Assembly: GCA_026393455.1 (NCBI GenBank)
Contig: JAPLAE010000004.1
Coordinates: forward strand, 1-33,324
Length of the DNA stretch: 33,324 bases
Direction: 5' to 3'
DNA from: Actinomycetota bacterium
GTDB lineage: Bacteria > Actinomycetota > Acidimicrobiia > Acidimicrobiales > Acidimicrobilacustridaceae
Positions 1 through 33,324 of the stretch are shown here, piece by piece (the first letter of the stretch is position 1; each line of letters begins with the position of its first letter). The position numbers were made by a program, and so were the translations under genes. The notes under the pieces are model-generated. The model was not told where the DNA came from. It saw nothing but the letters and a program-made list of their open reading frames with translations, and did not search any database.

Positions 1-442
1 CGCCTGCGACGATGAGCGGATGCTCGGGGCGGCGTTCAGCGCTGCGTACCGGCACACCAGCGAGATCAACCATGTTGAGCAGGTTTGTGTAGGTCAGTTC
101 AGCCGAAAGGTTGAAGCCGATCAGATCGAATGCAGACGCAGGCCGATGTGTGTCGAGCGAGAACAACGGAATATTTCGGTCGCGCAGAAGACCTTCGAGA
201 TCGGTCCACGGGGCGTAGGCCCGCTCGGCTACCGCGTGAGGATTCTCGTTAAGGATCTCGTAGAGAATCTGCAGGCCTTGATTCGGCAGCCCGATCTCAT
301 AGGTGTCGGGGTACGACAGCAACCACGCCACCTTGTCGGCAGCATGGTGCGGGGTACGAGCTCCGTCCTCGAGGCCGATGTAGCGAGCAGGCTTCGCCAC
401 CTTGGACAAGAGGGGCTCCAGTTGGGGCCAAACATCGTTCAT
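1..442 (-). CDS. B12-binding radical SAM protein, TIGR03960-type (N-terminal part, cut by window edge)
   Basis: This gene starts at the ATG at 442-440 and runs off the left edge, so only 147 residues are visible. The protein begins MNDVWPQLEPLLSKVAKPAR and carries the stretch WLLSYPDTYEIGLPNQGLQ, which I recognise from the N-terminal region of TIGR03960-type proteins. In that family a cobalamin-binding-like domain precedes the radical SAM core; the CxxxCxxC cluster would lie outside the window. The gene follows rodA by 31 nt on the same strand. In related genomes this family sits between the rod-shape genes and a TIGR03936 gene, RNase E/G and rplU/rpmA, so those are the expected next genes (family knowledge, not seen here). 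The substrate is unknown; a role in RNA or ribosome maturation is only guessed from context. Confidence 0.85.
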   Translation of the reverse strand, partial: MNDVWPQLEPLLSKVAKPARYIGLEDGARTPHHAADKVAWLLSYPDTYEIGLPNQGLQILYEILNENPHAVAERAYAPWTDLEGLLRDRNIPLFSLDTHRPASAFDLIGFNLSAELTYTNLLNMVDLAGVPVRSAERRPEHPLIVAG

Positions 443-473
443 GAGCCAATGATGCTACCGGGGGCACCCCCAA

Positions 474-1619
474 CTACTGGAACCGGCGCATATGGACGTT
501 CAAGACAAGGCCTAGAGCGGCTAAGGCGGTGATCGTCGAGGACCCTCCCGCGCTGATCAACAGCAGAGGGATGCCAGTTACCGGCATGATGCCCATCGCC
601 ATCCCGACGTTTTCGAAGGCGGAAAAACCAAACATGGCGAGCACACCCACACAGATGTAGGTACCAAACGAGTCCTTGGCCACTTGCGCAATCCGCCAAA
701 TTCGAAAGCAGAGCAATCCGTACAACAGCAACATCACCGCCGAGCCAACAAACCCAAACTGCTCAGCGACGGCGGTGAAGATGAAGTCGGTCTGTTGTTC
801 CGGCACAAAGCCAAGCTTGGTCTGAGGTCCATCGAAAAGGCCCTGACCGGTGAGCCGGCCATTCGCGATTGCTTGCTGACTTTGCTCGATGTTGTAGAGC
901 GCTTTGTTCGATTTATCACCTGGGTTAACGAACGCTGTCAAACGATTGCGCTGATAGTCCGCCAACACCGGAGAATTCAGCGCACCCAACACACCAATCA
1001 GTCCAACCAAGGAGAGGGCCACGATGTACTTCGTCGGCAACCCTCCGACTAGCAAGATCGCCATCGTGATGACCACCAGAATCAGCGTCTCACCGAGATC
1101 TGGCTGCAACATGATGAGAGCCATTGGCAATCCTGCGGTGGCCAAGACCGCAACGAGACGCCGCAGATCAATATCGCCTCGAAACTCAGAAAGTAGGAAT
1201 GCCAGAGCGCCTATCAGCGAAAGCTTCGCGAACTCTGCTGGTTGCAATTGGAACGGGCCTAGAGCAAACCATGACTGTGCCCCGTGGGACTGACTTCCGA
1301 ACGGAGAAATAACGAGGACAAGCAGGAACGTCGTGGCGCCGTAAAGCACCCACGCCCAATCATGGAGTTTCCGATAATCAACGGCGGCAAAGAGGACGAG
1401 CGCTCCGGCCCCGATCACCATAAAGATTGATTGCTTCACGAGGTAGGACTTGGAGAAGTCCGGACCCGGCCCGCGAGTAGCGCTGTACACCGCGATCAAA
1501 CCGACGAACGACAAAATCACAATGCAACTGATGAGGACAGGATCGACATGACGCAGTGGAGCGGTGGGATCCCGGCGGCTTCTGTTTGATGCTCGTGATG
1601 AAATCGACTGTTGAAGCAT
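474..1619 (-). CDS. rodA: Peptidoglycan glycosyltransferase RodA (SEDS family)
   Basis: The 381-residue product is a polytopic membrane protein of the FtsW/RodA/SpoVE (SEDS) family, which polymerises lipid II into glycan strands during cell elongation. Many hydrophobic segments are visible, and family-typical stretches include SYLVKQSIFMVIG, LQPAEFAKLSLI, MLQPDLGETL and the C-terminal GIPLLLISAGGSS. It overlaps the upstream mrdA gene by one base in a TGATG arrangement, so the two are translationally coupled. That pairing with a class B PBP and the mreBCD genes marks it as RodA rather than FtsW. The cytoplasmic N-terminus is Arg/Ser-rich (about 25 residues). Confidence 0.95.
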   Translation of the reverse strand: MLQQSISSRASNRSRRDPTAPLRHVDPVLISCIVILSFVGLIAVYSATRGPGPDFSKSYLVKQSIFMVIGAGALVLFAAVDYRKLHDWAWVLYGATTFLLVLVISPFGSQSHGAQSWFALGPFQLQPAEFAKLSLIGALAFLLSEFRGDIDLRRLVAVLATAGLPMALIMLQPDLGETLILVVITMAILLVGGLPTKYIVALSLVGLIGVLGALNSPVLADYQRNRLTAFVNPGDKSNKALYNIEQSQQAIANGRLTGQGLFDGPQTKLGFVPEQQTDFIFTAVAEQFGFVGSAVMLLLYGLLCFRIWRIAQVAKDSFGTYICVGVLAMFGFSAFENVGMAMGIMPVTGIPLLLISAGGSSTITALAALGLVLNVHMRRFQ

Positions 1620-3574
1620 CAGTCCCTCGTTCCTGACGTTGCTGTTCCGGCACCTGTGAGCGACTGGTTGGCCAGAAGTTCATAGACGTGACGCACGACT
1701 TCGCCGGCGGCCTCAGAGCCGAAACCAGACTCTTCCATGACAGCCGTTACAACCCACCTAGGGGCAACAGCAGGTCCATAAGACGCGAACAACGAAGTAT
1801 CTGCCTTCCCGTCGACCTGAGCGGTGCCTGTCTTTCCAACAACAGGGAACGCAGAAAGATCGAAACCGATAAATGCAGATGCTGCAGTTCCCGTCGGACC
1901 AGTGACACCTTCAAGACCAGATTCGATCGGGCCCCGAACATCGGGGGGCAACGTCACGGTCCCCGTCACTACCGGATCGATGATTCTCAAAACATCAGAC
2001 GGCTTAGAGGGAGTGCTGTTCGGTTTGAGAATCTTCCACACAACGTGTGGTTGGTAGACCGTTCCCCCGTTTGCGAATGCTGCATAGGCACGCGCGATCT
2101 GAAGAGGCGTAACAGCGACAACGTTCTGCCCGACAGCAAGCTGCACGTTGTCACCCGTATACCAATCACCATTTGGATAGGCCGTTGGATATTTATTGTG
2201 AAGCGCCTTCTTCTCCGCTTTCGTCAGCACATAACCTGCCGATTCGTTCGGAAGATCTATTCCAGTTTTCTTGTCGTAACCGAAAGCTGATGCTGCGTCC
2301 TGAATGAGCGTGGTTCCGTCCATCCGATCGCCGAGCCAGTAGAAGTAGACGTCCGAAGAAACTGTCAGTGCTCGAACGACATTGACATTTCCATTCTTCT
2401 GATCACCGGAGTTCCGGAATTCCTGAGCAGGGTTACCAACCTTGTAGACACCATCATCGTAAATCGATGATTTCCCATCGATTAATCCGTTGCTGAGTGC
2501 AGCAGTGGCAGTAACAAGTTTGAATGTCGAACCTGGAGCATATTGACCGGTGATCGAACGATCGATCAGTGCACTCGCACCGTTGATGTTCTGGAGTTGG
2601 TTGTAGCGATCTTGGCTGATCCCGTTCGCAAACTCTTGGGGGTCATAGGTCGGCGCGGTCGCTAGCGCTACGACTCCCCCGTCACGCGGATCGAGGACGA
2701 CGACCGAACCAGCCGGAGCTCCCCTTTTCGTACCGTCCCTCTGAGAGGTCCCTCGAAGCACGGCGAGCCGGTCAACAAGGGCTTGTTCTGCCCTTATCTG
2801 CACATCAATATCGATGTGCAATTGAATATCGTTACCCGACTTCGGAGGTTGATAGGACTCAGTGCCGACGGGCCTGTTCTTTGAATCAACCTGAACGAGT
2901 TCAACACCCGGCGTGCCGCGCAGTTCCTTCTCGTACGTCGCCTCAACCCCAGCTAGACCAATAATTGAATCCGGGTGATAGGACTTCACGACACCATCAG
3001 GGTCGGACCCAGCTTCAAGCGTCTTCAGGGTTTCGGCAGTGATGCGTCCGGTGTACCCCAGCACGTTCGATGCTGCTGTTCCGTAGGGATAGACGCGCAC
3101 GGTCTTGCGTTCAAATGAAACCGATGGAAAGTCCTCGGCATATTCCGACAAGTGATGAATCACTTCTTCAGTGACATCAGCCGCGATTGGAGCACCTTGC
3201 AGTTGGTCTGCCTGCTTTTCGGTAAGACGCTTCTCAATAGTCGAAATTTTGATTGGAGTTCCGTTCGCGGTGAGTACGTCGGCGAGACGGGCGATCAGTT
3301 CATTGCGGTTTTTGACCTTCTTCAATTCGTTTCGATCGATTGAAACGATGAGCGAAGTTCGGTTGTCGACGATCACCCGGCCTTTCGCGTCGAAAATACG
3401 ACCACGGGGCGCCTCGGTCGCGATGGTTCGTGTGCGGTTCGCCGTTGCTTGGACCGCAAGCGCTGGTGCCTCCATGATCTGCAGGTACCAAAGCCGAGCA
3501 AACAGGGCAAGAAAACATCCGAGGACGACAACTCCAAGAATGCTCATGCGGAGACGAGGCGAGGAGGTGTCCAT
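1619..3574 (-). CDS. mrdA: Penicillin-binding protein 2 (class B transpeptidase)
   Basis: This 651-residue class B PBP cross-links peptidoglycan on the outer face of the membrane and is the partner of RodA. One N-terminal membrane anchor (about residues 10-33) is followed by the PBP dimerisation domain, with the motif RGRIFDAKGRVIVDN near residues 57-71. The transpeptidase domain has the catalytic SxxK as STFK (S349-K352), a second motif SSD (406-408) where SxN is usual, and KTGT (581-584). An in-frame TGA lies two codons upstream of the ATG at 3574, so the start cannot be much earlier. No clear ribosome binding site precedes it. A 79-nt gap separates it from mreD. Confidence 0.95.
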   Translation of the reverse strand: MDTSSPRLRMSILGVVVLGCFLALFARLWYLQIMEAPALAVQATANRTRTIATEAPRGRIFDAKGRVIVDNRTSLIVSIDRNELKKVKNRNELIARLADVLTANGTPIKISTIEKRLTEKQADQLQGAPIAADVTEEVIHHLSEYAEDFPSVSFERKTVRVYPYGTAASNVLGYTGRITAETLKTLEAGSDPDGVVKSYHPDSIIGLAGVEATYEKELRGTPGVELVQVDSKNRPVGTESYQPPKSGNDIQLHIDIDVQIRAEQALVDRLAVLRGTSQRDGTKRGAPAGSVVVLDPRDGGVVALATAPTYDPQEFANGISQDRYNQLQNINGASALIDRSITGQYAPGSTFKLVTATAALSNGLIDGKSSIYDDGVYKVGNPAQEFRNSGDQKNGNVNVVRALTVSSDVYFYWLGDRMDGTTLIQDAASAFGYDKKTGIDLPNESAGYVLTKAEKKALHNKYPTAYPNGDWYTGDNVQLAVGQNVVAVTPLQIARAYAAFANGGTVYQPHVVWKILKPNSTPSKPSDVLRIIDPVVTGTVTLPPDVRGPIESGLEGVTGPTGTAASAFIGFDLSAFPVVGKTGTAQVDGKADTSLFASYGPAVAPRWVVTAVMEESGFGSEAAGEVVRHVYELLANQSLTGAGTATSGTRD

Positions 3575-3653
3575 GGGTCAGGGTTTCACGCGGGTGCGAA
3601 GGGGTGCACGAGAGGGGGATTCACGGCGCCCATAGTTCAGCAGATCAAAGGCC

Positions 3654-4163
3654 TTAGCGGGCTGCAGCCCGGAGGAGCGCGTCTTCCGGGTCAGCCCATC
3701 GACACGCCCGGAGAGCGGGAAACACCAGTGCAGCCGAGGTGATCCCCACGATCGCAAGGATCATGAGCACGTGACCGGAGAGCAGATCGGGACGGCCAAG
3801 CAAGGTTCCTGCAATCGCAAACGAAAGAATTCCGGCGGAACTCGCCACAAAAGCGATCACCATCGTTAGCCATCGCGCGGAATGCACTGTGGCATCCTCA
3901 AGCAAGCCAGCCACGACGCCAGCAACGAGTCCCGAGATTGCACAGAGTCCGAACGGTGTCGTCACCATCAGATCCAGACAAAGCCCACTCGCAAAACCCA
4001 CGATTGCGCCGCGCTCAGCGCCGCCGATCATGCCTGCGGCGATGGCGATAACCAAAAGCAGGTCAGCACTCACGCCAGCAATTCGAAATTGGGTGATGAC
4101 CGTGTACTGGAGAAAGGCCGCGGTCGCGATCACAATCACATAGCGCAATGCAGGATGATTCAT
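3654..4163 (-). CDS. mreD: Rod shape-determining protein MreD
   Basis: This small (169-residue) integral membrane protein has about five or six hydrophobic segments. It follows mreC by 3 nt and precedes mrdA, which is the standard mreBCD-mrdA-rodA order. MreD helps hold the MreB/MreC/PBP2/RodA elongation complex in the membrane. The family is poorly conserved, so the call rests on size, topology, the segment FGLCAISGLVAGVVAGLLED and above all on position. Confidence 0.88.
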   Translation of the reverse strand: MNHPALRYVIVIATAAFLQYTVITQFRIAGVSADLLLVIAIAAGMIGGAERGAIVGFASGLCLDLMVTTPFGLCAISGLVAGVVAGLLEDATVHSARWLTMVIAFVASSAGILSFAIAGTLLGRPDLLSGHVLMILAIVGITSAALVFPALRACRWADPEDALLRAAAR

Positions 4164-4166
4164 GAC

Positions 4167-4997
4167 TCAGCCAGCGGGCTTCCATAAGACAACATCGGCG
4201 TAAACAAGATTATTGAGGTTGGCGAACATCGATATATCGACCGTCGACTCAAGTGCAGCCTCATTGGTTCGAACTGCCGTGACCGTGCCGATCGGGAGAT
4301 TCGGAGGGAACGGACTTCCGGCCAGTCCGCTCGTCGCAGTGATCGCGCCGACCGCCACTGCCAGGCGGGAATCGATATTGGTCCCGCGCAGACTGCCGTC
4401 GCCGCCACTGCCCTGTGCAATGCCGATGGCGGCGGTCCCGACCACAGAGAACCCAACCCTGAACGTCCCACTCGAAAGCAGTGACACCACGCAGCGGTTC
4501 TCACTTACTTCGATAACTTTTCCAATGAGACCTTCACCAGTCACAACTGGCATGTTTCTTTCAATGCCCGCATTCGAACCCTTATCGAGTTCAAGTCGAT
4601 CACCGAAGTTCCCGACTGCTCCGGAGGCAACACGAGTATGCACAACCGGAGTGTCGCCAACGAAGGGAATACCGACGAGTTGCAGAAGTTGCTGCAACTG
4701 TTGCTTTGCAATTGAGTTAGCCGTGATATCGCCTTTTAGACGATCGTTCTCCTCGCGGAGAGTTTCATTCTCTTGCTTGAGATTGCCTTGATCAAACGCG
4801 CTGTTCCATGCGTTCCGAAAGGGGCTCACGACAGTCGACGCAGCGCTTCCAAGCGGAGACAGCACCGAAAGGACCGCACTTCTGGCCGATTGAACCGGCC
4901 CTGATCCACGACTGTCGAGCGTCAGAAGAAGGACCGCTGACAGAAGCAGCAGACTTATGGTTATACGTGCTCGTCCTCTTCGCCTTGACGACGCCAT
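4167..4997 (-). CDS. mreC: Rod shape-determining protein MreC
   Basis: This 276-residue protein has a basic N-terminus, one transmembrane segment (about residues 12-28) and a short coiled coil (LKQENETLREENDRLKGDI, about residues 73-91). The extracytoplasmic beta-barrel domain follows, with family-typical stretches such as RVASGAVGNFGDRLELDKGS and GVERNMPVV-like GIERNMPVV. MreC bridges MreB and the periplasmic-side synthases and activates PBP2. It starts 13 nt after the mreB stop and ends 3 nt before mreD. Confidence 0.93.
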   Translation of the reverse strand: MASSRRRGRARITISLLLLSAVLLLTLDSRGSGPVQSARSAVLSVLSPLGSAASTVVSPFRNAWNSAFDQGNLKQENETLREENDRLKGDITANSIAKQQLQQLLQLVGIPFVGDTPVVHTRVASGAVGNFGDRLELDKGSNAGIERNMPVVTGEGLIGKVIEVSENRCVVSLLSSGTFRVGFSVVGTAAIGIAQGSGGDGSLRGTNIDSRLAVAVGAITATSGLAGSPFPPNLPIGTVTAVRTNEAALESTVDISMFANLNNLVYADVVLWKPAG

Positions 4998-5010
4998 AGT
5001 GCAGATCGAC

Positions 5011-6099
5011 TTAGTTGATGGTCGACGAGAAGAGCACGCCCTTCAATGCGTCGAACTCCTCTAGCGATTGGCCCGAGCCGATAGCGACGGCGAAAAGGGG
5101 ATTTTGAGCGATGATGATCGGCATACCGGTCTCGTGTTCAAGACGTTCACTAATTCCGTGAAGCAATGCTCCACCACCAGCAAGCACAATGCCTTGTTCC
5201 ATGATGTCAGCCGAAAGTTCAGGCGGAGTCTTATCGAGGGTGACTTTCACTGCGTCAACGATTGCACCGACTGGTTCTTCGATCGCCTCACGAATTTCTT
5301 CGGTGGTCGTCACAATGGTTTTCGGAAGTCCTGTCACAAGATCGCGGCCGCGGATTTCGGCGTGCAATTCGATTTCAAGAGGCCATGCCGAACCCAACGC
5401 CATCTTCACTTCTTCCGCGGTTCGTTCACCTAGAGCGAGGCTGTATTCCTTCTTGATGTAGTTGATGATCGCAGCATCGATTGCGTCGCCTCCGACCCGC
5501 GCGGACTGCGACGTAACTACGCCACCAAGCGAGATAACGGCAACTTCGGTCGTGCCGCCGCCAATATCGACGATCATGTTTCCAGTGGGTTCTTGAACTG
5601 GTAACCCGGCGCCAATCGCGGCTGCCATTGGTTCTTCGATGATGTAGGCCGGTTTACGTGCGCCAGCGAACTCTGCGGCTTCCTGCACTGCGCGCTGCTC
5701 AACGGGTGTGATCCCAGAAGGAACGCAGATCACCATGCGGGGCTTTGCCCACTTTGAGGTGTGGACCTTCTGGATGAAATAACGGAGCATCTTTTCGCAG
5801 ATGTCGAAATCAGCAATAACGCCATCTCGTAGAGGACGAATCGCCTGGATATGCGAGGGCGTGCGTCCGATCATCCGTTTTGCTTCAGCACCCACAGCGA
5901 CGGGACGGCCGTCTTTGACGTTGATGGCCACCACGGATGGCTCATTGAGGACGATACCTTCGCCACGAACGTAAATGAGGGTGTTGGCGGTGCCGAGATC
6001 GACAGCCATGTCGCGCCCAACAATGTTGGACAGCGAATCTCTTGAAGCGATCGAATTGGAGATACTCGCGGAGATCGAGTTGAAAATATTCCCGGCCAT
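5011..6099 (-). CDS. mreB: Rod shape-determining protein MreB (actin-like)
   Basis: This 362-residue actin-family ATPase forms membrane-bound filaments that guide the elongation machinery. The first phosphate loop is in VGRDMAVDLGTANTLIYVRG; GNMIVDIGGGTTEVAV is the second phosphate motif, and GIVLAGGGALLHGI is the adenosine motif. I chose the ATG at 6099 (MAGNIFNSIS) because a GGGAGG ribosome binding site lies 7 nt upstream. A longer open frame to 6225 has no such signal and its extra 42 residues do not resemble MreB. It heads the mreBCD-mrdA-rodA cluster. Confidence 0.96.
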   Translation of the reverse strand: MAGNIFNSISASISNSIASRDSLSNIVGRDMAVDLGTANTLIYVRGEGIVLNEPSVVAINVKDGRPVAVGAEAKRMIGRTPSHIQAIRPLRDGVIADFDICEKMLRYFIQKVHTSKWAKPRMVICVPSGITPVEQRAVQEAAEFAGARKPAYIIEEPMAAAIGAGLPVQEPTGNMIVDIGGGTTEVAVISLGGVVTSQSARVGGDAIDAAIINYIKKEYSLALGERTAEEVKMALGSAWPLEIELHAEIRGRDLVTGLPKTIVTTTEEIREAIEEPVGAIVDAVKVTLDKTPPELSADIMEQGIVLAGGGALLHGISERLEHETGMPIIIAQNPLFAVAIGSGQSLEEFDALKGVLFSSTIN

Positions 6100-6282
6100 G
6101 GGGTGAGCCTCCCGTTGGAGCTCTGGGCCTGCTGCTCTGGTGTGAAAAGGCGAAAGTTGGATGGTGCAGTTCAAAGAGTGAGACAAAACGGTCCCAACAT
6201 GCCCGCGCGACGATGCACGTGACACTCCCCGTCCTTTGTTCAGGCTAGTCCGCGGCCCTCACGGGACCAACTAACGGCGAAA
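6100..6282 (-). promoter_or_regulatory. Intergenic region likely holding the mreB promoter
   Basis: A 183-nt gap between the ndk stop and the mreB start is the longest break in the minus-strand housekeeping block, so a promoter for the mre operon is expected here. Apart from the GGGAGG ribosome binding site just before the mreB ATG, I could not pick out a convincing -35/-10 pair or a clean terminator for ndk. Confidence 0.35.
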
Positions 6283-6690
6283 TCAGAGGCCAGGGAAGAA
6301 AAGTGCGATCTCTCGCTGGGCGGCTTCGGGGCCATCGCTGCCATGAATAAGGTTCTCGGTGAAGAGAATTCCCAGATCGCCTCGGATGGTGCCAGGAGCA
6401 GCATCGCGAGGGTTGGTCGCACCCATCATTGTCCGGACAACCTTCCATGTGTCCTCTGGACCTTCGATCACTGCGAGCATCGCTGGCCCACGGGTGATGA
6501 AGTCGACAAGTTCGCCAAAGAACGGCTTGTCGGAATGCTCGCCGTAGTGCTGCTCGGCGGTAGCGCGATCAATCGTTCGAAGTTCCGCAGCAACCACGCT
6601 GAGATTGCGGCGTTCGAAGCGGGAGATGATTTCACCAACGAGGCCTCGTTCGACGGCGTCGGGCTTGCAGATAATAAACGTGCGGTCCAT
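6283..6690 (-). CDS. ndk: Nucleoside diphosphate kinase
   Basis: At 135 residues this has the normal length for Ndk, which moves the gamma phosphate between nucleoside di- and triphosphates through a phospho-histidine. It begins MDRTFIICKPDAVERGLVGE, the usual start of the family. The active-site motif NLIHGSDGPEAAQREIALFF contains the catalytic His (NxxHGSD). It follows folC by 56 nt in the same direction, a pairing that is common in actinobacteria. Confidence 0.97.
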   Translation of the reverse strand: MDRTFIICKPDAVERGLVGEIISRFERRNLSVVAAELRTIDRATAEQHYGEHSDKPFFGELVDFITRGPAMLAVIEGPEDTWKVVRTMMGATNPRDAAPGTIRGDLGILFTENLIHGSDGPEAAQREIALFFPGL

Positions 6691-6746
6691 GCCGCAAACG
6701 CTAGACCAACGACCGCCCGAAATGCGATTCGCTACAAGATCGATCT

Positions 6747-8051
6747 TCAGTCGCCCCGACGAGCGATCCGTTGAGCCGCGGTGCGCGCAGCGCCTGCCAC
6801 ATACAGCGATCCGGCAACGAGGATGACATCTTCGTCGGTAGACACATCGATCGCTCGCTGCACCGCGGTGGCAACGTCGTCGATCTGTTCAACCATGACT
6901 CCCATCGCTCGCACAACAGCCGCCACATCCGAAGCCGGAACAGCTCTGGGGCTTTGCGGCGTGCACGCTATAACGAGGTCAGCTTGACGCGCTTCGAGGG
7001 ATTCGAGCATTTCGACAACATCGCGCCCTGTCAACATTCCTATGACGAGCACTCGTCGACCCGCAACATCGAATTCTTCAGTGAGGGTTCGTGCTGCAGC
7101 TCGAGCACCGTCAGGGTTGTGAGCGCCATCGAGGATCAGTAATGGGGAGTGCGAAACAACTTCGAACCTTCCAGGCATCGTCACCGTCTGAAACGCAGAT
7201 TCGATGACGGCTTCATCGAGAGCGCGATCAAAAAAGGCTTCGACGGCAACAACAGCTAACGCAGCGTTGTCAGATTGATGCGATCCGTGCAGTGGAACCA
7301 ACAGTTGGTCATAGATTCCAAAAGGAGTTCGGAGATCGATGAGATGCCCGCCGACTGCGTAGAGGTCATTCGATACCTCGAAATCGTCCGATCGCGAAAT
7401 GACTCGATCGGGTCCTTCGGCGTCGAAGATTGCTCGAAGTTCTGGATCAGTCACCCCAGTTACGAGTGTTGATTTCTCTGTGATGATGCCGGCCTTCTCG
7501 GTGGCGATTGCCTGCCGCCACTCCCCTTCACCGTCGGTGTGATCACGCCCGATGTTTGTAATAACTGCTACATCGGCCTCGCATACGTTGGTTGCGTCGT
7601 AACGGCCCAATAGCCCGACTTCAACGACGGCAACGTCAACGGCTGATTCAGCGAACCAGAGGAACGCTGCAGCGGTAAGGAGTTCAAAGAATGACGGAGT
7701 TATGCCCGACAGCGGAGCTACACGCGCCACATCGGTGACGACTGAAGCGAACTGCTCATCGGAAATCGATTCACCATTCCAGCAAATGCGTTCATTAATC
7801 CGTTGCAAATGCGGGCTGCTGTAGGTGCCGACAGATAGTCCGTGTTCGACAAGCAATGCAGTGATCATGCGCGCCGTTGATCCCTTGCCATTCGTTCCTG
7901 TCACGTGAATGACTTGGAAGGAATCTTGTGGATCGCCAAGTACGCCAACCAAACTGCGCATGTGGTCGAGGGAAAGGCCATGAATGAGCCCGGCAGTCGC
8001 CTCGAGATTGATATGACTGTCGAGGTACGCGATTGATTCGTCGAAATTCAC
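6747..8051 (-). CDS. folC: Bifunctional folylpolyglutamate synthase / dihydrofolate synthase
   Basis: This 434-residue Mur-ligase-type ATPase adds glutamate to dihydropteroate and to folates. The ATP-binding P-loop is HVTGTNGKGSTARM near residues 49-62, followed by SSPHLQRINERI. Later motifs are VITNIGRDHTD and the C-terminal-domain signature LILDGAHNPDGARAAARTL. It lies 33 nt downstream of clpX. In many actinobacteria valS separates clpX from folC; it is absent from this site. Confidence 0.95.
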   Translation of the reverse strand: MNFDESIAYLDSHINLEATAGLIHGLSLDHMRSLVGVLGDPQDSFQVIHVTGTNGKGSTARMITALLVEHGLSVGTYSSPHLQRINERICWNGESISDEQFASVVTDVARVAPLSGITPSFFELLTAAAFLWFAESAVDVAVVEVGLLGRYDATNVCEADVAVITNIGRDHTDGEGEWRQAIATEKAGIITEKSTLVTGVTDPELRAIFDAEGPDRVISRSDDFEVSNDLYAVGGHLIDLRTPFGIYDQLLVPLHGSHQSDNAALAVVAVEAFFDRALDEAVIESAFQTVTMPGRFEVVSHSPLLILDGAHNPDGARAAARTLTEEFDVAGRRVLVIGMLTGRDVVEMLESLEARQADLVIACTPQSPRAVPASDVAAVVRAMGVMVEQIDDVATAVQRAIDVSTDEDVILVAGSLYVAGAARTAAQRIARRGD

Positions 8052-8084
8052 AGGTTGACGCGCATCGTGGAGAGCAAGTGCCGG

Positions 8085-9356
8085 CTACGATGCAGCGCGT
8101 CGTGGGCGGTTCGTGCGCGGTGTTGCCGCACGGGTGATGAACACCGGTTCGGTTCGTTCAATGACCGACTCGGCTCCGATGATGACCTTGGCAATGTCCT
8201 CGCGGCTCGGAAGTTCGTACATGATCTCGAGGAGTACCTCTTCGAGAATGGCGCGCAGACCACGAGCACCTGTGCCACGCACAAGCGCCTGGTCGGCGAT
8301 GGCGTTGAGGGCTTCAGGTGTGAACTCGAGTTCGACCTCTTCGAATTCGAAGAACTTCTGGTACTGCTTCACCAACGCATTGCGTGGCTCGGTCAGAATT
8401 TCGACAAGAGCTTCACGATCGAGATTGGCAACAGCGCCGATCACAGGGAGTCGACCGATGAATTCGGGAATAAGACCGAACTTGAGGAGATCTTCGGGGA
8501 GGATGCTCTTGTAGAGCGCACCGACATCTGACTTGTCGGATCGAAGTTCGGCCGAGAAGCCGATTCCCTTTTTGCCGATGCGGCTTTCGATGATCTTGTC
8601 GACACCAGCGAACGCGCCGCCACAGATGAACAGGATGTTGGTGGTGTCGATCTGGATGAATTCCTGATGTGGATGCTTACGCCCGCCTTGAGGAGGAACC
8701 GAAGCAGTCGTTCCTTCAAGAATCTTCAGGAGCGCCTGCTGCACACCTTCACCGGAAACGTCACGAGTGATCGAGGGGTTCTCGGCTTTGCGAGCGACCT
8801 TGTCGATTTCATCAATGTAGATGATGCCGGTTTCGGCTTTCTTCACGTCGTAATCGGCGGCTTGGATCAACTTGAGCAGGATGTTCTCGACGTCCTCACC
8901 CACATAACCGGCCTCGGTGAGAGCAGTGGCATCGGCAATAGCGAATGGAACGTTCAACATGCGAGCCAATGTCTGGGCAAGGAGCGTCTTGCCGCAACCG
9001 GTCGGGCCAATAAGCAAGATGTTGGATTTCGCGAGTTCAACGTCGTCGCGCTGGGCGACGCCGTACTGAACGCGGCGGTAGTGGTTGTACACCGCTACCG
9101 AGAGGATGCGCTTGGCCTGTTCTTGCCCGACGATGTAGTCGTTTAGGAATTCAAAAATCTCGACAGGCTTGGGAAGCTCTTCAAGTGAGAGTTCTCCGGT
9201 TTCGGAAAGCTCCTCCTCGATGATCTCGTTACACAGATCGATGCACTCGTCGCAGATGTAAACGCCTGGACCAGCGATCAGTTTTTTGACCTGCTTCTGG
9301 GACTTCCCGCAAAACGAGCACTTCAGGAGTTCGCCACCATCTCCGAACTTGGCCAC
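8085..9356 (-). CDS. clpX: ATP-dependent Clp protease ATP-binding subunit ClpX
   Basis: This 423-residue AAA+ unfoldase recognises substrates and feeds them to ClpP. The N-terminal zinc-binding domain has four Cys (C13, C16, C35, C38). Walker A is GPTGCGKT near residues 117-124 and Walker B is [10 protein letters not shown]. The pore-loop and sensor regions look complete. It sits 28 nt downstream of clpP and after tig, the standard tig-clpP-clpX order. Confidence 0.97.
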
Positions 9357-9384
9357 GTTTGGGTACCCCTTGGTCTCTTGAGTC

Positions 9385-10050
9385 TCAGCGAATGGCCGTA
9401 ATTGGACCGCTCGTGTCGGCGAGCTCCCGGACGGAAATCACCTCGTCGATGATTCCGTAGTCCTTCGCTTCCTCCGCAGACATTACAAAGTCCCGGTCGG
9501 TGTCCCGGTGGATCTTCTCTTGGGTCTGCCCTGTATGGAAAGAAAGGACCTCTTCGAGCAAAGAACGGATCCGAAGAATCTCTCTTGCGGCGAGTTCGAT
9601 GTCGGTGGCCTGGCCCTGAGCACCGGCATATGGCTGGTGGATGAGGACTCGGGCATGTGGCAGCGCAAGACGCTTGCCGGGGGTGCCAGCGGCAAGGAGA
9701 ACCGCTGCAGCCGAAGCTGCTTGACCGAAGCAGATGGTCATGATGTCGGGCTTCACGAACTGCATCGTGTCGTAAATGGCCATAAGTGCCAGAACATCGC
9801 CACCGGGGCTGTTGATGTAGATGTTGATGTCTTTGTCAGGATTTTCCGACTCGAGATGCAGCAACTGCGCACAGATCAGATTGGCGACGGTGTCGTCGAT
9901 CGGCGTGCCGATGAAGATGATGTTTTCCTTCAACAGGCGCGAGTAGAGATCGGCAGTAATGGTCTGGCCACGACTTGTCTCGTAAATGACAGTCGGGTTC
10001 GGAATGTAATTACTGATCTTCAGGTCGCTGATGCCGCTGGATTCGATCAC
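9385..10050 (-). CDS. clpP: ATP-dependent Clp protease proteolytic subunit (copy within tig-clpP-clpX)
   Basis: This 221-residue serine peptidase forms the proteolytic barrel of Clp. The catalytic triad can be placed at S113 (in [14 protein letters not shown]), H138 ([12 protein letters not shown]) and D187 (RDTDRDF). The residue after the nucleophile is Ala where Met is usual in ClpP. The start overlaps the end of tig by 4 nt. A second clpP lies far away at 29316-29918. Actinobacterial Clp cores are usually mixed rings of two ClpP types, so these two may assemble together (inference). Confidence 0.96.
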
Positions 10051-11423
10051 TCGGATTCGTCCTCCTCGGACGCTGGGGTGTCTAGGACGGTATCGCCATC
10101 GTCTTCATCTGACGCGGCAAGATCGGAGAACGTGATGCTGTTTCCAGCCTCGTCGGTGATGGTGACAGATTCGGTCAACCAATCGAGCGACTTCCGCTTC
10201 GCAATGTCGACCTTGAGGGCGGGAATGTGCCCGGCTTCGGTCAGCTGCGTGCGGACAACATCGCTGTCTTGTTCAACACGAGCAGCCACAGCTTCGAATT
10301 CGAGGTCGAGGTCCTCTTCGAGGACTTCGATGGACTCGGCGAGGGCGATTGCTCGCAGAGCGAGATCGACGCGAGCTGAACGATCGGCCGTGGTCTTGAG
10401 TTCGTCGAGGAACTGTTCGGTATCGGTGCCCGAGAACTGAAGCCACTGATCAAGCGAAAGGCCCTGTGCCTGCAAGCGCATCGCCATGTCCTGGAGACGT
10501 TCGTTCATCTCCGCAGCGATCAATGGTTCGGGAAGTTCGTCGGGGACGAGTTCGGCGAGTGCTTCGCCGATTTTCTCCCGAACGATCATTTGCGACTGAG
10601 CCTTACGGACTTCGGTCATGCGGGTGACGATGTCGTCACGCCACGCTGCCATGGTTTCGAACTCTGAAGCCTGTGCGGCAAATTCGTCATTGAGTTCTGG
10701 GAGAACCTTGGCTTTGACTTCGGTAACGGTGACCTCGAAATGAAGCGGATCTTCCTCTTCACCGTTCGGATGCGCTGCATCGAAGGAGCGGGTATCGCCT
10801 GCAGAAACACCGGCAAGTTGCTCGTCGAGCTCAGGAACGATGCCGGCGGAACCGACCTCGTAGAGGTACGCACTGGCAACAAGGCCCTCGAGGACCTCGT
10901 CGTTCTGGGAACCTTCGATGTCGATCGTGACGTAGTCGCCAGTGTCGGCAGCACGTTCAACAACTTCGAGATCGCCGTACTGATTACGGAAGCGCTCGAG
11001 TTGCCCATCGATTTCTTCGTCGGAAGGCGACGGAGATGGAATCTCGACGGCGAGCGTCTTGTAGCCGGAGATCGAAATCACTGGGCGAACTTCAACAATT
11101 GCGTCGAACTTCACATTCCCAGATTCAGAACCTTCGACGAGTTCGATATCGGGTGGCGCGATGACATCGACCTCGTTGGCAAGCACCGCCTCGGAGTAAT
11201 AGTCCGGCAATGCATCGTTCAACGCCTGAGCACGACCGGCACCAGCGCCGATATGTGACTCAAGGACCCGACGTGGCGCCTTACCGGGACGGAATCCAGG
11301 TATGCGCACCTCGCGGGCGATCTTTTTGAACGCCGCATCAACGGCTGATTCGAATTCCTGCTCGTCAACTTCAACGGACAGCTTGACTTTGTTGCCCTCG
11401 AGGGCTTCGACGGAGGTTTTCAC
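10047..11423 (-). CDS. tig: Trigger factor (ribosome-associated chaperone)
   Basis: This 458-residue protein has the N-terminal ribosome-binding domain with the signature [13 protein letters not shown] (GFRxGxxP motif), a central FKBP-type prolyl isomerase region ([14 protein letters not shown] onward), and a C-terminal helical chaperone domain. The last 35 or so residues form an acidic tail rich in Asp and Glu ([16 protein letters not shown]). It is the first gene of the minus-strand block, and tRNA-Pro is divergent from it across a 108-nt gap. Confidence 0.96.
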
Positions 11424-11531
11424 AGGTTGGCGAGTCTACCGGTGCAGTTCGCGACCCCGTCCATCCGAGAGAACCGATCTCGATTCGACCTCGTACGGAG
11501 GGCTCGGGTTCTACCTGTACGCTGATCAAGC

Positions 11532-11608
11532 CGGGGAATGGCGCAGCTTGGTAGCGCGCCTGCTTTGGGAGCAGGAGGCCGGGAGTTCGAATCTCCCTTC
11601 CCCGACCA
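11532..11608 (+). tRNA. tRNA-Pro (anticodon TGG)
   Basis: The acceptor arms CGGGGAA and TTCCCCG pair fully and are followed by ACCA, so the CCA end is encoded. The anticodon arm CCTGC-TTTGGGA-GCAGG is perfect and gives anticodon TGG, which reads CCA proline codons. The T arm contains GTTCGAATC. Length is 77 nt. Confidence 0.97.
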
Positions 11609-11915
11609 GCTGAGCAGCAGATTTTTACAGGATTTCGTCAGTGCCCGAAAGGCATTGGAATCCGGATTGGCAACGGACCTGGGACTTTTGTTCCAGATCC
11701 GTTGTTCGCTCTATGTGAAACCGCCGAACTTTGGGCACTACAGCAAGCACACAGAGGCTTCGTTGTTTCTTCTCGCTGATGTTCAGGCTCGTTTTCTGTT
11801 ACAACGCCTTTTACGGCGATGCCACCTAGAGTCTGAACCGTCGGCGGGCATCTGCGGAAATAAACCTCCGATCCCCGCCTCGGCACATCTATTCAGAGAA
11901 CGACTTGGAGCTTCG
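11609..11915 (+). other. 307-nt gap after tRNA-Pro with several inverted repeats
   Basis: I see no convincing gene here; an open frame continuing from the tRNA reads through but lacks coding character. The stretch holds a long hairpin at 11671-11704 (listed separately), a 10-bp perfect palindrome AATCCGGATT at 11659-11668 and 6-bp arms GATGCC/GGCATC at 11818-11852. It ends with a GGAG ribosome binding site 5 nt before the ATG at 11916. It probably contains the end of the tRNA transcript and the promoter or leader of the following gene. Confidence 0.5.
11671..11704. repeat. 34-nt hairpin-forming inverted repeat downstream of tRNA-Pro
   Basis: The outer arms CAACGGA and TCCGTTG pair perfectly over 7 bp. 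After one C/A mismatch, the inner arms CTGGGA and TTCCAG pair over 6 bp with one G-T wobble, closing a CTTTTG loop. No T-run follows on the plus strand, so it is not a standard intrinsic terminator. It could still end or stabilise the tRNA-Pro transcript, or be an operator or a small mobile-element remnant. Confidence 0.6.
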
Positions 11916-13187
11916 ATGGATTCGGGAACCACCGCCGCACAACAGCCAAACAATCAGACAGTTGATGAGTCCTCGGGGTCTCGAAACGGTTCAGACCAGT
12001 TTGATCGTGACCTCACCGTCCGCTGGCTTGCCGCCGTTCTGTCACTGACCGCTGGAGCGGTGCATTTCGGTTACGCGCCGCACCATCTTTCCGAAGACTG
12101 GGCGCATGGTTGGTTCTTCTTGTTGATCGCTGCATACCAATGCGCGTTTGCCGTTCTGATCGTTGCCCGTCCACGCCGGTGGGTCTGGGCATCAGCGATC
12201 ATCATCAACGTCGGCATCATCGCCACTTGGGTTGTCTCTCGAACCGTTGGCCTTCCGTTCGGTCCAGAAGCATTGCGTTCGGAAGTCTTCTCCGCTCCGG
12301 ACATCGTCAGTTCCATCGTTGAAGGTGTCATCATCCTTCTTGCAGTTATTGCGCTTGCTTTTCCCGCGCTCTTGACCCGGCCAAGTCGTGAACGAATTTC
12401 GCTGCGTTTTGCTGCACTTGCTATCGGCACAGTTTCAGTCGTATTGGGGGCGATCATGCTCACTCCCAGCTACACCGAGGCTCACGAAACCGCTGGGCAT
12501 TCACATGGCGGCACGGCAGAGGCATCCTCCACCCCCACACCATGCGAGCTCTCCGGCCCGCCGGCATCACCTGGCCAGGTCGCAACCGACGCCGAAGGTC
12601 ATAGCCATCGGGGATCGACGCCTCAGGTTGAACTCACTCGCGATGAACGTGTACTTCTTAAATCGCAACAGGAACTGGCCCGCACTGTCGTGACGAAATA
12701 TCCAACGGTCGCGGATGCTCTCGCCGCCGGGTACCAAAAGTCAACCGCCTATGTTCCGTGTATCGGAGCGCACTACACAAATGCGCGACTCGCGGCTTCC
12801 TTTGATCTGGCCAAGCCTTCCGAGCTTCTCTTCGACGGGACGAACCCTGATTCAAAACTCGTCGGACTGAGTTACCTCGTCTTTCATCCCGGCGGCGCTC
12901 CAGAAGGGTTTGCCGGACCGAATGACGTTTGGCATCAGCACATCAGTAACGGAGGCCTGTGCTCGAAGGGCGGACTCGTTATTGGTGGCGAGGCCATGAG
13001 CGTCGAAGACTGCACTGCGCTCGGTGGTCGCAAATCGGCCAACAAAGACGTGTGGATGATGCACGACTGGATCGTGCCAGGCTGGGAATGCTCGTGGGGC
13101 GTCTTCGCCGGAGAGTGTCCCGAAGGTACCGCATGGGACGCACCCGCTCCGGGTTCGGTTGGGGCGCAACTCGCCGCTCCGAACTGA
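11916..13187 (+). CDS. Unrecognised five-helix membrane protein with His/Cys-rich C-terminal domain
   Basis: I cannot name this family. From the ATG at 11916 (GGAG site 5 nt upstream) the product is 423 residues. Residues 1-35 are hydrophilic. Five hydrophobic segments follow at about 36-55, 63-84, 90-110, 128-153 and 162-182; His residues sit near the first (AGAVHFGYAPHHL). A linker with HETAGHSHGG (190-199) and EGHSHRG (227-233) resembles metal-binding linkers. The C-terminal domain (about 240-423) is dense in potential ligands: C282/H286 (PCIGAH), H324 (FHPGG), H340/H342 (WHQH), C349, C366, H383 (MMHDW), C392 and C401. A metal- or redox-related extracytoplasmic role is plausible but unproven. 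The open frame extends upstream through tRNA-Pro, which argues against an earlier start. Confidence 0.75.
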   Translation: MDSGTTAAQQPNNQTVDESSGSRNGSDQFDRDLTVRWLAAVLSLTAGAVHFGYAPHHLSEDWAHGWFFLLIAAYQCAFAVLIVARPRRWVWASAIIINVGIIATWVVSRTVGLPFGPEALRSEVFSAPDIVSSIVEGVIILLAVIALAFPALLTRPSRERISLRFAALAIGTVSVVLGAIMLTPSYTEAHETAGHSHGGTAEASSTPTPCELSGPPASPGQVATDAEGHSHRGSTPQVELTRDERVLLKSQQELARTVVTKYPTVADALAAGYQKSTAYVPCIGAHYTNARLAASFDLAKPSELLFDGTNPDSKLVGLSYLVFHPGGAPEGFAGPNDVWHQHISNGGLCSKGGLVIGGEAMSVEDCTALGGRKSANKDVWMMHDWIVPGWECSWGVFAGECPEGTAWDAPAPGSVGAQLAAPN

Positions 13188-13220
13188 GTTCCAGACTGTT
13201 GCGATAAGATACGAATACCT

Positions 13221-13291
13221 GCGGGTGTAGCTCAATGGTAGAGCACCGTCCTTCCAAGTCGGCTACGAGGTTTCGATTACCTTCACCCGCT
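13221..13291 (+). tRNA. tRNA-Gly (anticodon TCC)
   Basis: Acceptor arms GCGGGTG and CACCCGC pair fully. The D arm is GCTC-AATGGTA-GAGC and the T arm GAGGT-TTCGATT-ACCTT. The anticodon loop CTTCCAA gives TCC (GGA glycine codons). The anticodon stem CCGTC/GTCGG has a T-T mismatch at the 30/40 pair. No CCA follows the discriminator base (the next bases are CTC), so CCA must be added after transcription. A TAAGAT hexamer at 13205-13210 could be the -10 element. Confidence 0.93.
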
Positions 13292-13299
13292 CTCAGAAC

Positions 13300-13322
13300 G
13301 AGAGGCCCCGATGGGGCCTCTC
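13300..13322. terminator. Strong hairpin terminator, probably bidirectional
   Basis: Arms GAGAGGCCCC and GGGGCCTCTC pair perfectly over 10 bp around a GAT loop. It lies 8 nt past tRNA-Gly and 50 nt beyond the stop of the converging membrane-protein gene, so it can serve both. T-tracts on either side are weak, so the call rests on stem strength and position. Confidence 0.75.
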
Positions 13323-13372
13323 GTCGCGTTCGAGCACATCAGTGCCTCTGAAATTGTCGCCTTCGACAACTC

Positions 13373-13858
13373 TCAGGTCATCGAGGAATGGGTTGAGACG
13401 AGGAGCCCGATCATTGAGACCGGAAGACCGATGTCGTAAAGAAGAATGAGCGAGTTGCCCGGTTTGAAGTTTTTGTCCTGAACCATCTTCATGATGTGCT
13501 GCACGGTGCAAAGAAGAAGGAAGATCGACATAACCGCAGTCATCACTAACCAGGTGTCCCAACCGCGACCCGCTGCAAGAATTGAACCCACGCCCATGGC
13601 GTAAGCAGAGAATCCGATCTCATATTGGAAACCATTGGTTTCCCATCCAATGTTCTTTGCAGTGGATTTCGCGAAGAACGTATGCATGAGACCCGAAACC
13701 AAAACTTGGATTCCTGCGGGGAGTAGCAACATCCAACGCATTGCGTCCTCAGCGAATGCTTCGGTACCAGTCCCACCCGAAACGAATGGCGGAGTCCAGC
13801 CAAGCCACGCAAACACCCAAGCGAGTACGACCACTAACGGCAACATGAGTACGCCCAT
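13373..13858 (-). CDS. Small integral membrane protein, DUF6790-like
   Basis: The 161-residue product starts at the ATG at 13858, which has GAGG 6 nt upstream; the longer open frame to 13972 adds an Arg-rich stretch without membrane character. Four hydrophobic segments are visible (about residues 1-21, 41-60, 77-96 and 102-120) plus a C-terminal one. The motif NIGWETNGFQYEIGFSAYAM resembles the GW-x-PFQ-x-E signature of DUF6790 proteins, whose function is unknown. It is divergent from the MBL-Rieske gene across 175 nt and converges on tRNA-Gly. Confidence 0.75.
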   Translation of the reverse strand: MGVLMLPLVVVLAWVFAWLGWTPPFVSGGTGTEAFAEDAMRWMLLLPAGIQVLVSGLMHTFFAKSTAKNIGWETNGFQYEIGFSAYAMGVGSILAAGRGWDTWLVMTAVMSIFLLLCTVQHIMKMVQDKNFKPGNSLILLYDIGLPVSMIGLLVSTHSSMT

Positions 13859-14000
13859 GGATTCCTCAGTTCTCCTATTTGGTTGTCGATCGAACCTACG
13901 CCCGCAGTCACGTCCCCAGAGGGATTCCCAATGAACCGAGGAGGAATCCAGCAAGGGGAACTCATGAACCACACCACAAGCAGTAAATCGACGAGATCTC

Positions 14001-14025
14001 GACTACTCCCTAGCGCTCAGTAGTC
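14001..14025. promoter_or_regulatory. Inverted repeat just upstream of the MBL-Rieske gene (possible operator)
   Basis: Perfect 7-bp arms GACTACT and AGTAGTC flank an 11-nt spacer. The right arm overlaps a possible -10 hexamer TAGTCT (14021-14026), with CTCGAC 17 nt upstream as a weak -35. The ATG at 14034 lies only 8 nt past that hexamer, so transcription may be leaderless. A second perfect palindrome, CGAGATCTCG, abuts it at 13992-14001. Such placement fits a repressor site, but no regulator gene is adjacent. Confidence 0.4.
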
Positions 14026-14033
14026 TCAATGCC

Positions 14034-15587
14034 ATGAAGGCGACATCGATCGGTCACGCGGGAATCCTCATCGAGACCACCGATGTGTCCATTGTGTGTG
14101 ACCCATGGTTTCTTCCGGCGTTCCAAGGTTCGTGGTGTGTGTTCCCCCGCAACGACTGCCTCTCCCCTGACCTCATGTCACGCATCGAATCTGCCGACTA
14201 TCTCTATATCTCGCACATACACGGCGACCATCTCGACGAGTTGTGGCTTTCCGATCACATCGCACGCACAGCAACGGTCCTCCTCCCCGGCTACCCCACG
14301 CGAGAACTCGAGAACCGACTGAGCGAACTCGGTTTCGTTAACTTTGTGCGAACCGTTGACGGTAAAGAGATCGACCTACTGGGCACTACTCGAATTGCAA
14401 TTCATTGCGAGACATCGATTACCGACGGCCCTGGTGGAGATTCCGCGCTCGTGGTTTCCGACGACACCGGACGCCTCGTGAATCAAAACGATTGCCGGAC
14501 TCACGATCTCGCCGCCCTTACCGCGCATGGGCCCATCGACCTCCATTGGGTGCAGTACAGCGGCGCAATCTGGTACCCCATGGTCTACGACGAACCAATT
14601 GACGTCATGCGAGAGCTCGTCGATGCGAAGGTTGCCAGCCAGTTCGCGAGGGCCCTTCGGTACGTCGAGGTCATCAGCGCACGCGCTGTCGTTCCCAGCG
14701 CTGGTCCACCAGCCTTTCTCGATCCCGAGTTGTTCGGTTTGAACATGATCACCGGAGAGGAATTAAGTATCTTTCCCGATCAGGTCGAATTCATGAACCG
14801 ATTGTCCGATGCTGGCCACACCGGGATTCTCGCCATTCCTGGAACCACCATTGCGTTCACACCGGAGCGCGTCGATGTCACGCATCCGTGTTCGGCGAGC
14901 CAGGTTGCCTCGATCTTTGAACAGAAAGAGTCCTACCTTCGCGAGTATCAGCGGGACTGGCTCCCATGGATCGAAAACCGTAAGTCGCAGTGGGTTCAGC
15001 CAACCGAAGATCTCGTGCAGCGCCTCCAGGAGTGGTGGGAACCATTACTCGCTATCGCCCCGAATCTTCGCAACGGCGTCAACGATGTTTGTGTCATCGA
15101 TATGGGCGAACTCAAGATCGCAGTCGACTTCCCTGCCGGCACCGTTTCGGAATGGGACGGTGCCGATTGCGGCTTTCGCTTCACCATTGATCGCCGCCTT
15201 GTAGAAACGGTCGCTGCCGAACGCGCTGTGGACTGGAGCAACTCGTTGTTCCTGTCCTGTCGCTTTTCAGCGTGGCGGTCGGGGCCGTTCAACGAATACG
15301 TCTACAACTTCTTCAAATCGCTCTCAGAAGAACGAATGATCAGAACAGAGGCCGAAGCGCTGCGCAAAGCCGATCCTGACCGAGGCGGCATTGCCGAAGA
15401 AGAAATTCAGATCGGCAATTGGATCGTCCAACGCACATGCCCCCACCGCGACGCTGACCTTTCCGTCTTCGGAGTGATCGATGGCGATGAATTGGTCTGC
15501 ACGTTGCACGGCTGGAGATTCGACAGCTCGACAGGAAAATGCCTCAACGCCGAAGAGCGCACATTGCGTATTCGACCGGTTTCTTAG
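14034..15587 (+). CDS. Metallo-beta-lactamase-fold protein fused to a C-terminal Rieske domain
   Basis: This 517-residue protein joins two metal domains. The N-terminal part (about 1-270) is an UlaG-like metallo-beta-lactamase fold: it opens with SIGHAGILIE, has D23 in CDPWF, and carries the metal motif HIHGDHLDE (H61, H63, D65, H66). Residues of about 280-430 hold a helical, Trp-rich segment and a region that may be SCP2-like. The C-terminus has a Rieske [2Fe-2S] motif, CPH at 469-471 and CTLHGW from 489 (ligands C469, H471, C489, H492). CMP-Neu5Ac hydroxylase combines the same two folds but with Rieske first, so a monooxygenase acting on a bound small molecule or lipid is plausible (inference). 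No CMAH substrate genes are nearby. It converges on the PhyH-like gene with 7 nt between stops. Confidence 0.88.
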   Translation: MKATSIGHAGILIETTDVSIVCDPWFLPAFQGSWCVFPRNDCLSPDLMSRIESADYLYISHIHGDHLDELWLSDHIARTATVLLPGYPTRELENRLSELGFVNFVRTVDGKEIDLLGTTRIAIHCETSITDGPGGDSALVVSDDTGRLVNQNDCRTHDLAALTAHGPIDLHWVQYSGAIWYPMVYDEPIDVMRELVDAKVASQFARALRYVEVISARAVVPSAGPPAFLDPELFGLNMITGEELSIFPDQVEFMNRLSDAGHTGILAIPGTTIAFTPERVDVTHPCSASQVASIFEQKESYLREYQRDWLPWIENRKSQWVQPTEDLVQRLQEWWEPLLAIAPNLRNGVNDVCVIDMGELKIAVDFPAGTVSEWDGADCGFRFTIDRRLVETVAAERAVDWSNSLFLSCRFSAWRSGPFNEYVYNFFKSLSEERMIRTEAEALRKADPDRGGIAEEEIQIGNWIVQRTCPHRDADLSVFGVIDGDELVCTLHGWRFDSSTGKCLNAEERTLRIRPVS

Positions 15588-15594
15588 AACCGAT

Positions 15595-16800
15595 TCAGTT
15601 CCCTGTCGACGCTTCTTCGACTGATCGAACGCGTCCATCACCATGGGTGAAGAGAACGTCGTTGTAGGCCTGACCCGGACCAATGACATCGAAAAGTTCC
15701 GGAACGTGGAATCCCACATAGACCGCTTTGCGATTTGCTGTCGGTGAACTAGGCGGCGGTGCAGCATGCATCACGTGACCGAAATGAACCGTGACGTCGC
15801 CAGGTTGGGCATTGACAGCTATGGCGGGCAAACCATTGATCTGTGACATATCAAGCGACTGTGCCGCATGGTGGTGCGAACCAGCCAGGAACCAGAGTTG
15901 TCCGTTTTCCGCGCTTGCTTCGTCGAGCTGAACGCCCACATTGAGGCCCGGACACAACACAAAGTGTCCGCCCATTCCACAGTCTCGATGCCACGGAAGA
16001 TCAGACAAACCTTCAACCACGGACGGATTCTTAATGACTACACCTAAGCCATCGAGGCGATCTGGACAGGGCAACAGTTGCGCACCCGAAAGCGCCGCAA
16101 TTGCTTTCAAGCGGTCGTCAACTGCAAGGTCGGCAAACACCTGATCGCGTTCAGCGAGATAGGTCACGCGACAGCACACTTCATTGCCATCTGAATCGGT
16201 CGCCCACCATGAACGCTTGTCATCTGGAGTGGATCGTTGCCGCTCGCGTTCAACTACCTCGTTCATCTCTGCAATCTCTTCTGCGCTGAACACGTTTCGA
16301 AGAACCAAGTAGCCACAGGTCTGGAGGAAGTGGGACATCTCGTCAGTGTCGTCGTTGAGAGTGAAAGATTGATTGAGCGAAAGCGGAGTTCCGTTTCGGC
16401 CCACAAACTCGGAACTCTCGGTTGCCGCATAGATCGGACGATCGAACCAAAGTGATTGGAGAACCGGCTCCCAAGCAACGAGGTGTTCAAATGAACCGGT
16501 TTCGAGTACTAAGCGTTCTCCATAGAGAAGTCCGAACACCGACCACATCTCGTTGACAAAATCGCTGAACGCTTCGCGCTCGAGCGAGATCGTCAGACCA
16601 GCGGCCCGACCCTCAACTACTTCGATATCGACACCGGTTGACCGATAGGTCCAGGCCTCCTCGCCAACAACGATGGTCAGAGACCGACCGGCTGGCATCG
16701 CCACCGCAGCATCGGCTCCGCGCCCATCGCTTAGGAACTGTTGAAGTTCCCCACGATGGAATTCGTTGAAGTCGATGTCTTTCATAAGGCCTAGAGACAT
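15595..16800 (-). CDS. Phytanoyl-CoA dioxygenase (PhyH) family protein with SCP2-like N-terminal region
   Basis: The 401-residue product starts at the ATG at 16800, which has GGGGGAG 6 nt upstream; an in-frame TTG five codons earlier would swallow that site. Residues of about 155-380 form the PhyH-type Fe(II)/2-oxoglutarate oxygenase: GYLVLRNVFSAEEIAEM is the usual opening, H271-R272-D273 (WHRDCG) gives the HxD iron ligands, and H345 (MHAAPPP) with R357 completes the site. Residues of about 30-122, ending AWEPVLQSLWFDRP, look like an SCP2-type lipid-binding module. Such enzymes hydroxylate lipids or secondary metabolites; the substrate is unknown. It converges on the MBL-Rieske gene. Confidence 0.85.
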   Translation of the reverse strand: MSLGLMKDIDFNEFHRGELQQFLSDGRGADAAVAMPAGRSLTIVVGEEAWTYRSTGVDIEVVEGRAAGLTISLEREAFSDFVNEMWSVFGLLYGERLVLETGSFEHLVAWEPVLQSLWFDRPIYAATESSEFVGRNGTPLSLNQSFTLNDDTDEMSHFLQTCGYLVLRNVFSAEEIAEMNEVVERERQRSTPDDKRSWWATDSDGNEVCCRVTYLAERDQVFADLAVDDRLKAIAALSGAQLLPCPDRLDGLGVVIKNPSVVEGLSDLPWHRDCGMGGHFVLCPGLNVGVQLDEASAENGQLWFLAGSHHHAAQSLDMSQINGLPAIAVNAQPGDVTVHFGHVMHAAPPPSSPTANRKAVYVGFHVPELFDVIGPGQAYNDVLFTHGDGRVRSVEEASTGN

Positions 16801-16842
16801 CGTGAACTCCCCCAAATGACGACGGCTACCACTGGGACGAAA

Positions 16843-17868
16843 CTATCCAATCCGTGGCTCTGATGCGTCGACAACCTTACGGTCGATCTCTAACCACCGA
16901 TCATCAAGCCACGACTCAAAAGCTGCTCCACTTGGCACCGTCGCTCGGTCATGCAACTCAAGAACCACTCGCGCATGCGGCTCGGCTTGAGAAAGGCGGC
17001 GGCGAACTCCGCCAAAGGTGTCGAGACCGTCGAATCCGACGTGCCACAGAAGCACAACATCGCCCTCGGGGATGGCCTCAAGGAGAGCTGTTGCACCCGC
17101 TGCACGCGGCGGCAGGAGCCGCTCAAGACCAACCATTTTTGCGTGACGTTCAGGTGCGCGCTTTTCTAAGCGTTGCACGAGAGCAACGCGCTTCTCGTCA
17201 TTCGTTCGTGTTCCTTCAGGAAAGATGACCGCAACATCTTTCGGCATCATGTTTGCTGCCATTGCTCGGATTCCATCAATCTCTTGACGAATGGCGGCCG
17301 AACCTCGATCAACGAAGTAATTCGGAATCCGCTGACCCACGATGTCAAGGCACGGGTCGAAAAGTAATTCCTTCTTCATGACATACCGAGGGAATCGATG
17401 GGCAAGAGAACCGAAGACCCAAGCACTGACCAGTGCGTCGCCGAGGCTCGCGTGACGACCAAGGCACAGAAGCGGCTTGTCGGACAGCGCATCAACTCCT
17501 TCGACGTCGATACCGAAGCCACACGTAATGCGCAGCGAACGGATGAGTTGCTTCGCCCACCACCGTTGCAGCGCATAGTTCGCAACTTGGCTCTTACCCC
17601 GGCCAACGAGCCAAAGGATGCCCGCAACACTCACGCCGATCGCTTCAAGCCACGACCAGCACAACGCAAACGCCACGAGCCTCAATGTCGGAACTCGCCA
17701 CTTTCTCCCGAAGAGATCGACAAGCAGACAAACGACGACCCAGACCGGTAGCAGTAGCAGCAGTGCCAGCGCCATGAACCAGACGGCGGAAACCGTGATG
17801 GTTCGGCGTATCCACGGTCTGCTCACTTCCACATCGTAACGACCCGGTTCCGGCAGGACAGTGCTCAT
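16843..17868 (-). CDS. 1-acylglycerol-3-phosphate O-acyltransferase (PlsC) family protein
   Basis: This membrane-bound acyltransferase has two hydrophobic segments near the N-terminus, then the catalytic HX4D box as RHASLGD and the substrate motif FPEGTRTND. The family transfers acyl chains to lysophosphatidic acid or related lipids at the inner membrane. I place the start at the ATG at 17868 (MSTVLPEPGR); a second ATG at 17889 would add seven residues but lies inside a palindromic, operator-like sequence. Neither has a clear ribosome binding site. It is divergent from the TauD-type gene, and downstream (42 nt) lies the PhyH-like gene, so the two may share a transcript. A lipid substrate fits the neighbourhood. 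Confidence 0.87.
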   Translation of the reverse strand: MSTVLPEPGRYDVEVSRPWIRRTITVSAVWFMALALLLLLPVWVVVCLLVDLFGRKWRVPTLRLVAFALCWSWLEAIGVSVAGILWLVGRGKSQVANYALQRWWAKQLIRSLRITCGFGIDVEGVDALSDKPLLCLGRHASLGDALVSAWVFGSLAHRFPRYVMKKELLFDPCLDIVGQRIPNYFVDRGSAAIRQEIDGIRAMAANMMPKDVAVIFPEGTRTNDEKRVALVQRLEKRAPERHAKMVGLERLLPPRAAGATALLEAIPEGDVVLLWHVGFDGLDTFGGVRRRLSQAEPHARVVLELHDRATVPSGAAFESWLDDRWLEIDRKVVDASEPRIG

Positions 17869-17876
17869 CGTCGACA

Positions 17877-17906
17877 AACTTGTCTGCATTACTGTTCAGA
17901 CAGGTT
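17877..17906. promoter_or_regulatory. Palindromic operator-like sequence between divergent acyltransferase and dioxygenase genes
   Basis: The arms AACTTGTCTG and CAGACAGGTT are reverse complements with a single mismatch, separated by 10 nt. A nested shorter repeat, CTGT-TCAG-ACAG, lies at 17892-17903. The 30-bp symmetry between two divergent genes fits a site for a dimeric repressor such as a TetR-family protein, but no regulator gene is close by. Confidence 0.45.
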
Positions 17907-17926
17907 GACAGCAGATGGGGATCGTC

Positions 17927-18886
17927 ATGACCACAGAGCAGCTTGTACCCGAACGTGATCCGAGTGCTTCTCTCGGCGCAACACGCAGGACCATGGCTGG
18001 CGGGTTACCGGTAGGGCCAGCAACACACCTAGCAGAGGAACGCGAGCGACTCGCAAAGCTCACATGGGCGAATTTTGATGTGAAGCAACTTGGCTCCACC
18101 CTCGGAGCGGAGATTTCAGGAGTCGACCTACGCAACGATCTCTCAGCCGAGACGATCGCTGAGATCCAGAAAGCACTCGATGACTACAAGGTCATCTTTT
18201 TCCGCAATCAACCGCTCACCTCCGATCAACACGTTGCCTTCGCCAAGCAATTCGGTGAACTCGAAATCCATCCGTTCATCCCATCGAATACCGGCGTGCC
18301 TGAATTGGTGCGGTTCGAGAAGACTGCCGAGGTAGCCGGATACGAGAATTCTTGGCACCACGATGTGACCTGGCGGGCTGCGCCTTCCATGGGCGCGGTT
18401 CTTCACGCCATCGAAGTGCCACCAGTCGGAGGCGACACGCTCTTTTCCGATATGGGCGCGGCCTACGACGGTCTCTCCGATGAGATCAAGAGCACCATCG
18501 ATGGATTGTTTGCCGAACACGATTTCATGATGAGTTTCGGTCGCACCGTTCCTGAAGATCGCAAAGCAGAAACTCGTGAGATGTTCCCGATCGTCGAACA
18601 CCCGGTCGTGGTTCGGCACGAACGGACGGGCCGCAAGCTGCTCTACGTCAACCGCAACTTTGTCAACAAGATCAACGGCCTTCCCGAGGACGAGAGCCGT
18701 GAGCTTCTCGACCACCTCTGCGACCAAGCCGCCACCTGCGAATACCAGGTGCGATTCCAATGGGAACCGGATTCCATAGCGTTCTGGGACAACCGAGCGG
18801 TGCAGCACTACGCATCGAGCGACTACTGGCCCCAGCGCCGCATCATGGAACGGGCAAGCGTTATCGGTAATCGACCAACCGCGTAA
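17927..18886 (+). CDS. TauD/TfdA-family Fe(II)/2-oxoglutarate dioxygenase
   Basis: The 319-residue product is a member of the taurine/2,4-D/sulfonate dioxygenase family. The iron ligands are H144 and D146 (SWHHDVTW) and the distal H294 (AVQHYASSDY); a 2-oxoglutarate-binding Arg lies in RIMERA near 309. The core starts at about residue 50 (LGAEISGVDL), so an N-terminal extension of about 50 residues is unusual. I chose the ATG at 17927 because GGGGA precedes it by 6 nt; an ATG four codons upstream has no site. The family hydroxylates sulfonates, sulfate esters, carnitine-like compounds and others, so the substrate cannot be read from sequence. It converges with the exporter gene, 14 nt between stops. 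Confidence 0.92.
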   Translation: MTTEQLVPERDPSASLGATRRTMAGGLPVGPATHLAEERERLAKLTWANFDVKQLGSTLGAEISGVDLRNDLSAETIAEIQKALDDYKVIFFRNQPLTSDQHVAFAKQFGELEIHPFIPSNTGVPELVRFEKTAEVAGYENSWHHDVTWRAAPSMGAVLHAIEVPPVGGDTLFSDMGAAYDGLSDEIKSTIDGLFAEHDFMMSFGRTVPEDRKAETREMFPIVEHPVVVRHERTGRKLLYVNRNFVNKINGLPEDESRELLDHLCDQAATCEYQVRFQWEPDSIAFWDNRAVQHYASSDYWPQRRIMERASVIGNRPTA

Positions 18887-18900
18887 CAGTCATTACCCAT

Positions 18901-20463
18901 TCAAAGGGCGTGCGCGGTTCCCTCAGCCAACGGGATTTCCGCTGTGGTTGACCGGAGGCGATCGTGAACTCGCTTCGCGGGGATAAACGCCACAACAACG
19001 GTGCCAATAAACATCACTGGGACCATTGCCGTAAATCCGTTTGAAAGCGCGTGCGCAAACGCTTCTTGGATTTGTTCACGCACTCCATCAGACAGAGCGG
19101 CAATCTTTGTTGGTGCGCCCTGGATCGAATCCAACGGAAAATCGGGAAGTCGCTTCTGTACGCCGCTTACAAGCGTATTGGTGAAGATTGTCCCGACGAT
19201 AGCTACGCCCAATGCATTCCCGAGCAGACGAGACAGCATGATCGTTGATGTCGCCATTCCGATATCTGGAGCTTCTGTGAACCGTTGAATTACGTACAGA
19301 AGCGTCTGCATCACGAAGCCGATACCCATTCCGACCAACATTGCCGATCCCACGACGAACGCGGCTGACGTCGAAGCGTGGATCGAGGAAAGCAGAAACA
19401 TCCCCACACATGAAACCACCATGCCAACAAACGGGACCACGACATGCCCCCCGCGTCGATCGGTGATCTGACCAGCAATGATCGTGCAGAGACCCGAAGT
19501 GACGGCGAATGGCGCAAGAAGCAGTCCCGCCTGAGTCGCGTTAATTCCCCGCACGGCCTCAAAAAACAATGGCGGATACACGATCGCCGTTCCGAACGCC
19601 ATACCTGAGAGCAGATTGGCCGATAGGGCTAGCGCCTTTACCCGGCCAGAGATCACTCGCAAAGCGAGAATTGGCTCTGAGGTTCTGCGTTCATGGAAGA
19701 CGAATAAGAAGACGAGCGCCACCGAAAGACACGCGAGACCAATGGTGCGCACGCTCACGAATCGAACCTGGCCACCGGTTCCGCCGATCGCCAAGAGCAA
19801 AGAAGCGACAGCGCCAGCAATGAGTAACGCTCCACGCACATCGATTCGATGGGCCACTCGATTCATGGATTTGGGAACGAACATCAGCGTGATGAGACAG
19901 AGGATTCCGCTCGGAATGTTCACGAAGAAGGCCCAACGCCAGGAGAAGTTGTCGGTGAAGAACCCACCAGCCCATGGGCCCAGAATGGCAGTGACCGCAA
20001 AAACCACACCCGTGTAACCGAGATACCTACCCAGTTTGTCGGCGGGCATGACATCGGCAATGAGCGCCATGGCAAGGGCAGTGATTCCACCCGCCCCGAA
20101 TCCTTGGAGTACACGAGTGCCGATCAACATCGGCATCGACTGAGCGAGCCCACACATCATCGAGCCGATCATGAACGTCACGACGGCAATGATGAATACA
20201 CGACGACGACCGAAGATATCGCCGAGTTTTCCGTAGACCGCCATTGTGGTGACTTGTGCGAGTAGGTAACTGGTCGTCAGCCACGGCAGAAGCGAAACGC
20301 TGCCGAGTTCGCTGAGAATCGTCGGAGCGGCGGTGGCCACGATGGCACCATCAAGTCCCGAAAGCGTCGCGCCAAGAAGGATTCCAAAGAAAATGACCAA
20401 CAAACGGTTGCGCGACAGATGAACGGTAACTCCACTCGCCGTTGCCGAACCGCTGGGCGTCAC
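18901..20463 (-). CDS. MFS drug:H+ antiporter, DHA2/EmrB-QacA type
   Basis: This 520-residue, roughly 14-helix transporter has the family's early sequence LDGAIVATAAPTILSELG, the loop motif GKLGDIFGRRRVF (MFS motif A) and LQGFGAGGITALAMALIADV (motif B/C region). Such proteins export drugs or small metabolites using the proton gradient. Its start overlaps the crotonase gene by 4 nt, so it is the last gene of the LLM-crotonase-exporter operon. Export of the pathway product or of a toxic compound is a reasonable guess. Confidence 0.9.
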   Translation of the reverse strand: MTPSGSATASGVTVHLSRNRLLVIFFGILLGATLSGLDGAIVATAAPTILSELGSVSLLPWLTTSYLLAQVTTMAVYGKLGDIFGRRRVFIIAVVTFMIGSMMCGLAQSMPMLIGTRVLQGFGAGGITALAMALIADVMPADKLGRYLGYTGVVFAVTAILGPWAGGFFTDNFSWRWAFFVNIPSGILCLITLMFVPKSMNRVAHRIDVRGALLIAGAVASLLLAIGGTGGQVRFVSVRTIGLACLSVALVFLFVFHERRTSEPILALRVISGRVKALALSANLLSGMAFGTAIVYPPLFFEAVRGINATQAGLLLAPFAVTSGLCTIIAGQITDRRGGHVVVPFVGMVVSCVGMFLLSSIHASTSAAFVVGSAMLVGMGIGFVMQTLLYVIQRFTEAPDIGMATSTIMLSRLLGNALGVAIVGTIFTNTLVSGVQKRLPDFPLDSIQGAPTKIAALSDGVREQIQEAFAHALSNGFTAMVPVMFIGTVVVAFIPAKRVHDRLRSTTAEIPLAEGTAHAL

Positions 20464-21296
20464 TTTGATGAACGACGCTTTTCGCGCGCCTCTCGGCGTT
20501 CTGCATCGGCGGCATTGTGTCGCTTCATCGAACCGAGCGGATCTTGCTTGAACGCCTCAACAGAAGCTTGATGACCAGCGAGTGCTTGGAATTCGGAGCC
20601 GGCCCGAATGGCGGCACGAACTCCCATGATCTCTGCCTGACGATGCACCATCCGCTTGTTGATCTGAGCGAGATCTGTTGCAACCGCAGCAATCTGCGCA
20701 GCTACGTCAAGAACTTCTTCGTCAAGGTGGTCGGCCGGAAACGAACGATTCGCCCATCCGATTTGTGCCGCTTCGGGACCAAGCATCTCTCCACCAGTGA
20801 GCATGATTTCCATCGCTCGCCGCATACCGAGAAGAGGTTCGTGGTACTGACAGTCGGGCGGCGAAGCGACGCGCACGATCGGATAGGAAATCCGCGCGTC
20901 ATCGGCCACATAGACAAGGTCGCATGCCTGCACGAGTTCGGTGGCGCCAGCGATTGCGTAACCATGAACCTGAGCGATGACAGGCTTGGCAAGGTCCCAG
21001 AATCGGAACCAGTTGTCGGTCACCTGTCGGGCCCACTCGCCATCACCTGGAGCCGTATGGAACGGAGGCGACACCATGAGGTCGCCAGCCAGGTCATAAC
21101 CGGAAGAGAAACAGGCTCCTCCGCCGCGAATAATCGTTACGCGCACATCGGGATTTCGATCGTTGGTCTCCAGAGCAATCAACAACTCGGTGCGCATTGC
21201 CGTCGAGATTGCATTTCGCTTCTCTGGTCGATTCAGCGTGATTCGACAGATCCCGTCGCCGGGTGTGTCGAGAGCAATCGTTTCAAAAGTCGTCAT
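20460..21296 (-). CDS. Enoyl-CoA hydratase/isomerase (crotonase) family protein
   Basis: This 278-residue crotonase-fold protein has the N-terminal LNRPEKRNAIS motif and oxyanion-hole segments ACFSSGYDLAG (about 61-71) and HGYAIAGATELV (about 111-122). E120 matches the first catalytic Glu of hydratases. At the place of the second Glu (FxxPE in hydratases) the sequence reads SYPIVRV, so that residue is lost. It may therefore be an isomerase, a hydrolase or another crotonase activity rather than a classical hydratase. It starts 1 nt after the LLM gene's stop and overlaps the exporter by 4 nt. Confidence 0.9.
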   Translation of the reverse strand: MTTFETIALDTPGDGICRITLNRPEKRNAISTAMRTELLIALETNDRNPDVRVTIIRGGGACFSSGYDLAGDLMVSPPFHTAPGDGEWARQVTDNWFRFWDLAKPVIAQVHGYAIAGATELVQACDLVYVADDARISYPIVRVASPPDCQYHEPLLGMRRAMEIMLTGGEMLGPEAAQIGWANRSFPADHLDEEVLDVAAQIAAVATDLAQINKRMVHRQAEIMGVRAAIRAGSEFQALAGHQASVEAFKQDPLGSMKRHNAADAERREAREKRRSSK

Positions 21297-21297
21297 G

Positions 21298-22272
21298 TCA
21301 TTGCCCCTGTGTGTCGCGAGTTCCCGCGAGGTCAGCGACGAGTTGTAAGCCCTCGTCTGTTTCAGAACGAATAATCAATCCGGTGAGTCCCATCTTCGTC
21401 CAGGACTCCCAGCGTTCACGGATGCGTGCAGGGGAACCAATAAGCGATCCGTCGTCGTGGTACTCGTCAGGAACTGCCGCAATTGCCTCGTCGCGCTTTC
21501 CGGCCATCCAACATTCGTGAATGCGCTGAGCAGCTTCGGGGAAACCTCGTCGAGCCATTGATTCACGGTGGTAGTTGTGAGTAGCTGACCCCATGCCGCC
21601 GACATACATCGCGGTCAGCGGTTTCATGGCGTCGATCGCGCCCTGCACATCGTCGGTAAGCACCACACCGACTCCGCCAAAAATTTCGAAGTTGTCGGGA
21701 TGTTCACCGCGCTTAGCGAAACCCGATTCAAGATGAGGCCCATAGACCGCCGGACCTTCTTGGCCCCATCCCATCGGGAGCATGCCATCGCAGATCTCCG
21801 CGCAGAGTTCGGTGTTCTTGGGACCACCGGCAGCGAGCCAGAGTTCAACTTCGCCTGCGGGATGCAAAATCGAACGCAAGGGTTTTCCCTGACCGATTGC
21901 GCCGGGACCGTTGTATGGGAGCGGGAACTCCACGCCATCGTTGGTGAGCGGCTCTCGTGCAAAAACCTTTTTCATGATGTCGACGTATTCACGCAATCGT
22001 CGGTTCGGACTCCCCCAAGGTTGCCCGTACCAGCCTTCGACGATCTGAGGACCAGAAACCCCGAGTCCGATGATTACTCGATTGCCACCAGCAAGCGCGT
22101 CGATTGTCAACGCGTGCATGGCAGTTGCCGCGGGAGTTCGTGCGGCAATCTGCACAACACCGGTGCCCAACTTGATGCGTTTTGTTACCGCGGCGAGGTA
22201 TGCGAGTGGTGACAAAGCGTCGGAGCCATACGCCTCGGCGGTCCAGACGGAATGAAATCCAAGTTCCTCCAA
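21298..22272 (-). CDS. LLM-class F420-dependent oxidoreductase, N-terminally truncated by apparent frameshifting deletion
   Basis: The body (324 residues from a TTG) is a luciferase-like TIM-barrel oxidoreductase of the F420-dependent, Rv3520c-like type: WTAEAYGSDALSPLAYLAA, IIGLGVSGPQIVEGWYGQP and ELWLAAGGPKNTELC are typical. Family members normally start about 25 residues earlier with MKLGLQLGYW-like sequence. Here a good ribosome binding site (GGAGGG) and an ATG at 22279-22277 encode MKLG and then run out of frame; the family sequence resumes one base off as EELGFHSVW. The first barrel strand is therefore missing. The reading may be a real pseudogene, a gene using the TTG start, or an assembly error. 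It heads the operon with crotonase and exporter. Confidence 0.8.
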   Translation of the reverse strand: MEELGFHSVWTAEAYGSDALSPLAYLAAVTKRIKLGTGVVQIAARTPAATAMHALTIDALAGGNRVIIGLGVSGPQIVEGWYGQPWGSPNRRLREYVDIMKKVFAREPLTNDGVEFPLPYNGPGAIGQGKPLRSILHPAGEVELWLAAGGPKNTELCAEICDGMLPMGWGQEGPAVYGPHLESGFAKRGEHPDNFEIFGGVGVVLTDDVQGAIDAMKPLTAMYVGGMGSATHNYHRESMARRGFPEAAQRIHECWMAGKRDEAIAAVPDEYHDDGSLIGSPARIRERWESWTKMGLTGLIIRSETDEGLQLVADLAGTRDTQGQ

Positions 22273-22368
22273 GTTTCATTTACTGATCCCTCCGACAACG
22301 GTTTGGGTTTGACGGCCACAACCACGAAGGTGTGGATCCATCGACGTTCCCCCTGAACACTTCAACAC

Positions 22369-23766
22369 TCAACCTAGTTCGCGACCACGGGGCACACGGA
22401 TGCCCAGCACCGCGCCCAATCCGGCAACCGCGGTGGCCATCACAAAGGTTGCAACCAAACCAGGAACCTCAGAGTCGGTGATCGATCCGATTGTCGAGAC
22501 CAGAACACCCGCGATTCCAATACCGAGAGCAGCGCCAAGGGTGTCGCTTAACTGGATTGCGGTGGTGGTCCTGCCTTCTTTGTCTTTCGGCGAAAGTTCA
22601 AGTGCCACATGCGAGAGGGGCGAGAACGCCAATCCCATACCGAAGCCAGCAACTGCCCAGGCAACAAGGCCGATCCACGCGGGGACCGACGGCACCAACA
22701 CCAGCAGCATGCCTGCTGCGCCAACAGCGATGATGGCCATACCGGACACTACGAGCACCGTCGCTCCTCGAGTGCGTATCCATCGGGCTTGAAGCCACGA
22801 CGAAACGGTCCATAGAACTGAGGCGGTCGTCATGGCCAGACCACCAAAAATCGGCGACATTCCGCGTGCCGCAGTAATTGCGAATGGCACGAATGCGTCG
22901 GCCGAATAGAAGCCGAAATTCAAGAGGCCCCTAACCGCGACTGTTGCCGGCATTCCCGCATGAGCTCGCAATGTGCCAAACGGAGTCAGCCGACGAAAAG
23001 GCGGCACCATGATCGCGACACCAACAATGGAAACCGGAACAGCAATAAAGAGATCACGAAAACCGAGACCGACGAGAAACAATCCGGCCCCGATCGCTAC
23101 CAAAAGCGCATTAAGTAAATTGCGATGTTGCGATGGCTCGGTCGGAGCCGGAACCGATCTCACGCCGAAAATCGCAATGATCCCAATCACTGCAGTAAGC
23201 GGCAGCAGACCGAGGAACACCCATCGCCAACCAACGGTTTGGGCGATCCATGCCGCAATCACTGGTCCAATAAGCGACGGGAGCATCCATGCACTCGAGA
23301 TCAACGCGAACATCTTTGGCCGCTGTTCCAATGGATACGTTCTTCCGATGCAGACATAGGAAGTCGCTGGCATTGCTCCAGCGCCAAGCCCTTGGAGCAG
23401 TCGTCCGAGTACGAGAACAAACATTGACGACGCTGTGCCGCCCACGACCAACCCAAGAGCGAACAAAACCAGACCGACCGCAAACGGAAGAACTGGTTTC
23501 ATCCGATCCGATGCCGTCGCAGCAAGCACGACACCGACAAGGGTTCCGAGGAAAAACGCGCTGAACACCCAGCCGTAGAGCGAAAGGTTGCCGAGGTCCG
23601 ACTCCACCAGCGGCATCACCGTCGCTACTGACATTGACTCAAACGCCACAAGCGTGACGATCAAGACGAGGCCAGACGTTAAAAGGCGCCGACCTGGAGC
23701 AAATACTCCGATGACCGCACCACGATGCGCACTCGATTCAAGGGCGTCATCAGGCGTTGTTGTCAC
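22369..23766 (-). CDS. MFS transporter
   Basis: This 465-residue major facilitator protein shows about 12-14 hydrophobic segments, with FESMSVATVMPLVESDLG in the first helix, a shortened motif A (ATASDRMKPVLPF) and LGRLLQGLGAGAMPATSYV. The start is the GTG at 23766; an overlapping ATG is out of frame, and no clear ribosome binding site is seen. tRNA-Arg ends only 19 nt upstream on the same strand, with no terminator between them. The substrate is unknown; it is distinct from the DHA2-type exporter at 18901. Confidence 0.88.
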   Translation of the reverse strand: MTTTPDDALESSAHRGAVIGVFAPGRRLLTSGLVLIVTLVAFESMSVATVMPLVESDLGNLSLYGWVFSAFFLGTLVGVVLAATASDRMKPVLPFAVGLVLFALGLVVGGTASSMFVLVLGRLLQGLGAGAMPATSYVCIGRTYPLEQRPKMFALISSAWMLPSLIGPVIAAWIAQTVGWRWVFLGLLPLTAVIGIIAIFGVRSVPAPTEPSQHRNLLNALLVAIGAGLFLVGLGFRDLFIAVPVSIVGVAIMVPPFRRLTPFGTLRAHAGMPATVAVRGLLNFGFYSADAFVPFAITAARGMSPIFGGLAMTTASVLWTVSSWLQARWIRTRGATVLVVSGMAIIAVGAAGMLLVLVPSVPAWIGLVAWAVAGFGMGLAFSPLSHVALELSPKDKEGRTTTAIQLSDTLGAALGIGIAGVLVSTIGSITDSEVPGLVATFVMATAVAGLGAVLGIRVPRGRELG

Positions 23767-23785
23767 CCATGAAGGATACGACGAG

Positions 23786-23859
23786 CGCCCCCGCCAGGAT
23801 TCGAACCCGGAACCTGCCGGGTAGAAACCGGCTGCTCTATCCAGTTGAGCTACGGAGGC
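23786..23859 (-). tRNA. tRNA-Arg (anticodon TCT)
   Basis: Acceptor arms GCCTCCG and CGGGGGC pair with one T-G wobble. The anticodon arm is GCCGG-TTTCTAC-CCGGC, giving TCT (AGA codons). The T arm CCGGG-TTCGAAT-CCTGG has one G-T wobble. CCA is not encoded. Divergent from tRNA-His across about 100 nt. Confidence 0.96.
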
Positions 23860-23960
23860 ATAACTAGCCCGAAGCGTACGTGCCGAGTCCGGTCACGACT
23901 GACACGGTGATGCGGGTTCGGGTCATAGCCCCCGCCTGTCGTATGCTGATCGTTCTCATG

Positions 23961-24038
23961 GTGGTCGTAGCTCAGCTCGGTTAGAGCGCCAGGTTGTGGC
24001 CCTGGAGGTCGGGGGTTCAAGTCCCCTCGGTCACCCCA
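23961..24038 (+). tRNA. tRNA-His (anticodon GTG)
   Basis: Acceptor arms GTGGTCG and CGGTCAC pair with two wobbles. The extra G at -1 (23960) faces C73, the identity feature of tRNA-His, and CCA is encoded. The anticodon arm CCAGG-TTGTGGC-CCTGG is perfect. A TATGCT hexamer at 23942-23947 is a possible -10 element. Confidence 0.96.
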
Positions 24039-24046
24039 TTGTGGTG

Positions 24047-24076
24047 ATGGTCGTCCGCCGAAAGGCGGGCGACCAT
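24047..24076 (+). terminator. Hairpin terminator after tRNA-His
   Basis: Arms ATGGTCGTCCGCC and GGCGGGCGACCAT pair over 13 bp with a single T-G wobble and a GAAA tetraloop. It begins 8 nt after the tRNA's CCA end. No T-run follows, which is common in high-GC actinobacteria. Confidence 0.75.
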
Positions 24077-24178
24077 CGCACCGCTGTTCACGCAACTCAA
24101 CGTCACTCCTCACCTGTGACAAACAGCGCTCAGACGACAAGCACACACAGGGCGGAGTGGTAGGTTGGCCACTTGCAA

Positions 24179-24254
24179 GCGCCTCTAGCTCAATTGGCAG
24201 AGCATCGGACTCTTAATCCGCAGGTTCTGGGTTCAAGTCCCAGGGGGCGTACCA
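24179..24254 (+). tRNA. tRNA-Lys (anticodon CTT)
   Basis: Acceptor arms GCGCCTC and GGGGCGT pair with two wobbles and are followed by ACCA, so CCA is encoded. The anticodon loop CTCTTAA gives CTT (AAG codons), and the T arm CTGGG-TTCAAGT-CCCAG is perfect. The 27/43 pair of the anticodon stem is a T-C mismatch. Confidence 0.96.
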
Positions 24255-24293
24255 ACTGGATTCGAGAGTGAAGCCTCGAAAATCCGGAACACA

Positions 24294-24336
24294 AAATGAA
24301 CAAAGGCCCGGGCGAGTGCCCGAGCCTTTGTCATTT
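24294..24336. terminator. Bidirectional terminator between tRNA-Lys and HU gene
   Basis: Core arms CAAAGGC-c-CGGGC and GCCCG-a-GCCTTTG pair over 12 bp with one mismatch and a GAGT loop. Flanking AAATGA and TCATTT extend the stem. Both strands end in short T-rich stretches (CATTT on each). It separates two converging genes, so it can stop both transcripts. Confidence 0.85.
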
Positions 24337-24361
24337 ACTAACGGTCAACCACTATCTGTGC

Positions 24362-24820
24362 TCAGCGACGACGTGCAGGTGCCTTACGGGCAGCAGCCTT
24401 ACGTGCAGGTGCCTTACGGGCAGCAGCCTTACGGGCCGGAGCCTTGCGGGCTGGTGCCTTCTTAGCAACGGCCTTCTTCTTGGCTGGAGCCTTCTTGGCA
24501 GGAGCCTTCTTAGCGACAGCCTTCTTCTTGGCCGGTGCCTTTTTGCCTGCGATGACGGCATCTTTGAATGCCTTCAACGGGGTGATCTTGGCAGCCTTCT
24601 TGGCCGGAACCTTCACGGTTGCACCAGTCTGCGGGTTGCGGGCCAGACGCGCACCGCGCTGCACACGGCGGAACTTAGCGAAGCCGGTAAGAACAACATC
24701 TTCACCAGTCGCCACCGTATCGGTGATCGTGATGATGAACTCTTCGACGAAGGCGACAGCCTGCTTCTTGTCGATTTCGAGTCGCTCGGCGAGTTCAGCA
24801 GCCAGTTCTCGTTTGTTCAC
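24362..24820 (-). CDS. hupB: HU-family nucleoid protein with Lys/Ala/Arg-rich tail (HupB-like)
   Basis: This 152-residue protein has a complete HU domain (residues 1-90: MNKRELAAELAER at the start, GFAKFRRVQRGARLARNPQTG with the DNA-intercalating arm region at about 46-66). A tail of about 60 residues follows, made of KKAPAKK, KKAVAKK and RKAPARKAAA-like repeats, as in mycobacterial HupB and histone-H1-like tails. It compacts and bends DNA; the tail adds non-specific contacts and in mycobacteria is a target of acetylation. The start is a GTG with AAGGAG 7 nt upstream. A 199-nt upstream region separates it from the MDR gene. Confidence 0.95.
   Translation of the reverse strand: MNKRELAAELAERLEIDKKQAVAFVEEFIITITDTVATGEDVVLTGFAKFRRVQRGARLARNPQTGATVKVPAKKAAKITPLKAFKDAVIAGKKAPAKKKAVAKKAPAKKAPAKKKAVAKKAPARKAPARKAAARKAPARKAAARKAPARRR
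24371..24430. repeat. Exact 30-bp tandem duplication inside the HU tail
   Basis: Two identical 30-bp units (24371-24400 and 24401-24430) each encode ten residues of the tail, KAAARKAPAR in register. Degenerate copies of the same pattern continue to about 24540. Exact identity points to recent duplication by slippage or unequal exchange. Confidence 0.9.
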
Positions 24821-25019
24821 GCTCTATCTCCTTGATTCCCGACGGCCACCATCGGTGGTGGCTCGTGACGACCGGGGAGATAAGCGTCGCGCACTCTTCA
24901 GCAAGAATCGCGGCAATCGAGCAAGAAAAACCCGAAATCTTCTGATCGGATTGTGTCTTTCGTCTCTCCACTGACCAACACGTCAGGATTGATTCATCAA
25001 CAAAATGACCAAAAATGAC
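24821..25019 (-). promoter_or_regulatory. 199-nt leader and promoter region of the HU gene
   Basis: The region carries the AAGGAG site just before the GTG, a 6-bp hairpin (GCCACC/GGTGGC with loop ATCGGT, about 24845-24862) in the probable leader, and a 5-bp inverted repeat CTGAC/GTCAG at 24971-24986 shortly after the end of the MDR gene. I cannot assign a -35/-10 pair with confidence. Confidence 0.4.
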
Positions 25020-25988
25020 TCAAATACTGAAAACAATCTTCCCGAAATGGTCTCCGCCGAACATGTCTGCGAACCCCGAACGAGCATCTGAGAGAGGTCG
25101 AACCGAATCGATGACGGGTCGCACACCGGTCGAATCCACCATAGAAACAAGGCGTTGGAGTTCACCTCGTGTCCCCATCGTTGATCCGATGACCGATCGC
25201 TGGAGGAAGAAGACTTGTGTGAGATCTGCTGAAGGATCATCTCCTGTAGTCGCTCCAGAAACAACCACAACACCGCCTGGTCGCGCAGCGCGAATTGACT
25301 GTGCCCACGTCGCCTTGCCCACCGTTTCAATGACCGCGTCGACACGTTCGGGGAGTCGCTCGTCGGTTGCGAATGTGGCATGGGCGCCGAGTTCCTGCGC
25401 CTTCGCGCGCTTTTCATCACTCCGACTGGTCGCCCAAACACGAAGCCCAGCGGCGCGGGCAAGAACTATTGCGGCAGTGGCTACTCCCCCGCCGGCCCCT
25501 TGAATAAGAACCGTGTCACCTGGACGCAGTCCTGCTCGGGTGAACAACATCCGATACGCGGTCAACCACGAGGTTGGCAGACATGCCGCTTCTTCGAAGG
25601 TCAGCGATGCTGGCTTCGGAATCAGATTGCGTCGAGGCACAGCTATGCGTTGGGCGAGCGTTCCGGGAAATCGTTCCGACAAGAGCGAACGGCGAGGGTC
25701 AAGAGTTTCGTCACCATCACCCGCGTCGGGATCGGCGATCACTGCGTGAACGATGACCTCGTTACCTTCGGAATCGACGCCCGCTCCATCGCAACCAAGA
25801 ATCATCGGCAACTGTTCCGGCCGAAGCCCAACACCTTTGAGACTCCAGAGATCGTGATGGTTGAGCGCCGCAGCACGGAGGTCTACCAGCACCCAGCCCT
25901 CAGGGATCACTGGCTCAGCAACCTCACCAAGGGTCAACCCATTGAGTGGATTCTCCGCATCGAAGGACGTTGCTGTGACAGCAAACAT
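25020..25988 (-). CDS. Zinc-free MDR-family NAD(P)H oxidoreductase (quinone-oxidoreductase-like)
   Basis: This 322-residue medium-chain dehydrogenase/reductase has the catalytic-domain motif ALNHHDLWSLKG and GCDGAGV, and a Rossmann nucleotide-binding motif VLIQGAGGGVATAA. The GHE and four-Cys motifs of zinc alcohol dehydrogenases are missing, so catalytic and structural zinc are not expected. Such proteins reduce quinones, enals or similar compounds with NADPH. The start directly abuts the stop of the upstream DUF4395-thioredoxin gene, so the two are translationally coupled and may work on related redox chemistry (inference). Confidence 0.9.
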   Translation of the reverse strand: MFAVTATSFDAENPLNGLTLGEVAEPVIPEGWVLVDLRAAALNHHDLWSLKGVGLRPEQLPMILGCDGAGVDSEGNEVIVHAVIADPDAGDGDETLDPRRSLLSERFPGTLAQRIAVPRRNLIPKPASLTFEEAACLPTSWLTAYRMLFTRAGLRPGDTVLIQGAGGGVATAAIVLARAAGLRVWATSRSDEKRAKAQELGAHATFATDERLPERVDAVIETVGKATWAQSIRAARPGGVVVVSGATTGDDPSADLTQVFFLQRSVIGSTMGTRGELQRLVSMVDSTGVRPVIDSVRPLSDARSGFADMFGGDHFGKIVFSI

Positions 25989-26783
25989 TTAACCGACAAC
26001 GATCGTTTCGCGTTCGAGCGCATCGAGTTCCGCACGAACTGCGTCGACGCCAGAAAGTCTCACGATGACGATGCCTTCGGCGTCGGCTCGAACAACAGTC
26101 GGAGCGCGGCGAACCTTGTAGATACTTGCAAGATCAAGGTGTTCGGCGACGTTAAGCACGAGGATTGACTCTTTTGGCCTCTGCGTCGAAATCTGCTCGA
26201 CGAGAAGAGGGCAAACGGCGCAAAACTCCGTTGTGAAGACCAACCACAATGGCTTGCCCGTTTGGTGCGCTGCTGGAACTGGGGCCCAACCACCTTTTCG
26301 TTCAGGACGTTCGGCATCGAAAAGCTTGCTTTCTTCGCGCTCAATGGTGACCACCCGCACACCTCCTCGAATGCGCACGAACAACACATACATTTCGCAA
26401 CCGACGCAAAGGCCCGTTGTGGCTGCAGCCGCAGCAAGCGCAGCGACGATTAGTGCAAGCGTCCAACCAAGCGTTGAGGCACCCGCCAGAAATGCGATTG
26501 TCGATGAACTGAGAAAGAGCACGCCAACAGACGCAGCAAAACGAGGTGGGCGCGGATCTTCAAGTTCGTGTGGCGGCTTCAAGCGAGGCTTTATGACCGA
26601 AGCGTAAAACCGAAGCACTGGCCCCCACCTAGGGCCGAATGCCGCGCCGAGAAGCAAGACCACACCAAAAACCGGCACGACCAACCATTGGCCTGCCAGA
26701 AAGCCGAGGAGCAATGCCCCGGCGAGAATGGCTTGATTTGTGCGTGGCCCACGCGGATCGATGGGTGCTGGTGTACTCGCCAT
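25989..26783 (-). CDS. DUF4395 membrane domain fused to a thioredoxin-like domain
   Basis: The first half (about 8-145) matches DUF4395: DPRGPRTNQAIL, LLLGAAFGPRWGP, then PRLKPPHELEDPRPPRFA, with membrane segments near 18-48 and 85-122 and the conserved GLCVGCEMY (C126, C129). The second half (about 175-264) has a thioredoxin-type active site CAVC (C188-C191) in FTTEFCAVCPLL and a cis-Pro candidate at P228 (RRAPTV). DUF4395 and thioredoxin-like proteins are often adjacent genes; here they form one chain. A membrane-to-cytoplasm or envelope thiol transfer role is suggested but unproven. Coupled to the MDR gene downstream. Confidence 0.88.
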   Translation of the reverse strand: MASTPAPIDPRGPRTNQAILAGALLLGFLAGQWLVVPVFGVVLLLGAAFGPRWGPVLRFYASVIKPRLKPPHELEDPRPPRFAASVGVLFLSSSTIAFLAGASTLGWTLALIVAALAAAAATTGLCVGCEMYVLFVRIRGGVRVVTIEREESKLFDAERPERKGGWAPVPAAHQTGKPLWLVFTTEFCAVCPLLVEQISTQRPKESILVLNVAEHLDLASIYKVRRAPTVVRADAEGIVIVRLSGVDAVRAELDALERETIVVG

Positions 26784-26834
26784 CTGACCACCCTAATCCC
26801 GACCTAATCGATCGACAATAGAAACCTCTTGCAG

Positions 26835-28088
26835 TCAGGAGCGTTCGAGCCTTGTCACAACTTCCACATGGTGGGTATGAGGGAACATGTCGATGACCAC
26901 CGATTCGATTGGTCGGTAGCCCTCGGCGTTGAGGAGTGCGACATCTCGTCCAGCTGCTGCTGGGTCACAACTCACTAGGACGAATCGCTCAGCACCAGCG
27001 GCGGCAAGGACCTTGACTGCTTTGCGACCAAGCCCGGCTCGTGATGGATCCGCGACCAGGATCTTGGCGGGCGGAACACGGAATCGTTCGATTGATGTGC
27101 CGACGACTCGCGCATCGAGGTCGGCGAGATTTACCTTGGCATCGGCGACTGATGATCGACCTCGTTCAGCAGCTACGACTCGCCAGTTTTCTCGCCCGGC
27201 AATGAGGCTTCCTGCGAACAGGCCGACCCCGCAATAGGCATCGACGAGAGTGGCCAGCTCGGCCTCGGTGTCATCAAGAAGATCGCTCACCATCGACTTC
27301 ACAATTGCGACGAGAGCATCAGCGCCGTCAGGGCGCGTTTGGAAAAATGATTCGGCGGAAATTCGCCACATACGCCCAGCCACTTCTTCGTGGATCCAGG
27401 CGCGGCGGCCGGCTTTCAGCTCATCGACACCGATGACAAGCACATCTGATGGCAACCGAACGCCGACGGCCGACGGGGTCACCACAGCGATTCGTTCACC
27501 ACTGGCGATGCCGATCCTCAGAACGACTTCGGTGGCCGACCCAAACTCGCCGTCGACGAGCAGTTCTTCGAGTCGCGGATGAGTTACCCCACAAGAGGAG
27601 AGGTCGAGCACATCGTGACTCGAACCCATCCGAAGTCCTGCACGACCATCGACCACTGCAGCCCGCAATGTTGTGCGAAATCCCCAAGGATCGAGAACTG
27701 GGCCTTGGATAACCTCTGGCTCTTTCCACTTGCCAAGGCGGCGCAGAGCGTCGGTAACGATTCCGACCTTGGCATCGAGTTGCGCTCCGTGAGCAAGGTG
27801 GGCGAGATCGCATCCACCACAACCCTGAATGACATTTGGACACACGGGCTCGATACGACCGGGCGAAGATTCAAGCACCTGAACGATTCGACCGTGTTCG
27901 CTTCCCTTTCGCTCGATAACCGAGACTTCAAGTCGTTCGCCGGGAAGTCCACCATCGACAAGTACCACGCGTCCGTCCTCACGGCGTGAAAGTCCTACGC
28001 CGCCAGCGACCAGTCTTTCGACGTCAACGACCACCGCACGATCAGAGAATCTTCCCGATGGGCGATCGGAATCAAAATGGTCGGTCAC
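26835..28088 (-). CDS. Class I SAM-dependent RNA uracil-5-methyltransferase, RumA/TrmA family
   Basis: An N-terminal TRAM domain (VERLVAGGVGLSRREDGR onward) is followed by a probable [4Fe-4S] Cys set (CPNVIQGCGGC plus a later Cys, SSCG), the SAM-binding site VDAYCGVGLFAG and the catalytic-region motifs LVADPSRAGLG and LVSCDPAAAGRD. These enzymes methylate U54 of tRNA or specific uracils of 23S rRNA; which one cannot be decided here. DPSRAG replaces the usual DPPRxG. I prefer the GTG at 28088; GTG 28118 and TTG 28127 are in frame upstream but approach the promoter of the divergent rpe gene, and no start has a clear ribosome binding site. Confidence 0.88.
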   Translation of the reverse strand: MTDHFDSDRPSGRFSDRAVVVDVERLVAGGVGLSRREDGRVVLVDGGLPGERLEVSVIERKGSEHGRIVQVLESSPGRIEPVCPNVIQGCGGCDLAHLAHGAQLDAKVGIVTDALRRLGKWKEPEVIQGPVLDPWGFRTTLRAAVVDGRAGLRMGSSHDVLDLSSCGVTHPRLEELLVDGEFGSATEVVLRIGIASGERIAVVTPSAVGVRLPSDVLVIGVDELKAGRRAWIHEEVAGRMWRISAESFFQTRPDGADALVAIVKSMVSDLLDDTEAELATLVDAYCGVGLFAGSLIAGRENWRVVAAERGRSSVADAKVNLADLDARVVGTSIERFRVPPAKILVADPSRAGLGRKAVKVLAAAGAERFVLVSCDPAAAGRDVALLNAEGYRPIESVVIDMFPHTHHVEVVTRLERS

Positions 28089-28144
28089 CTGAGCAGCGTA
28101 GGCGGGTATCGTCGCCACAACGTTCAACTCGGAGAAAGTTCACT

Positions 28145-28837
28145 ATGACGACTCCAGCAATCCCCCGCAAGATCCAGATTTCTCCGTCAGTTCTCACAGC
28201 CGATTACGCGCGGCTTGGTGAAATTTGTGTAGAGCTTGAACAAGGTGGCGCTGACCTCATCCACTGGGACGTCATGGACGGCAATTTCGTTCCGAACCTT
28301 TCGTTCGGAGCAGACGTGATCGCAGCCATTCGTCCGCTTCTGACGATTCCATTCGAATCACACCTCATGGTCAATGAGCCCACATGGATTCTCGACGCCA
28401 TGGTCGAGGCGGGTTGCAGCACGGTGATGGTCCATGCCGAGGCGTGCCGCCACCTGCATCGAACGCTTGGCCGCATTCGCGAACTCGGGGCCACTCCTGC
28501 AGTCGTCATAAATCCGGCGACTCCACTCGAAGCGATTGTTGAAGTTCTCGACCTGGTGGGTCTCGTTCTCATCATGTCGGTGAATCCCGGTTTCGGCGGA
28601 CAGTCCTATATCTCCGCCGTCGAACACAAGACGCATCGCTTGCGGGACATCATCATTGAGCGAGGCCTCGATATCGATATCGAAATCGATGGAGGTATTG
28701 CACCTTCAACAATTGCCGCGGCAGCGAGCGCCGGGGCGAACCGATTCGTCGTCGGAAGCGCAATGTTTCGGGACCCCGATGGCTTCGAGCACGCCACGAA
28801 TGAATTGCGGGCTCTCGCTACCGCAGCGACCGCGTAA
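28145..28837 (+). CDS. rpe: Ribulose-phosphate 3-epimerase
   Basis: This 230-residue TIM-barrel enzyme interconverts ribulose 5-phosphate and xylulose 5-phosphate in the pentose phosphate pathway. The motif LIHWDVMDGNFVPNLSFG holds metal-binding His and Asp, ESHLMV a further His, MSVNPGFGGQ the phosphate loop and IEIDGGI the second catalytic Asp. The ATG at 28145 has GGAGAAAG upstream. The next gene begins 4 nt after the stop, so they are likely co-transcribed. Confidence 0.97.
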   Translation: MTTPAIPRKIQISPSVLTADYARLGEICVELEQGGADLIHWDVMDGNFVPNLSFGADVIAAIRPLLTIPFESHLMVNEPTWILDAMVEAGCSTVMVHAEACRHLHRTLGRIRELGATPAVVINPATPLEAIVEVLDLVGLVLIMSVNPGFGGQSYISAVEHKTHRLRDIIIERGLDIDIEIDGGIAPSTIAAAASAGANRFVVGSAMFRDPDGFEHATNELRALATAATA

Positions 28838-28841
28838 ACCA

Positions 28842-29300
28842 ATGAGTGCGGCACGACCCAGCCGTCGATCGCTGATTCTCTTTGCTCTCGTACTCGTAGC
28901 CCTGGCCGCAGTCGGTATCGGAGTTTGGGCGTTCGCTGAGAAACCGCAAACGCGCTCTGCTGTGAAACTGTGTGAGCAACTCACTCAGGTGAACACACTC
29001 TCAACATCCATCGTCACTCTTGACCCGACAACACTCGGGCCACAGGTCGCGGAATTGCAACGCGCAACGAGCGTTGCCCCTTCCGATATCCAGGCCCAAC
29101 TCACGGTGCTGGCAACCTTCGTTCAGGAAATCGCCGATGCAGTGCGAGCGTCACCCGTCGACAAGAAGGCCGCATTGACCACAGCGTTGGCAGAGCGACA
29201 GACACGTATCGACGAAGTGACTGCCGCTGGCCAAGCCGTCGAAGGCTGGACCATCACGAATTGCGGAACGTCACTGAGAACTACAACAACCCGGCGCTAA
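28842..29300 (+). CDS. Small hypothetical protein with N-terminal membrane anchor
   Basis: I do not recognise this 152-residue protein. Residues of about 10-31 form a single hydrophobic segment after a basic start (MSAARPSRRS), so it is anchored or secreted with most of the chain outside. The outer part is helical and Ala/Thr-rich, with Cys residues near its two ends (KLCEQL and TNCGTS) that could form a disulfide. It follows rpe by 4 nt and converges on clpP2 with 15 nt between stops. Confidence 0.7.
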   Translation: MSAARPSRRSLILFALVLVALAAVGIGVWAFAEKPQTRSAVKLCEQLTQVNTLSTSIVTLDPTTLGPQVAELQRATSVAPSDIQAQLTVLATFVQEIADAVRASPVDKKAALTTALAERQTRIDEVTAAGQAVEGWTITNCGTSLRTTTTRR

Positions 29301-29315
29301 AGCGCTGGTTTGGAA

Positions 29316-29918
29316 TTAGTTCAACTCGCCGCGCTTGAGAATCACGTTGTCGACGATTCCGTAGGCCTTTGCCTGCTCGGCAGTAAACCAACGATCTCGT
29401 TCGGAGTCGACCTGGATCTGCTCGGCCGGTTGGCCAGTATGGAACGAGATGCGTTCGGCCATGAGTCGCTTGATGTAGGCCATCTGCTCGGCCTGAATAG
29501 CAATGTCTGATGCTTGACCCTGAACGCCACCGAGCGGCTGATGCATCATGATGCGAGCGTGAGGAAGCGTGTAGCGCTTTCCGGCAGCACCGGCACAAAG
29601 CAGAAACTGACCCATCGACGCAGCGAGACCCATGCAGATGGTTCCGACATCGGGAGTAATGAACTGCATCGTGTCGTAAATCGCCATTCCTGCGGTGATC
29701 GATCCACCTGGAGAATTGATGTAGAGCCAGATGTCTTTACCAGGGTCTTCGCCCTCGAGGTACAGCAACTGCGCCACGATTTGGTTGGCGACTGCGTCGT
29801 TCACATCGCTGCCTAGAACGACAATTCGATCCTTGAGGAGCATGCGGAAAATATCCGCTCCCGGCTCAGCGATGGAGGCGGCCATGGCCACCTGCGGTGC
29901 GATCGGGGGATTCGACAT
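29316..29918 (-). CDS. clpP: ATP-dependent Clp protease proteolytic subunit (second copy)
   Basis: The 200-residue product starts at the ATG at 29918, which has AAGGAG 5 nt upstream; an earlier in-frame start at 30035 adds a non-conserved stretch. The triad is S101 ([14 protein letters not shown]), H126 ([14 protein letters not shown]) and D175 (SERDRW). It differs clearly from the tig-linked copy at 9385-10050, with which it may form a mixed ClpP1P2 complex. No ATPase gene is adjacent. Confidence 0.96.
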
Positions 29919-30050
29919 CGGGCTCCTTCGAACGGAATCTTTGCCAATCCCTTCAGACTGACTCAGGCAGGTTACAGGCCCAGACGGCTCAAGCGACGCG
30001 CTGGGGAGGGCATCTTGGCTCGCCCGCCCGGCCATGTTGGCGCGAGAGGG

Positions 30051-30860
30051 TTAGAGGTACAGCGCTCCAAGCACTCCCACTGCATTCACACACATGTGGG
30101 CAACGATCGACGGTCCAAGGCGACCATTGGCCCGGATCACCAGCACTGCGAATACCGCCCCGTAAGAGGCGGTGACGCCGACGATAAAAACTGCCTGTGC
30201 CAACGAGTTGCCTTGTGCGTGGAACATGCCGAACACCAGCGACGTGATGATCACGGCAATAGGCAAGTTCCATCGGCGACCGACCGCCCGCAGGAATAGG
30301 CCACGGAAGAACAACTCTTCGACGATGGGTGTGCACACAGCGACGAGCACAAAGATCGCCAACGCTGTGAGCAACGACGGCTCAGTCGGAAGGAACTCCG
30401 TATTCGTCGGAGCCGCCTCGTTCGAAAGAATCGACCAGGCCACTCCCCCAGCTCCTGAGATCACCAATGCTGCCAGTCCGCCAAGAACTCCCCATCCAAG
30501 ATCAATGGGGCGGATTTCCAAACCAAAATCGAGCCGAAGGCTGCGCTGGCCTTTCCAGTAACTCGCAATAATCGGCCAACCGAGAAAACCGATCCAACCG
30601 CAAATGACGCTGATTGTTAACGCGCCGACACTCAGCTCTGTAAGTGAACTGTCCGATTCTGTTCCGGTGGCGACAAGAACAATTGCTCCGACGATGCCGC
30701 CTGCGAGCCACAACGCCAAACCAATGAACACATCGCCGAGACCCCAGCGGACACTCGGGCGAGCCGCAGCACCTGTTGGTGTGGCCGATGGGTCGGCGAA
30801 TGTCGGCGTGATTGGTGGTTGCGGCTGTGGCGGTGTGGGTGGCTGGTTCGGAAGCGTCAC
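30051..30860 (-). CDS. CPBP-family intramembrane metalloprotease (CAAX protease-like)
   Basis: This 269-residue protein has a Pro-rich cytoplasmic N-terminus (PNQPPTPPQPQPP), then about seven or eight hydrophobic segments. The CPBP (ABI) motifs are complete: EELFFRG with E181, E182 and R186, FGMFHAQ with H214, and AHMCVN with H255 and N259. The family includes eukaryotic Rce1; bacterial members have roles in bacteriocin immunity and membrane protein turnover. Its start overlaps the rdgB stop by 4 nt, so it is translated as part of the rph-rdgB operon. Confidence 0.93.
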   Translation of the reverse strand: MTLPNQPPTPPQPQPPITPTFADPSATPTGAAARPSVRWGLGDVFIGLALWLAGGIVGAIVLVATGTESDSSLTELSVGALTISVICGWIGFLGWPIIASYWKGQRSLRLDFGLEIRPIDLGWGVLGGLAALVISGAGGVAWSILSNEAAPTNTEFLPTEPSLLTALAIFVLVAVCTPIVEELFFRGLFLRAVGRRWNLPIAVIITSLVFGMFHAQGNSLAQAVFIVGVTASYGAVFAVLVIRANGRLGPSIVAHMCVNAVGVLGALYL

Positions 30861-31462
30861 GAAAGTTCCTCGGCAAGCGTTCGAAGCGCTCGACCTCTGT
30901 GGCTCATCGCGTGTTTCTCATCTGCATTCATCTGAGCAAACGTTCGGCCGTTTCCTTCTTCGGGAATGAAGACCGGGTCGTAGCCGAAGCCACCGACACC
31001 AACACGCTCATGCGCGATGTGGCCTTCGACAACGCCCATAGCAATCGTTTCAGTACCGTCAGGCCACTGCACAAGTACAACCGTGCGAAATCTTGCCCGT
31101 CGTTGTTGCGCCGTCGTCGCCGAAACTTTTACGAGCTCTTTCAGCAGCTTCTCAATGTTGGCGTCAGCATCGCTGGGTTCACCGGCGTAACGGGCAGATC
31201 GCACGCCAGGCTCGCCACTGAGAGCGTCAACCTCAAGTCCCGTGTCATCGGCGAGTGCGGCACACCCGGTCGCTAAGGCGATTGCCGATGCTTTCAGCCG
31301 AGCGTTTCCCTCAAGGGTGTCGGCGTTTTCTTCTACATCAGGGATTTCCGTTGGACGCGGTTCTAAAACCACACCGCAATTGAGCAAGATCGCCTCAATC
31401 TCTCGAACCTTGTCGGGATTCGCGCTCGCACAAACGAGGCGTTGACCGACCACGGAACTCAA
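30857..31462 (-). CDS. rdgB: XTP/dITP diphosphatase (non-canonical purine NTP pyrophosphatase)
   Basis: This 201-residue Ham1/RdgB protein removes dITP and XTP from the nucleotide pool. The N-terminal [16 protein letters not shown] (substrate-binding NxxK), the acidic metal site [15 protein letters not shown], the segment [10 protein letters not shown] and [11 protein letters not shown], with C-terminal SHRGRAL, are all typical. It overlaps rph by 4 nt and the CPBP gene by 4 nt, giving a tight three-gene operon. Confidence 0.96.
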
Positions 31463-32193
31463 TCCCGACGAGGTGGTGGATCGGCGAGCAGAAGCTTTTG
31501 TAGCGTGAACAGTTCTTTGATTCCGCCTTCGGCGAGACCAAGAAGTTCGTCGAGTTCTTCACGACTGAAACTCATACCTTCCGCCGTGCCTTGCACTTCA
31601 AGGAAACGGCCGCTCTCGGTCATGACGACGTTCATGTCGACTTCCGCTGCCGAATCTTCGACATAGGGAAGGTCAAGTACCGGAGCACCATTGACAATGC
31701 CCACCGAGATTGCTGCGCAGGCTTCGGTGAGCGGATGAGTTGCGATACCGCCCGCTTGAACAACGCGTGTCAACGCATCGTGGAGTGCGATGTAGCCACC
31801 AGTGATTGCGGCGGTGCGAGTGCCACCATCGGCCTGCAGGACATCGCAATCGACGACAACTTGGCGTTCGCCGAGGGCGACCATGTCGCAGACGCCGCGG
31901 AGTGAACGACCAATCAGTCGCTGAATCTCATGGGTACGTCCCGACGGAGAACCTTTGCTGACCTCGCGGCGAATACGTTCAGGAGATGCGCCAGGGAGCA
32001 TCGAATACTCGGCGGTGACCCAGCCCTTGCCAGAGCCCTTCATCCATCGCGGAACGCTCTCGTCAATCGACGCAGTGCACAGCACGATCGTGCGGCCAAA
32101 TCGAATCAGCGCCGAACCGGTAGCAGCGTCGGTGAAATCGCGTTCAATACTGACGTCTCGGAGTTCATCTGGTCGTCGTCCGTCTGGTCTCAT
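31459..32193 (-). CDS. rph: Ribonuclease PH
   Basis: This 244-residue phosphorolytic exoribonuclease trims the 3' ends of tRNA precursors. It begins [20 protein letters not shown] and carries [17 protein letters not shown], the phosphate-binding region [16 protein letters not shown] and [23 protein letters not shown] precedes the ATG by about 8 nt. It heads the rph-rdgB-CPBP operon and is divergent from the Rrf2 gene across 126 nt; that gap includes a run of eight G (32210-32217) and a CGGGA-TCGG-TCCCG hairpin at 32278-32291. Confidence 0.96.
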
Positions 32194-32319
32194 CGTTGGT
32201 ACCTCTTATGGGGGGGGAAGCGAGTGCAACGGCAGCACCGTAGGCGTTTTCCCCGTTCCGGGCGTGTATCGCCATATCGGGATCGGTCCCGCAGGACGCT
32301 TCCGTGCGAGACTTGGGCG

Positions 32320-32784
32320 ATGCGCATTCAAGCGAGCGTTGATTACGCAATTCGGGCGATGGCCGAACTCGCCAATTCGGGCGATGGTCCGGTCACGGCC
32401 GAACAACTCGCTCACGCACAGGGTATTCCCCTCAAGTTCTTGCGCGGCATCATGACCGAACTCAAGCGCTCACGTCTTGTGAGCAGCCAACGCGGTCCCG
32501 ATGGCGGTTTTGCGCTCACACGGCCGGCAAACGAAATCTCACTCGCTGACATTTTCCGTGCCATCGATGGCCCGCTCGCGACAGTTCGGGATCAGAGCCT
32601 TAGTTCGATGAGCCACACCGGGGCTGCGGCCGAATTGCCGGTTGTCTGGATGGCCGTTCGAGCCAGCCTGCGACGCGTCTTAGAAGTCGTCACCATCGCT
32701 GACCTCGCTGACGGCAAACTTCCAGCATCGGTAGCGGCACTCGCTTCGGAATACCGTTCCGAGACGGAATCACGTCACGCGTAA
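32320..32784 (+). CDS. Rrf2-family transcriptional regulator without cysteine ligands
   Basis: This 154-residue winged-helix regulator shows the Rrf2 pattern: MRIQASVDYAIRAMAELA, the recognition helix region PLKFLRGIMTELKRSRLV and the wing SSQRGPDGGFALTRPA. IscR and NsrR-type members bind an Fe-S cluster through three Cys; this protein contains no Cys at all, so it must sense something else or nothing. The ATG at 32320 lacks a clear ribosome binding site. It is divergent from rph, which it may control (inference). Confidence 0.9.
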   Translation: MRIQASVDYAIRAMAELANSGDGPVTAEQLAHAQGIPLKFLRGIMTELKRSRLVSSQRGPDGGFALTRPANEISLADIFRAIDGPLATVRDQSLSSMSHTGAAAELPVVWMAVRASLRRVLEVVTIADLADGKLPASVAALASEYRSETESRHA

Positions 32785-32805
32785 TTCCCAACCGGCTCGT
32801 ATGAG

Positions 32806-33324
32806 TCAGTTAATGAACCCATTCTCGCGAAGGTGCTCGATGATGAGGTCGGCAGCTTCCTCGGGCGTCATTGATGTTGTGTCGACCGTCAGTTCTGGTG
32901 ACTCGGGCGCTTCATACGGCGAATCAATGCCGGTGAAATTTGCGAGTTCGCCGCGACGCGCCTTGAGGTAGAGACCCTTCGGGTCACGTTCCTCGGCAAC
33001 AGCAAGCGGAGTATCGACGTACACCTCGATGAACTCATCAGCGCCCACGCGCTCACGCGCCATGCGCCGCTCAGCGATGAACGGCGAGATGAATGACACC
33101 AACACGATTAAGCCTGCATCGACCATGAGTCCAGAGACTTCTGAAACACGACGAATGTTTTCGACGCGATCGGCATCGGTGAAACCAAGATCTTTATTGA
33201 GGCCATGGCGCACGTTGTCACCGTCGAGCAAATACGTATGGCGACCCTGCTCGAACAGTTTTCGCTCGACGATGTTGGCGATTGTCGATTTACCAGAACC
33301 CGAAAGGCCGGTGAACCAAACAAC
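32806..33324 (-). CDS. cysC: Adenylyl-sulfate kinase (CysC domain), cut by window edge
   Basis: Only the last 172 residues are visible. The P-loop GLSGSGKS lies at 33309-33286 and is followed by [18 protein letters not shown], the substrate-binding stretch, [14 protein letters not shown], and the [16 protein letters not shown] region. The enzyme phosphorylates APS to PAPS in sulfate activation. The frame is open through the right edge, so it may be a stand-alone CysC or the C-terminal half of a CysN-CysC fusion. It converges on the Rrf2 gene. Confidence 0.93.

What the first reader, a model, noticed from the sequence alone, without database searches (positions are those of the whole stretch)
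14034..15587. MBL-fold plus C-terminal Rieske fusion, inverse of the CMAH domain order
The sequence shows a full HxHxDH metal motif near residue 61 and a full Rieske C-x-H-x17-C-x2-H set at 469-492 in one chain. CMP-Neu5Ac hydroxylase uses the same two folds with Rieske at the N-terminus. This arrangement suggests a different monooxygenase-like enzyme. The nearby acyltransferase, PhyH and TauD genes hint at a lipid or lipid-linked substrate, but that is inference.
Basis: partly seen in the sequence, partly recalled or inferred. Interest (0 to 1): 0.7.

Follow-up and report, generated by a model that had tools for sequence, protein, structure and literature searches.

The report
NamH-type cell-wall sugar hydroxylase
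The gene looks like an actinobacterium's version of NamH, a known enzyme that adds one oxygen atom to a cell-wall building block in mycobacteria and their relatives, so its unusual-looking domain order is the normal one for that family.

Summary
In detail: one 517-residue protein (14034-15587, +) carries a complete HxHxDH metal motif and a complete C-x-H-x17-C-x2-H Rieske motif. Rv3818 is M. tuberculosis namH, the hydroxylase that makes N-glycolylmuramic acid; published text already describes NamH as N-terminal UlaG plus C-terminal Rieske. So the order is the normal order of a known enzyme, not a new inverse of CMAH. Of 141 distinct near-full-length relatives, 140 have both motifs complete and one is cut at a contig edge, so it is no assembly artefact. 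The lipid-type neighbours were seen only in the same genus (0 of 64 other loci). Most likely it is an O2-dependent MBL-fold hydroxylase acting on a UDP-MurNAc-type precursor, with the Rieske cluster passing electrons. Open point: it belongs to a separate clade, mean 42% identical to the Mycobacteriales-side group, with 11 near-fixed differences, some next in sequence to predicted metal ligands. Its substrate could have drifted. New member of a known kind; modest interest.

The parts
14034..15587 (+). NamH-like (Rv3818-like) three-domain hydroxylase, 517 aa
14034..14858 (+). MBL-fold domain, about residues 1-275 (UPF0173/NAPE-PLD-like)
   Evidence: Pfam Lactamase_B_3 at 4-74; fold matches over model residues 1-275
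14214..14231 (+). HxHxDH metal motif H61-H66
   Evidence: H61, H63, D65, H66 each in 141 of 141 relatives
14439..14441 (+). D136 in GGDS, invariant; proposed to replace the usual third histidine (inference)
   Evidence: 141 of 141; Asp also in the eight MBL-only relatives aligned
14490..14492 (+). D153 in NQND, invariant; proposed bridging metal ligand (inference)
   Evidence: 141 of 141
15012..15353 (+). SCP2-like domain PF25451 (residues 327-440)
   Evidence: Foldseek match to sterol carrier protein structures
15426..15554 (+). Rieske [2Fe-2S] domain, Pfam match residues 465-507
   Evidence: Foldseek match to Rieske ferredoxins
15438..15509 (+). Rieske ligand motif C469-P-H471-x17-C489-x2-H492

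Best explanation
A NamH-family hydroxylase. Electrons from an unidentified reductase reach the C-terminal Rieske [2Fe-2S] cluster and pass to an iron site held by an unusually acidic ligand set in the N-terminal MBL fold (H61, H63, D65, H66, D136, D153). O2 is activated there and one oxygen is put on the N-acetyl methyl group of a muramic-acid precursor (UDP-MurNAc or a later cytoplasmic form), giving N-glycolylmuramic acid for the peptidoglycan. Shown here: the three domains, invariant ligand residues, folds, wide occurrence, almost always in one copy, and a murB gene in the same genome. Inferred: the metal, the ligand roles, the electron path, the substrate and the product.
Against: The protein is in a clade of its own (one side of a branch, SH-aLRT 99, quick tree), mean identity 42.3% to the Mycobacteriales-side group, with 11 positions that are at least 90% one residue in each group but differ between them, among them L126E, P129I, R200V and L472R. 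No peptidoglycan biosynthesis gene was recognised beside it among the window genes scanned. No report of N-glycolylmuramic acid in Acidimicrobiia turned up (0 papers; 25 of 76 titles seen; open-access library only). The M. tuberculosis and M. smegmatis NamH sequences themselves were not available, so orthology rests on the Pfam family name, homologues in sister genera and gene order. Fold similarity is as strong to hydrolases (UPF0173, NAPE-PLD) as to CmlA. G013 has a second, partial PF25451 match on another contig.
Confidence: 0.77

Rival explanations
1. A NamH-derived hydroxylase of the same chemistry that in the window's clade has switched to another N-acetylated sugar nucleotide (for example UDP-GlcNAc or a capsule sugar).
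For: Separate clade with a long stem; 11 near-fixed differences, several next in sequence to invariant residues (126, 128, 129 near D131/D136; 156 near D153) plus 200, and one in the Rieske loop (472).
Against: Mostly one match per genome (57 of 57, 22 of 23), as expected of an orthologue; L024 and L108 carry mixed residue sets; all metal-motif and Rieske ligands unchanged.
Confidence: 0.15
2. A CMAH-like enzyme on CMP-sialic acid with domains rearranged.
For: Similar pair of folds and probably the same chemistry; two of 13 same-genus genomes have NeuB.
Against: Rieske is C-terminal, not N-terminal. No NeuB match in the window's own genome (82.9% complete) or in 11 of 13 same-genus genomes including it; four of these are at least 92% complete and carry the gene: G002, G003, G004, G007.
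Confidence: 0.02
3. A lipid-modifying monooxygenase working with the neighbouring acyltransferase, PhyH and TauD genes.
For: Those genes are there; the middle domain has the SCP2 fold, which often binds lipids (recalled); lipid II has been proposed as NamH substrate (passage of PMC3605390).
Against: Neighbours seen only within the genus, 0 of 64 other loci; PhyH in only 3 of 10 same-genus loci of 6 kb or more. The window acyltransferase is not a clear homologue of the one beside the Tsukamurella gene (22% over 69 residues, E 0.013).
Confidence: 0.05
4. A hydrolase in which the Rieske domain is decorative or regulatory.
Against: Rieske ligands kept in 140 of 141 relatives, the other being truncated; an acidic residue where I place the usual third histidine, a pattern that a review passage links to iron MBL oxidoreductases (PMC7785958).
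Confidence: 0.01

Closest known systems
NamH / Rv3818, N-acetylmuramic acid hydroxylase of Mycobacteriales
   Same: N-terminal UlaG-like MBL, Rv3818-like SCP2 domain, C-terminal Rieske; 38-40% identity end to end to Nocardia, Rhodococcus and Tsukamurella homologues; same invariant ligands
   Different: Separate clade with 11 near-fixed differences; gene neighbourhood not shared; substrate unproven
CMAH, CMP-N-acetylneuraminic acid hydroxylase of animals
   Same: Rieske domain and MBL fold (recalled); the same N-acetyl to N-glycolyl chemistry is proposed here
   Different: Rieske N-terminal in CMAH; different substrate; no NeuB match in the window's genome
CmlA and FrsH, MBL-fold diiron beta-hydroxylases
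   Different: Their MBL domain is the C-terminal half of the chain (chain ranges 251-532 and 252-531); no Rieske domain and carrier-bound amino acid substrates (recalled)
SdsA1 alkylsulfatase
   Same: An MBL enzyme (recalled) with an SCP2-like part, matched by the C-terminal model at rank 26, E 1.3e-2
   Different: Hydrolase, no Rieske (recalled)

Membership tests
NamH (Rv3818) | N-terminal MBL/UlaG-like and C-terminal Rieske in one chain | tested here: met
   order as in PMC10050696 passages
NamH (Rv3818) | Rv3818-like SCP2 domain (PF25451) between them | tested here: met
   140.4 bits against cut-off 28.2
NamH (Rv3818) | End-to-end homology to copies in genera related to those known for namH | tested here: met
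   38-40% over 99-100% to Rhodococcus, Nocardia, Tsukamurella; PF25451 and Rieske over cut-off in the N. farcinica and Tsukamurella copies
NamH (Rv3818) | All metal-motif and Rieske ligands kept | tested here: met
NamH (Rv3818) | In one clade with an experimentally proven NamH, with the same site residues | tested here: inconclusive
   proven NamH sequences not available; window lies in a separate group with 11 near-fixed differences
NamH (Rv3818) | Converts UDP-MurNAc to UDP-MurNGlyc with O2 | not testable with these tools
   needs biochemistry
NamH (Rv3818) | Host peptidoglycan contains N-glycolylmuramic acid | not testable with these tools
   needs chemistry; no report found
CMAH | Rieske domain N-terminal to MBL | tested here: not met
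   Rieske at 465-507 of 517
CMAH | Host makes sialic acid (NeuB) | tested here: inconclusive
   no NeuB match in own genome, which is only 82.9% complete, nor in 11 of 13 same-genus genomes including own; present in G008 and G012
CmlA/FrsH diiron beta-hydroxylases | MBL fold with diiron site | tested here: inconclusive
   fold met; metal content not testable
CmlA/FrsH diiron beta-hydroxylases | Additional N-terminal domain ahead of the MBL domain | tested here: not met
   MBL starts at residue 1 here, at about 251 in CmlA and FrsH
Ring-hydroxylating Rieske oxygenases | Rieske followed by a mononuclear-iron catalytic domain | tested here: not met
   only about 10 residues follow the Rieske domain

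The most novel reading that the evidence does not exclude
The window's clade is a distinct NamH subtype whose remodelled MBL and Rieske-loop residues (E126, I129, V200, R437, R472) changed substrate or electron-transfer coupling, so that a widespread Acidimicrobiia lineage N-glycolylates a different cell-surface sugar, or a different precursor stage, than mycobacteria do.
Probability: 0.18. Interest if true: 0.55.

Novelty: new member of a known kind. Interest (0 to 1): 0.27.

Why it matters
It predicts that many uncultured Acidimicrobiia make N-glycolylated peptidoglycan, a trait usually discussed for mycobacteria and kin. It supplies a large divergent sequence set (94 of the 141 members) for finding NamH's substrate and Rieske-MBL interface residues. 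It also removes a false novelty claim: the MBL-then-Rieske order is already known.

Tried and rejected
Neighbourhood as substrate evidence: blastp of window genes against all reading frames of the loci showed the lipid-type neighbours only in the genus. A first neighbour clustering was swamped by antisense frames and was redone with a crude codon-usage gene call on 77 loci, whose gene list is approximate. In that list an L,D-transpeptidase family (YkuD and peptidoglycan-binding domains, Pfam-checked on one member) is in 24 loci, and in 23 of 64 non-genus loci of 6 kb or more; 22 of the 24 loci show an SHGCxR motif (a first, too strict pattern found 1 of 25 sequences). I treat it as weak support only.

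Coevolution of 126 with 472 as a sign that the Rieske loop touches the MBL site: the tree offers only 2 independent pairs, so no statistics are possible; dropped. Distances between metal sites were not measured, since model coordinates are not in the Python box. No NCBIfam model names NamH: the Nocardia, Rhodococcus and Tsukamurella copies scored over no curated cut-off either, so the lack of one for the window protein means nothing. No CMAH structure appeared among the 50 rows listed or the 50; that is not evidence about CMAH. No phage record matched at E 1e-5. Paper searches that returned no paper. One search (N-glycolylmuramic acid with Micromonospora or glycolate test) gave 6 titles, of which I used only PMC6194230.

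Rows dropped: relatives covering fewer than about 460 query residues (contig-edge or split copies such as L016, L091, L102, L110, L153, L169) and identical sequences were left out, giving 141. Group W was defined by more than 50% identity to the window protein, so its coherence is partly by construction; the tree (79 of the 141 rows, thinned at 80% identity except for 10 rows kept on purpose, quick method) supports it. In some searches and 93 hits covering under half of a window gene, or with E over 1e-15, were not counted.

Full report
Observation. The frame at 14034-15587 (+) gives a 517-residue protein without stops. Pfam finds three domains, not two: Lactamase_B_3 (4-74, 24.6 bits, just over cut-off), PF25451 'Rv3818-like, SCP2-like' (327-440, 140.4 bits, E 3.9e-41) and Rieske (465-507, 40.3 bits).

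Identity. Rv3818 is namH. The library papers state, in the passages I saw, that namH (Rv3818) encodes the hydroxylase making N-glycolylmuramic acid, with homologues in several Corynebacteriales and in Micromonospora, Salinispora and Stackebrandtia, and scattered ones in Catenulispora and Rubrobacter (PMC6194230, section 6 and passages); that NamH comprises an N-terminal UlaG and a C-terminal Rieske domain and is non-essential (PMC10050696 passages); that it uses molecular oxygen on UDP-MurNAc (PMC10234563 passages); and that the exact step was unsettled in 2013, with lipid II proposed and a protein-interaction assay contact with MurF alone pointing to UDP-MurNAc-pentapeptide (PMC3605390 passages). 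PMC7125112 passages say that an M. tuberculosis namH deletion is devoid of N-glycolylation. The original 2005 paper (Raymond et al.) was seen only in reference lists. So the order MBL then Rieske is the published NamH order, and CMAH has its Rieske domain N-terminal (PMC9219854 passage).

Relatives. Plasmid-collection homologues are Rhodococcus ruber (two), Tsukamurella tyrosinosolvens, Nocardia farcinica and Nocardia sp., 38-40% identical over 99-100% of the query, plus a Microbacterium copy annotated in three pieces; seven more records match only over 43-75% of the query. In Tsukamurella and R. ruber MSA14 the gene lies in a similar setting: SpoIID/LytB, HAD hydrolase, lysophospholipid acyltransferase, the gene, serS, which matches the order around Rv3818 as I recall it. 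On R. ruber pYYL1.1 it is next to UDP-N-acetylmuramate dehydrogenase; on Nocardia pPE-7 one lies 4.2 kb away. PF25451 was found in 19 of 20 other genomes of the window's genus (the one without it is 71% complete), 57 of 296 genomes of the class sample (56 over the cut-off), 38 of 396 of a phylum sample, and 0 of 14 control genomes in each of these searches. These samples overlap. The lineage is inferred: same-genus contigs agree in length with records titled Actinomycetota or Microthrixaceae bacterium, and most of the 80 kept records are titled Acidimicrobiia, Ilumatobacteraceae, Acidimicrobiaceae, Actinomycetes or just Actinomycetota.

Substrate. For a muramic-acid precursor: family identity, the two plasmid murB neighbours, and MurB in 12 of 13 same-genus genomes (19 of 21 genomes searched). 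Against sialic acid: no NeuB match in the window's genome or in 11 of 13 same-genus genomes, including four that are at least 92% complete and carry the gene (6 of 21 genomes searched have NeuB). Results against my reading: the window sits in group W (94 of 141), one side of a branch with SH-aLRT 99, mean identity 42.3% to group M (25 rows, from the phylum search and the named plasmid records) and 45.3% to group C (21, rest of the class); 11 positions are at least 90% uniform in both W and M but differ (30, 122, 126, 128, 129, 156, 165, 200, 398, 437, 472). L024 and L108 carry mixed sets, which suggests stepwise divergence from one ancestor rather than a separate origin. No paper was found that reports N-glycolylmuramic acid in Acidimicrobiia (0 papers, titles of 25 of 76 papers, the one with Ilumatobacter not containing 'glycolyl'); subscription journals are not held.

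Verdict. A NamH-family protein, already a known kind, noted here in this lineage; the claim of a novel domain order does not stand. The remaining interest is the diverged clade and the prediction that uncultured Acidimicrobiia N-glycolylate their peptidoglycan.

Noticed in passing
L171 4751-7551 and L173 740-7554: Plasmids of Rhodococcus ruber (pYYL1.1, typed conjugative) and Nocardia sp. PE-7 carry a namH-like gene together with a UDP-N-acetylmuramate dehydrogenase gene, adjacent in one and 4.2 kb apart in the other.
   Followed up: partly
L112 350-4632: An IMG/VR contig has an MBL protein related to the MBL half of the window protein (29% over 247 residues), without a Rieske or PF25451 match, beside NeuB, cytidylyltransferase and DegT aminotransferase genes.
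   Followed up: partly
L113, L114, L115, L117, L119, L174: Further MBL-only relatives (IMG/VR contigs and Halobaculum) share HxHxDH, an Asp-Ser/Thr at D136 and N-x-N-D at D153 but show no PF25451 or Rieske match in Pfam; a wider MBL clan with the same acidic ligand set.
   Followed up: partly
Loci among L035 to L110: Near the namH-like gene, in 34 of 77 loci, recurs a protein family whose scanned member matches 2OG-Fe(II) oxygenase (PF13640); in 24 of 77 an L,D-transpeptidase family does.
   Followed up: partly
window 11532-11608 and 11538-13187: A tRNA-Pro overlaps the first listed start of the ORF with a weak Acyl_transf_3 match (below cut-off), so that gene probably starts further downstream.
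   Followed up: no
window 13373-13972: A DUF6790 gene precedes the namH-like gene on the other strand; found in only 3 of 10 same-genus loci of 6 kb or more.
   Followed up: no
L031, L059, L063, L096, L098, L109, L055, L064, L093: Public MAG titles (Bifidobacterium breve, Acidobacteria, Deltaproteobacteria) do not fit proteins this close to the window's clade; mislabelled bins are my guess, gene transfer is not excluded.
   Followed up: no
L180 5001-6758: A Microbacterium plasmid copy is annotated as three separate reading frames (MBL, hypothetical, Rieske), perhaps a decayed copy or a sequencing error.
   Followed up: no
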